Assembly (NCBI RefSeq): GCF_016862275.1
Contig: NZ_BOMQ01000017.1
Location: 124,001 to 188,000, forward strand
DNA length: 64,000 nt
Direction: 5' to 3'
Source of the DNA: Actinoplanes nipponensis
GTDB lineage: Bacteria > Actinomycetota > Actinomycetes > Mycobacteriales > Micromonosporaceae
Notes under the pieces: model-generated
What the model saw: only the letters and a program-made list of their open reading frames with translations
Databases searched by the model: none
What the model was told of the DNA's origin: nothing
Shown here: positions 1 to 64,000 of the stretch, piece after piece
Layout of the letters: every line of letters starts with the position of its first letter
Numbering within the stretch: position 1 is the first letter of the stretch
Program-made: the position numbers and the translations under genes

Positions 1-525
1 GCGCGCGACCGGCTCGCGGCGGCCGGATGGCGCGCGGACCGGGACGGCGACCTCACCCGCGACGGTCTGGCCGTCGGCCTGCAGATCGCGGACGCGGGCG
101 GCGGGGTCCGGGCAACCGTGGTGGCGTCGAAACTCACGTCGCCGTTGGCCGGCGTGCTCGCCGTGGCCGGGTTCCTGCTCGGGGCGGCGCTCGGTGGGTT
201 GCTGGTGCGGCTCGCCCACCGGCGGTTCCGCCGGCACGGGCCCGCGGTGAGCCTGGTCGCCGGTGCTCCGGCGGTGGTGGTCACCGCCCTCACCCTGGGC
301 TACGCCGCGATGGCCGTGCTGATGACAGCGCACGATCCGCGGCGGCCGGGCGTCCAGCTGGCCGAGTTCCTGCTGACCGTGTTCCCGTCGGTGAGCCTCG
401 CGGTGGGCGGCGCCGCGCTGCTCGCGCTGGCCCTCGTCGCGCTGCCGCCGCGCCCGGGACCGGCGGGACTTCGGCTCGGGCGGCCGGTCGGGCACACTGG
501 TGGCCATGGTGCAGCCAGGTCCTGA
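1..525 (+). CDS. Membrane protein of unknown function, 5' end outside window
   Basis: Frame 1 is open from the first base, so the gene starts upstream of the window and only its C-terminal 174 residues are seen. The visible part begins with a short soluble stretch, then shows hydrophobic segments at about residues 48-66, 80-105 and 120-145, with basic HRRFRR after the first (positive-inside). That is a multi-pass inner-membrane protein. No family motif is recognisable and no function is proposed. Its last bases overlap the small downstream reading frame. Confidence 0.6.
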   Translation, partial: ARDRLAAAGWRADRDGDLTRDGLAVGLQIADAGGGVRATVVASKLTSPLAGVLAVAGFLLGAALGGLLVRLAHRRFRRHGPAVSLVAGAPAVVVTALTLGYAAMAVLMTAHDPRRPGVQLAEFLLTVFPSVSLAVGGAALLALALVALPPRPGPAGLRLGRPVGHTGGHGAARS

Positions 526-700
526 CCCGGACAACTACCCGCCCATCGACCCGAGTGAGCCCGTCCCGGACGACCCGGGCGAGCTGTCCCCGGACACGCC
601 GGAGACGCTGCCGCCGGCGCCGGTCGAGCCGATGCCGGGTCCGGACGACCCGGGCAACGTGCCCAACGGCGACCCGGGGAACGTGCCCGAGCCCGCCTGA
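506..700 (+). CDS. Small acidic proline-rich protein
   Basis: Sixty-four residues from the ATG, or 66 from a GTG six bases upstream. The protein is made almost entirely of Pro, Asp, Glu and Gly, with repeated PDDPG and GDPGNVP phrases, no hydrophobic core and no Cys. It is probably disordered. It overlaps the 3' end of the preceding membrane-protein gene in another frame, which suggests translational coupling if it is real. The composition could also be an accident of GC-rich sequence, and no function can be given. Confidence 0.4.
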   Translation: MVQPGPDPDNYPPIDPSEPVPDDPGELSPDTPETLPPAPVEPMPGPDDPGNVPNGDPGNVPEPA

Positions 701-813
701 GCCCCGGGCCGCGCCGGTCGGTCGTGTTAATGGCCGCGCGGACCCGCCGCGGCTTTGGCCGGGCCGACCGGGCTCTGGTCGCGCCGACCCGCCGTGTCCG
801 GACCGGCCGGGGA

Positions 814-1092
814 TCAGCCGATCAGCGAGCGGATGATCACGATGGCCAGGAAGACGAGGATGAACGCCAGGTCCAGCGACACCCCGCCGAGCCGCAGCGG
901 CGGCACGACCCGGCGGACCGGCGCGAGGATCGGCTCGGTCACCGCGTACACCCCGGCGGTGAGCCGGGAGCGGACCGAGCCGTATGCCGAGGGCCCGGCC
1001 AGCGTCACCGTCCAGTCGAGCACCGCCCGCACGATCAGCAGCACCTGCACCAGCAGCAACACCAGGCTCACGAGCGCGAGCACAAGACCCAT
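814..1092 (-). CDS. YggT family membrane protein
   Basis: A 92-residue protein with two hydrophobic segments (about residues 1-22 and 72-90) flanking a loop containing the family signature TEPILAPVRRVVPP. This is the usual size and layout of YggT/Ycf19 proteins, which sit in the cytoplasmic membrane and in actinobacteria are often linked to division genes. Here no division genes are adjacent. The ATG at 1092 is chosen because GGAGG lies five bases upstream. A TTG at 1104 in the same frame is less likely. Family assignment is strong; the role is unknown. Confidence 0.8.
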   Translation of the reverse strand: MGLVLALVSLVLLLVQVLLIVRAVLDWTVTLAGPSAYGSVRSRLTAGVYAVTEPILAPVRRVVPPLRLGGVSLDLAFILVFLAIVIIRSLIG

Positions 1093-1169
1093 GGGGACCT
1101 CCAAGGCCGGACGGGGGCGCTCTCCACTATGCGGCCTTTTGTTGTGAATCCGCTGAGCGGTGGCCGGTG

Positions 1170-1898
1170 ATGCGCGTGACCGTGCTCGGCGGCTGCGGCG
1201 CGTGGCCCGAGGCGGGCTCGGCCTGCAGCGGCTACGTCGTCGAGCGGGACGGGTTCCGGCTGGTGCTGGACCTGGGCTACGCCACGATGCCCCGGCTGCC
1301 CGGCCCGGTCGACGCGGTCTTCATCAGCCACGGCCACCCCGACCACTGCGCCGACCTGAACCCGCTGCTGCGGGCCCGGGCGATGAGTCCGGAACCGCTG
1401 CCGCCGCTGCCGGTGTACGCCCCGCCGGGCGCCCTGGACGCGGTCCTGGCGCTGGACCGGCCGGGGATGCTGGACCACGCGTACGAGCTGCACGAGATCG
1501 CGGCGGGGGAGTCGTTCCGGGTCGGTCCGTTCGTGGCGTCGACCCGGCTGCTGCCGCACTGGGTGCCGAACGCGGGGATCAGGCTGGCCGCGGGCGGGCG
1601 GGTGCTCGCGTACACCGGGGACTGCGGGCCCAGCCCGGAGGTGGTGGCGCTGGCCCGGGACGCGGACCTGCTGATCGCCGACGCGACGCATCCGGGCGCC
1701 GTACCGGAGGAAGCCCGGGGTCTGCTCAGCGGCCCGCGGGATGCGGGCCGGCAGGCCCGCGCGGCCGGCGTACGCCACCTGCTGCTCACCCACCTGTGGC
1801 CGGGCGCCGACCACGCGGCCGCGGTGGCGGAGGCGGCGACCGAGTACGGCGGCCCGATCGGTGTCGCGACGCCCGGGCTGGTTGTCGCGGCTGGGTAG
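1170..1898 (+). CDS. Metallo-beta-lactamase fold hydrolase
   Basis: A 242-residue cytoplasmic protein with the metal motif HGHPDHCAD at residues 54-61, a further metal-ligand His in LPHWVP, the bridging Asp in YTGDCG (about residue 152) and a C-terminal His in LTHLWPG. This is the full set of MBL-fold ligands in the RNase Z/ElaC-like arrangement, but the length is short for a genuine RNase Z and no exosite is seen. It is probably a zinc-dependent phosphodiesterase or general hydrolase of unknown substrate. The GNAT gene follows after nine bases and is likely cotranscribed. Confidence 0.75.
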   Translation: MRVTVLGGCGAWPEAGSACSGYVVERDGFRLVLDLGYATMPRLPGPVDAVFISHGHPDHCADLNPLLRARAMSPEPLPPLPVYAPPGALDAVLALDRPGMLDHAYELHEIAAGESFRVGPFVASTRLLPHWVPNAGIRLAAGGRVLAYTGDCGPSPEVVALARDADLLIADATHPGAVPEEARGLLSGPRDAGRQARAAGVRHLLLTHLWPGADHAAAVAEAATEYGGPIGVATPGLVVAAG

Positions 1899-1907
1899 GC
1901 TGCCCGG

Positions 1908-2456
1908 ATGTACGCGATCGATCTTGGCGACGGCGCGCAGCTGCGGCCGCTGGAACCGTGGCAGGCGCCCGAATTCCTCGCTCACATGGACCGGGCTCGC
2001 GCGACAGTGGACCCGTGGATCCCGTGGGCCGGGATCAGCACCGACCTCGCGTCGGCCACGGCGACCCTGCAGCGGTACGCGGACAAGGCGGCGGCCGACG
2101 CCGGCCGCCTGTACGGCATCTGGCTCGACGGGACGCTGGTCGGCGGCGTGATGTTCGTGCGTTTCGACGCGGCGGCGGGCACCTGTGAGGCCGGCTGCTG
2201 GCTGGAGCCGGCCGGCTCCGGCCGCGGCCTGATCACCCGGTCGATGCGGCTCATCATCGACTGGGCGATCGAGGTCCGCGGCATCCACCGCGTCGAGTGG
2301 CGCTGCCGTCCGGACAACACGGCAAGCTCGAACGTCGCCCGCCGCCTGGGCATGCGCCGCGACGGCGTGCTGCGCGGCGAGTTCCTCTACCGCGGCGTCC
2401 GGCACGACACCGAGGTGTGGTCGCTCATCGCCCCGGACCGGCCGCCAGCGCGCTGA
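1908..2456 (+). CDS. GNAT family N-acetyltransferase, RimJ/RimL-like
   Basis: A 182-residue single-domain acetyltransferase. It has the RimJ/RimL-type ending: a segment around residues 128-150 with RPDNTASSNVARRLGM, typical of transferases acting on alpha-amino groups of proteins or on small amines, followed by GVLRGEFLYRG and a tail of the type HDTEVWSLI. The acetyl-CoA loop (PAGSGRGLIT) is at about residues 101-110. The substrate is not predictable. Its 3' end overlaps the convergent NmrA-family gene by about 30 bases. Confidence 0.78.
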   Translation: MYAIDLGDGAQLRPLEPWQAPEFLAHMDRARATVDPWIPWAGISTDLASATATLQRYADKAAADAGRLYGIWLDGTLVGGVMFVRFDAAAGTCEAGCWLEPAGSGRGLITRSMRLIIDWAIEVRGIHRVEWRCRPDNTASSNVARRLGMRRDGVLRGEFLYRGVRHDTEVWSLIAPDRPPAR

Positions 2457-3294
2457 GCAGGTAGTCCTCGATCGTGGTGGCGGGCCGGCCGAGCAGGCCG
2501 GCCAGCGCCGGACCGGCCGGGCCGAAGTCGCCGCGCCGGCTGGCGGCGAACAGCCCGACGAGCATGTCGGCGGCCGGTACTTCCAGCCCGGCGGCGAGCA
2601 GCCCCTGCCGGTACTCCTCGTCCGGGACGACCACCCGCCGGACCGGCCGCCCGGTGATCCGCGCGGCGATCTCGGCGACCCGGGTCATGTCGACCGCCTC
2701 CGGGCCGGTGAGCGGCGGGGTGGGTCCGTCGAACGGCTCGTCGACGAGGATGCGCGCGGCGGCCGCGGCGAGGTCGGCGTGGGTGGTCCAGGCGATGGCC
2801 CCGTCCTCGGGCACCCGCAGCTCGCCGGTGGCCAGGGCGGCCCTGAGCAGCAGCGGGACCGTGCTGGCGTAGAAGCCGTTGCGCAGCGACGTGTACGCCA
2901 CCCCGGAGCGGCGCAGGACCTCCTCGGTGGCGGCGTGGTCGGGCATCGGCGGGAACGGCGACGACGGGCCGGCGCCCATGTGGCTGGTGTAGACGATCCG
3001 CTTCGCGCCGGCTGCTGCGGCGGCGGCGATGGCGTTGCTGTGCAGGCGTACGGCATCCGCGCCCGTGCTGTTGGCCGAGACGATCAGCACGGTGGCGGCG
3101 CCGGCGAAGGCGTGCTCCAGGCCGGCGGGGTCGCCGAAGTCGCCGGGGCGTACCCGCACGCCCCGCTGCTGGAGGCCGGCGAGCTTGCCCGGCTCGCGCG
3201 CGCTGACGCCGATCTGCTCGGCCGGCAGGTGCCCGAGCAGCTCGGCGAGGACGGCGCCGCCGAGCTGGCCGCCCGCTCCGGTAACGATGATCAT
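2425..3294 (-). CDS. NmrA-family NAD(P)-binding oxidoreductase (QorB-like)
   Basis: A 289-residue Rossmann protein beginning with the dinucleotide motif TGAGGQLGG (residues 5-13). It has a D-F-G-D segment after the second strand and the stretch [12 protein letters not shown] typical of NmrA-like quinone reductases such as E. coli QorB. It lacks the catalytic YxxxK of classical SDRs, as expected for this subfamily. It is probably an NADPH-dependent quinone or azo reductase, or an NADP-sensing protein. It is transcribed divergently from a TetR regulator that is very likely its repressor. Tandem 12-bp repeats lie in the 81-bp gap between them. Confidence 0.82.
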
Positions 3295-3327
3295 GTCTGG
3301 TCCTTTCCGTTGATATCAGTGAGACCG

Positions 3328-3351
3328 TACCACTGGAAATACCAATGGAAA
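3328..3351. promoter_or_regulatory. Tandem 12-bp repeats in the nmrA-like/tetR divergent promoter
   Basis: Two adjacent 12-bp units, TACCACTGGAAA and TACCAATGGAAA, differ at one base. Each contains a CCA-N-TGG dyad. They lie in the short divergent intergenic region, 25-48 bases from the GTG of the TetR gene, which is where a TetR repressor controlling both genes would bind. The region is unusually AT-rich for this genome. Regulatory function is inferred from position and symmetry. Confidence 0.5.
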
Positions 3352-3375
3352 CAGCTTTGCGCTATCATCGGTGCT

Positions 3376-4059
3376 GTGACTGACGGCACGCGTGAGCGGA
3401 TCATCGCGGCGGCTCTCGACCTGCTGACCCGGGGCGGCGAGGAAGCCGTCTCCACCCGCGCGGTGAGCGCCGCCGCCGGGGTGCAACCGCCGACCATCTA
3501 CCGGTTCTTCGGCGACAAGCAGGGACTGCTCGACGCCATCGCGGTGCACGGGCTCCGGGGATACCTCGCCACCAAGGCCACGGCGGCGCAGTCCGACGAC
3601 CCGGTGGCCGACCTGCGCCGCGGCTGGGACCTGCACGTGGAACTCGGCCTGGCGAACCCGGCCCTCTACACGCTCATGTACGGCCGCCCCCGCACCGACG
3701 GCGCCGTCTCGGCGGCCACCCGCGCGGCGGCCGACGTCCTCGCCGGGCACATCCGCCGCATCGCCGCGGCGGGGCGCCTGCGCGTCACCGAGTCGCTGGC
3801 CGTGGCGCTCGTGCACGCGGCCGGCTCCGGCACCACCCTGGCCCTGATCGCGACCCCGCGGGAGCAGCGCGAGCCCCACCTGTCGGCCACGGCCCGGGAG
3901 GCGGTGATCGCGGCGATCAGCACCGACCAGCCCGTGGGCCGGGAGCCGGGGCCGGTGACGGCGGCGGTGGCCCTGCGGGCGGCGCTGCCGGAGGTGGAGA
4001 GCCTCAGCGCGGGGGAGAAGGCACTGCTGGCGGAGTGGCTGGAGCGCATCACCGCCTGA
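3376..4059 (+). CDS. TetR/AcrR family transcriptional regulator
   Basis: A 227-residue regulator with an N-terminal TetR helix-turn-helix: [12 protein letters not shown] at residues 5-16, then [27 protein letters not shown] around residues 28-54. A C-terminal ligand domain of the TetR_C type follows. The GTG at 3376 gives the canonical short N-terminus. The gene is divergent from the NmrA-like oxidoreductase and probably represses it and itself. The inducer is unknown. Confidence 0.85.
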
Positions 4060-4079
4060 ACCCCGCACGCGGACCGTGC

Positions 4080-4796
4080 TCAGCCGCGCAGGGCGGGCCG
4101 GTCCGCCGCGACGCGTGCGGGGTCACCGTAAGAACCTCGTGAGACCGGCCTGGCCGGCCGCGCGGGACGCCGCCGGATGAGCCACTCGGCCACCACCACG
4201 TTGATCACCCAGCCCGCGTTCATCAGCACCGCCCGGGCGCCGACGCCGGGCTGGCCGGCGACCAGCACCCACGGCAGGTGGGTCAGGACCTGGGTGCCGG
4301 CGCCCTGCCCGATGGCGTACGCCCGGATCATCCAGGCGCGGTGCGAGACGATGTCCTTCCGGCGGATCGCCACGACGCTCCACCCGATCCCTGCCGCCAT
4401 GACTGCGCCGAAGGCCAGCCGGGACACGCCGAGGACGCCGAAGCGCGCGCCGTCGACGGCCGGCAGCGGGTAGTACAGCGTCATCCAGATGCCGGAGCCC
4501 GCCGCGGCGAGGCCGCACGGCACCAGCAGCCGGCCGGTGATCCGGTGCCAGCGGGGCCGCCGCCGGCGCAGGCCGCGATGGAACTGGAACGCCCCCAGCA
4601 CGCAGAACAGGGTGGCGCCGATGATGTGCGCCACGACGGGCAGCGGCACCGCGAGGAACCGGGCGTTGGCCGGCGTGACCTCGGCGCCGGTGGCCAGCTC
4701 GGTCAGCCGGGCGGACCCGGCGATCACGGGTACGGCACTGAGCGCCAGCAGGCCCGCGGTCGCCCGCCACTCGGCCCGGGAGGAGGTGTTCGTCAT
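4080..4796 (-). CDS. DUF2306-type multi-pass membrane protein
   Basis: About 238 residues from the ATG at 4796, with an in-frame alternative at 4832. Six or so hydrophobic helices are visible. His residues lie near membrane boundaries (VVAHIIGATLF, FQFHRGLRR, SHRAWMIRAYA), as in the DUF2306/YoaK-like families of predicted haem- or quinone-associated membrane proteins. The SHRxWMIR motif is the most recognisable part. No function is established for the family. The gene is read toward the TetR gene and is probably monocistronic. Confidence 0.65.
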   Translation of the reverse strand: MTNTSSRAEWRATAGLLALSAVPVIAGSARLTELATGAEVTPANARFLAVPLPVVAHIIGATLFCVLGAFQFHRGLRRRRPRWHRITGRLLVPCGLAAAGSGIWMTLYYPLPAVDGARFGVLGVSRLAFGAVMAAGIGWSVVAIRRKDIVSHRAWMIRAYAIGQGAGTQVLTHLPWVLVAGQPGVGARAVLMNAGWVINVVVAEWLIRRRPARPARPVSRGSYGDPARVAADRPALRG

Positions 4797-4869
4797 GGCA
4801 CCGATCGTGGCCTCCGGCGCGGGCCGGCTCATCCGTCCCCGGTCCGGTGACCCGGCCGTACTTTCGGCG

Positions 4870-5526
4870 TCAGCGCCGGCGCACCCGGTGCGTCTCGTAC
4901 GCCCAGATCGCGATCTCCACCCGGTTCCGGGCGCCGAGTTTGTTCATCAGGCTGGTGACGTGGGTCTTCACCGTGCTGAGGGTGATGTGCAGGCCGGCCG
5001 CGATCTCGGCGTTGGTGTGCCCGCGCGCCACCGCGGTCAGCACCTGTTCCTCGCGGTCGGTGAGCGGGTCGACCAGCTGCACCGCCGCCGCCGGGCCGCT
5101 GCTGGCGAAGGACTCCAGCAGCCGGGCGGTGATGCTGGGCGCGATCAGCGCCTCGCCGTCGGCCGCGGCGTGCACGGCCTGGGCCAGCATCGCCGTTCCC
5201 GCGTCCTTGAGCAGGAAGCCGCGGGCGCCGGCGCGCAGGGCGGCGTAGACGTACTCGTCCAGGTCGAAGGTCGTGATGACGACCACCGCGAGCGGGTCGG
5301 CGACGTCCGGGCCGGCCAGCGCGCGGGTGGCCGCGATGCCGTCGACGCCGGGCATCCGGATGTCGAAGAGGCACACGTCCGGGCGCAGGCGCCGGGCCAG
5401 CTCGACCGCCCGCCGGCCGTTGGCGGCCTCGGCGATCACCTCGATGCCCGGCTGGGAGTTGAGGATCATGGTGAGCCCGGTCCGGACGATCTCCTGGTCG
5501 TCGGCGACGAGCACCCGGACGCTCAC
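4870..5526 (-). CDS. NarL/FixJ-type response regulator
   Basis: A 218-residue regulator. The receiver domain occupies residues 1-120, with the acidic pair DD at 9-10, phospho-acceptor Asp55 in LFDIRMPGVDG and the conserved Lys in FLLKDAG. The C-terminal LuxR helix-turn-helix (about residues 150-212) starts LTDREEQVL and contains NAEIAAGLHITLSTVKTHV. The GTG start overlaps the stop of the kinase gene in a GTGA sequence, so kinase and regulator are translationally coupled and form one two-component system. Target genes are unknown. Confidence 0.92.
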   Translation of the reverse strand: MSVRVLVADDQEIVRTGLTMILNSQPGIEVIAEAANGRRAVELARRLRPDVCLFDIRMPGVDGIAATRALAGPDVADPLAVVVITTFDLDEYVYAALRAGARGFLLKDAGTAMLAQAVHAAADGEALIAPSITARLLESFASSGPAAAVQLVDPLTDREEQVLTAVARGHTNAEIAAGLHITLSTVKTHVTSLMNKLGARNRVEIAIWAYETHRVRRR

Positions 5527-6659
5527 GCCGGCGCGCCGCTACGGGGCAGCACGGCGGTCACGGTCCAGCCGCGGACCGGGTCGGGGCCGGCCTCGCACGT
5601 GCCGCCGAGCAGCCCGGCGCGCTCGGCCATGCCCAGCAGCCCGTACCCGGGAGCGCCGGCCGGCCGCCCGCCGCCCTCGCCGTCGTCGGTGACCCGCAGC
5701 CGCACCGCCGTGGGATCGGCGCTGACCCGCACCTCGATGCGGGTCGCGTGCCGGGCGTGCCGCCGGGCGTTGGTCACCGATTCCTGGGCCAGCCGGAAGA
5801 TCGCGGCGCCCACCGGGGCCGGGACGTCGCCGAGGTCGCCGCTGACGCCCACCTCGACCGGCGGTCCCGAGCGGGCCGGCTCGGCCAGCGTGGCCAGGTC
5901 GGCCAGCCGCGGCGCCGGGGCGGGCTCGGCCGGCCGGTCGTGCCGCAGCACCCGGACCATGCCGCGCATCTCGGCCAGCGCCCGGGACGCCTCGGCCTCG
6001 ATGACGCGCAGCGCGTCCGTGGCGGCGGCCGGGTCGGTCGGCGCCAGGGCCAGGCCGGCCTGGGCCCGGATCGCCATCGCCGACACGTGGTGCGCGACGG
6101 TGTCGTGCAGGTCCCGGGCCAGCCGTTCGCGTTCCAGCAGCTTGACCTGTGCCAGCTCGCGCTGCCGGGCCCGGGCGCGGTAGCGCAGGGCCAGGCCGAG
6201 GGCGGCCGTCGCGCACAGCACGGCGAACCCGGCCACCAGGTCGGCCGCGCGGAGCTGCCCCGACGCCGCGGTCAGCCCGACCTTGCCGAGTACCACGGCC
6301 GCGCCCAGCACGGCCTCGCGGCCGGAACCCCAGCGCACCAGGGCGTAGGGCAGGATCAGGAGAAAGGCGATCGTGTACGTCTCCAGCGCCGCCCCGGGCA
6401 GCAACACCGGCAGCACCCCGCTGACCCCGAAACCGATCGCGAGCATCAGCAGCGGCCGGGTCCGCCGCCACAGCAGCGTCGGCACCAGCGCGACGACCAC
6501 GGCCACCGAAACGACGCGCCAGGACAGCTCCGGGCGCAGCAGGCCCTCGAGCACGGCGAGCGGCACCAGGACGGCGACCAGCGCCCAGTCCCGCCACACC
6601 CGCGCGGGCGGGTGCGGGGAGCGGGGTTCGGCCCAGAGGGAACGCAGGAAGTCGGGCAC
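5523..6659 (-). CDS. Membrane sensor histidine kinase, HisKA_3 (DesK/NarL) type
   Basis: A 378-residue kinase. The N-terminal half has four to five hydrophobic helices (residues 25-160) with no large extracellular sensor. The dimerisation helix carries phospho-acceptor His185 in ARDLHDTVAHHV, and an HATPase domain ends with DDGEG and GYGLLGMAERAGLLGG. Kinases with this compact layout sense membrane state or small ligands through their helices. The gene directly precedes and overlaps the response-regulator gene. The stimulus cannot be read from the sequence. Confidence 0.9.
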   Translation of the reverse strand: MPDFLRSLWAEPRSPHPPARVWRDWALVAVLVPLAVLEGLLRPELSWRVVSVAVVVALVPTLLWRRTRPLLMLAIGFGVSGVLPVLLPGAALETYTIAFLLILPYALVRWGSGREAVLGAAVVLGKVGLTAASGQLRAADLVAGFAVLCATAALGLALRYRARARQRELAQVKLLERERLARDLHDTVAHHVSAMAIRAQAGLALAPTDPAAATDALRVIEAEASRALAEMRGMVRVLRHDRPAEPAPAPRLADLATLAEPARSGPPVEVGVSGDLGDVPAPVGAAIFRLAQESVTNARRHARHATRIEVRVSADPTAVRLRVTDDGEGGGRPAGAPGYGLLGMAERAGLLGGTCEAGPDPVRGWTVTAVLPRSGAPA

Positions 6660-6714
6660 CCGCTGATCGTACGGAAGGGGTACGGCCGCCAGATCGTCCC
6701 AAAGTACGAGCCGG

Positions 6715-7746
6715 TCAGGGCACGATGACCTGGATGCCCGCCGGGCCGGGCCGGTCCATCGCGGCCAGCGCCGCCGGGGCGCCGGCCAGCGCGAGCTCCC
6801 CGGTGATCAGCTCGGCGGGGCGCAGCGCGCCGGTCCCCACCAGCGGCAGCAGCTGCCGGTACGCGTGCGCGGCCATCCCGTGGCTGCCGAGGATCTCCAG
6901 CTCGTGGGCGACGACCAACTCCATCGGCACGGTGGGCCGGCCGGTCGCCGCCGGCAGCAGGCCCACCTGGACGTGCCGGCCGCGCCGGCGCAGCCCCTCG
7001 ACCGAGGCGGTGAGCGTGGCCTGGCTGCCCAGCGCGTCGAGGGAGAGGTGCGCGCCGCCGCCGGTGAGCTCGCGGATCGCGGGCGCGGGCGGCGTCGCGG
7101 CGTCGACGGTGGCCTCGGCGCCGAAGCGGCGGGCCAGGGCGAGGGCCTCGGCCGAGACGTCCACCGCGACCACCCGCGCGCCGGCCGCGACGGCGATCAT
7201 CACCGCGGACAGGCCGACGCCGCCGCACCCGTGCACCGCGACCCACTCGCCGGGGCGGGCCCGGCCCTGCGCCACCACCGCCCGGAACGCCGTGGCGAAC
7301 CGGCACCCCAGCGTGGCCGCCGCGGCGTAGCCCACCCGGTCGTCCAGCCGCACCAGGTTGGTCTGCGCGTGCGGCACGACCACGAGATCGGCGAACGAGC
7401 CCCAGTAGGTGAAGCCGGGCTGCTCCTGGCGATGGCAGACCTGCTGGTCCCCGGCGAGGCAGGCCGGGCAGCTCCCGCACGCGCACACGAACGGCGCGGT
7501 GACCCGGTCGCCCACCCGCCAGTCCCGTACGCCGGCGCCGACGGCGGCGATCTCCCCGGCGAACTCGTGCCCGGGCACGTGCGGCAGCCGGATGTCGGTG
7601 TCGTGTCCCCGCCAGCCGTGCCAGTCGCTGCGGCACAGCCCGGTGGCCCGCACCGCGACCACGACACCGCCGTCCGGTGGGGCCGGGTCGGGCACGTCGC
7701 GAAGCTCCGGCAGCTCACCGAATCGGTCGTAGATCACCGCACGCAT
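6715..7746 (-). CDS. Zinc-dependent alcohol dehydrogenase (MDR superfamily)
   Basis: A 343-residue medium-chain dehydrogenase. Catalytic zinc ligands are Cys38 in GLCRSDWHGW, the His-Glu pair in PGHEFAGE (about 61-62) and a distal Cys. The structural zinc loop is CACGSCPACLAGDQQVC (about residues 89-105). The cofactor-binding fold contains HGCGGVGLSAV, with an Asp at the end of the second strand (VVAVD) suggesting NAD preference. It oxidises or reduces an alcohol or aldehyde of unknown identity in the cytoplasm. It lies just downstream of the terpenoid-cyclase-fold gene on the same strand. Confidence 0.85.
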   Translation of the reverse strand: MRAVIYDRFGELPELRDVPDPAPPDGGVVVAVRATGLCRSDWHGWRGHDTDIRLPHVPGHEFAGEIAAVGAGVRDWRVGDRVTAPFVCACGSCPACLAGDQQVCHRQEQPGFTYWGSFADLVVVPHAQTNLVRLDDRVGYAAAATLGCRFATAFRAVVAQGRARPGEWVAVHGCGGVGLSAVMIAVAAGARVVAVDVSAEALALARRFGAEATVDAATPPAPAIRELTGGGAHLSLDALGSQATLTASVEGLRRRGRHVQVGLLPAATGRPTVPMELVVAHELEILGSHGMAAHAYRQLLPLVGTGALRPAELITGELALAGAPAALAAMDRPGPAGIQVIVP

Positions 7747-7750
7747 GCGC

Positions 7751-8617
7751 TCATCGTCGCAGCCGGCCGTACGAGTCCAGCGTCCGGAGCGCCTCCAGGG
7801 TCACCATGCCGCGCCAGGCCAGCCGGGCGGCCGCGCTGGGCGGCTCCCAGGTCAGCGGCCAGCCGCCGTCCGGTTGCTGGTCGGCCAGCAGGTGGTCGAG
7901 GTGCCCGTCGAGCTGCGCGTCGGTGAACAGCGGGCGCCAGCGGGAGTCGGCCGCCGGGGCGAAGTGCAGCGGGGTCAGGCCGTACCCCTCGGCGTGCGGG
8001 TCGAGGTGGAACATCTTTGCGGTCCGCAGCCGTTCGGCCACGGCGGCGGCGTGCCGGTCCGCCCGTTCCCGGTCGGGCACGTGGGCCAGGAAGGCGAGCA
8101 CCTCCAGGACGGCGTGCACGTCCTCGGGCGGCGGGCCGTCCTCCAGCGCCCGCCAGCAGTAGCCGGTGGCCGCGTCGCGCCACGGGTGCGCGACGTCCAG
8201 CTGGTACAACAGGGCGGCGAGGCCGGCGGTCGGGTTCAGCCCGGGCACGTAGGTCCAGTCCGTCATGTGCTCGGCCCGTGGGTACGCCTCGATGACGGGC
8301 GTGGTCAGCGGGACCGCCCCGTCGACCGCCACGGCCCCCAGGAAGTCGGCCGCCCGGCGCACCATCCGCGGGTCGCTCGCGCCGGCCGCGACCAGGTGCC
8401 GCAGGGCGATCTCGACGTCCAGCGGCAGGCTGGCCGGGCAGCACTTGTCCGGCTCGAGCCCGTGGCCGAAGCCGCCGTCCTCGTTCTGGTAGCCGCGCAG
8501 CGCGTCGACCACGCCGCCGGCCGGGGCGCCGTGGAAGAGCGTGTCGAACAGGCGCTGCTCCAGCAGCCGGGCCTCGGCCCGCAGGAACCGCTCGGCGGCG
8601 GCGAAGACGTCGTCCAT
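7751..8617 (-). CDS. Terpenoid cyclase/prenyltransferase-fold (alpha-alpha barrel) protein
   Basis: A 288-residue protein with repeat phrases of the squalene-cyclase/prenyltransferase superfamily: YQNEDGGFGHGLEPD near residue 43 and QQPDGGWPLTW near residue 250, both QW-like. Only about half the length of a true cyclase is present and the catalytic DXDD motif is missing, so it is unlikely to cyclise squalene. Proteins of this kind are usually annotated as hypothetical. It starts at an ATG and ends four bases before the dehydrogenase start, suggesting cotranscription. Confidence 0.65.
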   Translation of the reverse strand: MDDVFAAAERFLRAEARLLEQRLFDTLFHGAPAGGVVDALRGYQNEDGGFGHGLEPDKCCPASLPLDVEIALRHLVAAGASDPRMVRRAADFLGAVAVDGAVPLTTPVIEAYPRAEHMTDWTYVPGLNPTAGLAALLYQLDVAHPWRDAATGYCWRALEDGPPPEDVHAVLEVLAFLAHVPDRERADRHAAAVAERLRTAKMFHLDPHAEGYGLTPLHFAPAADSRWRPLFTDAQLDGHLDHLLADQQPDGGWPLTWEPPSAAARLAWRGMVTLEALRTLDSYGRLRR

Positions 8618-8671
8618 GGCCCGATCGTAGGAACCCGGCCGCGCCGCGTCTTGTACGAATCGGACGCCGCT

Positions 8672-9250
8672 TCAGTGGTACCGCAGCTCGCCCGCGGTGA
8701 TCGGGACGGTGAGCCTGTTCTCCGGCGGCGCCAGGGGGCAGAGCCACTGGTCGTCGTACGCGCAGCTCGGGTTGTAGAGGTAGTTGAGGTCCAGCAGCAC
8801 CCGGCTGGGGGAGACCATCTCCACCCCGCGCCCGTGCGTGCCCTTCACCGTGTCGGTCAGGTAGCGGCCGCCCCCGTAGGACTGCTGGCCGCAGGTGGCG
8901 TCGCGGACCGGCAGGAACAGGCCGCCGCCGTACGCGGCCAGCCACCACAGCGACAGCTCGCCCCACGGGGTGTCCAGGATCCCCACCCGGTCGTAGCGGC
9001 AGACGCCGTCCGGGCCGCCGGTGTCGATCTCGATCCCGCCCGGCGCCGGCCGCAGCTCCACCTCGGCGCGGAACTCGTCGCTGGGCGGGAAGTAGGACAG
9101 GCCGTCGAAGTCGCCCGGGCTGGGGATGGGCGACTGCGGGTGGTACGCGAACAGCTCGTCGCGCCGGGCGCGGAAGTCCCGGAGATCGGTCGCGGTCAGG
9201 TAGATCCGGGCCACCGCCGCGCGGTAGTCGGCGAGTTCGAGTGCCTGCAC
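8672..9250 (-). CDS. DUF1684 family protein
   Basis: About 192 residues from a GTG at 9250. The N-terminal R-x-E-L-F-A-Y-HPQSPI segment, the FPPSDEFR stretch and the C-terminal LDLNYLYNPSCAYDDQWLCPLAPPENRL are the hallmarks of DUF1684. Proteins of this family bind no known cofactor and are soluble. A longer in-frame extension to 9358 would overlap the rhamnosidase operator and is rejected. The gene is divergent from the alpha-rhamnosidase gene. Function unknown. Confidence 0.75.
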   Translation of the reverse strand: MQALELADYRAAVARIYLTATDLRDFRARRDELFAYHPQSPIPSPGDFDGLSYFPPSDEFRAEVELRPAPGGIEIDTGGPDGVCRYDRVGILDTPWGELSLWWLAAYGGGLFLPVRDATCGQQSYGGGRYLTDTVKGTHGRGVEMVSPSRVLLDLNYLYNPSCAYDDQWLCPLAPPENRLTVPITAGELRYH

Positions 9251-9315
9251 GCCGACCACCGTATCCCGCCCCCTTGTATGGATCTTGCGGTTGGTCCTAC
9301 GCTCGAAAGACCAGC

Positions 9316-9335
9316 GTATTGAAACGTTTAAATAC
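9316..9335. promoter_or_regulatory. LacI-family operator upstream of the alpha-rhamnosidase
   Basis: The 20-bp sequence GTATTGAAACGTTTAAATAC is a near-perfect palindrome (9 of 10 pairs) centred on CG with the AAACGTTT core typical of LacI/GalR-family sites. It ends 46 bases before the rhamnosidase ATG, which fits control of that gene by a sugar-responsive repressor. The cognate regulator is not identified. Confidence 0.65.
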
Positions 9336-9381
9336 GTTGATCCGCCCGCCCCGCGCACCTCCCCCCACCGAGGAGAACCGC

Positions 9382-12300
9382 ATGGCCGAGTCCCTACCCC
9401 CCGCTGCCCGGAAACGCCCCCGACCCACCGTCCTGATCACCGCCGTCGTCACCGCGCTGGCCACGGTTCTCGCCGCCCCCGCCGCCTCCCCAGCGGCCGG
9501 CCGAGCCGCGGCGGAGCAGCCCGCCGGGCCGGCCGCCGCCCTGGTCACCACCCCGGTGAGCCTGACCGGCGCGCACTGGATCTGGTTCGCCGAGGGCGAC
9601 CCCGCGACGACCGCACCCGCCGGACCCCGCCAGCTGCGCCGCACCTTCACCGCCCCGGCCGGCCCCTACACCGACGCCCAACTGGTCGTCACCGGTGACG
9701 ACACGGTCGACGTCTGGCTCAACGACACCTATCTGGCCGGCTCGCCCCGCACCGCCGACTCCTGGCGGCAAGCGATCTACGTCGACCTGGCCGCCGCCCT
9801 GCGCCCCGGCGCCAACACCCTGACCATCGCCGCCCGCAACACCAGCGCCGGCCCGGCCGGCGTCCTCGGCCGGGTCCGCGTCGCCTCCGCCCAGGGCGCC
9901 GTGGAGCTGGTCACCGACGGCGCCTGGCAGGCGGCGAACTCCGTACCGCAGACCTGGGTCGCGGCCCGGGACCTCGGCGCCTACGGGACCGGCCCGTGGC
10001 GGGGCGACGTGGTGGCGCCCGACCCCGGGGCCGGCTCCCCGGTCACGGCCGCCGGCCTGACCACCGAGCGCCGCACCGATCCGGTCGGCCTCGACGCGGC
10101 CCGGCCGCGCTTCGGCTGGCGGCTGGTCTCCGCCGCCAACGGCCAGCTCCAGGGCCGCTACCAGGTCACCGTCGGCACCAGCCCGGGCGGCGCGGACGTC
10201 TGGGACAGCGGCCAGGTGGCGTCCGGGCAGAGCGTGGACGTCGCGTACGGCGGCCCCGCGCTGACCAGCAACCGCACCTACCACTGGCGGGTCCGGGTGT
10301 GGGACGCGCAGGGCCGGCCCGGTCCGTGGAGCGCGCCGGCGCGCTTCGACACCGGGCTGTTCGACCCGGCGACCGAGTGGCGGGCCGACTTCATCGGCGG
10401 CCCGGCCGCGCCCGGCCTCGCCGGCGCCGAGTGGATCTGGTACCCCGAGGGCGACCCGGCGGTGACCGCCCCCGCCGCGCAGCGGTTCTTCCGCCGCACC
10501 TTCGACCTTCCCGCCGTCACCGCGTCGACCCTGGTGGTCACCGGCGACGACACGGCCGACGTGTGGGTCAACGGCTCGCCGGTCAGCACCTCCCGGCGGG
10601 TCACCGACTCGTGGCAGCGAGCCACCACTGTGGACGTGACGGCGCAGCTGCGGGCCGGTCCGAACACCATCGCGATCGCCGCGACCAACAGCACGGCGGG
10701 CCCGGCGAGCATCATCGCCGGGCTGACCAGCGGCGCCACCACCGTCGCGACCGGCGGTACGTGGAAGGCGTCGCAGAGCGGCCCCGCCGGGTGGGAGCAA
10801 CCCGGTTTCGCCGACTCCGGCTGGCCCGCCGCCCGGGTGACGGCCGCGTACGGCGCCGGGCCGTGGGGCGCACAGGTCACGGTGCCGAACCCCGCGCCGT
10901 ACCTGAGCAAGGGTTTCAGCGTCGCCCGGCCGGTCGCCCGCGCCCGGCTCTTCGTGACCGCGCTCGGCCTGCACGACACCTACCTCAACGGGGAGAAGGT
11001 CGGCGCCGAGCGGCTCGCGCCGGGCTGGACCGACTACCGCAAGCGCCTCCAGTACCGCGCCTACGACGTGACGGCGAGCCTCGTGCCGGGCGGCAACACG
11101 CTCGGGGCGCTGGTCGGCAACGGCTGGTACTCGGGCTCCCTCGGCTTCGCCGGCAGCCGGCGGTACGGCACCTCGCCGTGGTACTCCGCGCAACTGTCCA
11201 TCGAGTACGCCGACGGCACGCGGGCCGAGGTCCGTACCGATGGCTCCTGGTCGGCGACGGCCAGCGTGATCGTCGCCGACGACCTGTACCACGGCGAGGA
11301 TCAGGACGCCCGGATCCGGCCCGGGGCCGGCGCCACCGTGACCGTCCGGACCGACGCCCGGCCCCGGCTGGTCGCCCAGGTCGACCCCGGCGTCACCGTG
11401 CAGCAGCAGCTCCGGCCGAGGAGTCTCACCCAGCCGAAGCCGGGCGTGTGGATCGCCGACCTCGGGCAGAACTTCGCCGGCTGGAACCGGCTCACCGCCG
11501 CGGGCCCGGCGGGCACCCGGGTGACGCTGCGGCACGGCGAGATCCTCAACGCCGACGGCACGCTCTACACCGCGAACCTGCGGGCCGCCCAGGCCACCGA
11601 CACCTTCACGCTCGCCGGGACGGGCGCGCCGGAGGTCTTCGAGCCGCACTTCACCGTGCACGGCTACCGGTACGTGGAGATCACCGGGTTCACGCCCACC
11701 CCGGACAGCCTGACCGGGCTGGCGGCCTGGACGGACGGGGCCGGGACGGGCACGTTCACCACCGGCGACCCGCTGGTGAACCAGGTGCAGCACAACATCC
11801 TGTGGGGCGCGCGGTCCAACCTGCTGTCGATCCCGACCGACTGTCCGCAGCGCGACGAGCGGCTCGGCTGGACCGGCGACATCGCCGCGTTCGGGGCCAC
11901 GTCCACGTTCGGCTTCGACACCCACGGGCTGCTGAGCAAGTTCGCCGACGACCTGGTGGACGCCCAGCGGGCCGACGGGGCCTTCACCGACGTGGCGCCG
12001 GCCGTCATCGACGGGGCGGGCAAGGCCGGCTGGGCGGATGCCGGCGTGATCGTGCCGTACACGGTGTGGCAGCGCTACGGCGACCTGTCCGTCGTGGACG
12101 AGCACTTCGCGGCCATGGCCAAGTACGTCGATTACCTGCGGTCGACCGCGGGCGCGGACCTGATCCGCGACCACGAGACCTACGGCGACTGGCTCAACGT
12201 CGACGACAACACCCCCAACGACGTGTCCAGCACGGCGTTCTTCGGCTGGTCGGCCCGGTTGCTGTCGCGGATGGCCGCGGCCACCGGGCGGACGGCCGCG

Positions 12301-13062
12301 GCGGCCGCCTACGGCACGTTGGCCGACCAGGTCGCGGCCGCGTTCACCGGCCGTTTCGTCGCGGCGGACGGGACGGTCGGCAGCGACAGCCAGACCGGCT
12401 ACGTGCTGGCCCTGGCCTTCGGGCTGGTGCCGCCGGACCGGCAGCAGGCGGTCGCGGACCGGCTCGCCGCCAAGGTGGCCGCGCGCGACGGGCACCTCTC
12501 CGTCGGCTTCATGGGCGTGGAGAACCTGCTGCCGGTGCTGGCCGAGCACGGGCACCTCGCCACCGCGTACCGGATCCTGCAGCAGCCGGGCTATCCCGGC
12601 TGGGGTTACATGGCCGCGCGCGGCGCGACCACCATCTGGGAGCGCTGGGACGGCATCCGGCCGGACGGCTCGCTGCAGGACGCCGGGATGAACTCGTTCA
12701 ACCACTACGGCCTGGGCTCGGTGGGGGACTGGCTCTACCGCACGGTGGGCGGGGTCGCACCCGCCGCGCCGGGCTACCGGCAGGTGCTCATCGCCCCGAA
12801 ACCCGGCGGTACGGTCACCTCCGCGACCGCGGCCCTGCAGACGAGGTACGGCCCGACGCGCTCGGAGTGGAGCCGCAGCGGCGCCACGCTGACGCTGAAG
12901 GTGGTGATCCCGCCCAACGCCACGGCCACGGTCCAGGTGCCGGCGCCGTCCGCGGCGGCCGTCACCGCCCCGGCGGAGGCCGTCCCGCAGGGCTACGGCG
13001 GGGGATCGGCCTCGTACAGCCTGCCGTCCGGCAGTTACACCTTCACGGCTCAGGCGGGGTAG
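9382..13062 (+). CDS. Secreted GH78 alpha-L-rhamnosidase
   Basis: A 1226-residue enzyme that removes terminal alpha-L-rhamnose from polysaccharides or glycosides outside the cell. A signal peptide (basic KRPRP then a hydrophobic stretch ending in Ala-rich sequence, residues 1-40) follows the ATG, with AGGAGAA five bases upstream. A jelly-roll module beginning HWIWFAEGDP (about residue 64) recurs as EWIWYPEGDP (about 348). Between them is an Ig-like module (about 232). The rhamnosidase N domain starts near 507. The catalytic (alpha/alpha)6 barrel shows the GH78 signature DCPQRDERLGWTGD at about 819. The gene's end overlaps convergent modC. A LacI-type operator precedes it. Confidence 0.93.
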   Translation: MAESLPPAARKRPRPTVLITAVVTALATVLAAPAASPAAGRAAAEQPAGPAAALVTTPVSLTGAHWIWFAEGDPATTAPAGPRQLRRTFTAPAGPYTDAQLVVTGDDTVDVWLNDTYLAGSPRTADSWRQAIYVDLAAALRPGANTLTIAARNTSAGPAGVLGRVRVASAQGAVELVTDGAWQAANSVPQTWVAARDLGAYGTGPWRGDVVAPDPGAGSPVTAAGLTTERRTDPVGLDAARPRFGWRLVSAANGQLQGRYQVTVGTSPGGADVWDSGQVASGQSVDVAYGGPALTSNRTYHWRVRVWDAQGRPGPWSAPARFDTGLFDPATEWRADFIGGPAAPGLAGAEWIWYPEGDPAVTAPAAQRFFRRTFDLPAVTASTLVVTGDDTADVWVNGSPVSTSRRVTDSWQRATTVDVTAQLRAGPNTIAIAATNSTAGPASIIAGLTSGATTVATGGTWKASQSGPAGWEQPGFADSGWPAARVTAAYGAGPWGAQVTVPNPAPYLSKGFSVARPVARARLFVTALGLHDTYLNGEKVGAERLAPGWTDYRKRLQYRAYDVTASLVPGGNTLGALVGNGWYSGSLGFAGSRRYGTSPWYSAQLSIEYADGTRAEVRTDGSWSATASVIVADDLYHGEDQDARIRPGAGATVTVRTDARPRLVAQVDPGVTVQQQLRPRSLTQPKPGVWIADLGQNFAGWNRLTAAGPAGTRVTLRHGEILNADGTLYTANLRAAQATDTFTLAGTGAPEVFEPHFTVHGYRYVEITGFTPTPDSLTGLAAWTDGAGTGTFTTGDPLVNQVQHNILWGARSNLLSIPTDCPQRDERLGWTGDIAAFGATSTFGFDTHGLLSKFADDLVDAQRADGAFTDVAPAVIDGAGKAGWADAGVIVPYTVWQRYGDLSVVDEHFAAMAKYVDYLRSTAGADLIRDHETYGDWLNVDDNTPNDVSSTAFFGWSARLLSRMAAATGRTAAAAAYGTLADQVAAAFTGRFVAADGTVGSDSQTGYVLALAFGLVPPDRQQAVADRLAAKVAARDGHLSVGFMGVENLLPVLAEHGHLATAYRILQQPGYPGWGYMAARGATTIWERWDGIRPDGSLQDAGMNSFNHYGLGSVGDWLYRTVGGVAPAAPGYRQVLIAPKPGGTVTSATAALQTRYGPTRSEWSRSGATLTLKVVIPPNATATVQVPAPSAAAVTAPAEAVPQGYGGGSASYSLPSGSYTFTAQAG

Positions 13063-14087
13063 CTCGTCGCCTCGGTCGCCTTGAGGCTGGCCCACACCGG
13101 GCGACCGGGCTCGAGCCCCAGCTGCACGGCGGCCGCCGGCGTCACGTCGGCGGCCACCGTGATCGGCCCGGTCAGCTCGATCCGCAGGGCGTCGCCGTGC
13201 CGCAAGACGGCCGCCACCGTCGCCGGCCAGGTGTTGCGGGGGCTGCCCTCGGGGCGGGCGGCGTAGAGAGCCACGGCCGCCGGCGGGAAGGCCACGAAGA
13301 CGTCGCCGTGCTGCGGGCCGGCCGTGGTCAGCGTGAAGTCGCCGGCCACCCGGACCAGGTCGCCGTCGGCCCGGCCCCGGTACAGGTTCAGGCCGACCAG
13401 CCGGGCCACGTAGTCGGTGCGCGGCCGCGAGGTGATCGTGGCCGCGTCGCCGGTCTGCACCACCCGGCCGTGCTCGAGGATGACCAGCCGGTCGGCGAGC
13501 ATCATCGCGTCCAGCGGGTCGTGGGTGACCAGCACGGTCGGCCCGGCGTGCCCGGCGAGGTGGCCGCGCAGGTGCGCCCGCGTGTCCAGCCGGGTACGGG
13601 CGTCCAGCGCGGCCAGCGGCTCGTCCAGCAGCAGCAGGCGCGGCCCGGTCGCCAGCGCCCGGACCAGGGCGACCCGCTGGGCCTGCCCGCCGGAGAGCTG
13701 CCGCGGCTTCCGGCCGGCCTGCCCGGCCAGCCCGACCCGGGCCAGCAGCTCCGCCGCCTGGGCCCGGGCCCGGGACCGCGGCACGCCCCGGCAGCGCGGC
13801 CCGAACGCCACGTTCTCCAGCGCCGACAGGTGCGGGAAGAGCAGGTAGTCCTGGAAGACCACGCCGATGTGCCGGTGCTCCGGCGCGATCCCGTCGATGC
13901 GCTCACCGCCCAGCTCGATGTGCCCGTCGTCCAGCGCGACGAGCCCGGCCAGGGCCCGCAGCGCCGTGGTCTTGCCGGCGCCGTTCGGCCCGAGCAGCGC
14001 GACCACCTCGCCGGCCGCCGCCCGCAGCTCGGCGTCGAGCGTGAACCCGTCCCGCCGCACCACGAGGTGCGCGTCCAGCGCGCTCAC
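13050..14087 (-). CDS. modC: Molybdate ABC transporter ATP-binding protein
   Basis: A 345-residue ATPase that powers molybdate import through ModB. The Walker A is GPNGAGKTT (about residue 33), followed by the Q-loop in VFQDYLLFPHL, the ABC signature LSGGQAQR, the Walker B LLLLDEPLAALD and the H-loop His in VLVTHD. A C-terminal TOBE-like regulatory domain (about residues 230-340) is present, as in ModC and CysA. The GTG start overlaps the modB stop in GTGA. The last bases overlap the convergent rhamnosidase gene. Confidence 0.9.
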   Translation of the reverse strand: MSALDAHLVVRRDGFTLDAELRAAAGEVVALLGPNGAGKTTALRALAGLVALDDGHIELGGERIDGIAPEHRHIGVVFQDYLLFPHLSALENVAFGPRCRGVPRSRARAQAAELLARVGLAGQAGRKPRQLSGGQAQRVALVRALATGPRLLLLDEPLAALDARTRLDTRAHLRGHLAGHAGPTVLVTHDPLDAMMLADRLVILEHGRVVQTGDAATITSRPRTDYVARLVGLNLYRGRADGDLVRVAGDFTLTTAGPQHGDVFVAFPPAAVALYAARPEGSPRNTWPATVAAVLRHGDALRIELTGPITVAADVTPAAAVQLGLEPGRPVWASLKATEATSYPA

Positions 14088-14875
14088 GTCGCCCCCAGCC
14101 AGCGGTCCCGGAGGCCGGCCAGGATCGCCACCGACACCACCAGCAGCAGCAGGCTGAGCACGATCGCCGCGTCCAGGTCCTGTTCCAGGGCCAGGTACAC
14201 GGCCAGCGGCATGGTCTGGGTACGCCCCGGAAAGTTGCCCGCGAAGGTGATCGTGGCGCCGAACTCACCCAGCGCCCGGGCCCAGCACAGCACCGCCCCG
14301 GCGGCCACCCCCGGCCCGATCAGCGGCAGCGTGACCCGCCGGAACGCCGTCCACCGGCTCGCCCCCAGCGTCGCCGCGGCCTCCTCGTAGCGGGCGTCCG
14401 CGCCGCGCAGCGCCCCCTCCACGCTGATCACCAGGAACGGCATCGCCACGAACGCCTCGGCCACGACCACCCCGGCGGTGGTGAACGGCAGGCTGAACCC
14501 GAACGTGGCGTCGAGCCAGCCGCCGACCAGCCCGCGGCGGCCGAACACCAGCAGCAGCGCCACCCCGCCGACCACCGGCGGCAGCACCAGCGGCACGGTG
14601 ACCAGCGCCCGGACCAGCCGGCGGCCCCGGAACGGCACCCGGGCCAGCATCCAGGCCAGCGGCACGCCGAGCAGCAGGCACGCCGCGGTGGCCAGGGTGG
14701 CGGTGAGCAGCGACAGCCGCAGCGCCGCCAGCACCCCCGGCTCGGTGAGCCGCTGCGGCAGGGTGGCCCAGGGCGCCCGGATCAGCAGCCCGGCCAGGGG
14801 CAGCGCCAGGAACGCCAGCCCGGCGATCGCGGGGATCGCCAGGGCCAGCGGCGCGCGCGACGGTGACCGGCTCAG
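14084..14875 (-). CDS. modB: Molybdate ABC transporter permease, apparent CTG start
   Basis: About 263 residues with five or six membrane helices and the permease EAA loop EEAAATLGASRWTAFRRVTLPL (about residues 155-176) that contacts ModC. Length matches ModB when translation starts at a CTG at 14875, which overlaps the modA stop as CTGA. There is no ATG, GTG or TTG in this frame near the modA end. The first downstream GTG, at about codon 51, would remove the first helix. The same 4-bp overlap style joins regulator-modA and modB-modC, which supports the CTG start by analogy. Confidence 0.85.
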   Translation of the reverse strand: MSRSPSRAPLALAIPAIAGLAFLALPLAGLLIRAPWATLPQRLTEPGVLAALRLSLLTATLATAACLLLGVPLAWMLARVPFRGRRLVRALVTVPLVLPPVVGGVALLLVFGRRGLVGGWLDATFGFSLPFTTAGVVVAEAFVAMPFLVISVEGALRGADARYEEAAATLGASRWTAFRRVTLPLIGPGVAAGAVLCWARALGEFGATITFAGNFPGRTQTMPLAVYLALEQDLDAAIVLSLLLLVVSVAILAGLRDRWLGAT

Positions 14876-15669
14876 GGCTGCCGGAACCCTGCGTCGGCGA
14901 GGATCTGCTGGGCCTCGGGTGTCCGCACGAAGGCGACGAACGCCGCCGCGCCCGCGGGGTTCGGCGCGTCCCGGAGCGCCACGATCGGGTAGTCGTTGAC
15001 GGCCCCGGCCGACTCGGGGAACTCGACGCCGTCCACGTCGGCCGCGGCGGCCCCGGCGTCGGTGCGGTAGACCAGCGCCGCGTCCACCTCGCCGAGCTTG
15101 ACCTTGGCCAGCGCGGCCCGCACGTCCTGCTCCAGGGTCACCGGGGTGAGCCGTACGCCGGCCGCGTCCAGGGCCTTGCTCGCCGCCGCGCCGCAGGGCA
15201 CCGGCTCGGCGCAGAGCGCCACCTTGACGCCGGGCCCGGCCAGCGCGCTCAGCGAGGTCAGGCCGCGGGGGTTGCCCTTGGCCACCGCGATGACGAGCTG
15301 GTTGCGCGCGAAGGTGACCGGGGCGCCGACGGCGTCGCCCGCATCGGTGACCGTCCGCATGGTGGCCGGGCTGGCGGCGGCGAACACGTCGGCCGGCGCG
15401 CCGGAGACGATCTGCTGGGCCAGCCCCGAGCTCCCGCCGAACGAGAACGTCACGTCCAGCGCCGGGTTGAGCTGCTCGAACCTCGTGCCGATGGCGGTGA
15501 ACGACTCGGTGAGCGACGCGGCCGCCAGGACCGTCACCGGGCCGCTGCCGCGGGCGCCCCCCGACCCCGGCGACGCGCCGCCGCCCGCGGCGTCGTTCTC
15601 GCCGCCGGCGCATCCCGCGGTGGCCAGCAGGGCGGCCGCCGCAACCGCCGCCCATCGTCGTGCCGTCAC
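14872..15669 (-). CDS. modA: Molybdate-binding lipoprotein of the ABC transporter
   Basis: A 265-residue secreted lipoprotein that captures molybdate or tungstate. A short signal peptide ends in a lipobox-like ATAGC, placing the lipidated Cys near residue 20, followed by a Gly/Ser-rich linker. The mature part starts VTVLAAASLTESF and contains FSFGGSSGLAQQI, VFAAASPATM and DAALVYRTDA, the characteristic ModA ligand-loop segments. The GTG start overlaps the stop of the upstream HTH-TOBE gene (GTGA). It is the second gene of a four-gene molybdate operon. Confidence 0.92.
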   Translation of the reverse strand: MTARRWAAVAAAALLATAGCAGGENDAAGGGASPGSGGARGSGPVTVLAAASLTESFTAIGTRFEQLNPALDVTFSFGGSSGLAQQIVSGAPADVFAAASPATMRTVTDAGDAVGAPVTFARNQLVIAVAKGNPRGLTSLSALAGPGVKVALCAEPVPCGAAASKALDAAGVRLTPVTLEQDVRAALAKVKLGEVDAALVYRTDAGAAAADVDGVEFPESAGAVNDYPIVALRDAPNPAGAAAFVAFVRTPEAQQILADAGFRQP

Positions 15670-16076
15670 GCGCCGTCCCCCCGCTCCACGACCACGGTCG
15701 TCGATTTGATCACCGCTGTCGCGGGCGAGCCGACCGCCAGGCCGAGGTCGTCGACGGCCTCCCGGCTCATCAGCGACACCAGCCGGTACGGCCCGGCCTG
15801 GATGTCCACCTGGGCCATCACCGCGTCGCGGGTGATCGCCGTGACGATGCCGCGCAGCCGGTTGCGCGCCGAGGAGCGGTGCGCCCCGGTGTCGGGCTCG
15901 TCGGCCAGCGACCGGGCGAAGGCGGCGAGATCGGCGCCGGCCACCGTCCGGTGCCCGTGACCGTCGCGCTCGGCGGCCAGCCGTCCGGCGTCGATCCACC
16001 GGCGCACGGTGTCCGCACTGACCCCGAGCAGCTCGGCCGCCTCACCGATCCGGTATGTCGCCACGAGGGCCAGCAT
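15666..16076 (-). CDS. HTH-TOBE molybdenum-responsive regulator (ModE-like)
   Basis: A 136-residue protein. The N-terminal MerR/excisionase-type helix-turn-helix (residues 8-55) reads YRIGEAAELLGVSADTVRRW. The C-terminal TOBE/Mop domain (about residues 70-136) contains NRLRGIVTAI and SLMSREAVDDLGLAVGSPATAVIKSTTV, the oxyanion-binding fold of ModE and molbindins. It is first in the operon with modABC and probably represses it when molybdate is bound. The start could be the ATG at 16076 or a GTG at 16064. Confidence 0.85.
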   Translation of the reverse strand: MLALVATYRIGEAAELLGVSADTVRRWIDAGRLAAERDGHGHRTVAGADLAAFARSLADEPDTGAHRSSARNRLRGIVTAITRDAVMAQVDIQAGPYRLVSLMSREAVDDLGLAVGSPATAVIKSTTVVVERGDGA

Positions 16077-16123
16077 AGGGTCGCAGTTGCGAGGCAGTCC
16101 ACCCGTTCCGCCTGGTATCTGCG

Positions 16124-17074
16124 CTACTTCAGGTCGCGCAGCTCGGCCGCCAGCAGGCCGGTGAGACGGTCGTGCCGGTCGCCGCCGACCGGGATGCCCC
16201 GGCTCGGGCCCTCGGCCAGCATCAGCACGTAGAGGTGGACCCGGCACAGCGCCAGCCGGATCCGCGCGGTGTCGTCGAGCACCAGGCCGGTGGCGGCGGT
16301 GTAGCCCCGCAGGAACGGATGCTCCGGCTCGTCCTCGATGCGGCGGAACAGCGCGGGGGAGACCAGGTCGAGCAGCGGGTCGCCCCACAGGAAGCGCTCG
16401 CCGTCGACCAGCCCGGTCAGCCGGTCGCCGGCGGCCAGCACGTTGCCGTCCCAGAGGTCGAAGTGCAGCAGCGCGGGCCGGGTGGCCGTGGCGAGGGCGG
16501 CGTGGTGCCGGGTGGCCAGCGCGCCGATGCCCGGCGGCAGCGGCACCGCCCAGTCGGCCGCGTCGGCCAGCAGGGCGGCGATGATCGCGCCGTACGCCGC
16601 CGGCCAGTCGGCGCCGGCCGGCCGGTCGCCGGTGTACCCGAAGTGCGGGCCGGTGATCCGGTGCAGCCCGGCGATCGCGGCGCCGAGCTGCTCGCGGACC
16701 GCCGCGTCGTCCGCCGGCCCGGCGCCCTCCGGCCGGCCGGTCAGGCTCTCCCCGGGCAGCAGCGTCGTGACGATCCAGTCGTCGCCGAGGTGCAACACCT
16801 CCGGGACGGGCACGCCCGGCGCGCCGGCCCGGACGATGCGGAAGTACGCCGCCTCGGCGGCGATGAGGCCACGCTCGTACCGCAGCAGCCCGGCCCCGGG
16901 CGGCGGCCCGACCTTGACCACCACCTCGCGCCCGTCGGCGAGGCCGGCCCGCCAGACGGCGGCGAAACCGCCGCCGGACAATTCCGCCGCACTGCGGACA
17001 TCCACCGCGAAAGCCTTGCTGAGCAGCGCCTCGATCGTGGAAAAGTCGAGATTGCGTTGGGTCGGACTGCGCAT
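16124..17074 (-). CDS. Phosphotransferase of the aminoglycoside/fructosamine kinase fold
   Basis: A 316-residue small-molecule kinase. The N-lobe has GGGFAAVWRAGLADGREVVVKVG, with the ATP-binding Lys. The catalytic loop is LLHFDLWDGNVLAAG (about residue 195) and the metal-binding Asp is in LVDGERFLWGDPLLDL. This matches the APH/choline kinase/fructosamine kinase superfamily. The fructosamine-kinase-like W-D-G-N is present, but the substrate cannot be assigned. It lies upstream of, and on the same strand as, the molybdate operon with a 47-bp gap, so cotranscription is possible but functional linkage doubtful. Confidence 0.75.
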   Translation of the reverse strand: MRSPTQRNLDFSTIEALLSKAFAVDVRSAAELSGGGFAAVWRAGLADGREVVVKVGPPPGAGLLRYERGLIAAEAAYFRIVRAGAPGVPVPEVLHLGDDWIVTTLLPGESLTGRPEGAGPADDAAVREQLGAAIAGLHRITGPHFGYTGDRPAGADWPAAYGAIIAALLADAADWAVPLPPGIGALATRHHAALATATRPALLHFDLWDGNVLAAGDRLTGLVDGERFLWGDPLLDLVSPALFRRIEDEPEHPFLRGYTAATGLVLDDTARIRLALCRVHLYVLMLAEGPSRGIPVGGDRHDRLTGLLAAELRDLK

Positions 17075-17177
17075 GCCGCATTGTGCATCTCGCGCGGTTG
17101 GGAAAACCTTGGGGTCCACGAAGGATCGGAGCCAGATCGATGGTGGCTCGCCCGCCCGGAAGGGTACACACGCTTGC

Positions 17178-18179
17178 ATGACCGTCAGTGACGAACGGCC
17201 GGGGTTGGCGGACCTCGGCCGGGACATCACCTCAGGTGACAACGCCGTCCCCCCGGCAACCCGCCCGGTGCCGCTGGCGCCGCCGGCCGGCGTGGACGAC
17301 CTCCCGCGATACCTGCATGCCCTGCGCCGGCTGGCCGACGCCGACGACCTCGCGGCGGCCCACTCCGGCTGCACGCTGGCCATCGACGTGGCCGGCCGCG
17401 ACGGCTCGGCGGGCGGGCTCGCCATGGCGTACTCGCAGCGCAGCTCGGTGGCCCGGCGGCTGGGCCGGCTGGCCGACGCCGCCCGCGACGCCGACGCCTC
17501 GGCGGAGCTGCTGGCCGTGTCCGGCATCGACCCCGCCGGCCCCACGGCCGCGCTGGTGCTGTCGCGGCGGCTGGCCGTGCTGCTCGACGTCGGCGACACC
17601 GCGCTGGCCGACAACCTGCTGGCCGCGACCGGGCTGGACGGCGAGCTGCCCGACGAGCCCGAGTTCCTGCTGCTGCGCTACGTCCGCGGCCGCCTGCACA
17701 CCCAGGCGGCGCGGCCCGGCGAGGGGCTGGCGGACCTGTACCGCTGCGGCGAGCGCCTCGCGGTGCGCCGCTCGGACCACCCGGCGGTGCTGCCGTGGCG
17801 GTCGGCGGCCGCGTCCGTCCTGGCCGGACTCGGCGCGCGGGAGGCGGCCGAGCGGCTCGTCGCCGAGGAGGTCGCCCTGACCCGGCGGCACGGGCTGGCC
17901 TCGGCGCTGGGCCGCGCGCTGCGCATCCAGGGACAGGTACGGCCCGGCGAAGCGGGCATGGCAGCCGCCGAGGAGGCGATCCGGGTGCTGCAGGGCACCC
18001 CGCGGCGCTTCGAACTGGCGACGGCCCTGGTCGACTACGGCACCCTGCTGCACGCCGCCCGCCGCCGGCCGCAGGCCCGCCGGGTGTTGCGCGACGGGCT
18101 GGAACTGGCCCAGCAGTGCGGCTCGCCGGCCCTGACCGCCCGGGCCCGCGACCTCTTCGCCGGCCGCAACCCGAGGTGA
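17178..18179 (+). CDS. TPR-like alpha-helical protein resembling the C-terminal half of LAL regulators
   Basis: A 333-residue protein made of degenerate TPR-type helical pairs with many Ala/Leu/Arg. Phrases such as RRFELATALVDYGTLLHAARRRPQARRVLRDGLELAQQCGSPALTARARDLF are characteristic of the helical repeat region of large LuxR-family ATPase (LAL/MalT-like) regulators. The AAA ATPase and the C-terminal LuxR helix-turn-helix of those proteins are both missing. It may be a stand-alone scaffold or the remnant of a longer regulator. Start at ATG 17178, divergent from the phosphotransferase gene. Confidence 0.6.
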   Translation: MTVSDERPGLADLGRDITSGDNAVPPATRPVPLAPPAGVDDLPRYLHALRRLADADDLAAAHSGCTLAIDVAGRDGSAGGLAMAYSQRSSVARRLGRLADAARDADASAELLAVSGIDPAGPTAALVLSRRLAVLLDVGDTALADNLLAATGLDGELPDEPEFLLLRYVRGRLHTQAARPGEGLADLYRCGERLAVRRSDHPAVLPWRSAAASVLAGLGAREAAERLVAEEVALTRRHGLASALGRALRIQGQVRPGEAGMAAAEEAIRVLQGTPRRFELATALVDYGTLLHAARRRPQARRVLRDGLELAQQCGSPALTARARDLFAGRNPR

Positions 18180-18191
18180 CGCCCGGGCGCC

Positions 18192-18998
18192 CTACGCGGG
18201 CAGCGGTTCCCGCGGCGCCCAGGCGCTGTGCTCGGCGAACGCCCGGTACCGGTGCAGGGCCAGGAACAGCCAGCCCAGGCTGAGGATCGCCAGCACGACG
18301 AACGCGACCGCCCCGCCGAAGGAGTCCCAGGCGGTGTGCATCGCGACCGCGCCGACGAACGTGGCCAGGAACGCCAGCAGCTTCTTGCCGGACGGCGTGG
18401 CCACCAGCGCCCACAGCGCGCCGCAGGTGAGCCCGGTCCACGCGGTGTGCCCGGCCGGCGCGGTGAGCCCGCGGACGAACAGCGTCTCCTGCACCGCGCC
18501 GATGTTGCCCTGCGAGGACAGCAGCGCGGTGAAGCCGTAACCCATCGTCTCCAGCGCGGCGAAACCCATGCCGGACGCCACCCCGATGACCAGCCCGTCC
18601 GACGGCAGCCGGCGACCCCGCCGGGCCAGCAGCGTGAACAGCAGCACGACCGGGACGATCATCTTGGCGGATTCCTCGATGAGCGCGACGAACACCATCG
18701 GCAGCGCGCCCAGCCCGCGCAGCGCGTCGTACTCCAGGGTGCCGGCCACCACGACCCCGATGACCCCGCCGAAGAACGCCGCGACCACCAGCGCCGAGGC
18801 GGGCACCTGCCAGCGGCCGGTACGGGCCTGGGCGAACGTCAGGAAGGCCAGCGGCACGACGGTCGCGCCGAGCAGCAGCAGGGACGGGATGAAGTTCGGG
18901 TTCTGCGTCCGCACCAGGGTGCGCAGCACGATGACGTAGAGCACCAGGCCGATGACGAGAACACCCAGCCACGCCCACCGCCGCGAGAGACCACGCAT
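18192..18998 (-). CDS. PrsW family intramembrane metalloprotease
   Basis: A 268-residue protein with eight or so hydrophobic helices. It has the family motifs IEESAKM (EExxK, about residue 120), FAALETMGYG and, in the last third, HTAWDS (HxxxD). PrsW-type proteases cut anti-sigma factors or other membrane proteins within the bilayer. The EExxK glutamates and later His/Asp are the presumed metal ligands, all present. No anti-sigma gene is nearby. It is divergent from the 19087 gene, and a long inverted repeat spans the gap. Confidence 0.8.
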   Translation of the reverse strand: MRGLSRRWAWLGVLVIGLVLYVIVLRTLVRTQNPNFIPSLLLLGATVVPLAFLTFAQARTGRWQVPASALVVAAFFGGVIGVVVAGTLEYDALRGLGALPMVFVALIEESAKMIVPVVLLFTLLARRGRRLPSDGLVIGVASGMGFAALETMGYGFTALLSSQGNIGAVQETLFVRGLTAPAGHTAWTGLTCGALWALVATPSGKKLLAFLATFVGAVAMHTAWDSFGGAVAFVVLAILSLGWLFLALHRYRAFAEHSAWAPREPLPA

Positions 18999-19001
18999 GC
19001 T

Positions 19002-19072
19002 GTGATCTTCGCGTACGCCCGCAGGCCGCGCCAGACGTCCGGCACGGGGACTCCGGGGGCGCGGAAGATCAC
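19002..19072. promoter_or_regulatory. Inverted repeat in the prsW/hypothetical divergent promoter
   Basis: GTGATCTTC at 19002-19010 is matched by GAAGATCAC at 19064-19072, with flanking GCG/CGC extending the symmetry with one bulge. The arms sit just outside the two divergent start codons. They could be paired operator half-sites or the 5' ends of both messages. Function is inferred. Confidence 0.4.
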
Positions 19073-19086
19073 TTAAGATCCGCGCC

Positions 19087-20022
19087 ATGCCCGCCGCGTC
19101 CGCCCCGCCACCCGACTTCGACCCGGCCGCCGCGTACCCCGAGATGGGGCGGCTGCGGGCCGCGCTGACGGCGCCGGACTGGCCCGAGGTCCGCGCGCTG
19201 GTGGCGGCGGCGCCGGGACCCGTCGCCCGCACCATGCTGACCCAGTACGCGGCCACCGTCCCGGGCGCCGAGCTGTTCCTGCCGGACGTGCTGGCCCGCG
19301 ACGCGGACGACGCCGTCGCCGCGGCCGTGCTGGGTGGCCGCTTGATCACCATGGGGTGGGCGGTCCGCTCCTCGGCGCCGGCCGCCTACGTGAGCCAGGA
19401 ACAGTTCCGGACTTTCCGCGACTTCCTGGTCCGGGCCGAACGGGTGCTCATCGATGCGACCGCCCGCCACCCGGCGGACCCGGCGCTCTGGTCCCAGCGG
19501 CTGCTGAGCGCCCGTGGGCTGGGGTTCGGCCTCGCCGAGGTGCGCCGGCGGTACGACCGGCTGGCCGAGCACGACCCGCACCATCTGCCGGCGCAGGGGC
19601 ACCTGCTGCAGTCGCTGTGTCCCAAGTGGGGCGGCACCTGGCAGCAGATGCACGCCTTCGCCCACGAGTGCATGCTGGCGGCGCCGCCGGGCGCACCCAA
19701 CGCCGTGCTGGTCGTGACCGGTCATCTGGAGCGGTGGCTCGCCGACGATGCCCACCTGGCCAGCCCGGAGGTCCGCACCGAGATCTACGAGGCGGCCGCC
19801 CGGTCGGTGTGGGACCCGGGTTTCGGCAACGACCACGGCTGGGCCGGGGTGCGCAACACGTTCGCGATGGCGTTCAGCCTGCTCGGTGATCACCGGGCCG
19901 CCGCCGGCCAGTTCACCGAGCTCGGCCGCTGCGCCAGCGAGCACCCGTGGCACTTCCTCGGTGATCCCGCCGAGGTGTTCGTCACCCGGCGGGCGCAGGC
20001 CTACGCGAAGGCGGGCCTCTGA
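19087..20022 (+). CDS. Uncharacterised protein, coupled to the M16-like gene
   Basis: A 311-residue soluble protein, probably all-helical. It has Trp/His-rich segments: LWSQRLLSARGLGFG, EHDPHHLPAQGHLLQSLCPKWGGTWQQMHAFAHE (about residues 160-195) and NDHGWAGVRNTFAMAF. No catalytic signature is recognised. It resembles helical-repeat proteins of the DUF4034 kind only in general layout. The stop overlaps the next start in TGATG, so it is translationally coupled to the M16-like membrane protein, and the two products probably act together. Confidence 0.6.
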   Translation: MPAASAPPPDFDPAAAYPEMGRLRAALTAPDWPEVRALVAAAPGPVARTMLTQYAATVPGAELFLPDVLARDADDAVAAAVLGGRLITMGWAVRSSAPAAYVSQEQFRTFRDFLVRAERVLIDATARHPADPALWSQRLLSARGLGFGLAEVRRRYDRLAEHDPHHLPAQGHLLQSLCPKWGGTWQQMHAFAHECMLAAPPGAPNAVLVVTGHLERWLADDAHLASPEVRTEIYEAAARSVWDPGFGNDHGWAGVRNTFAMAFSLLGDHRAAAGQFTELGRCASEHPWHFLGDPAEVFVTRRAQAYAKAGL

Positions 20023-21716
20023 TGATCCGGTACACCGAGGTCGACGGCGTGCCCACGCTGATCGCGCCCACCCCCGGGCCGCTGCGGGCCGGGCTGATGT
20101 TCCGGGTCGGCCGGGCCGACGAGACGCTGCCCCGCGCGGGCATCACCCACCTGCTCGCCCACCTCGCGCTGGCTCCGCCCGGCCGGGCCGGCTGCCACGA
20201 CGACGGCACGACCTCCCCGGTCCGGACGTCCTTCCACAGCCAGGGCCCGGACCAGGACGTCGCCGCCTTCCTCACCGGCGTGTGCGCCGCGCTCCGGGAC
20301 CTGCCGACGCGCCGGCTGGAGACCGAGAAGGAGATCCTGCGGACGGAGTACGGCAGCCGCCCGGCGCACCCCGCCGGGTCGCTGGCCCTGTGGCGCCACG
20401 GCGCCCGCGACCACGGACTGGCCGCCTACCCCGAGTGGGGACTCTCCATGATCACCGCGGATGACCTGCGCGCCTGGGCGGCCCGGTACTTCACCCGGGA
20501 CAACGCGGTGCTCTGGATCGGCGGACGCGACGTGCCCGCGGGCCTGACCCTGGATCTGCCCGGCGGTGAGCGCCGCCCGGTGCCCGCCGCGTCGTCGGCG
20601 CTGCCCGTCACGCCGGCCTACTTCTCCGACGGCGCCCACGCCGTGGCGCTCGACGCCGTCGTCCGGCGACGGACTGCGGCCGCGGTGTTCACCGGGGTGC
20701 TGGAGCGCGAGCTGTTCCGCGGCCTGCGCCAGGAAGGCGACTACGCCTCCGCCGCGGCCGCCGACTACGAACCCCGCGGTGACGGGTACGCCGTGATCAC
20801 GGCGTCGGCCGACGCGCTGCCGGAGAAGCAGGACGCGATGCTCGGCGGTTTCGTCGACATCCTGGCCGCGCTGCGGGTCGGCCGGATCCGGCCGGCCGAC
20901 GTGGACGCGGTGGTGGCCGAGCGGACCCACGCGCTCACCGACGCCGAGGGGTCGGCCGCCCGGCTGCCGTCCGTCGCGTTCTCCGTGCTCACCGGGGAGC
21001 CGCGGCCGTCGGCCGAGGAACTGACCGCCGAGCTCGGGCAGGTGACGATCGCGGACGTGCACGAGGTCGCGGTCGAGGCGCTCGACGCGGCGCTGCTGAT
21101 GGTCCCCGACGGACGGCACGCCGACTGGGCGGGGTTCACCGAGGCGCCCACGGGTTCCGGCGAGGCGATGACCGGCCGGACCCACCGGTGCCTCGACGGC
21201 GTGGACGTGCAGTTGGTGGCCGGTCCCGAGGGGGTCGGCCTCATCGGCGCCCACCAGCGCGAGTCCGTCCGCTTCGCGGAGTGTGTGGCCCTGCTGGCGT
21301 GGCCGGACGGCCGCCGGTTGCTGATCGGCGCCGACGCGGTCTCGGTGACGGTCGAACCGACCCTGTACGCCGGCGCGGCGGCGATCCCGTCCGCCATCGA
21401 CGCCGCCGTCCCGGCCCACCTCCGGATCGAGATGCCCGCACGTGAGCCGTGGGCGATCCCCCGGCCGGACCCGAAGCGCCACCGGGGCACGGCCGGACCG
21501 CGGGCGGGCAGCCGCCTCCGGGTCTGGAAGGACGCGGGCGTCACCCGGCTCGCGCTGCTGCTGGCCCTGTCCGCCGCGGTGACGGCGCTGCTGCTGCCCA
21601 ATGCGGTCGCGGACAGCGGGAACTGGGTGGTGGCCCTGGTCGCGCTCGTCGTCTCGGGTGTGCTCGCGCGCGCCCTGATCCGCCGGATCCGGCTGGTACG
21701 CCGCCTCCTGCAATGA
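20022..21716 (+). CDS. Membrane-anchored M16-peptidase-like protein with degenerate zinc site
   Basis: A 564-residue protein. The N-terminal ~420 residues resemble M16 (pitrilysin) peptidases: LMFRVGRADETLPRAGITHLLAHLAL at 25-50 matches the usual segment leading into HxxEH, and an acidic run ETEKEIL (about 101-106) follows where the third ligand is expected. The motif here is HLLAH (His43, Ala46, His47), so the catalytic Glu is replaced and proteolysis is unlikely. Two hydrophobic helices lie near the C-terminus (about 507-525 and 531-548), followed by a basic tail. It is probably a non-catalytic membrane-bound scaffold. Confidence 0.68.
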   Translation: MIRYTEVDGVPTLIAPTPGPLRAGLMFRVGRADETLPRAGITHLLAHLALAPPGRAGCHDDGTTSPVRTSFHSQGPDQDVAAFLTGVCAALRDLPTRRLETEKEILRTEYGSRPAHPAGSLALWRHGARDHGLAAYPEWGLSMITADDLRAWAARYFTRDNAVLWIGGRDVPAGLTLDLPGGERRPVPAASSALPVTPAYFSDGAHAVALDAVVRRRTAAAVFTGVLERELFRGLRQEGDYASAAAADYEPRGDGYAVITASADALPEKQDAMLGGFVDILAALRVGRIRPADVDAVVAERTHALTDAEGSAARLPSVAFSVLTGEPRPSAEELTAELGQVTIADVHEVAVEALDAALLMVPDGRHADWAGFTEAPTGSGEAMTGRTHRCLDGVDVQLVAGPEGVGLIGAHQRESVRFAECVALLAWPDGRRLLIGADAVSVTVEPTLYAGAAAIPSAIDAAVPAHLRIEMPAREPWAIPRPDPKRHRGTAGPRAGSRLRVWKDAGVTRLALLLALSAAVTALLLPNAVADSGNWVVALVALVVSGVLARALIRRIRLVRRLLQ

Positions 21717-21718
21717 AC

Positions 21719-21760
21719 GCCGCCGCCGGGCCGGTTCTCGACGGGCAAGCCCGGCGCGGC
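21719..21760. terminator. GC-rich hairpin between convergent genes
   Basis: GCCGCCGCCGGGC at 21719-21731 pairs with GCCCGGCGCGGC at 21749-21760 with one bulged base, just after the M16-like gene and before the convergent exporter gene. No U-run follows. It is a plausible intrinsic terminator of the GC-rich actinobacterial kind. Confidence 0.45.
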
Positions 21761-21828
21761 GGGCATCACCGGCACGTCCGCGGGCCGGGCTCCCCGGCAC
21801 GCCGTGCCCCGGGGCCTTGCTCGGAGAC

Positions 21829-23112
21829 TCAGTGTCCGGTGACGACCGCGGGGTTCGCGTCCTCGACCGGCAGCAGCCAGGGCCGCACCACCAGCAGCAG
21901 CACCAGGTTGGCCGCGACCATGCCCCCCGCGATCACCAGAGCCATCCCCACCGCCCCCGTGCCGAGCACGCCGACCAGCGGCGCGGCCAGCGCGCCCACG
22001 CCGAACTGCACCGCGCCCAGCAGCGCGGCCGCCGTGCCCGCTGCCTCGCCGTGGCGGGACAGGGCCAGCGCCGGCGCGTTCGGGAAGGCCAGGCCGGCCG
22101 AGGCCAGCACCACCCACAGCGGGATCAGCACGCCGACCAGGCCGCCGAAGCCGGTGGCCGCGAACAGCAGCAGCACCAGGCCGGCCACCGCGCCCGCGGC
22201 CAGCGACGAGACCAGGATCTGGGCGGGGGTCCAGCGGCGCAGCAGCCGGACGTTGAGCTGGGTGGCGGTGATCAGGCCGACCGCGCCGGCGCCGAAGACG
22301 AAGCCGAACTCCTGCTCGTTCAGGCCGTACTGCTCCTGGAAGACGAAGGAGGAGCCCGACACGTACGCGAACAGCGCCGCCATCGCCAGCCCGGCCACCA
22401 GGATCAGCCCGAGGTAGGGACGGTCGCCGAAGAGCCGGCCGTAGTCGCGCAGGGTGCCGAGCACGCCGCCGTTGCGCCGGCGCTCGACCGGCAGGGTCTC
22501 GGGCAGGGCCAGCGCCGTCACGGTGAGCATCGCGACGCCGAACAGAGCCAGCACGACGAAGACGCCGCGCCAGGACGTCCAGTTCAGCGTGATGCCGCCG
22601 AGCGTCGGGGCCAGGATCGGCGCGGCGCCCATCACCAGCATGAGGCGGGAGAGCAGCTTGGCGGCGGCGAGACCGGTGAACAGGTCCCGCACGATGGCCA
22701 TCGCCACGACCGCGGCGGCCGCGGCGCCGAGCCCCTGGAGCACGCGCAGCGTGCCGAGCAGGGCCAGGTTGGGCGCGATCACGCAGAGGACCGACGCCAG
22801 GATGTGCACGGCGACGCCGGCCAGCAGCGGCGCGCGGCGCCCGACGGCGTCGGACACCGGGCCGATCAGCAGCTGGCCGAGCGCCAGGCCGGCCAGGGTG
22901 CCGGTGAGGGTGAGCTGCACCGCCGCGGTGGTGGTCTGCAGGTCGTCGGTGATCGTCGGCAGCGACGGCAGGTACATGTCGATGGTGAGCGGGCCGAGGG
23001 CGATCAGGAAGCCGAGCACCAGCACGAGCTGAAGCCGCTCGCGGGCAGACATGCGCTCCCCGGGCGTCAGCGCCACCGGCGGTGCTGCGAGGCGTTCGGG
23101 CGCCTGGGTCAT
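21829..23112 (-). CDS. Bcr/CflA-family MFS drug exporter
   Basis: About 427 residues and 12 predicted membrane helices. After a short cytoplasmic N-terminus the first helix reads FLIALGPLTIDMYLPSLPTI, the signature of the DHA1 Bcr/CflA group. Motif A-like GPVSDAVGRRAPLLAG and a downstream RVLQGLGAAAAAVVAMAIVRD support this. These are proton-driven exporters of antibiotics or sulfonamides and, in some cases, dipeptides or cysteine. ATG 23112 is preferred, with in-frame alternatives at 23163 and 23052. No regulator is adjacent. Confidence 0.87.
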   Translation of the reverse strand: MTQAPERLAAPPVALTPGERMSARERLQLVLVLGFLIALGPLTIDMYLPSLPTITDDLQTTTAAVQLTLTGTLAGLALGQLLIGPVSDAVGRRAPLLAGVAVHILASVLCVIAPNLALLGTLRVLQGLGAAAAAVVAMAIVRDLFTGLAAAKLLSRLMLVMGAAPILAPTLGGITLNWTSWRGVFVVLALFGVAMLTVTALALPETLPVERRRNGGVLGTLRDYGRLFGDRPYLGLILVAGLAMAALFAYVSGSSFVFQEQYGLNEQEFGFVFGAGAVGLITATQLNVRLLRRWTPAQILVSSLAAGAVAGLVLLLFAATGFGGLVGVLIPLWVVLASAGLAFPNAPALALSRHGEAAGTAAALLGAVQFGVGALAAPLVGVLGTGAVGMALVIAGGMVAANLVLLLVVRPWLLPVEDANPAVVTGH

Positions 23113-23311
23113 GAGGTGGATCCCATCTCGTCGTCCGGTCGGTCGCTGTCCAGCGTCCGACACAGGTACGACAAGTTCGGGCCCGCTCCGGGGATTCCCC
23201 GGAAAGCAATTTCGTGCCGCCCGTCACAGTGGCCGGGAATTCGCGGAAATGGCCCGGCGCGCCGACCGAAGAATGGTAATCCGGTTGACGCGCCGGGCCC
23301 CCGGCCGACGG

Positions 23312-24946
23312 TCAGAACGGCGTCAGCACGATGCCGGCCTGCCGCGGGTCGCCGGAGTGCACCAGCGACTCCTGGTTCTGCACGTCGTCGAAGGCGAAGC
23401 CGTACGCCTTCCCGTCGACCATCTGCTCGTGGATGATCCGCGAGTAGTGGTTGGTCAGCGTCCCCCGGTAGAAGTCGGCCGCGGTCCCGCTGGGCTGGGT
23501 GTCCAGCGTGCCCAGCGTGCTGCGGTGCAGGGCGGCGCAGAGCGTCCGGGCGATCGGCCCGACGACCTGGTCGTTGGGGGCGCCCAGGGCCCCGTCACAG
23601 CCCCACACGTTGGCGGTGGAGGGCTTGGTGAAGGAGGCCACCGTCCGGCCGGTGGTGTCGGTGAAGTTCATGACGGCGCCGCTGGTCCGGCCGAAGAACT
23701 TGACGTTCGGCTGGTCGCCGAACGGCACCACGGTCAGCGTCCGGCCGGCGTACGCGTTCCACGCCGAGGTGATGTACGGGTCCAGGTACGTGGCGCTGAA
23801 CTGTCCGCTGTCGGCGGCCTTGCCCGGCGCCAGCACCCGCAGCACGGTCCCGTCCGCGCGGGTGTAGACGGTCTTCTCAAAGCCCGGCTGGGCCTTGATC
23901 TGGTCGATGACCCGCTGCCGCCCGCCGGCCTTGAGCTCGCCGGTCCGGCTGGTCGCGCCGTTGCCGCCCTGCACCGACACGATGTGCGGCACGGCGAACA
24001 TGTCGACCTGTGAGCTGTTGAGCCAGAGCCCGGAGTCGTTGAGCGTGAACTCGCTCCAGTCGAACAGGATGTCCTTGTTGGGGTCGGCCCCGGCCCACGG
24101 CGCGGGCTGGACCAGCCCGTCGGTGCTGAGCCGGAAGTCGAGCTTGCGGCCGAACGACATGTAGAGCCGGCCGGAGAGGTTCTTCGGCATCCTGATGGTG
24201 GTGCTGGCGCCGTTGCCCGGCCCGGGGATCGACACGTCCGGCGCGGGCACCGGGGTGGGCTGGCCGCCGGTCCAGTTGGTGAACGCGCCGGCGGAGTTGA
24301 CGTAGCCCAGCTTGCCGGTGGTCAGGTTGACGCCGAGCAGGTAGAGGTACACCGCGTCGGAGCGGCCGGTGTGGTTGGTGACGGTGACCGGCAGCAGGTT
24401 CGACGCCGGCGGCGGGGCCGGGTCGGTGGCCGGGGCCGTGGTGGGCGTGGTCGCCGGTGGCCGGGTGGTGGGCGCGGTGGTGGGCGCGGTGGTGGCCGGC
24501 GTGGTCGGCCCGACGGTCGGCCGGGTCGTCGGCGCGACCGTGGGCGCGGTCGGGCCGCCTCCGCAGGGCTGGCCGTTGAGCAGGCAGTTGACCGGCGTGC
24601 CGCCCGCGCCGACCAGGCCGAAGGAGACCTTGCCGCCGGCCGGGACGGCCCCGTTCCAGGACCGGTTGGTGAAGGTCCGGTGGTTGCCGGCCGCGACCAT
24701 GTCGGCCTCCCAGTAGCTGCCCACGGTGCCGCCGGCGGGCAGGTCGAACTCCACCTTCCAGGACGTCAGCGCGGCGGAGCCACCGTTGCTGATGGTGACG
24801 TCGCCCTGCCAGCCGGAGCCCCAGTCGGAGGTCTTGGTGAAGGCCGCGGTCGCCGCGGCGGCGGACGCCGGCAGGGCGATCCAGGTGGTCCCCGCGGCCG
24901 CCAGGACGGCGGCCGCGGAGAGGATGAGTGTTCGCTTGCGGCGCAT
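23312..24946 (-). CDS. Secreted GH64 endo-beta-1,3-glucanase with CBM2
   Basis: A 544-residue exoenzyme that cuts beta-1,3-glucan, as in fungal walls or laminarin. It has a signal peptide (residues 1-31) and a CBM2-type binding module (about 32-128), with WGSGWQGDVTISNGG and a Cys pair. A Thr/Pro linker follows (about 130-182). The GH64 catalytic domain (about 185-544) contains LPVTVTNHTGRSDAVYLYLLG, LSGRLYMSFG and ILFDWSEFTL; the acidic residues in the last fit the GH64 catalytic region. Two overlapping CCTAA palindromes sit upstream. It is transcribed from the same side as the protease-lectin gene but with a terminator between. Confidence 0.9.
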   Translation of the reverse strand: MRRKRTLILSAAAVLAAAGTTWIALPASAAAATAAFTKTSDWGSGWQGDVTISNGGSAALTSWKVEFDLPAGGTVGSYWEADMVAAGNHRTFTNRSWNGAVPAGGKVSFGLVGAGGTPVNCLLNGQPCGGGPTAPTVAPTTRPTVGPTTPATTAPTTAPTTRPPATTPTTAPATDPAPPPASNLLPVTVTNHTGRSDAVYLYLLGVNLTTGKLGYVNSAGAFTNWTGGQPTPVPAPDVSIPGPGNGASTTIRMPKNLSGRLYMSFGRKLDFRLSTDGLVQPAPWAGADPNKDILFDWSEFTLNDSGLWLNSSQVDMFAVPHIVSVQGGNGATSRTGELKAGGRQRVIDQIKAQPGFEKTVYTRADGTVLRVLAPGKAADSGQFSATYLDPYITSAWNAYAGRTLTVVPFGDQPNVKFFGRTSGAVMNFTDTTGRTVASFTKPSTANVWGCDGALGAPNDQVVGPIARTLCAALHRSTLGTLDTQPSGTAADFYRGTLTNHYSRIIHEQMVDGKAYGFAFDDVQNQESLVHSGDPRQAGIVLTPF

Positions 24947-24982
24947 GGGGGTGTGCCTCCGGAGGGGGATGAGCGGGGATCC

Positions 24983-25003
24983 CCTAATTATTAGGAGTCC
25001 TAA
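24983..25003. promoter_or_regulatory. Overlapping CCTAA/TTAGG palindromes upstream of GH64
   Basis: CCTAATTATTAGG (24983-24995) and TTAGGAGTCCTAA (24991-25003) are both perfect odd palindromes sharing a TTAGG. The result is three alternating half-sites separated by three bases each. They lie 37-57 bases before the GH64 ATG in a markedly AT-rich patch, as expected for an operator. The binding protein is unknown. Confidence 0.55.
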
Positions 25004-25067
25004 CTGCAGATTCGTTAATTAAGACCATCATTAAAGTTCTGCTCAGGAACGGCGCACACAAAGAGTT

Positions 25068-25100
25068 GCCCGCCGATCGCGGACAGCGCGATCGGCGGGC
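25068..25100 (-). terminator. Intrinsic terminator of the protease-lectin gene
   Basis: A perfect 13-bp stem, GCCCGCCGATCGC paired with GCGATCGGCGGGC around a 7-base loop. It lies 17 bases beyond the stop codon on the minus strand and is followed there by AACTCTTTG. Confidence 0.75.
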
Positions 25101-25116
25101 GATAACAGTTTCTTGC

Positions 25117-26664
25117 CTATGCGCGCCGCCACTTCTGGTTGGCGCCGCCGGTGCAGTCCCAGAGGATGAGCCGGGCGCCGTCGTTGGCGTTCCAGGCGTC
25201 GATGTCGACGCACTTGTTCGCCTGCGGGTTGACCAGGTCGCCGGCCGCCGAGAGGACGAACTGCTGGGCCGGGTTGCCGCTGCAGTTGGCGATCTGGATC
25301 ACCGCGCCGTTCGCCGTCGAGCCCCAGGCCACGTCCATGCACTTGTTGTTCGAGGTCTGCAGCGTGCCGTTGACGAAGGTCCACTTCTGCGCGGCGGTGT
25401 TGTTGCAACCCCACATCTGCAGGGGCACGCCGTCGGCGAAGTTGGCGTTCGGCACGTCGATGCACTTGCCGTTCAGGTTGCTGACCAGCGAGTTGCCCCC
25501 GCTGCCGCTGCCGCTGGTGGTCAGCGACAGGCCGTAGACGCCGAGGATCTCGTTGACCGGCTGGAACCACATGGTGCCGCCGGACGAGCAGTTGCCGCTG
25601 CCGCCGGAGGTCACGCCCTGGGCCTGGTTGCCGGAGATCCAGGAGCCGCCGGAGTCGCCCGGCTCGGCGCAGGCGTTGCTGCGGACCAGGCCGGAGACGG
25701 CGCCCTGGGCGTACACGATCGTCTCGTCGCGGCCCAGGATGGTGCCGCAGCGCCAGCCCGTGGTGCGCCCGGACCGGCAGACAGAGCTGCCGACGGCGGC
25801 GTCCTGGGAGCCGGCGACCAGCACGTTGCCGCCGGCGTAGTTGTTGACCCAGGGCTGAGGCGTCCAGTTGCCGTTGGTCCGGATCCACGAGTAGTCGTTG
25901 CCCGGGAAGGACGAGCCGGCGAAGGTGCCCTGGGCGACGTTGTTGTAGCCCAGCGTCGGGCTGTTCACGCCGCCGCAGTGCCCGGCGCTGACGAACCCGC
26001 CGGCGACCGCGAAGCCCACCGAGCAGAGCGTGTTGCCGTTGATCACGTACTGGTCGCCGCCGCGGATGTCGTACATCGGCCGGGGCGCCTCGGCCGCCTC
26101 GACGACCGTGACCGCCCCGGCGCCGCTGGCCGCGGCGAAGGCGCGGGCGGCGGCCGACCGGCCGGGCGCGGCGGTGACCACCACGCGGTTGGCCGCGACG
26201 TCGACGTACCAGCCGTGGACGGTGGTGTTCGCCACCTTCGCGGCGTTCCGGTCGAGCTTGCCGCGCGCGGCAGCGAGGTCCGCGGCGCTGTGCGCGACCA
26301 CCGCGGCGATGGCGCCCGCGGCACGGACCGTCGCGGCGGCGGCGGGATCGGTGACCGCCACGGTGAGCCGGGCGGCGCCGGCCGGGATCCAGGCGCCGGC
26401 GTAGGCCGCGCCGAGCTGATTGCGCAGCCGCTTCTCGACCACCGGGGCGGCGGCCTCGGTGGCGAGCCGGGCCGCGATCTGGTCGTCGGTCAGCCGCAGG
26501 TCGCGCCGCATCGCCGCGACCATGCCGGGCGCCATGTCGAAGCGGGCGGCGGCGGTGGGCGCGGGGGGTACGGGCGACTCGGCAGCGAAGCCGGCCGCCG
26601 GCAGCACGCCGAGGAGGGTGAGCGCCGCGGTGGCGACGCCCAGGGAACGAGCAGCACGGGACAT
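25117..26664 (-). CDS. Secreted S1 (streptogrisin/alpha-lytic) protease with ricin-B lectin domain
   Basis: A 515-residue exoprotease. It has a signal peptide (1-28) and a pro-region (about 30-198) that folds and inhibits the enzyme. The protease domain (about 199-385) carries the triad His229 in SAGHCG, Asp257 in PGNDYSW and Ser338 in GDSGGS, with three Cys pairs. After a Ser/Gly linker, a ricin-type beta-trefoil (about 393-515) has three repeats ending in QKW or QQF. The lectin domain likely tethers the protease to polysaccharide. A GAGAGCGCTCTC operator lies upstream and a strong terminator downstream. Confidence 0.93.
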   Translation of the reverse strand: MSRAARSLGVATAALTLLGVLPAAGFAAESPVPPAPTAAARFDMAPGMVAAMRRDLRLTDDQIAARLATEAAAPVVEKRLRNQLGAAYAGAWIPAGAARLTVAVTDPAAAATVRAAGAIAAVVAHSAADLAAARGKLDRNAAKVANTTVHGWYVDVAANRVVVTAAPGRSAAARAFAAASGAGAVTVVEAAEAPRPMYDIRGGDQYVINGNTLCSVGFAVAGGFVSAGHCGGVNSPTLGYNNVAQGTFAGSSFPGNDYSWIRTNGNWTPQPWVNNYAGGNVLVAGSQDAAVGSSVCRSGRTTGWRCGTILGRDETIVYAQGAVSGLVRSNACAEPGDSGGSWISGNQAQGVTSGGSGNCSSGGTMWFQPVNEILGVYGLSLTTSGSGSGGNSLVSNLNGKCIDVPNANFADGVPLQMWGCNNTAAQKWTFVNGTLQTSNNKCMDVAWGSTANGAVIQIANCSGNPAQQFVLSAAGDLVNPQANKCVDIDAWNANDGARLILWDCTGGANQKWRRA

Positions 26665-26703
26665 GGGGGGTCCTTCCGCTGAGCCGGGGATCTCCGGGGA
26701 TGG

Positions 26704-26715
26704 GAGAGCGCTCTC
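26704..26715. promoter_or_regulatory. GAGAGCGCTCTC operator-like palindrome upstream of the protease
   Basis: A perfect 12-bp palindrome, preceded by TGG, 40 bases before the protease start. It resembles the GGGAGCGCTCCC-type sites of LacI-family CebR/CelR regulators that control cellulase genes in actinomycetes. Assignment to that regulator class is inference. Confidence 0.5.
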
Positions 26716-26846
26716 TGAATCGGAGTGTGTCGATTTGTTAACGAGCTGTCAAGAAACTTTGCTGATCGTTGTCCATCGATGTCAGCGCGTCATCGCCCGG
26801 CACCGGGCCGCCGGACGTGCTAGCTTGGGCGGGTTGCCGTTCCGAT

Positions 26847-26884
26847 TTCTCATATTTGCCGGAGCTTCTCATATTTGCCAGAGC
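26847..26884. repeat. Two tandem 19-bp repeats upstream of the cold-shock gene
   Basis: TTCTCATATTTGCCGGAGC is followed directly by a copy differing at one base (CCA for CCG), 117-154 bases before the cspA-like ATG. The units are AT-rich. They may be duplicated promoter or regulator-binding sites. Confidence 0.7.
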
Positions 26885-27000
26885 CTGGTGGGTATCCGAA
26901 CCCGCCGGGCTTTTGTCGTATGAGTCCGGTTTCCTGTTCCTGAGGGGCGGCGACGGAGTTCGCGAGGTGCGAGCTCCCTGTGGTTTCGAAAGGGTTCAGC

Positions 27001-27204
27001 ATGGCTGTCGGCACAGTGAAGTGGTTCAACGCGGACAAGGGCTTCGGCTTCATCACCCAGGACGGCGGTGCGCCGGACGTGTTCGCTCACTTCTCCGCCA
27101 TCGCCTCTGACGGGTACCGCACCCTCGAGGAGAACCAGCGGGTGGAGTTCGACATCGAGCAGGGCCAGAAGGGCCTGCAGGCGGCGAACATCCGTCCCAT
27201 CTGA
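27001..27204 (+). CDS. Cold-shock protein, CspA family
   Basis: A 67-residue single cold-shock domain that binds single-stranded RNA and DNA and acts as an RNA chaperone. RNP1 (KGFGFI, residues 14-19) and RNP2 (VFAHF, about 27-31) are intact, as is the start [11 protein letters not shown]. The length is typical. GAAAGG lies seven bases before the ATG. The gene has a long upstream leader region with tandem repeats and is closed by a strong hairpin terminator. Confidence 0.96.
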
Positions 27205-27215
27205 CGAACGTCGGC

Positions 27216-27257
27216 GAGGGCCGTGCCTTCCGCGTAGCCGCGGAGGGCACGGCCCTC
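27216..27257 (+). terminator. Terminator of the cold-shock gene
   Basis: A 19-bp stem with a single mismatch (GAGGGCCGTGCCTTCCGCG against CGCGGAGGGCACGGCCCTC, loop TAGC) starts 12 bases after the stop codon and is followed by GGTCGTTTAC. Confidence 0.85.
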
Positions 27258-27304
27258 GGTCGTTTACCCCCGTCCCGATCTCTTACTGCGACGAAACGAG
27301 TTCT

Positions 27305-28036
27305 GTGAAGACGTACTCCGGAGCCCCCTACGCGGCCGCCACCCACAGCGCGCTGCAGCGACGACTGCTGCGCAACGCCTCGTTCCCGCCGCGCACCGCG
27401 CAGCAGGACGCGCTCAAGATGAGCGCCGTGCCGATGGTCCCGGAGGTCCACCTCTTCCTCGCCGAGGACTCCGTGCTGCTCTGGGCCCGGCTCGAGACCG
27501 AGGACGGGCCGCTGTCCGCGCCGTACTGGGCGACGCCGTGGCCCGGTGGCCAGGCCCTGGCCCGCTACGTCCTGGACAACCCCGAGCTGGTCGCCGGCCG
27601 GCGGGTGCTGGACCTCGCGTCGGGCTCCGGCCTGGTCGCCATCGCCGCCGCGCTCGCCGGCGCCGCCGAGGTGACCGCCAACGACACGGACGGTTACGCC
27701 ATCGCGGCGATCCAGGCCAACGCCAACGCCAACGGCGTGCTGATCGCCACCGTCGCGGACGACCTCACCGACGGTGACGGCGAGGACTACGAGGTCATCC
27801 TGGCCGGTGACTGCCTCTACACCGCCGAGGTCGCCGCCAAGATGCTGCCGTTCATCGGCCGCGCGATGCAGCGCGGCGCGACGGTGCTGCTCGGCGACCC
27901 CGGCCGGGGGTACGCGCCGCCCGGCCTGCTGCGCACGCTGACCACGTACGAGTCGGCCCCGCTGGTCTCCGGCGAGGACGGCCAGCGCGACCAGACCAGC
28001 GTGCTGACCCCGGTGGCCGTCGCCCTCACGAGCTAG
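27305..28036 (+). CDS. SAM-dependent methyltransferase (ETFB-lysine/Nnt1-like)
   Basis: A 243-residue class I methyltransferase. The SAM-binding motif I is VLDLASGSGLVAIAAA (about residue 100), with an acidic residue at the end of strand 2 (TANDTDGYA) and motif IV-like VILAGDCLY. The N-terminal VPEVHLFLAEDSVLLW and the PYWATPWPGGQALARYVL segment are typical of the family that includes ETFB lysine methyltransferase and related protein methyltransferases. The target here is unknown. A GTG start at 27305 gives the family's usual N-terminus. Confidence 0.78.
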   Translation: MKTYSGAPYAAATHSALQRRLLRNASFPPRTAQQDALKMSAVPMVPEVHLFLAEDSVLLWARLETEDGPLSAPYWATPWPGGQALARYVLDNPELVAGRRVLDLASGSGLVAIAAALAGAAEVTANDTDGYAIAAIQANANANGVLIATVADDLTDGDGEDYEVILAGDCLYTAEVAAKMLPFIGRAMQRGATVLLGDPGRGYAPPGLLRTLTTYESAPLVSGEDGQRDQTSVLTPVAVALTS

Positions 28037-28125
28037 ATCCCTCTCGCAGTCACCCGGTCGGACGTGCAAGGCTGAACGCTGACGCGTGCGGCCGGGGGAA
28101 GCGGGATGATCGTGGGGTATCAGTC

Positions 28126-29295
28126 GTGGGCATGATCAAGGTGGTCGGGCTGGTCCTGCATCCCCGGCGGGACTGCGGCGCCGCCATCCAGGCCATCGTC
28201 GCCTGGGCCGCCGCGCGCGACGTCACGGTGCTGGGCCTGCACGACGAGATCAGCCGGATCGACTGCGACGCCGTCGCGGTCGACGCCGAGGAGATGGTCG
28301 AGCGGGCCGGCCTGCTGGTCAGCCTGGGCGGCGACGGCACCATGTTGCGCACGATGCGCCTGGTCGAGGGCCGCAAGACGCCCGTGCTGGGGGTCAACGT
28401 CGGGCGCCTCGGCTTCCTCGCCGAGGTGGACCTGCCGGACCTGGCGGGCGCGCTCTCCTCGATCGACGAGCACCGGTTCACCATCGAGTCCCGCACCGCG
28501 GTGCGCACGGTGCTGCCCGGCGGCCAGGAGGTCTCTGCCTTCAACGACGTCGCGCTGGTCCGGGTGCCCGGCGACGGGCTGGCCCACGTCGGCATCACCG
28601 TCGAGGGCAGCAACTTCGTCCGGTACGCGGCCGACGCCGTGATCGTCGCCACCCCGACCGGCTCGACCGCGTACAGCTTCTCGGCCGGCGGCCCGATCGT
28701 GTCGCCCAACGTCGAGGGCCTGCTGGTCAGCGCGGCCGCCGCGCACTCGTCGTTCAACCGCTCGCTGGTGCTCTCGCCGGACGAGCGGTTGCGGCTGGAC
28801 GTGCTGGCCACCAGCGGCCGGCTGGCCATCGAGGTCGACGGCATCATCTCCGGCTACGCCGAGGCCGGCCAGCAGCTCGACATCACCCCGGTGCCCGGCG
28901 CCGCCCAGGTCATCCGCTTCGGCCGCACGTCGTTCTACGAGCGGGCCCGGCGCAAGCTGCGGGTCGAGGGCAGCGCCCAGGTCGGTTCCGGCGACGTGTC
29001 GGACGCGACCGTGGTCGACAGCTTCGAGCAGTCCCGCTACGAGATCCTGCTCGGCGGCGAGCTCGCCGGGGTCCTGCACTACCGCCGCCACGGCGGCGCG
29101 GTCGAGCTCGCGCACACCGAGATCGACCAGGCCTTCGAGGGTCGCGGGCTGGCCGGCCGGCTCGCCGCGGCCGCGCTCGCCGACGCCCGCGGGCGCGCCA
29201 CCCCGGTGGTGGTGAGCTGCCCGTACGTCGCCGGCTACGTCGAACGGCACCCCGAGTTCAAGGATCTGCTCGCCACGAGAGGAAATCCCGGATGA
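28126..29295 (+). CDS. NAD kinase fused to a YjdJ-type GNAT domain
   Basis: A 389-residue two-domain protein. The NAD kinase part (about 1-285), which converts NAD to NADP using ATP or polyphosphate, shows the nucleotide motif SLGGDGTMLR with catalytic Asp70, GVNVGRLGFLAE, the FNDV loop (about 139-142) and PTGSTAYSFSAGG (177-189). The C-terminal ~85 residues (303-387) form a minimal GNAT: HTEIDQAFEGRGLAGRLAAAALADARG followed by CPYVAGYVERHPEF, as in YjdJ-type acetyltransferases. The start is GTG 28126 or ATG 28132. The stop overlaps the next gene in ATGA. Confidence 0.88.
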   Translation: MGMIKVVGLVLHPRRDCGAAIQAIVAWAAARDVTVLGLHDEISRIDCDAVAVDAEEMVERAGLLVSLGGDGTMLRTMRLVEGRKTPVLGVNVGRLGFLAEVDLPDLAGALSSIDEHRFTIESRTAVRTVLPGGQEVSAFNDVALVRVPGDGLAHVGITVEGSNFVRYAADAVIVATPTGSTAYSFSAGGPIVSPNVEGLLVSAAAAHSSFNRSLVLSPDERLRLDVLATSGRLAIEVDGIISGYAEAGQQLDITPVPGAAQVIRFGRTSFYERARRKLRVEGSAQVGSGDVSDATVVDSFEQSRYEILLGGELAGVLHYRRHGGAVELAHTEIDQAFEGRGLAGRLAAAALADARGRATPVVVSCPYVAGYVERHPEFKDLLATRGNPG

Positions 29296-29585
29296 CCAAC
29301 CCCGTCTGCACCCACGTCGACCAGGTCCAGGACGTCGAGCCGTCGGGTGACGGCTGCGTGGAATGCCTGGCCGAGGGCGGCCGCTGGGTGCACCTGCGGG
29401 TCTGCATGACCTGCGGGCACGTCGGCTGCTGCGACTCGTCGCCCGGCAAGCACGCCACCGCGCACTTCCACGGCATCGGCCACCCGATCGTGCAGTCGTA
29501 CGAGCCGGGCGAGCGATGGTGGTGGTGCTACCAGGACAACGTGGCCTTCGAGGTCGCCGACGCCCCCTCGTTCACGCACCCCTGA
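29292..29585 (+). CDS. ZnF-UBP domain small protein
   Basis: A 97-residue protein that is one zinc-finger UBP domain. Cys/His ligands occur in CTHV, GCVECL, CMTCGHVGCCDSSPGKHATAHFHGIGHPIV (about residues 38-67) and a late WWWCYQD. In eukaryotes this fold binds the free C-terminus of ubiquitin. In bacteria it has no ubiquitin partner and probably binds a peptide terminus or senses redox state through its many Cys. It is translationally coupled to the upstream NAD kinase fusion and lies ten bases before the receiver-reductase gene. Confidence 0.88.
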   Translation: MTNPVCTHVDQVQDVEPSGDGCVECLAEGGRWVHLRVCMTCGHVGCCDSSPGKHATAHFHGIGHPIVQSYEPGERWWWCYQDNVAFEVADAPSFTHP

Positions 29586-29595
29586 GGACTGACCC

Positions 29596-31254
29596 ATGGG
29601 CCATCCCGCCATCCTGACCGTCGACGACGATGCCTCGGTGTCCCGGGCGATCGCCCGGGACCTGCGCCGCCGCTACGGCGAGGCGTACCGGATCATCCGG
29701 GCCGCCTCCGCCGCCGAGGCCCTCGAGGCGCTCAAGGAGCTCAAGCTGCGCGGCGGCCGGGTGGCCGTCATCCTGGCCGACTACCGGATGCCGCAGATGA
29801 ACGGCATCGAGTTCCTCGAGCAGGCGATGGACCTGTTCCCCCACGCGCGCCGCGCGCTGCTGACCGCGTACGCGGACACGGACGCCGCGATCCAGGCGAT
29901 CAACGTGGTCGACGTGGACCACTACCTGCTCAAGCCCTGGGACCCGCCGGAGGAGAAGCTCTACCCGGTCATCGACGCGCTGCTGGACGCCTGGCAGGCC
30001 ACCGGGGACCGCGAGGTCACCGACATCCGGGTGGTCGGGCACCGGTGGAGCGAGCCGTCGTACCAGATCCGGGACTTCCTGGCGCGCAACCTGGTGCCGT
30101 ACAAGTGGCTCGCCGCCGACGACCCGGAGGGCCGCCGCCTGCTGGAGGCGGCCGGGGTCGGCCCGGAATCGATCCCGCTGGTGGTCACCGCCGACGGCCG
30201 GGCGATGGCGCAGCCGACGCCGTCCGAGGTCGCCGAGGCGGCCGGGCTGTCGACCGCGCCGGAGCGCGACTTCTACGACCTGATCATCGTGGGCGGCGGG
30301 CCGGCCGGGCTCGGCGCGGCCGTCTACGGCGCCTCCGAGGGCCTCAAGACGCTGCTGGTGGAGCGGCAGGCGGTGGGTGGGCAGGCCGGGCAAAGCTCGC
30401 GGATCGAGAACTACCTCGGCTTCCCCGACGGCATCTCCGGCGCGCAGCTCACCGACCGGGCCCGCCGGCAGGCCGGCAAGTTCTCCGCCGAGGTGCTCAA
30501 CACCCGCGAGGTGGTCGGGCTGCGCGCCGACGGCTCGGCCCGCACCCTGCGCTTCGCCGACGGCGGGGAGATCTCGGCGCACTCGATCGTGCTGGCCACC
30601 GGCGTGGCGTACCGGCCGCTGGCCGCCGCCGGCGTCGCCGAGCTGACCGGCTCGGGCGTCTACTACGGCTCGGCCGCGACCGAGGGCCCGTCCTGCGCGG
30701 GCAGCGACGTCTACATCATCGGCGGGGCGAATTCCGCCGGTCAGGCGGCGCTGTTCTTCGCCCGGTACGCCCGCAGCGTCACCCTGCTGGTGCGGGGCGA
30801 CTCCCTCGAGGCGTCGATGTCGTACTACCTGATCCAGCAGCTCAACAAGATCGACAACGTGCACGTCCGGACCCGGTGCGAGGTGGTCGGCGCCCAGGGC
30901 AACGGGCACCTGCAGGCGATCACCATCTGTGACAGCAAGAACAACACGGTGACCAGCGTCGAGTGCGGCTACCTGTTCGTCTTCATCGGCGCCGAGCCGC
31001 GCACCGACTGGCTGGGCGGCGCCGTGGCCCGCGACGAGAAGGGCTTCGTCTACACGGGCCCGGATCTGCTCACAAATGGCACCCGTCCGGCGGGATGGGA
31101 TCGGGACCGGGATCCGTTCTACCTGGAGTGCAGTGTTCCCGGCATCTTCGCCGCCGGCGACGTCCGGGCCAACTCGGTGAAACGGGTGGCCTCGGCGGTC
31201 GGCGAGGGGGCGATGGCCGTCACGCTGGTCCATCGTTACCTGGAGGCACAGTAG
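29596..31254 (+). CDS. Receiver-thioredoxin-reductase-like flavoprotein fusion
   Basis: A 552-residue soluble fusion. The receiver domain (1-125) has the DDD acidic pocket at 10-12, phospho-acceptor Asp62 in LADYRMPQMNG and Lys113 in LLKPWDPP. A middle segment (about 140-215; VVGHRWSEPSYQIRDFL, VPYKWLAADDPEG, IPLVVTADG) looks like a glutaredoxin fold without Cys. The C-terminal part (about 225-552) is a thioredoxin-reductase-type FAD/NAD(P)H enzyme: GGGPAGLGAA, GQAGQSSRIENYLGFP, GGANSAGQAA and FAAGDVRANSVKRVASAVGEG. The CxxC of true reductases is absent (YYGSAATEG at its place). Phosphorylation probably gates a flavin oxidoreductase. Confidence 0.88.
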   Translation: MGHPAILTVDDDASVSRAIARDLRRRYGEAYRIIRAASAAEALEALKELKLRGGRVAVILADYRMPQMNGIEFLEQAMDLFPHARRALLTAYADTDAAIQAINVVDVDHYLLKPWDPPEEKLYPVIDALLDAWQATGDREVTDIRVVGHRWSEPSYQIRDFLARNLVPYKWLAADDPEGRRLLEAAGVGPESIPLVVTADGRAMAQPTPSEVAEAAGLSTAPERDFYDLIIVGGGPAGLGAAVYGASEGLKTLLVERQAVGGQAGQSSRIENYLGFPDGISGAQLTDRARRQAGKFSAEVLNTREVVGLRADGSARTLRFADGGEISAHSIVLATGVAYRPLAAAGVAELTGSGVYYGSAATEGPSCAGSDVYIIGGANSAGQAALFFARYARSVTLLVRGDSLEASMSYYLIQQLNKIDNVHVRTRCEVVGAQGNGHLQAITICDSKNNTVTSVECGYLFVFIGAEPRTDWLGGAVARDEKGFVYTGPDLLTNGTRPAGWDRDRDPFYLECSVPGIFAAGDVRANSVKRVASAVGEGAMAVTLVHRYLEAQ

Positions 31255-32688
31255 ATGTCCGCGCCCAAGCTCACGCCTGACGAGCTCAGGACCCTGTTCC
31301 TGTTCGAGAAGCTCACCGACGACCAGCTCGCCTGGATCGCCGAGCACGGCTGCGTCGAGCACGTGGCCGCCGGTGAGCTGGTGATCGAGGAGGGCGCGCC
31401 CGCCGACAAGTTCTTCCTGCTGCTCAGCGGCACCATCGCGCTCAGCCGCCGGGTCGGCCAGGACGACGTGCAGACCACCCGCACCGAGCAGCGCGGCGTG
31501 TACATGGGCGCCACCCAGGCGTACATCCGGGACGAGGGGGTCGAGCGCAAGTACATGGCGTCCATGCGCGCCCTCGACGACTCGGACTTCTTCGTGCTGT
31601 CGGCGGCGGACTTCGGCTGGATGATGCGCGAATGGTTCCCGATGGCCATCCACCTGCTGGAGGGCCTGACCCTGGGCATGCGCAGCACCCAGGCGGCCAT
31701 CTCGGAGCGGCAGCGGCTGGTCGCGCTGGGCGCCCTGTCGGCCGGCCTGATGCACGAGCTGAACAACCCGGCCGCCGCGGCGTCGCGGGCCACCGGCGCG
31801 CTGCGCCAGCGGGTCGCCGGCATGCGGCACAAGCTGGGCATGCTGGCCGCGGGCAAGGTCGCCCCGGAGCGGCTGGACGCGCTGGTCGAACTCCAGGAGG
31901 ACGTCATCGAGCGGGCCGCCAAGGCGCCCGCGCTGACCGCCCTGCAGGCCGCCGACCGCGAGGACGAGCTCGGCGACTGGATGGAGGAGCACCAGGTCAC
32001 CGGCGGCTGGGACCTGGCGCCGGTGTTCGCCCAGGGCGGCCTCGACATCGAGTGCCTGGAGCTGATCAAGGCCAAGGTGGTCGAGCCCGGCCTGCTCGAC
32101 CAGGCCATCCACTGGATCGGGTACGCGCTCGAGACCGAGCAGCTGATGAGCGACATCGAGGACGCCACCGGCCGGGTCTCCTCGCTGGTCGCCTCGGCCA
32201 AGCAGTACTCGCAGCTGGACCGGGCCGCGCACCAGTGGATCGACGTGCACACCGGCCTGGACAGCACGCTGGTCATGCTGGGTCACAAGATCGGCGACGG
32301 CGTCAAGGTGGTCAAGGAGTACGACCGCGGCCTGCCCCAGGTGCCCGCCCACCCGGCCGAGCTCAACCAGGTGTGGACCAACATCATCGACAACGCGGTC
32401 CAGGCCATGCACGGCGCCGGCACGCTGACCATCCGGACCTACCGCGAGGACGACCACGTCGTGGTGTCGATCGGCGACACCGGCCCGGGCGTGCCGGAGG
32501 AGCTGCGCAAGCGGGTCTTCGAGCCGTTCTTCACCACCAAGGCGGTGGGCGAGGGCACGGGGCTGGGCCTGGACATCTCGTACCGGATCGTGGTCAACGG
32601 CCACGGCGGCGACATCGTGCTGCGGTCCCAGCCGGGCGACACCCGCTTCCTGGTCAGCCTGCCGCTGGCCGAGCAGGCGTCGCGTTAA
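31255..32688 (+). CDS. Soluble histidine kinase with N-terminal cyclic-nucleotide-binding-like domain
   Basis: A 477-residue cytoplasmic kinase that starts immediately after the stop of the receiver-reductase gene. Residues 15-140 form a CNB/CAP-type sensor: GELVIEEGAPADKFFLLLSGTIAL and a later beta-roll. The HisKA helix carries His167 in LSAGLMHELNNPAAAA. The HATPase domain has an N box (NIIDNAVQAM), a G1 box (DTGPGVP), an F box (FEPFFTTK) and a G2 box (GTGLGLDI). No membrane helix is seen. The neighbouring receiver in the flavoprotein is the obvious phosphotransfer partner. The ligand of the CNB domain is unknown. Confidence 0.9.
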   Translation: MSAPKLTPDELRTLFLFEKLTDDQLAWIAEHGCVEHVAAGELVIEEGAPADKFFLLLSGTIALSRRVGQDDVQTTRTEQRGVYMGATQAYIRDEGVERKYMASMRALDDSDFFVLSAADFGWMMREWFPMAIHLLEGLTLGMRSTQAAISERQRLVALGALSAGLMHELNNPAAAASRATGALRQRVAGMRHKLGMLAAGKVAPERLDALVELQEDVIERAAKAPALTALQAADREDELGDWMEEHQVTGGWDLAPVFAQGGLDIECLELIKAKVVEPGLLDQAIHWIGYALETEQLMSDIEDATGRVSSLVASAKQYSQLDRAAHQWIDVHTGLDSTLVMLGHKIGDGVKVVKEYDRGLPQVPAHPAELNQVWTNIIDNAVQAMHGAGTLTIRTYREDDHVVVSIGDTGPGVPEELRKRVFEPFFTTKAVGEGTGLGLDISYRIVVNGHGGDIVLRSQPGDTRFLVSLPLAEQASR

Positions 32689-32727
32689 TCGGGTGATCCA
32701 CCGGCCCGCGCCTCCTATGATCGACTC

Positions 32728-32808
32728 AGCGGTGGGCGGCTCCCCGCGGTGCTTCCTTCTCCACGACTCCTAATCGCCAACTAGCGTCGCGACTCTCCGC
32801 CCACCGCT
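32728..32808. promoter_or_regulatory. Perfect 12-bp inverted repeat in the leader of the RING/TerD gene
   Basis: AGCGGTGGGCGG (32728-32739) and CCGCCCACCGCT (32797-32808) are exact complements separated by 57 bases, in the 147-bp gap before the large RING protein. The right arm ends 27 bases before the ATG. It may be a terminator of the upstream operon, a long-loop RNA structure or an operator pair. Confidence 0.45.
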
Positions 32809-32835
32809 TCCGCATGTCTCGGGGGAGGTCGGACG

Positions 32836-35800
32836 ATGGATGCTTTCGCAGTCGTGCTGCTGCGCCGTACCGCCAGGGTCGCGGTCGCCGCGGCCGGGCC
32901 GGGACCGGCCGACGGCGCGGCCTGGGCCGGCGCGCTCGAGGCCGACCTGGCCGAGCGGGGCTGGCTGCTGCACCGTGAGCTGTGGTCCGCCGCCGCCCAG
33001 CTGACGCCGCCGCTGCGCGTGCAGTGGGCCGACTGGCTGCTCGCGACGGTCGACGAGCTGACCGGCGCCGACCGCACCATGGTCCCGCTGTACCGGTCCT
33101 TCCCGGACACCCCGCGCAACCCCGAGGCGGTCTTCGTCCGGCGGCTGCTGACCCACCTGCTGGCCGTGCCGGGGGCGCCGTGCGTGCTGTGCGGCCGCGA
33201 GCAGGACGGCGAGCCGCTGGACCCGTGCGGTCACCCGGTGTGCCGGTCCTGCTTCGCGCCCGAGGAGTTCAGCGCCTGCCCGATCTGCGGGCGCCGGCCC
33301 GCGGCCGGGACGCCCTACCTGCCGATGGTCGCGCCGGCCGGGCCGCCGGCGGCCGGGCCCCCGGTACGGGTACGGCTGCTGCGCCTGGAGCACGATCCGG
33401 CCGCCGCCGCCACCAAGCTGCGCGACGAACTGGTCGCCCGGCCCGGCGCGCTGGGCGAGGCCGACCGGGCGGACCTGGCGGTGCTGATCAAGGCCACCGC
33501 GCCGGCCGAACTCGGCTGGCTGCCCGCCACCGTGCCGGCCCGCGAGACACTCGCGCTGGTGCTGGCGTGGGCGCTGCACGCGACGGCGCTGACCGAGGCG
33601 TATCCGGAGGTGCTCGCCGAGACGCGGCGGCGGTGGCAGACGGCGACGGACGTGGCGCGGACGCTGTGGGCGTACTCCGGCGGGGACGCGGGACTGAACC
33701 TGCCGGCGCGGGCCGACGGGCCGTCCGCACCGGGGGAGGCGTGGCGGCCGGTGGACGAGCCGGCGACGCCGGTGCCGGTGACCCGGGTGCGGGCGTTGCC
33801 GCGGGCGCTGCGCCGGGCCGCCCTCGGGCGCCTGGACGCGTGCGGTGCGGGCGCCGCGGCCGAGGACCTGCGGCGGCATCCGGCGGTGTGGAAGCGGCTG
33901 GGGGAGCGGCTGCACCCGTACGAGCGGGTCCCGGCGCACCCGGGCGCGGCGGTCGCGTTCGCGGCGTTGCGTGGCACCCGCACCGCGCGGGATTCCGCGC
34001 TCGGCGCGGCCATGGTCGCGGCCGGCGCCGAGGATCCGCGCCGGCTGGTGCTGACCGACCACCCCGACGGTACGGTCACCGTCCGGCTCCGCACCCACGC
34101 GGCGTTGGTCGAGCGGGCCTTCGCCGACGGTGACGCCGGCCGGGCCGCGCGGCTGCTCGCCGAGCGCCCCGGCGAGCTGTGGCGGCGGGTCGACCAGCTG
34201 CTGCGGACGACGGGACCGGACGGCCACGAGGGGCTGACGGGTGTGCTGCGGGACAGCGCGGGCCGGGTCGCGCCGGGCGTGCTGGCCGCGGCGGCCGCCG
34301 AGCTGGCGGGCCGGGACGAGACGGTGGCGGCGACCGAGGAGCAGCTCGCCGCGGTGGCTGCCGCCCGGGCGGCGGCGATGGTCCGGGCGCAGGGTGCCGG
34401 CCGGCCGGCCGGTGGCCCGGTGAGCGTTGACCCGGCCGGGACCAGCATCGGGCGGGCGTTCCGGGCGGCCTTCGAGACGCTGAGCCGCCGGTTCGCTGGG
34501 CCGGGCGCGGGCGCTGTGCCGGGTGCGGCTGGGCCGGGCGCGGGCGCTGTGCCGGGTGCGGCTGGGCCGAGCGCGGGCGCTGCTGCGGGCGGGGCTGGGC
34601 CGAGCGCGGGCGCTGTGCCGGGCGCGGATGTGGGGGTGCCGGGTGCCGCGGGTGCGGTTGCCGGGGCCGGCGCGGAGGCCGGTGCGGCGGCGGGGATCGT
34701 CGGCGGGCGGCCGGGACCCGGCATGCCGCGGCGGGTCTTCTTCCCCCGGGGCAGCACCGTGACGACGTGGACCGAGCCCGAGCGCCGTGCCCCGCTGCCC
34801 ACCGCGGCCGTCGCCGCCGTGCGTACCGTCGTCGACGACGAGCTGGTCCGCCGGGCTGCGGGCCTCGGCCGCTTCGACCTGGCCGTGATCGACGCCGCGC
34901 TCGCGCGGGTGCCCATGCCGATGCGGGAGCGGGCCGCCTCCGGCCAGCTCGCCGGCTGGCCGCGCGGCAGCATCCGGGCCCTGCCCGGCGGGCCGGTGCT
35001 GCGGCTGTTCCTGCACTGGGAGGACACCGAGGACCACCGGGTCGACCTCGACCTGTCCTGCGGGTTCTACGACGCGAACTGGCAGCGGGTCGGGCACTGC
35101 GACTACACCCGGCTGCGGTTCGCCGGCGACGGCGCCGTGCACTCCGGGGACCTCACCTCCGCGCCGGCGCCGCTGGGGGCCACGGAGTTCCTGGATCTGC
35201 GGCCGGCCCGCCTCGCCGAGGCCGGGGTGCGCTACGTGCTCCCGGTGGTGATCAGCTACAACGCCGTGCCGTTCGAGCTGCTCACCGAGGCGTTCGCCGG
35301 GCTGATGCGGCCGCTGGCCGGCGGCGCCCAGTTCGACGCGGCCCGGGTCGAGCAGCGCTTCGACCTGCGCGGCGACACCCGGATGCTGCTGTCGATGGTC
35401 GTCGACCTCACCGGGCGGCAGCTGCTCTGGACCGACCTGGCTCTGCCCGGACGCGGCTACGGGCACAGCGTGACCCGGCACGGCGACCAGCTGGCCCGGG
35501 CCGCGGCCGACCAGTGGGAGCACTTCGCGGGCGGCCACCGGGCGACCCTGCTGGACCTGCTGGCCTGGCAGGCGGCCGGCCGCGCGGACCGGGTGCTGGT
35601 GGCCCACGCCGACGGCACGTGCACCGAGGTGGAGCCGGCGGTCCCGGCTATCCGGGCGGCCGCGGCCGCCGACACCGGGGTGCTCCCGGCCGTGGACGGG
35701 ACGCGCGGCCGGACGGTGCTGGCCGCCACCGTCGACGGCGAGACGCTGGACCGGCTCGTGCCCGACGGCGTGGCGGCGGGCTCGGTGGCGCTCACGGTCA

Positions 35801-35874
35801 CCGGCGATCCGGGGGAGCCGTGGACGCGCCTACCCGCGGCCGAGGCGCTGGGCCTGCTCGGCGTGGCGGAATAG
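32836..35874 (+). CDS. MXAN_6230/SCO0854-type RING domain protein with TerD-like domain
   Basis: A 1012-residue cytoplasmic protein. A C3HC4 RING-like zinc motif lies at about residues 116-151: Cys116, 119, 131, His133, Cys136, 139, 148, 151. A long helical region of unknown fold follows (about 170-540), then a low-complexity Ala/Gly/Pro stretch (about 554-620) encoded by 33-bp tandem repeats. The C-terminal part (about 710-860) has HWEDTEDHRVDLDLSCGFYD and GDLTSAPAPLGATEFLDL, as in TerD-like calcium-binding domains of tellurite-resistance systems. The architecture matches a family known from Myxococcus and Streptomyces whose function is undescribed. GGGGGAGG precedes the ATG. Confidence 0.8.
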   Translation: MDAFAVVLLRRTARVAVAAAGPGPADGAAWAGALEADLAERGWLLHRELWSAAAQLTPPLRVQWADWLLATVDELTGADRTMVPLYRSFPDTPRNPEAVFVRRLLTHLLAVPGAPCVLCGREQDGEPLDPCGHPVCRSCFAPEEFSACPICGRRPAAGTPYLPMVAPAGPPAAGPPVRVRLLRLEHDPAAAATKLRDELVARPGALGEADRADLAVLIKATAPAELGWLPATVPARETLALVLAWALHATALTEAYPEVLAETRRRWQTATDVARTLWAYSGGDAGLNLPARADGPSAPGEAWRPVDEPATPVPVTRVRALPRALRRAALGRLDACGAGAAAEDLRRHPAVWKRLGERLHPYERVPAHPGAAVAFAALRGTRTARDSALGAAMVAAGAEDPRRLVLTDHPDGTVTVRLRTHAALVERAFADGDAGRAARLLAERPGELWRRVDQLLRTTGPDGHEGLTGVLRDSAGRVAPGVLAAAAAELAGRDETVAATEEQLAAVAAARAAAMVRAQGAGRPAGGPVSVDPAGTSIGRAFRAAFETLSRRFAGPGAGAVPGAAGPGAGAVPGAAGPSAGAAAGGAGPSAGAVPGADVGVPGAAGAVAGAGAEAGAAAGIVGGRPGPGMPRRVFFPRGSTVTTWTEPERRAPLPTAAVAAVRTVVDDELVRRAAGLGRFDLAVIDAALARVPMPMRERAASGQLAGWPRGSIRALPGGPVLRLFLHWEDTEDHRVDLDLSCGFYDANWQRVGHCDYTRLRFAGDGAVHSGDLTSAPAPLGATEFLDLRPARLAEAGVRYVLPVVISYNAVPFELLTEAFAGLMRPLAGGAQFDAARVEQRFDLRGDTRMLLSMVVDLTGRQLLWTDLALPGRGYGHSVTRHGDQLARAAADQWEHFAGGHRATLLDLLAWQAAGRADRVLVAHADGTCTEVEPAVPAIRAAAAADTGVLPAVDGTRGRTVLAATVDGETLDRLVPDGVAAGSVALTVTGDPGEPWTRLPAAEALGLLGVAE
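34495..34626 (+). repeat. Four 33-bp tandem repeats inside the RING/TerD gene
   Basis: Four in-frame 33-bp units at 34495, 34528, 34561 and 34594 encode the 11-residue AGPGAGAVPGA and variants. The first two are identical at protein level. They form a flexible linker between the helical and TerD-like parts. Copy number may vary among strains. Confidence 0.85.
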
Positions 35875-35876
35875 CA

Positions 35877-35915
35877 GCCGCCGGCGCCCCCGCTGCGTGC
35901 GGGAGCGCCGGCGGC
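35877..35915. terminator. Bidirectional hairpin terminator
   Basis: A 17-bp stem with one mismatch (GCCGCCGGCGCCCCCGC against GCGGGAGCGCCGGCGGC, loop TGCGT) lies in the 50-bp gap between the RING/TerD gene and the convergent DinB gene. It can serve both. Confidence 0.8.
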
Positions 35916-35924
35916 CGGCGTACG

Positions 35925-36431
35925 TCAGTTCTCGAGCAGGCCCCGCACGTAGGCCGCCTGGCCCACGTGCTGGAGGTCGTCGTTCAGGATGCTCACCAGG
36001 CGCACGCCCAGCGTGACCGGCGGATCCCAGGACTCGTCCACCACCCGATCCAGGTCGTCCGCGGTGCGGCCGGCCAGATAGGACAGGGTGCGCTGGTGGA
36101 CCGCCTCGTAGTAGTCCACCAGCACCGTCGCGCTCTCCGGCCGGACGGCCAGCACCTGCGCCGCCGTGTGGCCGTAGCCGTTGTCGTCCGGGTCCGGCTT
36201 CAGGCCGAACCGCTGGGCCCGGTCGCCGCCCACCCACACCTGCTCCCGGCCGGTCAGCTCGGCCAGATAGCCGTCCTGGATCCGGGCCAGGTGCCAGACC
36301 AGCCAGGCGATGGTGTTGGCGCCCCCGGCCGGCGGCGTACGCAGCCGCTCCGGGCTCAGCCCCTCGACCGCCGACCGCACCAGGGCGGGCAGCCGGCCGA
36401 AGGCCTCGGTGAGCAGTTCGCTGGGGTCCAC
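35925..36431 (-). CDS. DinB/mycothiol-dependent family protein
   Basis: A 168-residue four-helix-bundle protein of the DinB/DUF664 group, which in actinobacteria includes mycothiol S-transferases and maleylpyruvate isomerase-like enzymes. A metal-ligand His lies in WLVWHLARIQDGYLAEL (about residue 47), a second candidate in YYEAVHQRTL and a third in NDDLQHVGQAAYVRG (about 156). The GTG start at 36431 is preceded by AGGAG. It is last in a minus-strand run with a membrane protein and an MFS gene. The substrate is unknown. Confidence 0.8.
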   Translation of the reverse strand: MDPSELLTEAFGRLPALVRSAVEGLSPERLRTPPAGGANTIAWLVWHLARIQDGYLAELTGREQVWVGGDRAQRFGLKPDPDDNGYGHTAAQVLAVRPESATVLVDYYEAVHQRTLSYLAGRTADDLDRVVDESWDPPVTLGVRLVSILNDDLQHVGQAAYVRGLLEN

Positions 36432-36465
36432 GGTGACGTGCTCCTTCGCTCGGTGGGAAACGCCG

Positions 36466-37203
36466 CTACTTGGTCGTGCCCTGGTCCGGGGCGACGTCCT
36501 GGTTCGGCTGCTCCTGATCCTGGGTGTCGGGCGGCGGCGTCTGCTCCGGCGCGCCGGTGGTCGGCTCGCCGGCCGGTTCCGTGGTCGGTTCGGTGGCCGG
36601 TTCCGTGGTCGGCGCGGTGGTGGGCGCCCCGGACGGCTCCGTCTGCCCGCCGGACGGCTCGGTCGGCTCCCCGGAGGGGGCCGGCGTGCTGTCCGGCGAC
36701 GGGGTGACCGCCGGCTTCCGCGCCGAGTCGTCGCCGAAGACGCTGCTGACGGTGCTGCGGCCCGTGGACGCGTTGCCCACGGCCGAGGCCACCGACTTGC
36801 CCGCGATGAGCTCGAACACCGTCAGCGAGCCGATCGCCAGCACGAACAGCGCCGTCGCGGCGATGGCCACGTGACCCCAGCGCAGGCTCCGGCCGGGCAC
36901 GACCGTGTGCGACGGGCTCTCCTCCTCGGCCGCCGCGGCGACCGGGGGCGTGCCCACGGCGGCCGGCACCTTCACGAACGTGGGGGCGATGGTGCTGAGC
37001 CGTTTGGCCCCCCGGTGCAGCGACCGCTGGTAGAGCTCCGTCCCGACCGAGCCGACGACGCTGGCGACAGCCGCGCCGGCCAGCGTGCCGGCCACTCCCA
37101 GGAAGGAACCGATCACCGCCGCGGTGACTGCCGCGAGTGTGCCCGCGATGACCTTGGTGATCTCGATGCCGGACCAGATGCGGTCCGGTGTGCGCTCGCT
37201 CAT
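36466..37203 (-). CDS. Membrane protein with Pro/Thr/Glu-rich C-terminal tail
   Basis: A 245-residue protein. The first half has a hydrophobic Ala/Gly/Val stretch with GxxxG spacings (about residues 14-50) and one clear helix (about 110-132). The C-terminal ~90 residues are a disordered tail rich in EPTTEPATEP-like repeats, probably outside the cell. No enzymatic motif is seen. ATG 37203 has GAGGAGGAC just upstream. It lies 38 bases after the MFS gene on the same strand. Function unknown; similar proteins are common in Micromonosporaceae. Confidence 0.7.
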   Translation of the reverse strand: MSERTPDRIWSGIEITKVIAGTLAAVTAAVIGSFLGVAGTLAGAAVASVVGSVGTELYQRSLHRGAKRLSTIAPTFVKVPAAVGTPPVAAAAEEESPSHTVVPGRSLRWGHVAIAATALFVLAIGSLTVFELIAGKSVASAVGNASTGRSTVSSVFGDDSARKPAVTPSPDSTPAPSGEPTEPSGGQTEPSGAPTTAPTTEPATEPTTEPAGEPTTGAPEQTPPPDTQDQEQPNQDVAPDQGTTK

Positions 37204-37241
37204 GTCCTCCTCGCATCGAACTGTCGTGAGCGGGCAAAACC

Positions 37242-38567
37242 TCAACTTTTACCGATGCGCTCGCCGCTAAACCAACCCTTCTCGGCGAGCACCTCCCGCA
37301 GCGGCCGGACGATCACGCCCTGCTCGTCGGCGAGGCGCCGTCGGACCAGCTTGCGGGTCCGCAGGATGCCGATCAGGCCGATCACGCCGATCGCGAACTG
37401 CACCGACATCGCGACCTTGAAATCCACGATGTCGTACGCGGCCCGGCCGCCCGTGCGGGCGTCCAGGATCAGGCCGACGAGCAGGATCGACACGAGCGAG
37501 GCGACGAAGCCCCCCACGTTGACGATGCCCGTGGCCGTGCCCAGCCGGTTCGGCGGGTTGAACGTCCGGGCGAACTCGAACCCGATCATCGAGCCCGGTC
37601 CGCCGAGCCCGAGCGCCAGCACGAGCACCACCAGCACCGCCAGCGGCGCCCGCCCCGGCCAGGCGATGACCAGCCCCCAGCCCAGGGCGTTGGCGCCGAT
37701 CACGCCGAGCACCAGCCAGGAGCGGCGCAACGGATGCCGCTGCACCAGCACGCCGACCACCGGACCGGCGGCCATGCCGGTCAGCACGAACAGGGTGAGC
37801 AGCGCGCTCGCCGTACCCCGCGACAGGCCCTCCCCGGCCACCAGGAACGGATAGCCCCAGATCAGGGCGAACACCGTACCGGGAAACTGGGTGGTGAAAT
37901 GCGTCCACAGCCCGAGCCGGGTGCCCGGATGCCGCCACGCGCTCGCCAGGTCGCTCCCCAGCTGACCCAGGGTCAGGGCCGCGCCGGAGTTGACCCGCCG
38001 CTGCGGGGTGTCGTGCAGGGCGACCAGCGCGACGACGGCGACGAACACCCCGGCGCCGGCCGCCGAGACGAACGCGGTGGTCCAGCCCGGACCGGCCAGC
38101 AGCGCGGCCAGCGGTACGGCGCTGAGCACCTGCCCCAGCTGCCCGGACAGCCCGGTCAACTGGGTCACCACCGGCACCCGCCGCGCGGGGAACCACTGCG
38201 GCACCAGACGCAACACGCTGATGAACGTCATGGCATCGCCGGCCCCGACCAGGACCCGGGCCAGCACGGCCCCGGTGACCCCGTCGGAGAACGCCATCAA
38301 CGCCTGCCCGGCCGCCATGACGACGGCGCCGCCGACAACCAGGCGCACCGAACCGAACCGGTCCAGCAGCAGCCCGACGGGAACCTGCAGGCCGGCGTAG
38401 ACCAGCAGCTGCAGCACGGCGAAGGAGGCCAGCGCGCCGGCCCCGATGTCGAAGCGGACCTGTGCGTCCAGCCCGGCGACGCCGAGGGAGGTGCGATGCA
38501 GAACCGCGACCACGTAGGCCGTCAGCCCCACGGCCCACACAGCCCAGGCCCGGGCACCGCCCAGCAT
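37242..38567 (-). CDS. MFS transporter
   Basis: A 441-residue, 12-helix major facilitator. The first helix is AVWAVGLTAYVVAVLHRTSLGVAG. Motif A-like VGLLLDRFGSVRLVVGG falls between helices 2 and 3, and PGSMIGFEFARTFNPPNRLGTATGIVNVGGF resembles nitrate/nitrite or organic-anion carriers of the NarK/ACS side of the superfamily. The transported compound cannot be named. It heads a minus-strand run with the membrane protein and DinB genes, and is divergent from the AbiEi/DUF559-like gene. Confidence 0.83.
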   Translation of the reverse strand: MLGGARAWAVWAVGLTAYVVAVLHRTSLGVAGLDAQVRFDIGAGALASFAVLQLLVYAGLQVPVGLLLDRFGSVRLVVGGAVVMAAGQALMAFSDGVTGAVLARVLVGAGDAMTFISVLRLVPQWFPARRVPVVTQLTGLSGQLGQVLSAVPLAALLAGPGWTTAFVSAAGAGVFVAVVALVALHDTPQRRVNSGAALTLGQLGSDLASAWRHPGTRLGLWTHFTTQFPGTVFALIWGYPFLVAGEGLSRGTASALLTLFVLTGMAAGPVVGVLVQRHPLRRSWLVLGVIGANALGWGLVIAWPGRAPLAVLVVLVLALGLGGPGSMIGFEFARTFNPPNRLGTATGIVNVGGFVASLVSILLVGLILDARTGGRAAYDIVDFKVAMSVQFAIGVIGLIGILRTRKLVRRRLADEQGVIVRPLREVLAEKGWFSGERIGKS

Positions 38568-38711
38568 GACGTCAACTCCATCCGATCGCGTGCACCCACC
38601 CTTTCCCGGGCGGGCCGGGAGCGACAACGATCCGGGTCACAAATGGGACGTGTGACCCGTCACGCCGGGGGACTTGGGTTGTTCGCAGGGCTGTCCAGGG
38701 CTTGTCCTCAA

Positions 38712-38797
38712 GGCCTGGGCTGTCCACGGGCCTGGGCTGTCCACAGGCCTGGGCTGGCGGACGGGCCTGGGCTGTCCACAGGCTGGGGCTGTCCACA
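38712..38797. repeat. Five tandem 17-bp repeats
   Basis: Units of consensus GGCCTGGGCTGTCCACA start at 38712, 38729, 38746 (18 bp, diverged at its end), 38764 and 38781. They fill most of the leader of the AbiEi/DUF559-like gene, ending 41 bases before its ATG. They may be iterated binding sites or a variable-number repeat. Confidence 0.8.
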
Positions 38798-38838
38798 GGC
38801 CCGTCCCGGGGGCGAGGTGGATCTGCCAGGTTGGGGTG

Positions 38839-39741
38839 ATGCAGCTCCCGGCCCTTCAACACGGCGTCCTGACCCGCGACCAGGCCGTCGAGCTGGCCGG
38901 GCCGCCCGCTGTCCGCGGGCACGTGCGTCAGGGCCGGTGGCGCCGGATCTGCTCAGGGATCCTGCTGACCAACAACGGTGCGCTGAGCCCGGAACAGCAG
39001 CACTGGGTCGCGGTGCTGACCGCCGGGAAGGGCGCCCTGCTGGCCGGAGCGGCGGCCCTGACGGCGAGCGGCGCCCGCGGCCTGCCGGTCAGGCAGATCC
39101 CGGTGCTCATCCCGGCCGAGCGGAACGCCAGCCGGCGCGTGCCCCGGCTACCGCCGGACATGCGCACCGTACGGGTGTACCGCAGCAGCGTGCTACCGGT
39201 GGAGCACCGTCAGCCGGCCGTCGGGATCCCGCGAACCACAGTGGCCCGGTCGGTGGTCGACGCGGCGGCGTGGGCCCGGTCGGACCGGGAGGCGATCCTG
39301 ATGGCCGCCGCCGCTTGTCAACAGCGGCTGGTGCGTCCGGAGGAGATCCTGACCGTGCTCAAGGTGATGACGCGGGTGCGGCGGCGGGGGCTGCTGCGGA
39401 GAACGCTGAGGGATATCGAGGGCGGGGCGTCGGCGCTGTCGGAGCTCGACCTGCTGGCGCTGTGCCGCCGGTACAGGCTGCCGCTGCCCGACACCCAGCA
39501 GCGCCGCCGGGATGCCGATGGGCGGCAGCGGTACCTGGACGCGTACTGGCGGGAGTGGCGGGTGCTGGTGGAGGTGGACGGTGGGTATCACATGAACGTG
39601 GCGGAGTGGGCCGGGGACATGATTCGGCAGAACAGGATCTGGCTTGCCGGTGATCGGATTCTTCGGTTTCCCGGGTGGTTGCTGCGGAGTGATCCCGCGG
39701 TGGTGGCGGGGCAGATCCGGGAGGCGCTGCAGGTGGGGTAG
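38839..39741 (+). CDS. AbiEi-like/DUF559 endonuclease-domain protein
   Basis: A 300-residue protein. The N-terminus (about 1-60; HGVLTRDQAVELAG, GHVRQGRWRRICSGILL) is a winged-helix of the AbiEi antitoxin/DUF4095 type. The C-terminus (about 215-300; RYLDAYWREWRVLVEVDGGYHMN, DMIRQNRIWLAGDRILRFPGWLLRSDP) is a DUF559/Vsr-like PD-(D/E)xK nuclease fold, with D and ExD in the catalytic region. Such genes are highly amplified in Micromonosporaceae, and no toxin partner is adjacent. The region on both sides is packed with repeats. The role is unknown; DNA binding or cleavage is inferred. Confidence 0.72.
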   Translation: MQLPALQHGVLTRDQAVELAGPPAVRGHVRQGRWRRICSGILLTNNGALSPEQQHWVAVLTAGKGALLAGAAALTASGARGLPVRQIPVLIPAERNASRRVPRLPPDMRTVRVYRSSVLPVEHRQPAVGIPRTTVARSVVDAAAWARSDREAILMAAAACQQRLVRPEEILTVLKVMTRVRRRGLLRRTLRDIEGGASALSELDLLALCRRYRLPLPDTQQRRRDADGRQRYLDAYWREWRVLVEVDGGYHMNVAEWAGDMIRQNRIWLAGDRILRFPGWLLRSDPAVVAGQIREALQVG

Positions 39742-39980
39742 CGGGTGCGCTGGGCGTCCGGGACTCGGCTCGTCTCAGCGCCGCCCTTCGTCCTCGCCTT
39801 TCGTCCTCGCCTCGCCCCTCGCCTACGCCTTCGCCCGCCCCTCGCCCCTGCCCCTCGCCCGCTCCGGCTGCCCAGCTCGGCCAGCGTCGACATGACCCAG
39901 CTCCCTACCGATCGTCCTGAACCCCAGCCGGCGGTCTCACCTTGACTCCTGGTGCGGTCGGCTTGGCGGCGGTTGGAGCC

Positions 39981-40028
39981 GATCTTGTGGCGGGCTGATC
40001 GTGGAATGGGGTTCGCCGTCACAAGATT
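39981..40028 (+). repeat. 48-bp palindromic element, copy 1
   Basis: Left arm GATCTTGTGGCG, 24-base centre, right arm CGTCACAAGATT; two mismatches between arms. Same orientation and length as the four copies that follow. Confidence 0.85.
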
Positions 40029-40107
40029 CGCGGTGGGCAGCGGGCGGTGAGCGGTGAGTGGTGCTGGTCGGCTTCGTGGCGTTGGTCGCTTGGTGATGTT
40101 GAGCTCG

Positions 40108-40155
40108 GATCTTGTGGCGGGCTGGCCGTGGAATGGGGCTTGTCGCCACAAGATC
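40108..40155 (+). repeat. 48-bp palindromic element, copy 2
   Basis: Arms GATCTTGTGGCG and CGCCACAAGATC are perfect complements around a 24-base centre beginning GGCTGGCCGTGGAATGGGG. Followed by a 48-bp spacer before copy 3. Confidence 0.9.
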
Positions 40156-40203
40156 GGTGTTGGTGGGCGGTGGCGCCGGCGGGAAGCGGTGGTGTTGAGC
40201 TCG

Positions 40204-40251
40204 GATCTTGTGGCGCGCTGGCCGTGGAACGGGGTTGGCCGCCACAAGATC
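40204..40251 (+). repeat. 48-bp palindromic element, copy 3
   Basis: Perfect 12-bp complementary arms (GATCTTGTGGCG/CGCCACAAGATC); the centre CGCTGGCCGTGGAACGGGG differs at a few bases from copy 2. The heptamer run starts right after it. Confidence 0.9.
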
Positions 40252-40350
40252 GGCGGCGGGCGGCGGGTGGCGGGCGGCGGGTGGCGGGTGGCGGGTGGCG
40301 GGTGGCGGGTGGCGGGTGGCGGGCGGCGGGCGGCGGGCAGCAGGCGGCGA
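40252..40350 (+). repeat. GGGTGGC/GGGCGGC heptamer run
   Basis: About a dozen tandem heptamers, mainly GGGTGGC with some GGGCGGC, lie between palindromic copies 3 and 4. Regular runs of G could form quadruplex on the plus strand, and slippage would change the length. Confidence 0.8.
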
Positions 40351-40507
40351 GCAGCAGGCGGCCTTGTTCGCGAGGGCTCGGGGCAGGCGGCGCATGTCAC
40401 CGGTGTGGGAGCGGCGGGCCGGCGACTGACGCGGGGCCGGGGCTGCACGTGGCGCGCTTCGGTGGCGGACTGCGGGTCGCGTAGGTCGCTCGCTGGGGTG
40501 GGAGCCG

Positions 40508-40555
40508 GACCTTGTGGCGGGCTGGCCGGGGAACGAGCCTCGGCGCCACAAGATC
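40508..40555 (+). repeat. 48-bp palindromic element, copy 4
   Basis: Left arm GACCTTGTGGCG (one change), right arm CGCCACAAGATC, centre 24 bases. Followed by a 47-bp spacer similar to that after copy 2. Confidence 0.85.
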
Positions 40556-40602
40556 GGTGTTGGTTGGCGGAAATGGGGCGGGGAGCGGTGGTATTGAGCT
40601 CC

Positions 40603-40650
40603 GATCTTGTGGCGCGCCAGCCGCGGAAAGTGGCTTGCCGTCACAAGATC
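40603..40650 (+). repeat. 48-bp palindromic element, copy 5
   Basis: Left arm GATCTTGTGGCG, right arm CGTCACAAGATC (one change). The centre is the most diverged, though the trailing GGCTTGC is shared with copy 2-type centres. Confidence 0.85.
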
Positions 40651-40773
40651 CAGAGGAGGAAGACGGAGGCGGGGAAGGGAGAAGGGAGAGCCGGGTGGCG
40701 GAGTGGCGCAGAGAAGGAGTGGCGAACAGAAAAATCGCGGTGCGGGAGCGTACCCCCGCACCGCGAAGAAAGA

Positions 40774-42540
40774 TCAGCCGAGCAGCGCAGGCCCCGGCGC
40801 AAGATGCGTGGTGAGCCAGCTCACCGTCTCCCGCAGATACTCGGCCCGCGACGTCCGGTGCTGCAGCTCGTGCCCCTCGTCCGGGAAGAGCAGGTACTTG
40901 TGCGGCACCCCACGCTCCGCCAGCGCCGCCACCACCTGCTCCGCCTCGATCACCGGGACGTTGCTGTCGTTCTCGCCGTGCACCACCATCAGCGGCGTCT
41001 TCAGGTTGTCGATGCGGGTGATCGGGGACAGGTCGCGCAGCAGCTCCGCGTCCGCCACCGGGTCGCCGTACTTGGAGACCGCCGCCGCCGCGATCCACGG
41101 CTCCGTGTGCTCGTAGAAGGTCGCGAAGTTCGACATGCCGCACACGTCGATGCCGACCGCGAACATCGACGGGTACGTGGTCAGCGCGGCCAGCGTCAGG
41201 TAGCCGCCGTACGAGCGGCCCATGCAGCCCACCCGGGCCTCGTCGGCGACGCCCGTGGACACCAGGTACGACACGCAGGCTGCCACGTCGCCGATGGCCG
41301 CGTACCGCAGGGCGCCGTTGTCCGCGTTGACGAAGCTGCGCCCGAAGCCCGACGAGCCGCGCACGTTGGGGGCGAAGACCGCGATGCCCCGGTCCACCAG
41401 CGACTGGAACAGCGGCCCGTGGCCCGGCCGTTCCTGGGCCTCCGGGCCGCCGTGCAGCCACAGCACCGTCGGGTGCGGGCCCTCGCCGGCCGGCCGGAAC
41501 AGCCAGCCGCTGATCTCCAGGCCGTCGTGCGACGGGAAGCGGTGCAGCACCGGCCGGACCGCGTTCGGCGCCGGCTCCTCGACCGAGACCGGGTGCAGGT
41601 CGCCGTCGTACGTCCACACGCCGTGTGGCTGGCCCGGGCCCTCCGCGGTGAACGTGAGGGTGCTGCCGTCGTGGCACCAGGACACGCCGGAGACCACCGG
41701 GCCGGGCAGGTCGACCGTGGTGGCTGAGGTCGGCGTCAGGACGGTCAGTTCGGACTCGCCGCCGCGCACGTTCCAGAGCACCGCGATCGACCGGCCGTCG
41801 GCGGTCAGCGCGAAGGATTCCACCTCGGCGGTCTCCGACGAGGCCAGCACCTCGGCCCGGCCGTCGGCCACCCGGATCAGCACCGGCAGCTCGCCGGCGT
41901 CGCTGCGGGCGTACACCGCGCCGTCCGGGCCGAAACAGGCCTGCTCGCCGCTGGTCACGTACTCGTCGACGCCGGTCGTGAGATCGCGCACCGCGATGTG
42001 GCGACCGCCGCGCGGGCCGAGGCGCAGCAGCGCCCGGCTGCGGTCCGGCGCGACGTCGAAGAGGGCGACCAGTTCCGCAGTGGTGATCGTCTCCCGGGTG
42101 CCGTGCTCGGCGTCCACCAGCAGCGTGGTCTCCAGGTTCTCGGTCACCGCCAGCAGCGGCCGGCCGGGCAGCCAGCGCACGTTGTCCGCGCTGTCCGCGC
42201 CGAAGCCCGCCACCTGGTGCAGCGCCGAGCCGTCCGGGCGGACCAGCCACACCTCGGTGCGGGGGGCGCCGCCGGGGGCCAGCACGCAGGCGAGCCAGCC
42301 GCCGCCGGTGGACCAGTGCACCGAGACGACGGGGTGCTCGCCGGTGTCGACCAGGAAGGTCAGCTCGCTGCCGACCGGTTGCACCCACACCTTGGGTGAG
42401 CCGCTGCGGTCGGAGACGTACGCCACGTGCCGGCCATCGGGTGACGGGGTCGCCGACCAGCTGCCGGCGACCTCGGAGGGGAGGGAAATCCACCCCACGG
42501 GCAGCACGGTGACGTCGACACGGTTGAGCTGACCGGTCAT
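40774..42540 (-). CDS. S9 family prolyl oligopeptidase-type serine peptidase
   Basis: A 588-residue cytoplasmic peptidase of the acylaminoacyl-peptidase/DPP kind. A beta-propeller (about residues 15-335) precedes an alpha/beta-hydrolase domain (about 345-588). The nucleophile is Ser443 in GCMGRSYGGY, the acid lies in VVHGENDSNVP (Asp about 527), the His in PDEGHELQHR (about 560) and the oxyanion segment in LWLHGGPE. It cleaves short peptides, often with blocked N-termini. ATG 42540 is preceded by GGGAGG and lies 20 bases after the amidotransferase gene, so it belongs to the same operon as the ligase and amidotransferase. Confidence 0.88.
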   Translation of the reverse strand: MTGQLNRVDVTVLPVGWISLPSEVAGSWSATPSPDGRHVAYVSDRSGSPKVWVQPVGSELTFLVDTGEHPVVSVHWSTGGGWLACVLAPGGAPRTEVWLVRPDGSALHQVAGFGADSADNVRWLPGRPLLAVTENLETTLLVDAEHGTRETITTAELVALFDVAPDRSRALLRLGPRGGRHIAVRDLTTGVDEYVTSGEQACFGPDGAVYARSDAGELPVLIRVADGRAEVLASSETAEVESFALTADGRSIAVLWNVRGGESELTVLTPTSATTVDLPGPVVSGVSWCHDGSTLTFTAEGPGQPHGVWTYDGDLHPVSVEEPAPNAVRPVLHRFPSHDGLEISGWLFRPAGEGPHPTVLWLHGGPEAQERPGHGPLFQSLVDRGIAVFAPNVRGSSGFGRSFVNADNGALRYAAIGDVAACVSYLVSTGVADEARVGCMGRSYGGYLTLAALTTYPSMFAVGIDVCGMSNFATFYEHTEPWIAAAAVSKYGDPVADAELLRDLSPITRIDNLKTPLMVVHGENDSNVPVIEAEQVVAALAERGVPHKYLLFPDEGHELQHRTSRAEYLRETVSWLTTHLAPGPALLG

Positions 42541-42560
42541 ACGGGTCCTCCCTCGGCTTC

Positions 42561-44333
42561 CTAGATCCCCTTGTCCTGCAGCCACATCTCGAGCAGCGCC
42601 AGCTGCCACAACTGGTTCGCCCCGAGCGTGGTACGAGCAGTGTTCGGGTCGGCCAGTAGCGCGTCAACGTACTCCGGCCGGAACAGCCCGCGCGCCCGGG
42701 CCGCCGGCGCGTGCAGCGCGTCGCGCACCAGCTCCAGCATCGGGCCTTCCAGGTGCCGGATCCCGGGAACGGGGAAGTAGCCCTTGGTCCGGTCGATCAC
42801 CTCGTCCGGCACCACGCCGCGGGCCGCGTCCTTGAGCACGCCCTTGCCGCCGTGGGCCAGCTTGAGCTCGGGCGGGCAGGCGGCGGCCAGCTCCACCAGC
42901 TCGTGATCGAGGAACGGCACCCGCGCCTCCAGCCCCCACGCCATGGTCATGTTGTCGACCCGCTTGACCGGATCGTCGATGAGCATGACCTGCGAGTCCA
43001 GCCGCAACGCCGCGTCGACGCTGGTGGTGGCGCCCGGCCGGGCGAAGCCGGCCGCGACGAACTCGCGGCTGACGTCGGTGTCGAGCAGCCACTCCGGCGC
43101 GAGCTGGCGGGCCAGCTCGGCGTACGGGCGGTCGAAGAACTCCCGGGCGTACGCGTCCACGGCCTGCTCGCGCGGCACGTCGGCCAGCGGCGGGTACCAG
43201 CTGTAGCCGGCCAGGATCTCGTCCGCGCCCTGCCCGGACTGCACCACCTTGATGGTCTTGGAGACGTCCTCGCTGAGCAGGTTGAAGGCGATGCAGTCGT
43301 GGCTGACCATCGGCTCGCTCATCGCCGCGACGGTGCGCGCCACCGCCGGCAGGAACCGGTCGCGGCCGATCCGGATCTGGTGGTGGGTGGTGTCGAACTG
43401 CTTGGCGATGATGTCGGAGTAGGCGAACTCGTCGCCGCTCTCGCCGGCCGCCGATTCGAAGCCGATGCTGAACGTGGTCAGCCCGCGCTGGCCCTGCTCG
43501 GCCAGCAGCGCCACGATGTAGCTGGAGTCCAGCCCGCCGGAGAGCAGCACGCCGACCGGCACGTCGGCGACCATCCGCCGCTCGACCGCGGTGCGCAGCG
43601 ACTCGTGCACCGCCTCGGCCCACTCGGCGGCCGACCGGACCGAGGTGCGGGTGTGGTCGGCCTCCCAGTAGACGCGTTCGGTCGAGGTGCCGTCCGGCTC
43701 GATGATCCGGACCGTGGCCGGGGGCAGCTTGCGGATGCCGCTGACCATCGTGCGCGGCGCCGGCACCACCGAGTGGAACGTCATGTAGTGCTGCAGCGCC
43801 ACCTTGTCGATCGAGGTGTCGACGTCGCCGGCGGCGAGCAGGGCCGGCAGGGTGGACGCGAAGCGCAGCCGGCCCGGGGTCTCGGCCAGGTACATCGGCT
43901 TGATGCCGAGCCGGTCGCGGGCCAGCATGACCCGGCCGGTGGCGTGCTCGGCGACGGCGAAGGCGAACATGCCGAGGAAGTGCTTGACGCAGTCGGCGCC
44001 CCAGCGGTGGTACGCCTTGATGATCACCTCGGTGTCGGACGTGGAGGCGAAGGTGTAGCCGTAGCCGCGCAGCTCGTCGCGCAGCTGCTGGTAGTTGTAG
44101 ATGCAGCCGTTGAAGACCAGGGTCAGCCCGAGCTGTTCGTCGGTCATCGGCTGGGAGCCGGCGTCCGACAAGTCGATGATCTTGAGCCGGCGGTGGCCGA
44201 ACGCGATCGGGCCGCGCTGCCAGAGACCCTCGCCGTCAGGCCCGCGGGACTGCAGGCACGGCATCATCCGCCGGACGGCGTCACCGTCCGCTGCCTGGGC
44301 GTCGTACCGGAGTTCGCCGCCGATTCCACACAT
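42561..44333 (-). CDS. Asparagine-synthetase-like amidotransferase (NAGGN amidotransferase type)
   Basis: A 590-residue class II glutamine amidotransferase. Cys2 of MCGIGGELRY is the glutaminase nucleophile, with CLQSRGPDGEG, GHRRLKIIDLS and FNGCIYNYQQLR around the pocket. The synthetase half has the PP-loop LLSGGLDSSYIV (about 263) and SGQGADEILAGYSWYP. Overall it resembles the amidotransferase that amidates N-acetylglutaminylglutamine more than plain AsnB. It follows the ligase/ATP-grasp fusion after 67 bp, with GGAGGATC just upstream of the ATG, and precedes an S9 peptidase. The substrate, probably a peptide carboxylate, is inferred. Confidence 0.83.
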   Translation of the reverse strand: MCGIGGELRYDAQAADGDAVRRMMPCLQSRGPDGEGLWQRGPIAFGHRRLKIIDLSDAGSQPMTDEQLGLTLVFNGCIYNYQQLRDELRGYGYTFASTSDTEVIIKAYHRWGADCVKHFLGMFAFAVAEHATGRVMLARDRLGIKPMYLAETPGRLRFASTLPALLAAGDVDTSIDKVALQHYMTFHSVVPAPRTMVSGIRKLPPATVRIIEPDGTSTERVYWEADHTRTSVRSAAEWAEAVHESLRTAVERRMVADVPVGVLLSGGLDSSYIVALLAEQGQRGLTTFSIGFESAAGESGDEFAYSDIIAKQFDTTHHQIRIGRDRFLPAVARTVAAMSEPMVSHDCIAFNLLSEDVSKTIKVVQSGQGADEILAGYSWYPPLADVPREQAVDAYAREFFDRPYAELARQLAPEWLLDTDVSREFVAAGFARPGATTSVDAALRLDSQVMLIDDPVKRVDNMTMAWGLEARVPFLDHELVELAAACPPELKLAHGGKGVLKDAARGVVPDEVIDRTKGYFPVPGIRHLEGPMLELVRDALHAPAARARGLFRPEYVDALLADPNTARTTLGANQLWQLALLEMWLQDKGI

Positions 44334-44400
44334 GCCTGATCCTCCAAGTCGTTCAGGGTCTGCTGTTGCCGTTTCGGGGATGTGTCGCGGGTGTGAAGGT

Positions 44401-46995
44401 TCAGCCGAGCAGCCAGGTGTCCTTCGAGCCGCCGCCGCGCGAGGAGTTGACGATCATGCTGCCGGCGGGGGCGACCCGGGTCAGCGCGGCCGGCGCGACC
44501 ACCGACGTGCTGCCGGTGAAGACGAAGGCGCGCAGGTCGACGTGGCGCGGCGCGAGCTGGTGGCCGTCGAACACCGGGTGGGTGGAGAGGTTCACGACCT
44601 CCTGCGCCACCCAGCGGTGCGGCGCCGTGCGGATCTGCCGGCGGACCGCGGCCAGGTCCTCGGCCGAGGCGTGCGGGCCGATCACGATCCGGTCGCCGCC
44701 GTAGCCGTCGACCGGCTTGCAGACCAGCTCCTCGAGCCGGCCGAGCACGTGCTCGCGCTGCTCCGGGAGGCCGCACAGGTACGTCGGCACGTCGGCCAGC
44801 AGCGGCTTCTCGCCCAGGTAGTACTCGATCAGCTTGGGCACGTACGCGTACACGGCCTTGTCGTCGCCGATGCCGTTGCCCAGCGCATTGGCCAGCACGA
44901 CGGTGTCCGCGTGCAGGGCGGTGACCAGGCTCGGTCCCAGCGGCATCCCGTCCGCGCCGGGCGAGTGCACCAGGCTGTCCTCGCCCATCCGCAGGTAGAT
45001 CACGTCCACCGGGTGCTTGCGGCCGTTGCGGACCCGGTGCACCCGGCCCTCGTCGACCAGCAGCTCGGTGCTGCGGACCAGCGGCACACCCATCTCCTCG
45101 GCCAGCATCCGGTGCTCGAACCAGGCCGAGTCGTCCGGGCCCTGGCTGAGCACGACCACCGCCGGGTCGTCGCCGGCCGCCGGGCCGGCCGCGTCGCGCA
45201 GCGCGCGCAGCAGCAACTGCGGGGTCTCCTCGATGCTCAACAGGTCGTCGGGGCGGGGCAGCTCCGGCAGCACGGCCTCGGTGAGCCGGCGGTTCTGCAT
45301 CGCGTACCCGATGCCGGAGGGCACCCGCAGGTTGTCCTCCAGCACGCACCAGTTGCCCTCGCCGTCGCGGACCAGGTCGACCCCGGCCACCTGGGCGCGC
45401 ACGCCCGGCCGGCTGACCAGGGCGCCGCTGGGGCGCAGCTCCGGGGAGCCGTCGATGACCCACTCCGGCACGACGCCGTCGGCGACCACGGCCCGTTCGC
45501 CGTAGACGTCGTTGACGAAGGCGTCCAGGGCGCGGACCCGCTGGACCAGGCCGCCGCGCAGCTCCCGCCAGTCGGCCGCCGGCACCAGGCGGGGCACCAG
45601 GTCGAACGGGAAGAGCCGGGTCGCGGCCTCGCCGGCCACGCTGAAGGTGATCCCGCGGGCGCGCTGCTCGTCGTCGCGGGCGTCCTCGCGGCGGCGCAGC
45701 CCGGCCGGGCCGAGCGCGCTGAGCACGGTGACGATCCCCTGGTACGCCGGCACGACGTCCCCGTCCGGGAAGGCCTCGTCGCCGGCCGCCGCGTACGGGG
45801 TGAGCCCGGCCGGCACGGTCTGCCCGCTCGGGCCGAGGCCGGTCGCGCCGCCCCGGGTGTCGGCGACGAGCAGGTCGACCACGTCGGAGATGCGCCCGCG
45901 GCGGGTCATCGCGCGGCGCTGGCGGGACGCCGAGCTGCCCCGGCTGAGCGCCTGCACCGACAGGTCGAAGACCTGCTCCCAGTCGCCGAGCTCCTCCAGC
46001 TGCGGCCGCAGGTCGCCGACCAGCCGCTCGACGGCGACCGCGGCGGGCACCGGCACCGGCGAGCGCGGCAGGTCGAGCAGGTCGCCCTCCAGGCCGGAGC
46101 GGGCGGCCCGCCACATCGCGGCCCGGTGCAGCGGCGGCCGGGTCGCCACGATCGGCCGGCCCGCGCGGTAGTCCTGCCGGGCGCGCAACACGAGCCCGCG
46201 GAACAGGCCGGCCAGCAGCACCACGGTGTCGGCGTCCGGGCTGGAGTCGGTGACCCGCAGCTCGACGGTGGGCACGTGGGCCGACGGTCGGACGTCGAAA
46301 TAGACCATCTTGGGGTCGGTGATGGTGCCCGAGGCGATCAGGTCGGCGACCAGCGCGTCGTGGTCGGCGGCCGAGGTCACCGCGCCGCTGTCGCCGGCGG
46401 TCGGCCAGCGCATCCAGACCAGCGAGCGGACGCTGGCGTAGCCGCTGTCCTCACCCATCCAGTACGGCGAGCTCGCCGAGATGCCGAGCAGCACGGGCAG
46501 CGCCGGGGCCACCCGCTGCGCGATCGACACGGCCTCGTCCCGGTCGGGGATGCCGACGTGCACCTGGGCCCCGCAGATCAACTGTTCCCGGGCGAGCATC
46601 TGGTACTCGTCGAGCATCCGCCGGTACCGCGAGGTGGGCGTGACCGGCAGGGAGTCGAGGTCGACCAGCGGCACCGTGCCGGCGGCGACCAGGCCGAGTC
46701 CGAGCGACTCGGCGACGCCCACGGCCCGGCGGCGCAGCGAGACGATGCCCTCCCGCAGGTCGTCGAGCGTGGCCGCGACCGGGGTGTTCGTCTCCACCAC
46801 CGAGCGGTGCAGCTCCGCCGAGAAGTGGGCCTGGTCGAGCTGGTCCAGCACCTCCGGGGCGCGGGGCACGAGCTCCCTGGTCTTGAGATCGACGACGTGC
46901 AGCTCCTCCTCGACGCCGAGGGTGAGCCCGGTGCCGATGGCGCCGCTCACCTCCCGCGCTCCGTCATCCTCCGAGACCCTGAGTGACTCCGTCAT
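44401..46995 (-). CDS. Carboxylate-amine ligase (YbdK type) fused to circularly permuted ATP-grasp
   Basis: An 864-residue bifunctional ligase. Residues about 20-375 are a GCS2/YbdK-type glutamate-cysteine ligase fold: GLTLGVEEELHVVD, ELHRSVVETNTPV, CGAQVHVGIPD, SPYWMGEDSGYASVRSLVWMRWP. Residues about 395-864 are a circularly permuted type 2 ATP-grasp: YQGIVTVLSALGP, WCVLEDNLRVPSGIGYAMQNR, LVHSPGADGMPLGP, LANALGNGIGDDKAVYAYVP, CKPVDGYGGDRIVIGP and a C-terminal SSRGGGSKDTWLL. Both halves make amide bonds with ATP. It heads an operon with the amidotransferase and the S9 peptidase. The product is unknown. Confidence 0.87.
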   Translation of the reverse strand: MTESLRVSEDDGAREVSGAIGTGLTLGVEEELHVVDLKTRELVPRAPEVLDQLDQAHFSAELHRSVVETNTPVAATLDDLREGIVSLRRRAVGVAESLGLGLVAAGTVPLVDLDSLPVTPTSRYRRMLDEYQMLAREQLICGAQVHVGIPDRDEAVSIAQRVAPALPVLLGISASSPYWMGEDSGYASVRSLVWMRWPTAGDSGAVTSAADHDALVADLIASGTITDPKMVYFDVRPSAHVPTVELRVTDSSPDADTVVLLAGLFRGLVLRARQDYRAGRPIVATRPPLHRAAMWRAARSGLEGDLLDLPRSPVPVPAAVAVERLVGDLRPQLEELGDWEQVFDLSVQALSRGSSASRQRRAMTRRGRISDVVDLLVADTRGGATGLGPSGQTVPAGLTPYAAAGDEAFPDGDVVPAYQGIVTVLSALGPAGLRRREDARDDEQRARGITFSVAGEAATRLFPFDLVPRLVPAADWRELRGGLVQRVRALDAFVNDVYGERAVVADGVVPEWVIDGSPELRPSGALVSRPGVRAQVAGVDLVRDGEGNWCVLEDNLRVPSGIGYAMQNRRLTEAVLPELPRPDDLLSIEETPQLLLRALRDAAGPAAGDDPAVVVLSQGPDDSAWFEHRMLAEEMGVPLVRSTELLVDEGRVHRVRNGRKHPVDVIYLRMGEDSLVHSPGADGMPLGPSLVTALHADTVVLANALGNGIGDDKAVYAYVPKLIEYYLGEKPLLADVPTYLCGLPEQREHVLGRLEELVCKPVDGYGGDRIVIGPHASAEDLAAVRRQIRTAPHRWVAQEVVNLSTHPVFDGHQLAPRHVDLRAFVFTGSTSVVAPAALTRVAPAGSMIVNSSRGGGSKDTWLLG

Positions 46996-47309
46996 ACCTG
47001 CGACCGCCTATGTCCTCGTCCGTTGTCCGGAGCCTGACCAGCTCATGTGCCGAACCTGTGACGTGCCCATTTCCGGCGGGCACCAAGCATGACGATCCTG
47101 ACACCCGGGCCCCGGCGGCCGGGCCGGCGTGCGCGCAGCGTGCTCGCGGCTGCGCACAAAACCGGTTCACCGAGCCCGAACACGCCCTCGGTTGTGCAAT
47201 TACTCACCTGTGCTATGGCCCCCGGTGGCGCGGCCCCTACTCTCCGGACACCATTAACGAACGTTCGAGCGCAGGCGTTCGATGACGCATCACCTATGGG
47301 GAGGCAGTC
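46996..47309. other. Divergent gap between ligase and ppdK
   Basis: This 314-bp region has no gene-like frame. A 10-bp palindrome CGAACGTTCG at 47258-47267 is followed by a GCAGGCGTTCGATG segment. GGGGAGG at 47298-47304 is the ribosome site of the dikinase gene. Promoters for both divergent genes must lie here. Confidence 0.55.
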
Positions 47310-50003
<2,694 letters not shown>

Positions 50004-50021
50004 CGGGTAGGCTCCCGGGCC

Positions 50022-50717
50022 GTGCGACAAGCGATCGTCATCGGCAACACCGACGGCATCGGCCTGGCCCTGACCCGGCGGCTGCTCGCCGAGGGCTGGG
50101 CGGTGACCGGCCTGTCCCGGCGGGAGGCCACCCTCGAGCACGACCGGTACGTGCACGTGGCGTCGGACGTCACCGCGGCCCCGTACCGGGCGGACCTGGC
50201 CCGGGCGCTGACCGCGGCCGGCCGGGTTGATCTCTGCGTCTACGCCGCCGGCGTCGGGGAGCTGCTGGACCTCGACGACCTGGCCGCGCAGACCCGGGCC
50301 GTCGAGGTCAACCTGGTCGGGGCCGCGCGTACGGTCGAGGTCGTCGGGCCGCACCTGCTGGCGGCCGGCGCGGGGCACCTGATCGGCCTGTCCAGCCTGG
50401 CCGACGCGCTGATCTCGCCGGACGCCCCGGGCTACGCGGCGTCGAAGGCCGGCATGTCGACCTACCTGCTCTCGCTGCGCCCGGTGCTGGCCCGGCGCGG
50501 GGTGGCGGTGAGCACGGTCCGCTTCGGGTACGTCGACACGAAGCTGGCCCGGGGCCCGGTGCGACCCCTGATGATCAGCGTGGACCGGGCGGTCGACGTG
50601 CTGATGCGCTGCATCGACCGCCGCCCGGCGGTCGTCTCGTACCCGCGGCGGATGGCCCTGCTGATCGCGGCGGCGGCGCCGGCGGTCCGGCTGCGGGCCC
50701 GGTTGAGCAGGTCCTGA
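50022..50717 (+). CDS. Short-chain dehydrogenase/reductase
   Basis: A 231-residue classical SDR. The cofactor loop is IGNTDGIGLAL (about residues 7-17), a Ser-Arg-Arg after strand 2 (GLSRREAT) suggests NADPH, and the catalytic Ser lies in LIGLSSLAD with YAASKAGM (YxxxK) at about residues 140-147. The YRADLARALTAAGRVDLCVYAAGVG segment holds the NNAG-like AAG. GTG start, 18 bases after ppdK, so possibly cotranscribed. The substrate is unknown. Confidence 0.82.
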   Translation: MRQAIVIGNTDGIGLALTRRLLAEGWAVTGLSRREATLEHDRYVHVASDVTAAPYRADLARALTAAGRVDLCVYAAGVGELLDLDDLAAQTRAVEVNLVGAARTVEVVGPHLLAAGAGHLIGLSSLADALISPDAPGYAASKAGMSTYLLSLRPVLARRGVAVSTVRFGYVDTKLARGPVRPLMISVDRAVDVLMRCIDRRPAVVSYPRRMALLIAAAAPAVRLRARLSRS

Positions 50718-50772
50718 GACCGCCACGATCGCGGCGTGACGGGCGACCCCCGGGGCTGGATCGGCGCCCGCC

Positions 50773-51450
50773 TCACCGAGGAAGATCGGCGCGTCGGTCG
50801 AGTGCGGCCAGGACCTCGTCCAGGGACAGGTCGGTGGCGGTCGGCAGGAGGAGATCGGCGGCCGTGAAGCGGGCGTGGTCGGCATGCGGGTTCGGCACGG
50901 CCACGCAGCGCAGGCCGGCCGCGTGGGCCGCGGTCACGCCGTGTGCGGTGTCCTCGAACGCGACAGCGTCCTGCGCCTGGAGTCCGAGCCGGTCCAGGGA
51001 CAGCAGGTATACGGCCGGATCGGGCTTGTGCGCCGCCACCTCCTCGCCGGTCGCCAGCACCTCGAACCGCGTCCGCAGCCCGGCCTGATCCAGCATCGCG
51101 CCCACGTGGGAATGGGGGGAGCTGCTCGACACCGCCAGCCGAAGTCCCAGCTCCGCGGCCCGGTCCAGCCAGTCAACGATGCCCGGCGCGGGTTCCAGCG
51201 CCGCATTCAGCTCCGCCCGGTAGGCCATCCGTAGCGCGTGGCTGGAGCCGCGGTCGTAGGCCGGCCCGACCGCCGCGGCCAGCGCCGCGTAACGCGGCTC
51301 GTTCGCGTCACCGCCGTGGTCGGCGAAGAAGCCGGCCGGGTCGAGCTCGAGACCGTGCCGCAGCCACTCCCAACGCCAGCTCTCCAGCAGCGTGGTCTCC
51401 GTGTCCATCAGCAGACCGTCGAAGTCAAAGATCAGCGCCTTGATCGTCAC
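50773..51450 (-). CDS. HAD superfamily phosphatase (beta-phosphoglucomutase-like)
   Basis: A 225-residue subclass I HAD hydrolase. Motif I is ALIFDFDGLLMDTE (nucleophile Asp near residue 9), motif II AVSSSSPHSHV, the Lys is in VAAHKPDPAVYLL and motif III is VAFEDTAHGVTAAHAAGL. The cap-domain length and DGLLMDTE fit beta-phosphoglucomutase or 2-deoxyglucose-6-phosphatase-like enzymes. A phosphomutase acting on disaccharide-phosphorylase products is possible, but general sugar-phosphatase activity is as likely. GTG start. It lies just downstream of the alpha-1,3-glucanase terminator. Confidence 0.85.
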   Translation of the reverse strand: MTIKALIFDFDGLLMDTETTLLESWRWEWLRHGLELDPAGFFADHGGDANEPRYAALAAAVGPAYDRGSSHALRMAYRAELNAALEPAPGIVDWLDRAAELGLRLAVSSSSPHSHVGAMLDQAGLRTRFEVLATGEEVAAHKPDPAVYLLSLDRLGLQAQDAVAFEDTAHGVTAAHAAGLRCVAVPNPHADHARFTAADLLLPTATDLSLDEVLAALDRRADLPR

Positions 51451-51525
51451 AGCGACCAGTATCCCGGCAGCACCACCGGTCACCCCGACCGAGCCCGGCC
51501 GGGCTGCGGTCGTGGACGAACACAA

Positions 51526-51557
51526 GCGGCCCGTACCGGCACACCGGTACGGGCCGC
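51526..51557 (-). terminator. Terminator of the alpha-1,3-glucanase operon
   Basis: A perfect 14-bp stem (GCGGCCCGTACCGG/CCGGTACGGGCCGC) with a 4-base loop lies 13 bases after the last glucanase stop on the minus strand and is followed there by TTGTGTT. Confidence 0.88.
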
Positions 51558-51570
51558 AGGACGGCGGTGC

Positions 51571-54500
51571 TCAGTTGCGGATGATGGTGAACGTGCTGGT
51601 CGGGTTCTCGATGTCCTTGAAGTTGTTGCTCAGCACCAGATTCGTGAAGGTCGCCGAGCCGACCGCCGGGCCCTGGCCCGCCTCCGGCATCGGGTTGGCC
51701 CAGACGCCGTAGCCCGACTTCGCGTCGTACGCGTCGCCGCTCTTACGCGCCCCGGTGATCGTGACGTTGGTGAAGACCGTGTCCTTGACCGGGTTCTGCG
51801 GGCACGTCGGGCACGTGTAGTTGGTCTGGAACATGATGCCCGAGTAGGTAGGGTCGACGATGTCGACGTTGCTGACCCGGATGCCCTGGAAGACCTTCGA
51901 CGCGGAGAACACCCAGATCGCCGGGAACACCTGGCCGCCCCAGAAGTGGCCGCCGGCCCGGACGATCGAGATGTTGTCGAACACGGTCGGCGGGCTGGCG
52001 CCGAAGCCGTTCATCGGGTAGCCGAAGTCCAGCGAGCTGATCGTGATGCCCGAGTAGACCAGGGTGTCGGCGATGTAGATGTTCTTGAACGTGTTGGCGT
52101 ACCCGCCGTAGACCGCGATGCCCGCGGCGCGCCAGGTGAGCGTGGTGGACAGGTTCGAGTAGACGTTGTTGATCTCGTCGGAGCCGCCCGCGTCGATCGC
52201 CGAGAACAGCGCGAAGCTGTCGTCGCCGGTGGCCCGGGCATCGTTGTTGTCGACCAGGTTGTCGGTGCTGCCGTTGGTCATGTTGACGCCGTCGGCGAAC
52301 AGGTTGCGGATCCGGGAGTTCCGGATCGTCATGTGGTCGGTGTTGGCGCCCCAGTAGAGGCACACCGTGTGCTCGGCCCAGATGTTGTCGATCGTGATGT
52401 TCGAGACGTTGGCCAGGTCGAACACCTTGCCGGGGCCGTCGATGCGGATCGTGTAGTTGCCGAAGAAGGCGAAGTTCCTGAACGTGCTGCCGTTGGCGGT
52501 GGCGTCGGCCCGGAAGCCGGCGTCGGTTTCCGACTGGTTCTGCGGCGTGAAGAACCTCGTGTACCAGGGGCCGGCCCCGACGACCTGGATCGCCTTGCCG
52601 TACACCTGGAACTTGTTGGCGGTCGAGTAGTCACCGGCCGGCAGGTAGACGCCGACCTTGCTGCTGTCCTGCCGGGCCGCGTCGAACGCGGCCTGCACCG
52701 ACTGCTGGTCGAAGCCGGCCGGCACCACGTACGTGGCCGGGTTCGGGTTGGCGACCGGCGCGACCTGCTCGGTGTTGATGAAGTCGATCGCGATGGGGCC
52801 GCCGTTGCCCGCGTCCTTCTGCAGCTTGATCACGCTGCCCGCCGCCACCGTGCCGTTGAGCAGGATGTTCGCCTCGTCGTAGATGTGGCGCGGGTCCGAG
52901 CCCGAGTTCTGCGGCGCCGTCTCGTTGCCGTAGAGCCACGCGTACTTCGAGTTCAGCGGCAGCGTCCTGTTCAGGGTGCCGTTGACGTAGACGTTGATCG
53001 AGCTGGTGGTGGTGTCCGGGATGGAGAACCGGGCGACCAGCGTGTTGGTGCCGGCCCGGGTGGTCCACTGCACGTAGCTGCCGGTCGAGTTCAGCGTGAC
53101 GGCCCGGCGGCCGGACGCCTCGCCCGCGAGGTCGCCGACGGTACGGTTCGGGCCGACCACCGTCGCGCCGCCGCCGGTCTGGCCGTCCTCGGCCTCGTAC
53201 ATGTCGTACGGCATGTTCGCGCCGCGGCCCACGAAGAACGGCTTCTCGCTGGTGTTGTTGGCCCGCTTGACCGGCAACTCGTTGCCGTCGTCGGCCAGCA
53301 CCGTCCGGACGGTGTACTTGCCGTTGACCGCGGTCCAGGTGCCCAGGTTGATCGCCGGCGCGGATGCGCCGGCCGCCAGGGTGCCCGAGTACGAGCCGGT
53401 CAGCGTCTTGACGGTGGCGCCCGAGTCGGACAGGAGCGTCACGGTGACGCCGTGCGCGCCGGCCACCGAGGCGCTGGTGCCCTGGTTGCGGATGGTCACC
53501 GAGAACGTGACGGTATGGCCGGCCGACGGGTTGCCCGGCGACCAGCTCACCACGGAGGCGACCAGGTCCGAGCTGCTGACCGGGGACACCACCAGGTTGG
53601 TGGGGCTGGTGTAGGAGTTGTTCGCGTCGTTCTGCTCGACGACCGTGCCGGCCTCGTCGACCTTGGCGCTGACGACGTAGCTGCCCGCGTCCCGGGCGCC
53701 GATGCTCGCCGTGACCGTGGCGGACGCGCCGGCCGCGAGGGCGCCGACGTTCGCGGCGCCGACCTTGGCCGTACCCAGGTAGAAGTTGACGTTGCTGGCC
53801 GGGCTGCCCGCGTTGCCCGCGTTGCGCACGGTGGCCGACAGGGTCACCGTGTCGGTCTCGACCGGCGCGGCCGGCGCGGCCGACAGGCCGGTGACGGTGA
53901 GGTCCGGGTTCGGCGCCGGGTTGCCGATGACCTGGAGTTCCGCGACCTGACCGCTGGGCGCGCCGGTGTTGGCGGTGAAGCTGAGCCGGATGTCCGCGGC
54001 GGTCGCGCTCACCGGCACGGTCACCGTGTTGCCGGTGGCCGGGTTGAAGGTGTACGTCGCGGAGCCGACCAGCGTGGTGAAGCCGGAGGCACTCTGCTCG
54101 CGCCCCTGGATCGAGAAGGTCTGCTGCCGGGTGCCCCACGCGGTGTCCGGGTTGAGCTTGACCACCACGGACTGGGTGGTGGCGTTGGCGCCCAGCTTGA
54201 CCGTCAGGTTCGCCGGGTACGCGCTGCCCTCCCAGTAGGTGGCGGTGTCGTTGTCGTTGGCGTTGGCGGCCACGAAGGTGAACACCGTCGACGAGGCCTC
54301 GATCGGCTTGCCCACGGCCAGGTTCGTCCCGTTGGTCACCGAGCCGGTCCGGGTCACCGTGTTGCTCGCCGCCGACTCGTTGCCGGCCGCGTCGCGGGCC
54401 TTGACGTAGTACGAGACCGTCGCGCTCTCGGGCTGGCTGTCGGTGTACGTCAGCCCGGTCACGGTCGTCTTCAGCGTGCCGTTGGCGTACACGTTGTAGC

Positions 54501-55401
54501 CGGTCACCGCGACGTTGTCGGTCGACGCGCCCCAGGCCAGGCGGATCTGCCCGGCCGCCGGCTGGGTGTACGACAGCGTGCCCGGCGTGGTCGGCGCGCT
54601 GGTGTCACCGCCCTGCCCGGTACGGGTGACGGTGTTGCTGTTGCCGGAGGCGTTGCCGGCGGCGTCTCTGGCCCGCACGTAGTACGCCACCGTCGCGTTG
54701 TCCGGCTGACTGTCCAGATAGGTCAGCACGCCGCCGGCGACCGTGGTCCGCAGGCTGCCGTTGGCGTAGATCTCGTAGCCGGTGACGCCGACGTTGTCGC
54801 TCGACGCGTTCCAGGTGAGCCGGATCTGCCCGCTCGCCGGCTGGGTGTACGCCAGCCCGGTCGGCGCCGAGGGCGCCTGGGTGTCGCCCGTGGCCGGGCC
54901 GTACACCTCCAGCTCGGAGATCTGGCCGGCCGGCCAGCCGGTGTTGCCGGTGATGCTCAGCCGCAGGTAGCGGGCGGTGGCCGCGCCGAAGTCGATCGTC
55001 ACGGCGTTGCCGGTGGCCGGGTTGAAGGTGTAGCCCGCACTCGCCTTCAGCTCGGTGAAAGCCGAGCCGGTGGTGCTGCCCTGCACGGTCAGGGTCTCGG
55101 TGCGGGTCTGCCAGGCGGTGGCCGGCGGCAGCTTGAGGACGACCTGGTTGACGCTGACGGCGGCGCCGAGGTCGACCTGCAGCCACTGGGGGAAGGCGTT
55201 GTTCTGGCTCTCCCAGTACGTCGTGGCGTTGCCGTCGCCGGCGTTGCCCGCGCCGTACACGTCGGCGAAGCTGCTGGCGCTGAACGCCTTGCCGGCGGCC
55301 AGGTTGGGGCCGGCGGCCGCGGCCGGGGCGGAGGGGAGCACGAGCTGGACCAGTGCGGTGGCTATGGCGGCGGCGAGGAGCTTTCTGCTGAATCTGGACA
55401 T
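51571..55401 (-). CDS. Secreted GH87 alpha-1,3-glucanase, multi-domain
   Basis: A 1276-residue exoenzyme predicted to cut alpha-1,3-glucan (pseudonigeran of fungal walls, mutan). It has a signal peptide (1-29), discoidin/F5-8C module (about 32-168), two fibronectin type III modules (about 175-350), second discoidin (about 360-500), two CARDB modules (about 505-715), a CBM35/6-like sheet module (MYEAEDGQTGGGATVVGPNR, about 728-860) and a parallel beta-helix catalytic domain. The D...DD pattern of GH87 acidic residues is present as Asp1037 and Asp1060-1061 (FADGVN, TGDDSFALF). The gene is last in the glucan operon, after a 75-bp gap with a strong hairpin. Confidence 0.87.
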   Translation of the reverse strand: MSRFSRKLLAAAIATALVQLVLPSAPAAAAGPNLAAGKAFSASSFADVYGAGNAGDGNATTYWESQNNAFPQWLQVDLGAAVSVNQVVLKLPPATAWQTRTETLTVQGSTTGSAFTELKASAGYTFNPATGNAVTIDFGAATARYLRLSITGNTGWPAGQISELEVYGPATGDTQAPSAPTGLAYTQPASGQIRLTWNASSDNVGVTGYEIYANGSLRTTVAGGVLTYLDSQPDNATVAYYVRARDAAGNASGNSNTVTRTGQGGDTSAPTTPGTLSYTQPAAGQIRLAWGASTDNVAVTGYNVYANGTLKTTVTGLTYTDSQPESATVSYYVKARDAAGNESAASNTVTRTGSVTNGTNLAVGKPIEASSTVFTFVAANANDNDTATYWEGSAYPANLTVKLGANATTQSVVVKLNPDTAWGTRQQTFSIQGREQSASGFTTLVGSATYTFNPATGNTVTVPVSATAADIRLSFTANTGAPSGQVAELQVIGNPAPNPDLTVTGLSAAPAAPVETDTVTLSATVRNAGNAGSPASNVNFYLGTAKVGAANVGALAAGASATVTASIGARDAGSYVVSAKVDEAGTVVEQNDANNSYTSPTNLVVSPVSSSDLVASVVSWSPGNPSAGHTVTFSVTIRNQGTSASVAGAHGVTVTLLSDSGATVKTLTGSYSGTLAAGASAPAINLGTWTAVNGKYTVRTVLADDGNELPVKRANNTSEKPFFVGRGANMPYDMYEAEDGQTGGGATVVGPNRTVGDLAGEASGRRAVTLNSTGSYVQWTTRAGTNTLVARFSIPDTTTSSINVYVNGTLNRTLPLNSKYAWLYGNETAPQNSGSDPRHIYDEANILLNGTVAAGSVIKLQKDAGNGGPIAIDFINTEQVAPVANPNPATYVVPAGFDQQSVQAAFDAARQDSSKVGVYLPAGDYSTANKFQVYGKAIQVVGAGPWYTRFFTPQNQSETDAGFRADATANGSTFRNFAFFGNYTIRIDGPGKVFDLANVSNITIDNIWAEHTVCLYWGANTDHMTIRNSRIRNLFADGVNMTNGSTDNLVDNNDARATGDDSFALFSAIDAGGSDEINNVYSNLSTTLTWRAAGIAVYGGYANTFKNIYIADTLVYSGITISSLDFGYPMNGFGASPPTVFDNISIVRAGGHFWGGQVFPAIWVFSASKVFQGIRVSNVDIVDPTYSGIMFQTNYTCPTCPQNPVKDTVFTNVTITGARKSGDAYDAKSGYGVWANPMPEAGQGPAVGSATFTNLVLSNNFKDIENPTSTFTIIRN

Positions 55402-55433
55402 GGTGGGAGCGCGCCCTTCTCGGGGTGGGGGAT

Positions 55434-55471
55434 CCGGGGAGGGCGGGCTCGGTGGGTCCCGCCCTCCCCGG
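55434..55471 (-). terminator. Hairpin between the two glucanase genes
   Basis: A perfect 14-bp stem (CCGGGGAGGGCGGG/CCCGCCCTCCCCGG, 10-base loop) starts a few bases past the stop of the upstream glucanase on the minus strand. No U-run follows, so it may stabilise the upstream message or cause partial termination. Confidence 0.7.
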
Positions 55472-55476
55472 GCTCG

Positions 55477-58227
55477 CTACGAGGTGTAGGCCTCGAACTC
55501 GGAGATCTGGCCCGCGGGCCAGCCGGTGTTGCCGGTGATGCTCAGCCGCAGGTAGCGCTGCGAGGTCGCGGGGAACGAGACGGTCGCGGTGTTGCCGGAG
55601 GACGGGTTGAACGTGTAGCCGGCGGACGCCTTGACGGTGCCGAAGGACGAGCCGTCGGCCGAGCCCAGCACGGACAGCGTCTGGGTACGGGTGGCCCAGG
55701 CGGCCGCCGGCGGCAGCTTGAGCACGATCCGGGAGACCGAGCGGGCCTGGCCGAGATCGACCGTCAGGGACTGCGGGAAGGCGTTGCTGCTGCTTTCCCA
55801 GTAGGTGTTCGCGTTGCCGTCGACGGTGTTGGCGGGGGTGTAGACGTCCGCCTGGCTGGTCGCGGAGACCGGCCGGCCGGCGGCGAGGTTGCCGGTCGGT
55901 GGCGGCGGCGTCGTCGTCGGCGGAGTCGTCGGTGTCGTCCCCCCGCTCCCGTAGGCCTCCAGCTCCGACAGCTGAGCCGCCGGCCAGCCCGTGTTGGCGG
56001 AGAAGGTCAGCCGCAGGTAGCGACGGTTGCCCGCGGGCAGGTTGATCGTCGCGGTCGGGTCGAAGGAGTAGCCGGCCGCGCCGACCAGCGACGAGTAGGA
56101 CGACCCGTCGGCCGAGCCGGAGACCGCGATGGTCTGGCTGCGGGCCTCCCAGCCGGGCGGCAGCCTGAGCACCAGCCGGCCCACGGCCTGCGCGGACCCG
56201 AGGTCCACCGTGAACGTCTGCGGGAAGCTCCCGTTGGTGCTTTCCCAGTAGGTGGCCGGGTTGCCGTCGACCGCGTTGGCCCCGGTGTAGGGCCCCGACG
56301 TGCTGGAGGTGATGACGGACTTGCCCAGCGCGAGGTTTCCACTGGCGGGAGGCGTGGTGGTCGGGGGCGTGGTGGTCGGGGGCGTGGTGGTCGGGGGCGT
56401 GGTGGTCGGGGGTGTGGTGGTGTTGCCCCACTGCGGCGCCGGCCAGGGGCCGCAGTCCGGGGTGTCGGTGTACCAGCCGGTGTTGGTGCCGGTCCGGGTG
56501 ATCTGGAACGACGGGCCCACGCAGTTGTGGATCGGCTTGGGCTGGGCGATGCCGCTCGCCCGCACGTTGTCGAAGCTCACCTGGCTGGGCGCCTGGACCT
56601 GGAGCGCGTACGTGCCCGCACCCTGGATGTTCACGTTGCTCAGGTGGATCCCGGTGGTCTGGCCCTCGATCCACATGAGGGCCGCGTACGAGCTGTCCAG
56701 GATGTCGGTGTCGGTGATGGTGATCGTCGGGTTCTGGAACGCCTCGTTGAGGGCGGAGAACCAGATCGCCCCCACGCCGAAGTTCCAGTTGTAGTCGGAG
56801 TTGCCGGCCCGGATCAGGGTGTTGCGGGCCAGCGTCCAGGTGCCCTGCACGCCGCTCGCGCCGTTGACCCCCGGGTAGCGGTTGGCGACGTGGATGCCGC
56901 CGCCGTTGGTGACCGTGTCGGACACCACGTTGTCGGTCATCACGATGTCCCGGCCGCCGTAGCTGACCAGGTTGTTGGCCAGGATCGGGGCGACCACGGT
57001 GTTGTGCGTGAACGAGTTGGCCACGTTCGGGACGCTCTCCGCCCACATGGCCAGCCCGTCGTCGCCGGTGTTGCGGACGAAGGTGTTGGTGACCGTGGAG
57101 TTGGTGACGCCGATGTGGAAGTTCACGCCGTCCGCGGTCTGGTCCAGGATCCGGCTGTTGCGGATGGTGAACCGGTCCATCGGCCCGTCCATCCACGCGC
57201 CGACCTTGGTGTGCTGCATCCACACGTTGTCGATCACCGAGTTGGACATGGCCCCGCCGAACGCGTTGACCTGGTCCTCGTCGACCCGTTCGCGGATGTC
57301 GCCGATGACGGCCAGGTCCCGGACCGTGACGTTCTGGCTGGGGCCGCCCTGGTTGGCGTACTTGCCGTAGATGCCGGCGGCCAGGTTGCGCTGGGTGGGG
57401 TGGCGCCCGCCGAGCACGGTGTACCAGGGCCCGGCGCCCACCAGGCTGACCCGGTCGACGATGACGTGGCCGTAGAGCGTGTACGTGCCCGGCGGGAGGT
57501 AGACCGTGCCCCCGGCGTTGACGGCGGCCTGGATCTTCGCCGTGGAGTCGGTGGCGCCGGTCGGGTCGGCGCCGAACTGCGCGACCGCGTCCACCGCGCC
57601 GGCCGGCTTCCCGATCGGGTCCGGCACGTTCTCGAAGTCGGCCAGGTCGATGGTGAAGGTGGGCGACTGGGCGGTCGAGCTGACCTGCAGCCGCACCTTG
57701 GTGCCGGCCGCGTACGTGGTCCCGAACATGGTCCGGGCCTCGTCGTAGAAGTGGTGCGGGTTGCTGTCGCCCGGGTTGTTGTTGAACGGGTAGCCGCCGT
57801 AGTACCAGCTGTATTTCGAGGTCACCGGCACGGTACGGACCACGGCGTTGTTCACCCGCACGTCGATCGTGGCGTCCCGGCCGGCGCCGTTGTTGCCGTC
57901 GGGGAGGCTGTAGCGGAACGTCATCGCGTTCGCCGGCTTGGTCAGGGTGAACTCGACGTACTCGCCCGTGGCGTCCAGGGTGACGGCCTCGCGACCGGAC
58001 GCCTCGGACGACAACTGGCCGTAGTAGCGGCTGGTGCCGGTCCTCGTGCCGGTGAAGGCGGCGTTCTCCGCCTCGGTCTCGGTGAACGGCACGGTGGCGC
58101 CGCGGCCGGGGACGTCGAAGGGGGAGAGTCCCGCCGCGGCGGCCGGGGCCGCCGTCGCGGTGATGACGGCGGCGAAGGAAGCCGCGGTGAGTAGCGCCAG
58201 GGACAGGTGGACGGTTCGGTTGGCCAT
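55477..58227 (-). CDS. Secreted GH87 alpha-1,3-glucanase with two C-terminal discoidin modules
   Basis: A 916-residue exoenzyme of the same family as its neighbour but built in reverse order. It has a signal peptide (1-32), a CBM35/6-like module (about 38-205; SEASGREAVTLDATGEYVEF) and a beta-helix catalytic domain (about 210-600) with Asp366 in QTADGVN and Asp389-390 in NTGDDGLAMW. A TPPTT linker (15-bp DNA repeats) follows, then a discoidin module (about 632-765), a second linker and a second discoidin module (about 785-916). The ATG lies 14 bases after the GH13 stop, with GAAAGGGAT upstream, so it is cotranscribed with the alpha-glucosidase. Confidence 0.87.
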   Translation of the reverse strand: MANRTVHLSLALLTAASFAAVITATAAPAAAAGLSPFDVPGRGATVPFTETEAENAAFTGTRTGTSRYYGQLSSEASGREAVTLDATGEYVEFTLTKPANAMTFRYSLPDGNNGAGRDATIDVRVNNAVVRTVPVTSKYSWYYGGYPFNNNPGDSNPHHFYDEARTMFGTTYAAGTKVRLQVSSTAQSPTFTIDLADFENVPDPIGKPAGAVDAVAQFGADPTGATDSTAKIQAAVNAGGTVYLPPGTYTLYGHVIVDRVSLVGAGPWYTVLGGRHPTQRNLAAGIYGKYANQGGPSQNVTVRDLAVIGDIRERVDEDQVNAFGGAMSNSVIDNVWMQHTKVGAWMDGPMDRFTIRNSRILDQTADGVNFHIGVTNSTVTNTFVRNTGDDGLAMWAESVPNVANSFTHNTVVAPILANNLVSYGGRDIVMTDNVVSDTVTNGGGIHVANRYPGVNGASGVQGTWTLARNTLIRAGNSDYNWNFGVGAIWFSALNEAFQNPTITITDTDILDSSYAALMWIEGQTTGIHLSNVNIQGAGTYALQVQAPSQVSFDNVRASGIAQPKPIHNCVGPSFQITRTGTNTGWYTDTPDCGPWPAPQWGNTTTPPTTTPPTTTPPTTTPPTTTPPASGNLALGKSVITSSTSGPYTGANAVDGNPATYWESTNGSFPQTFTVDLGSAQAVGRLVLRLPPGWEARSQTIAVSGSADGSSYSSLVGAAGYSFDPTATINLPAGNRRYLRLTFSANTGWPAAQLSELEAYGSGGTTPTTPPTTTPPPPTGNLAAGRPVSATSQADVYTPANTVDGNANTYWESSSNAFPQSLTVDLGQARSVSRIVLKLPPAAAWATRTQTLSVLGSADGSSFGTVKASAGYTFNPSSGNTATVSFPATSQRYLRLSITGNTGWPAGQISEFEAYTS
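56351..56425 (-). repeat. 15-bp tandem repeats coding the TPPTT linker
   Basis: Four exact 15-bp units at 56351-56410 and a diverged fifth encode the Thr-Pro linker between catalytic and discoidin domains. They are prone to copy-number change. Confidence 0.85.
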
Positions 58228-58241
58228 GGGGATCCCTTTCG

Positions 58242-59843
58242 TCAGGTGGCCAGGCGCAGCCAGACGGCGGTGTCCGGGGGGATCAGGTCACCGTCGAGCG
58301 GACTGCTGGTGAGCAGGCACTGGTCGTGGTCCGGCAGGGCGACCGCGACCTCGGACATGTTGAGCACACAGGCGAAGCCGGGCCCCCGGCGGTAGGCCAG
58401 CACCCCGGGGGAGGCGGGCAGCCACGCCATGGCGGAGGTGTGCAGCCCCGGCTCGGCGCGCCGGGCGGCGATGGCGGCCCGGTAGAGCTCCAGCATCGAG
58501 CTGGGGTCGCCGGTCTGGGCGTGGACCGTGCGGTCCTTCCACTCCGGCGGCTGCGGCAGCCAGGGCGTCGCGGTGGAGAAGCCGAACGGCGGCTCGTCGC
58601 CGTCCCACGGCAACGGCACCCGGCAGCCGTCCCGGCTGTGTCCGCGGCGGGCCCACATCGGATCCTGCAACTGCTCCACGGGGATGTTCTCGTTCTCCCA
58701 GAGTCCCAGCTCCTCGCCCTGGTAGACGTAGGTGGCGCCGGGCAGGGAGAGCGAGAGCAGCGCGGCGGCGCGGGCCCGCCGGGTGCCCAGCTCCAGGTCG
58801 ACCGGGCTGCCGTCGAGGTTGTTGGCGAAGCTGAACGTGGTCTTCTCGCGGCCGTACCGGGTGACGTGCCGGGTGACGTCGTGGTTGGACAGCACCCAGG
58901 TGGCCGGCGCGCCGATCGCCCGGTGCGCGTCCAGGGTGCGGTCGATGCACTCGCGCATCAGCGCGGGCTCCCAGGCGCAGCCGAGGAAGTCGAAGTTGAA
59001 CGCGGCGTGCAGCTCGTCCGGGCGCAGGTAGTTGGCGAACCGGTCGGCCTCCGGCAGCCACACCTCGCCGATCAGGGCCCGGTCCGGATAGCCGTCGGCG
59101 ATCCGGCGCCAGGCGCGGTAGACGTCGTGCACCGCGTCCAGGTCGTGAAAGGGGTGCGGCCGGCCATCGACCACGGGCGGCAGCTCCGGGTCCTTGATCA
59201 GCAGAGCGGCCGAGTCGATCCGGATGCCGTCCACGCCCCGCTCGAACCAGAAGCGCAGGATGTCCGCGAACTCGGCCCGCACCCGCGGGTGGTCCCAGTT
59301 GAGGTCGGGCTGCTCCGGGGTGAACAGGTGCAGGTACCAGTCGCCCGGGGTGCCGTCCGGGTTCGTGGTGCGGGTCCAGGTGGTGCCGCCGAACTCGCCC
59401 ACCCAGTCGGTCGGCATCCGGCCGCCGTCCGGGCCGCGCCCGGGGCGGAACCAGAACAGCTCCCGCTCCTCGGCCTCCGGGTCGGCCAGCGCCCGCTGGA
59501 ACCACTCGTGCCGGCTGGAGACGTGGTTGGGCACGATGTCGACGATCATCCTGATCCCGGCCGCGTGGGCCTCGGTGATCAGCGCCTCCGCCTCGGCGAG
59601 CGAGCCGAAGACCGGGTCGATGTCGCGGAAGTCGGCCACGTCGTAGCCGGCGTCGGCCATCGGGGAGGGATACCACGGGCTCATCCAGATCGCGTCGACG
59701 CCGAGGTCCGACAGGTGGCCCAGGCGCGCGCGGATGCCGCCGATGTCCCCGATGCCGTCGCCGTCGCTGTCGGCGAAGCTGCGCGGGTACACCTGGTAGA
59801 TGACGGCGTCGCGCCACCAGGGGCCCTGGTCGGAAATAGCCAC
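58242..59843 (-). CDS. GH13 alpha-glucosidase (oligo-alpha-glucosidase type)
   Basis: A 533-residue cytoplasmic GH13 enzyme with no signal peptide. The opening WWRDAVIYQVYPRSFADSDGDGIGDIGGI and VDIVPNH are typical of GH13 subfamilies 17, 23, 30 and 31. The catalytic triad is nucleophile Asp210 in GIRIDSAAL, acid/base Glu260 in GEVWLPEA and Asp322 in SNHDVTRH. The family hydrolyses short alpha-glucosides, and the locus suggests nigero-oligosaccharides as substrate. The GTG at 59843 is chosen for the AGCAGG upstream and homologous length. It follows the permease genes and is followed closely by a secreted glucanase. Confidence 0.92.
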   Translation of the reverse strand: MAISDQGPWWRDAVIYQVYPRSFADSDGDGIGDIGGIRARLGHLSDLGVDAIWMSPWYPSPMADAGYDVADFRDIDPVFGSLAEAEALITEAHAAGIRMIVDIVPNHVSSRHEWFQRALADPEAEERELFWFRPGRGPDGGRMPTDWVGEFGGTTWTRTTNPDGTPGDWYLHLFTPEQPDLNWDHPRVRAEFADILRFWFERGVDGIRIDSAALLIKDPELPPVVDGRPHPFHDLDAVHDVYRAWRRIADGYPDRALIGEVWLPEADRFANYLRPDELHAAFNFDFLGCAWEPALMRECIDRTLDAHRAIGAPATWVLSNHDVTRHVTRYGREKTTFSFANNLDGSPVDLELGTRRARAAALLSLSLPGATYVYQGEELGLWENENIPVEQLQDPMWARRGHSRDGCRVPLPWDGDEPPFGFSTATPWLPQPPEWKDRTVHAQTGDPSSMLELYRAAIAARRAEPGLHTSAMAWLPASPGVLAYRRGPGFACVLNMSEVAVALPDHDQCLLTSSPLDGDLIPPDTAVWLRLAT

Positions 59844-59889
59844 TGTGACCTGCTTTCTGTGTGTCTCGATGGGGGGTTTCGGGCGCACG

Positions 59890-59924
59890 GGTCCCGGCGG
59901 TCGGCACTGACCGCCGAGGGGACC
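59890..59924 (-). terminator. Hairpin between permease and alpha-glucosidase genes
   Basis: GGTCCCGGCGGTC pairs with GACCGCC...GGGACC (6-base loop, small bulge) in the 89-bp gap. It may be an attenuator or message-stabilising structure within the operon. Confidence 0.5.
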
Positions 59925-59932
59925 GGCCGGTG

Positions 59933-60898
59933 TCAGCCCTTCATCGAGCCCGCGGAGAGCCCGCCGATGATGCTGCGCTGGAAGATCAGGAAGACGACGA
60001 TCATCGGTACGCTCGCGATGGCCAGCCCGGCCATGAACTCCGTCGGCGGCACCTGGCTGGTGTTGGCCAGCCGGCTCAGCGCCACGCTGAGGGTCTGCGC
60101 CTCCGGCTCCGGCAGCACCAGCAGCGGCCAGAGGAAGTCCTTCCAGAGCGCGATGATGATGAAGATCGAGACCACGCCGAGGACCGGACGGGACAGCGGC
60201 AGGATGATCGACCACAGCTGGCGCAGCTTGCCCGCGCCGTCGATCGACGCGGCGTCCAGCAGGTCGTCGGGGATCTGGTCGAAGAACCGCTTGAGCACGT
60301 AGACGTTGAACGCGTTCGCGGCGGCCGGCAGCCACAGCGCCCACGGCGTGTTGAGCAGGTTGACGTGCACCAGCGGCACGTCCACCACGGTCAGGTACGC
60401 CGGCACCAGCAGCGCCGAGGCGGGCAGCATCAGGCTGGCCAGGACCGCGCCGAGCAGGATCTTGCCGAGGACCGGCTTGAGCTTGCTGAGGGCGTACGCG
60501 ACACCGACGTCGAAGATCAGCGCGATCAGCCACCCGCCGACGGCGTACAACACCGTGTTGAGGAAGTACCGGGCGATCCGCATGCTGCTCCACGCGGTCG
60601 CGTAGTTCTCCGGGTGCCAGGAGTGCGGGATGAAGGTGGGGGTGCTCAGGGCGTACTCGGCGGGCGACTTCACCGCGCTGGCGAACATCCAGTAGAGCGG
60701 GACCAGGAAGACCAGCACGAAGACGGCGATGGTCAGGCCGAGCACGGTGAAGTACAGCCCGCGGTGGCGCCGCAGGTCGACGGTGGAGATCAGGGTGCGG
60801 GTGGCCGGTCCGGCGCCGGCCCGCGGCCGGCGGCGCGGCGGTACGGGGGCGGGCGTCGCGCCGCTGATCGGGGTCTGCGGCGGGGCGGTCAGAGTCAT
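59933..60898 (-). CDS. Sugar ABC transporter permease, MalG type
   Basis: A 321-residue inner-membrane permease. A Pro/Arg-rich cytoplasmic N-terminus (1-45) is followed by six helices. The EAA loop is LDAASIDGAGKLRQLWSIILPLSRP (about 225-249), which binds the ATPase subunit, and the start of the membrane part is YFTVLGLTIAVFVLVFLVPLYWMFASAVKSP. It pairs with the MalF-type permease eleven bases upstream and the solute-binding protein. No ATPase gene is in the operon, so a shared MsiK-like ATPase elsewhere is expected, as in other actinobacteria. Confidence 0.92.
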   Translation of the reverse strand: MTLTAPPQTPISGATPAPVPPRRRPRAGAGPATRTLISTVDLRRHRGLYFTVLGLTIAVFVLVFLVPLYWMFASAVKSPAEYALSTPTFIPHSWHPENYATAWSSMRIARYFLNTVLYAVGGWLIALIFDVGVAYALSKLKPVLGKILLGAVLASLMLPASALLVPAYLTVVDVPLVHVNLLNTPWALWLPAAANAFNVYVLKRFFDQIPDDLLDAASIDGAGKLRQLWSIILPLSRPVLGVVSIFIIIALWKDFLWPLLVLPEPEAQTLSVALSRLANTSQVPPTEFMAGLAIASVPMIVVFLIFQRSIIGGLSAGSMKG

Positions 60899-60909
60899 GG
60901 CGGTTCCCC

Positions 60910-61797
60910 TCAGTCCGCGGTCCGGGTCAGCCGCAGGTAGAGCGCCGAGAAGGCGCCCAGCACCACGAACAGCAGCATGCTCATCGCGGCGGCGAGGCCG
61001 AAGTCCTGGTTGACCGTGAAGGCGTAGCGGTAGACGAGCACCAGCACGGTGATCGTGTCCGGATTGGAGGTGCCGGTCAGCGCGAACGGCTCGATGAACA
61101 CCTGCATCGTCGCGATGATCTGCAACAGCAGCAGGACCAGCATGATGAAGCGCATCTGCGGGAGCGTGACGTGCCGCAGCCGCTGCCAGACGCTCGCGCC
61201 GTCCAGCTCGGCGGCCTCGTACAGCTCGCCCTGGATGCCCTGCAGGGCGGCCAGGTACATCAGCGTGGCCCCGCCGAGGTTGGCCCAGGTCGACACCAGG
61301 ACCAGCGAGATCATCGCCGTGCCGGACGACTGCGTCCACTGCGACTCCGGCAGCCCGACGCCGCGCAGCACCGAGTTGAACAGGCCGTTGCCCGGGTCGT
61401 AGAAGTAGCGCCAGAGCAGCACCGCCACGATCGGCGGCAGCATCACCGGCAGGTAGACCAGCACCCGGAAGAAGCCGCTGAAGTGGCGGAACTCGTTGAG
61501 CAGCACCGCGATGAAGAACGGCAGCACGAAACCGAGGACCAGGGCCAGCCCGGTGAACAGCAGCGTGTTCCTCCACGCCGTGTAGAACAGCGGATCGTCG
61601 AAGAGCGCCCGGTAGTTGTCCAGGCCCACCCAGTACGGCGGGGCCACGAAGTTGTTCTGCTGGAAGCTGAGGATCACGCCGCGGACCAGCGGATACCAGG
61701 AGAAGAAGGCGAAACACAGCAGCCCGGCCGCCATGAACGCGTACGCCAGCAGGTTGTCCTGGATCTTCCGGCGCACCCGGGCCGTCAGAACCGCCAT
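60910..61797 (-). CDS. Sugar ABC transporter permease, MalF type
   Basis: A 295-residue permease with six helices. The first is LLAYAFMAAGLLCFAFFSWYPLVRGVILSF, and the EAA loop ELYEAAELDGASVWQRLRHVTLPQMR is at about residues 187-212. It forms the channel with the MalG-type partner. ATG 61797 has AAGGAG at ideal spacing; a GTG six bases earlier is less likely. It is preceded by a 16-bp hairpin after the binding-protein gene, a common device for making more binding protein than permease. Confidence 0.92.
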   Translation of the reverse strand: MAVLTARVRRKIQDNLLAYAFMAAGLLCFAFFSWYPLVRGVILSFQQNNFVAPPYWVGLDNYRALFDDPLFYTAWRNTLLFTGLALVLGFVLPFFIAVLLNEFRHFSGFFRVLVYLPVMLPPIVAVLLWRYFYDPGNGLFNSVLRGVGLPESQWTQSSGTAMISLVLVSTWANLGGATLMYLAALQGIQGELYEAAELDGASVWQRLRHVTLPQMRFIMLVLLLLQIIATMQVFIEPFALTGTSNPDTITVLVLVYRYAFTVNQDFGLAAAMSMLLFVVLGAFSALYLRLTRTAD

Positions 61798-61814
61798 CGT
61801 CACTCCTTGTCTGC

Positions 61815-61852
61815 GCCGGGCCGCCGGCGGGGTCGTCCGCCGGCGGCCCGGC
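61815..61852 (-). terminator. 16-bp hairpin after the solute-binding protein gene
   Basis: GCCGGGCCGCCGGCGG and its exact complement flank a 6-base loop, starting four bases beyond the binding-protein stop. Its position between binding-protein and permease genes suggests partial termination or protection of the 5' message. Confidence 0.8.
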
Positions 61853-61855
61853 CGG

Positions 61856-63217
61856 TTACTTGACGCCGGCCAGGATGGAGTTGGCCTGGGTCTCCGCGTC
61901 GGCCAGCAGCTTGTCGACGTCCGCGTTCCGGTCGGTCAGGACCTTCTGCATCGCCACGTCGAGGGCGGCGTAGATCTGCTGGGCGTTCGGCGGCTCCAGC
62001 TTCACCGGGATGCTCGCCATGCCGGCCACGAACGGGGCGTAGTTCTCCTGCGGGACGTTGGCGTACTTCTTGTCGGCCGCGGCCTGGGTCTGCGCCGCCG
62101 CGCCGGTGAAGATGGCCGGCTCGGGCAGGCCGACCGGCTGGTCGGTCTCGCTCGACCACTTGTTCTCGGCCTCGTACCGGTCCGCCGAGGTGAACCAGAA
62201 GGTCAGCCACTTGAGGCCGGCGTTGATCTTCTCGGGGCTCAGCCCGGCCTTGAACATGTAGCCCTCGCCACCGCCGAGCGTGCCCTTGCCGTCCGGGATG
62301 GGGCCGAGGCCGTAGGTCGCGTACTTGCCCTTGTACTGGTTGACGATCGTCGGGATGTTGTCCGCGGTCGCCAGGTACATGCCGAGCTTGCCCGAGCCCA
62401 TCTGCTGGAGCAGGTCGGCCCACTCCAGCAGCTGCTTCTGGCCCATCGAGTTGTCGGTCCAGCGCATGTCCTTCAGCTGCTGCAGGACCTGCTTGCCCTG
62501 CGGGCCGTTGAACGCCGCCTTCCAGGTGCCGCCGTTGTTGACCGCCACTTCGCCGCCGAGCGAGTACAGCTCGGTGGTGAAGTGCCAGCCGCCGGTGTTG
62601 TTCTTGCTGTAGTCGCCGTAGCCGACCGTGCCGTTGCCCAGGCCGGCGATCTTCTTGGCCGCGGTGCGCACCTCGGCCCAGGTCTTCGGCGGGCTGTTCG
62701 GGTCCAGGCCGGCCTTGGTGAACAGCTCGCGGTTGTAGAGCAGGCCCATCGAGTAGTTCTTGTACGGCAGGCCGTACGTGGCGCCCTTGTCGTCCTGGAA
62801 CACCCGCAGCACCTCGGGCTTGAGCTGCGAGGTGATCGGATAGTCCTTGAGGTACTTGCTGATGTCCGACACCTGGCGCTTGGCGATGAGGCTGGCCGGG
62901 TCGGTGAAGTAGACGTAGAAGACGTCCTCGAGCTGGCCGCCGGCGAGCTTGGCGGGGAACGTCTGCGGGTCCATCTTGCCCTCGCGGGCGTCGATCTTGA
63001 TGGTCGGGTTGGCCTTCTCGAACTCGGCCACGTTGGCCAGGAACCGGTCGTGGGTGGCCTTCTCGGTGGCCGGTGGGAGGCCGTTGACCACCAGCGTGAC
63101 CTTGCCGTCCTTGGTCGCCGCGGGGGTGTCGTCGCTGTCGCCGCACGCGGCGGCGGACAGCGCGACCCCGGCGACGAGCAGCAGCCCGAGGGCGCTGCGC
63201 AGCCTGATTGTGAACAT
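61856..63217 (-). CDS. Sugar-binding lipoprotein of an ABC importer
   Basis: A 453-residue extracellular solute-binding protein of the MalE/CUT1 type. A signal peptide ends in SAAAC (lipidated Cys near residue 25), giving a lipoprotein. The mature domain starts KVTLVVNGLPPATEKATHDRFLANVAEFEKANP and includes VFYVYFTDPASLIAKRQV, TYGLPYKNYSMGLLYNRELFTKAGL and TWAEVRTAAKKIAG, as expected for oligosaccharide binders. The context predicts alpha-1,3-gluco-oligosaccharides as ligand. GGAAGGGG precedes the ATG. First structural gene of the operon. Confidence 0.92.
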   Translation of the reverse strand: MFTIRLRSALGLLLVAGVALSAAACGDSDDTPAATKDGKVTLVVNGLPPATEKATHDRFLANVAEFEKANPTIKIDAREGKMDPQTFPAKLAGGQLEDVFYVYFTDPASLIAKRQVSDISKYLKDYPITSQLKPEVLRVFQDDKGATYGLPYKNYSMGLLYNRELFTKAGLDPNSPPKTWAEVRTAAKKIAGLGNGTVGYGDYSKNNTGGWHFTTELYSLGGEVAVNNGGTWKAAFNGPQGKQVLQQLKDMRWTDNSMGQKQLLEWADLLQQMGSGKLGMYLATADNIPTIVNQYKGKYATYGLGPIPDGKGTLGGGEGYMFKAGLSPEKINAGLKWLTFWFTSADRYEAENKWSSETDQPVGLPEPAIFTGAAAQTQAAADKKYANVPQENYAPFVAGMASIPVKLEPPNAQQIYAALDVAMQKVLTDRNADVDKLLADAETQANSILAGVK

Positions 63218-63293
63218 GGGAAAGAGACCCCTTCCTGGGGTGGGTGCGCGCCTTGGGGGAGTTCGCTCATCGGTGCGATGTTTCGTGGCAGTG

Positions 63294-63322
63294 ACGATAC
63301 AAAGTCCAACCGACTCCCGCAA
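63294..63322 (-). promoter_or_regulatory. Possible sigma-70-type promoter of the glucan operon
   Basis: On the minus strand TTGCGG (63322-63317) and TATCGT (63299-63294) are spaced by 17 bases, 76 bases before the binding-protein ATG. No clear LacI palindrome is visible in this gap. Match to consensus is modest. Confidence 0.35.
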
Positions 63323-63373
63323 GAAGTGAACCGGCAGCAGAAAAAACGCGACGGCTGTGGCCCAGGGCACACG

Positions 63374-63405
63374 AAGAAGGGCGGACCTCCCGGTCCGCCC
63401 CTCTT
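63374..63405 (-). terminator. Terminator of the lacI-type regulator gene
   Basis: A 14-bp stem with one mismatch (AAGAAGGGCGGACC/GGTCCGCCCCTCTT, 4-base loop) lies 20 bases after the regulator stop on the minus strand and ends in TTCTT there. It separates the regulator from the glucan operon. Confidence 0.8.
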
Positions 63406-63425
63406 GATGGAGATGAATGTCCTGA

Positions 63426-64000
63426 TCAGCCGCCCGCGGCCGGCACCGGACCGGTGGACCCGCGCACCACCAGCTCCGGCTCGAAGAGCAGCTCGTCCGT
63501 GGTGGCCGCGGCGCCCTCGATCTGGTTCACCAGCACGTCGACCGCGGCCTGCCCCATCAGCTCGATCGGCTGCCGCACGGTCGTCAGCGGCGGATCGGTG
63601 CAGGTCATCAGCACGCTGTCGTCGTAGCCGACCACGGACACGTCGCGGGGCACGTCCAGGCCGAGCCGGCGGGCGGCCCGGATCGACCCCAGGGCCAGCA
63701 CGTCGCTGGCGCAGATCAGCGCCGTGCTGCCGCGCTGGATCAGCCGGGTGGCGGCCAGCCGGGCGCTCTCCATCGAGAAGTTGGTGCGCTCGACGGGCCA
63801 GTCGGCCGCCGGGCCGGACCAGCCCGCGGCCTCCTTGACCGCGGCCAGCTTGCGGCGCGACGGCACGTGGTCCTCCGGACCCATCACCATGCCGATCCGC
63901 TCGTGCCCGAGCGAGCGCAGGTGCCCGAACGCCTGCTCCACCGCCACCGCGTCGTCGGTGGAGATGCGGGGGAAGCCCAGGCCGTCCACGCCGCCGTTGA
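63426..64000 (-). CDS. LacI family transcriptional regulator, 5' end outside window
   Basis: The C-terminal ~190 residues of a LacI/GalR repressor; the frame is open through the window edge, so the DNA-binding domain is not seen. The ligand domain shows VEQAFGHLRSLGHERIGMVMGPEDHVPSRRK, STALICASDVLALGSIRAARRLGLDVPRDVSVVGYDDS and TTVRQPIELMGQAAVDVL, the standard periplasmic-binding fold of the family. It lies directly upstream of the alpha-1,3-glucan import and degradation genes on the same strand and is the likely sugar-responsive repressor of that operon. Confidence 0.9.
   Translation of the reverse strand, partial: NGGVDGLGFPRISTDDAVAVEQAFGHLRSLGHERIGMVMGPEDHVPSRRKLAAVKEAAGWSGPAADWPVERTNFSMESARLAATRLIQRGSTALICASDVLALGSIRAARRLGLDVPRDVSVVGYDDSVLMTCTDPPLTTVRQPIELMGQAAVDVLVNQIEGAAATTDELLFEPELVVRGSTGPVPAAGG

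Follow-up and report, generated by a model that had tools for sequence, protein, structure and literature searches.

A putative two-component system with a CxxC-less flavoprotein as output and a zf-UBP protein as partner in Actinoplanes nipponensis

Receiver-flavoprotein fusions and the A. nipponensis locus

Most two-component outputs bind DNA. In the locus described here, the direct output of a two-component system appears to be an NAD(P)H-flavoprotein. The low-Mr thioredoxin reductases (TrxR) and AhpF are built from FAD and NAD(P) Rossmann modules, and AhpF carries a thioredoxin-fold domain in front of them. TrxB-type response regulators with a cognate histidine kinase have been catalogued, S. 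coelicolor SCO7298/SCO7297 among them, in a table of PMC9739842, and fusions of a receiver (REC) to thioredoxin reductase are labelled Mycobacterium-like in PMC5847659. SCO7298 is induced by sulfane sulfur and by acid shock. No mechanistic study of REC-TrxB/kinase pairs was found in the literature searched.

The window, a stretch of 64,000 nt from A. nipponensis (contig NZ_BOMQ01000017.1, positions 124,001-188,000 of the forward strand), contains four ORFs on the forward strand at 28126-32688. The first (28126-29295) encodes a fusion of an NAD kinase with a small GNAT domain (NAD kinase N 3e-14, C 8e-24; PF14542 4e-23), and its start codon may be ATG 28132 rather than GTG 28126. It is followed by a 97-aa protein with a zinc finger of the ubiquitin-hydrolase type (29292-29585; Pfam zf-UBP 2e-11), a fusion of REC, a glutaredoxin-like domain and a TrxR-like FAD/NAD(P) module (29596-31254; Response_reg 2e-14, Pyr_redox_2 5e-32) and a CNB-type histidine kinase (31255-32688; cNMP_binding 3e-10, HATPase_c 3e-24). 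Reading of the DNA gave an ATGA overlap at 29292, a 10-base gap upstream of 29596 and a 0-base gap at 31254/31255, so that both the ORF list and the junctions agree with the gene order and coupling of the first-pass annotation. In S. coelicolor, according to the table cited above, a REC with TrxR-type output is listed next to a histidine kinase, in the order RR-HK, like the pair in the window; the gene order of the two loci differs, and an NAD kinase-GNAT gene is added in A. nipponensis. REC-TrxB/kinase pairs are already catalogued, and what is new here is that CxxC is lost from both sites, together with the glutaredoxin-like domain, the UBP partner and the swap of the CNB domain.

Two wider readings of the locus were tried and rejected. 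The downstream RING gene (32836-35874) is not a fifth member, as loci L043-L212 gave matches to it in the window alone and loci L304-L363 showed no counterpart. An anti-phage system was rejected because PADLOC gave no match for four of five proteins; the kinase had a weak PycTIR match (5e-4), confined to its CNB part.

Domains and thiol sites of the flavoprotein

The receiver contains the acidic pair D10/D11, the phospho-Asp D62, T90 and K113, and Asp62 was nearly invariant (at least 90%) among 13 aligned receivers. Between REC and the flavoprotein module, at residues about 140-215 (30013-30255), sequence profiles place a glutaredoxin-like domain that the first-pass annotation had missed. The glutaredoxin fold is assigned by profile, with 2lqo matching at E = 2.4e-6; the Pfam Glutaredoxin model matches 9 of 20 members of the flavoprotein family, the protein of the window not being among them. 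The active-site cysteines of this domain are replaced, and the site, at which CxxS occurs in 0/97 members, reads WSEPS in the window.

TrxR is the nearest solved relative of the flavoprotein by sequence (best 4e-43), followed by AhpF (1hyu_A, 2.3e-33). It shares the FAD and NAD(P) Rossmann modules with both, and resembles AhpF in the thioredoxin-fold domain in front, yet it falls below the NCBIfam cut-offs for TrxR and AhpF. Unlike these enzymes, the family has CxxC in neither fold: the motif was found in 0/97 members at either thiol site, while both ordinary TrxRs encoded in this genome, used as positive controls, have it. With the redox-active CxxC of the NADPH domain missing, an ordinary thioredoxin reductase was rejected, and the loss at both sites indicates that the flavoprotein probably is not a thioredoxin reductase. 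Classical thioredoxin-reductase chemistry is unlikely on this evidence, a correction to the name TrxR used in the first-pass annotation. A single cysteine, C367, is kept in 71/97 members and absent in 26/97; it is offset from the TrxR active-site cysteines in alignments, and its retention leaves room for a single-cysteine reaction. Both ordinary thioredoxin reductases of the genome have the HRRxxxR motif; the window protein lacks it (VRGDSLE) and retains a single arginine of it, R400, which is kept in 94/97 members. The proposed dependence on NADP(H) is doubtful in consequence.

Kinase and receiver across genomes

In the kinase, H167 lies within HELNNPAAA, and the N (WTNIIDNA), G1 (DTGPG) and G2 (GTGLGL) boxes are present. 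The Pfam HisKA model did not match the kinase, and the H-box was recognised by conservation instead, His167 being invariant among 12 aligned kinases. Both phospho-sites reported earlier, His167 and Asp62, are indeed intact. An intact CNB phosphate-binding cassette has the form GE..L..PRxA[TS]. Such a cassette, or nearly such a one, was found in L089, L111, L116, L123, L158 and L165, while that of the window kinase is divergent (GVYMGATQAY...KYMASM); as it is divergent in the clade of the window, sensing of cyclic nucleotides is not implied. Pfam detected no second receiver and no Hpt domain in the four genes. The multi-step phosphorelay that had been proposed was therefore rejected on the domain content of these four genes, and kinase and receiver look like a one-step two-component pair.

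A same-strand CNB-kinase was found near 53/54 intact receivers, near 0/31 proteins without REC and near 0/12 degenerate receivers, the flanks examined at the last being 2.6-7.2 kb, so that a distant kinase could be missed. In the named loci alone the counts were 40/41 for intact, 0/11 for degenerate and 0/27 for absent receivers, and in Micromonosporaceae 39/39 for intact receivers, 0/3 for degenerate ones and 0/1 for a CNB fusion. An intact receiver with no kinase in its locus came from a cyanobacterium (L151). Among 296 Actinomycetota genomes, the kinase family (at least 200 bits) was present in 36 of the 38 with a close REC-flavoprotein (at least 48% identity, fragments included) and in 0/258 others. 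A full kinase match is missing from G221 and G183 (contig edge or fragment), and weaker matches of 108-133 bits occur without a close REC-flavoprotein in G108, G129, G151, G172 and G194. The tree requires 5 changes of receiver state and has only 2 independent pairs on well-supported branches; with so few independent events, Fisher p-values overstate the link. These distributions suggest an association between kinase and intact receiver above chance, and they support the earlier claim of a kinase/receiver pair with an enzyme-like output, which looks cognate.

The kinase/REC-flavoprotein pair occurs in eight phyla, in three of them with zf-UBP. Loci with all three genes were found in Actinomycetota, Cyanobacteriota and Bacteroidota, and the trio for which the first-pass annotation had suggested a neighbourhood survey is conserved beyond close relatives. 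In another branch, 24 of the 97 flavoproteins are direct fusions with CNB. These proteins have the CxxC-less linker and flavoprotein core in common with the window but, besides the attached CNB, differ in lacking REC and a same-strand kinase of the family (0 of 24); in L203, a kinase match of 53 bits lies on the opposite strand.

The zf-UBP and NAD kinase genes and the proposed function

The solved chain closest to the UBP protein is 2ida_A, which matches residues 6-91 of 97 (E = 2e-35). It is titled 'Hypothetical protein', and we take it to be the zf-UBP protein RPA1320 of R. palustris, on which a literature search found no paper. The zinc ligands C22, C25, C38, C41, C46, H54, H58 and H64 are present in all 90 aligned UBPs, two partial sequences having been left out. 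In HDAC6 and USP5, an arginine grips the C-terminal Gly-Gly, together with W and Y. W78 is kept in 78/90 aligned sequences, position 80 is Y in 62/90 and F in 23/90, and Ser stands near the likely position of the arginine; canonical diglycine binding is not supported by these residues, though it may still occur. UBP genes were present in 49/73 Actinomycetota genomes with the flavoprotein family vs 19/223 without it, and in Micromonosporaceae in 41/41 vs 6/20. UBP is linked in 15/41 named intact loci, in 16/40 phylum genes and in 9/40 Micromonosporaceae loci, window included. The linkage recurs beside every architecture, with 18 changes on a tree whose sample was chosen in part through UBP. Pairings of UBP are not confined to this system, a Na+/H+ exchanger gene being one of its other neighbours.

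The NAD kinase contains two motifs typical of such enzymes, GGDGT (residue 68) and GSTAYS (around residue 179), and scores below the NCBIfam equivalog cut-offs. Of the 22 genomes holding its subfamily, 7 have the gene linked to UBP or the REC-flavoprotein, which led us to reject it as a core member, against the first-pass annotation. It adjoins the REC-flavoprotein in G322 and G323, UBP in G316 and G347, and both in G000 and G350. This adjacency is limited to a small Micromonosporaceae group and places the gene outside the core.

We consider it probable that the locus encodes a dedicated two-component system with a flavoprotein switch as output and UBP as partner. It seems unlikely that kinase and receiver alone form the functional unit, UBP and NAD kinase-GNAT being unrelated neighbours. 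The minority of Micromonosporaceae loci with linked UBP, the failure to find UBP in the P. tereljensis locus L133 and the low NAD kinase count would fit this reading, whereas the recurrence of UBP beside all architectures, with the sampling noted, its genome-wide co-occurrence with the flavoprotein family and the genomes named above in which the NAD kinase gene joins the REC-flavoprotein, UBP or both argue against it. Equally doubtful is a reversed flow, in which the flavoprotein would sense the redox state of FAD or NAD(P)H, while REC and kinase would read or reset it. A redox fold that lacks CxxC may serve as a sensor and not as an enzyme, and the operon offers the kinase no other receiver; on the other side, CNB, a typical input module, is carried by the kinase or joined straight to the flavoprotein, an arrangement indicating that the flavoprotein is the output. 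Still less probable is a receiver-controlled TrxR-type enzyme that remains a thiol or sulfane-sulfur reductase, through C367 or an external dithiol. The kinship with TrxR, the frequent retention of C367 and the induction of SCO7298, the trxB3 of S. coelicolor, by HSnH speak for it; the lack of CxxC at both sites in all members, and a C367 that is missing in about a quarter of them and misplaced relative to the TrxR cysteines, speak against it.

In the two-component system that we favour, the CNB-like domain of the kinase would sense an intracellular signal, and the kinase would autophosphorylate on His167 and then phosphorylate Asp62 of the receiver. This may alter, through the CxxC-less glutaredoxin-like hinge, the conformation or reactivity of the FAD/NAD(P)H module. 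The flavoprotein could use NAD(P)H to reduce a partner or a small acceptor, or act as an NAD(P)H- or redox-dependent signalling protein, possibly with a link to redox stress. The UBP protein, as a recurrent partner, would most likely serve it as an adaptor for binding or be its target, and the private NAD kinase-acetyltransferase may have been gained in one Actinoplanes-like group of Micromonosporaceae. A wider and more tentative proposal is that signalling flavoproteins with both CxxC lost are widespread, are switched by CNB-kinase and REC or by a fused CNB, act through UBP and, in Actinoplanes-like bacteria, are coupled to the NAD/NADP pool by their own NAD kinase. Because the core also exists with its input domain swapped, natural versions are at hand in which this logic can be tested. 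The flavoprotein is also a concrete partner candidate for bacterial ubiquitin-type zinc fingers. The annotation of these genes as 'thioredoxin reductase' is probably misleading; a study of sulfur stress, for one, counts SCO7298 as trxB3.

Gene cluster and flavoprotein of the window

As the first-pass annotation had it from the DNA, four same-strand genes lie at 28126-32688 (+), joined by an ATGA overlap, 10 bases and 0 bases; the genome containing them is 8.95 Mb in size. Their domain content was borne out by Pfam: NAD kinase with a small GNAT domain in the first gene (GTG start, alternative ATG six bases downstream), zf-UBP in the second, a receiver (REC) with a pyridine-nucleotide oxidoreductase in the third, and CNB with HATPase in the fourth. 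HisKA of Pfam did not match the window's kinase, and its phospho-His was located via the conserved HELNNP box. The closest named relative of the flavoprotein is that of Paractinoplanes tereljensis (87% identity). The next gene 3′, at 32836-35874 (+), encodes a 1012-aa RING-finger protein of the MXAN_6230/SCO0854 family (NCBIfam, 970 bits); its position near a ubiquitin-type zinc finger is striking, and no counterpart was found in any other locus examined.

The named-genome scan gave at least 80 loci with a flavoprotein, and domains were mapped in the loci using profiles made from relatives of the window's proteins. The comparison set comprised the 97 flavoproteins scoring >330 bits on the TrxR profile, from loci L043-L212 and the window; shorter flavoproteins were left out, and among named loci L176 alone was dropped. 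The flavoprotein contains an extra domain at residues ∼140-215, which the first-pass annotation lacked. No Pfam model matched these residues in the window's own protein. Nine of 20 relatives matched Glutaredoxin (Pfam) in that region (best 4e-7), and a profile of the 20 matched the mycobacterial glutaredoxin 2lqo (mycoredoxin) at 2.4e-6. None of the 97 family members, the window counted, has CxxC at the glutaredoxin-like or TrxR-like site or CxxS at the glutaredoxin site, and CxxC was found in none of 43 Micromonosporaceae flavoproteins. As controls, both ordinary thioredoxin reductases of the window's genome carry CATC and HRRDSFR. A different cysteine, C367, is common to 71/97 flavoproteins. 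HRRxxxR is reduced to its first Arg in the window (R400; present in 94/97), so NADPH preference is not to be assumed.

Pairing of kinase and intact receiver

Receivers with D/E11, D62, T/S90 and K113 were counted as intact. A same-strand family kinase was present in the locus of 53/54 intact receivers of the 97-member set, 0/12 degenerate receivers and 0/31 proteins without a receiver; for named loci alone the counts were 40/41, 0/11 and 0/27. The sole intact receiver lacking a kinase in its locus is from a cyanobacterium (L151), and one protein without a receiver (L203) had a weak 53-bit kinase match on the opposite strand. The family kinase profile gave no match at E 1e-3 in degenerate-receiver loci, where the flanks covered only 2.6-7.2 kb. 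Mapped onto the flavoprotein-core tree, the receiver shows five changes of state, giving only two independent pairs on well-supported branches, and the kinase follows in the same direction in both, under nearly all pairings. The pattern is consistent, yet the independent events are few. Pairs with an intact receiver occur in Actinomycetota, Cyanobacteriota, Pseudomonadota, Thermomicrobiota, Bacteroidota, Gemmatimonadota, Acidobacteriota and Verrucomicrobiota.

Among 296 Actinomycetota genomes, a family kinase of ≥200 bits was found in 36/38 with a close REC-flavoprotein (≥48% identity, fragments counted) versus 0/258 others, five of which had weaker matches of 108-133 bits; REC-like flavoproteins below 48% identity fall outside this count, and receiver residues were examined there only in G106 (L077). 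Both exceptions lie near contig ends: the flavoprotein gene of G221 begins 406 bases from one, and in G183 the kinase shows up only as a fragment of 142 bits next to such an edge. In 42 Micromonosporaceae REC-flavoprotein loci, the kinase accompanied 39/39 intact and 0/3 degenerate receivers (L360-L362).

Two to three tandem family kinases lie near one REC-flavoprotein in L045, L058 and L152 and in genomes G130, G195, G227, G237 and G248. In a Bacteroidota relative (L169:6992-8659) the phospho-Asp is replaced by Glu, and the locus contains no kinase; such a receiver is possibly permanently 'on'.

Proposed signal flow and input swap

In 24/97 members the CxxC-less flavoprotein core carries a directly fused CNB domain, 22 in one branch of the tree and two in another; the locus of a Micromonosporaceae CNB fusion (L363) contains no kinase. 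Taken with the kinase/REC pairs, CNB would therefore act on the flavoprotein by one of two routes, within a single polypeptide or by way of kinase and receiver, and this swap is the strongest reason to place the flavoprotein at the output end. The CNB cassette of the window is divergent; in L089, L111, L116, L123, L158 and L165 it is standard or nearly so. The parts of the system and their pairing are established; for the signal flow we infer that most likely a signal would reach the CNB domain of the kinase, phosphoryl would pass from His167 to Asp62, and a conformational change via the glutaredoxin-like hinge would gate the FAD/NAD(P)H module, UBP serving as a partner.

The REC-TrxB/kinase architecture is already known. 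REC with thioredoxin reductase was termed 'Mycobacterium-like' (PMC5847659), the Streptomyces coelicolor TrxB SCO7298 was paired with the histidine kinase SCO7297 (PMC9739842), and a table lists a TrxB regulator in 1/17 thermophilic cyanobacteria (PMC9953108). SCO7298, as trxB3, was induced by sulfane sulfur (HSnH), also in an adpA mutant (PMC9952706), and strongly upregulated by acid shock (PMC2631018). SCO7298 is a presumed orthologue, judged by the architecture given for it and by the Streptomyces loci. No published study of the mechanism or the UBP link was found in a literature search covering mainly open-access papers; as far as that literature goes, CxxC loss, REC/kinase co-loss, the input swap and UBP recurrence are undescribed.

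UBP and NAD kinase as possible partners

The trio of REC-flavoprotein, CNB kinase and UBP, whose conservation outside close relatives had been in question, occurs in Actinomycetota, Cyanobacteriota (L156, its kinase split across two ORFs) and Bacteroidota (L159, L168, L172). All three occurred together in 12/89 loci fetched around UBP places, and a UBP gene was present in 15/41 named loci with intact receivers, 1/11 with degenerate ones and 7/27 without REC. In the Actinomycetota survey zf-UBP was present in 68/296 genomes and lay ≤10 kb from 16/40 close REC-flavoprotein genes. Co-occurrence counts, which are confounded by ancestry and genome size, were 49/73 genomes with any flavoprotein-family member versus 19/223 others, and 41/41 Micromonosporaceae genomes with a full-length REC-flavoprotein (one degenerate) versus 6/20 without. 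UBP also has other partners; the second UBP of the window's genome overlaps a Na+/H+ exchanger gene at the end of the latter (L043:7305-9142; G000:C20). In several other cases the UBP ORF forms the terminal part of a long ORF, which may be a fusion.

The four-gene set proposed in the first-pass annotation holds for the window; its NAD kinase is not a general member and is linked in few Micromonosporaceae genomes. The subfamily (>317 bits) was found in 22/61 of these genomes, GNAT-fused in five of the 22. It lies next to the REC-flavoprotein with UBP in between in G000 (the window's genome) and G350, directly adjoins the flavoprotein in G322, G323 and also P. tereljensis (L133), adjoins UBP apart from the flavoprotein in G316 and G347, and in G338 stands 2.6 kb from UBP or flavoprotein without adjoining. 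In the other 15, neither UBP nor flavoprotein was found within ∼5 kb each side, contig permitting. Since the NAD kinase adjoins UBP or flavoprotein in only part of the 22 genomes, it is a lineage-specific addition; since it joins UBP in some and the flavoprotein in others, a real link with the system is mildly supported.

In L308:4439-5949 and L309:4787-6332, genes for UBP, NAD kinase and a stand-alone GNAT are consecutive and apart from the REC-flavoprotein, an unfused version of the window's fusion. A GNAT resembling that of the window adjoins UBP in two further Actinomycetota lineages (L068:2895-3478, L114:7012-7579).
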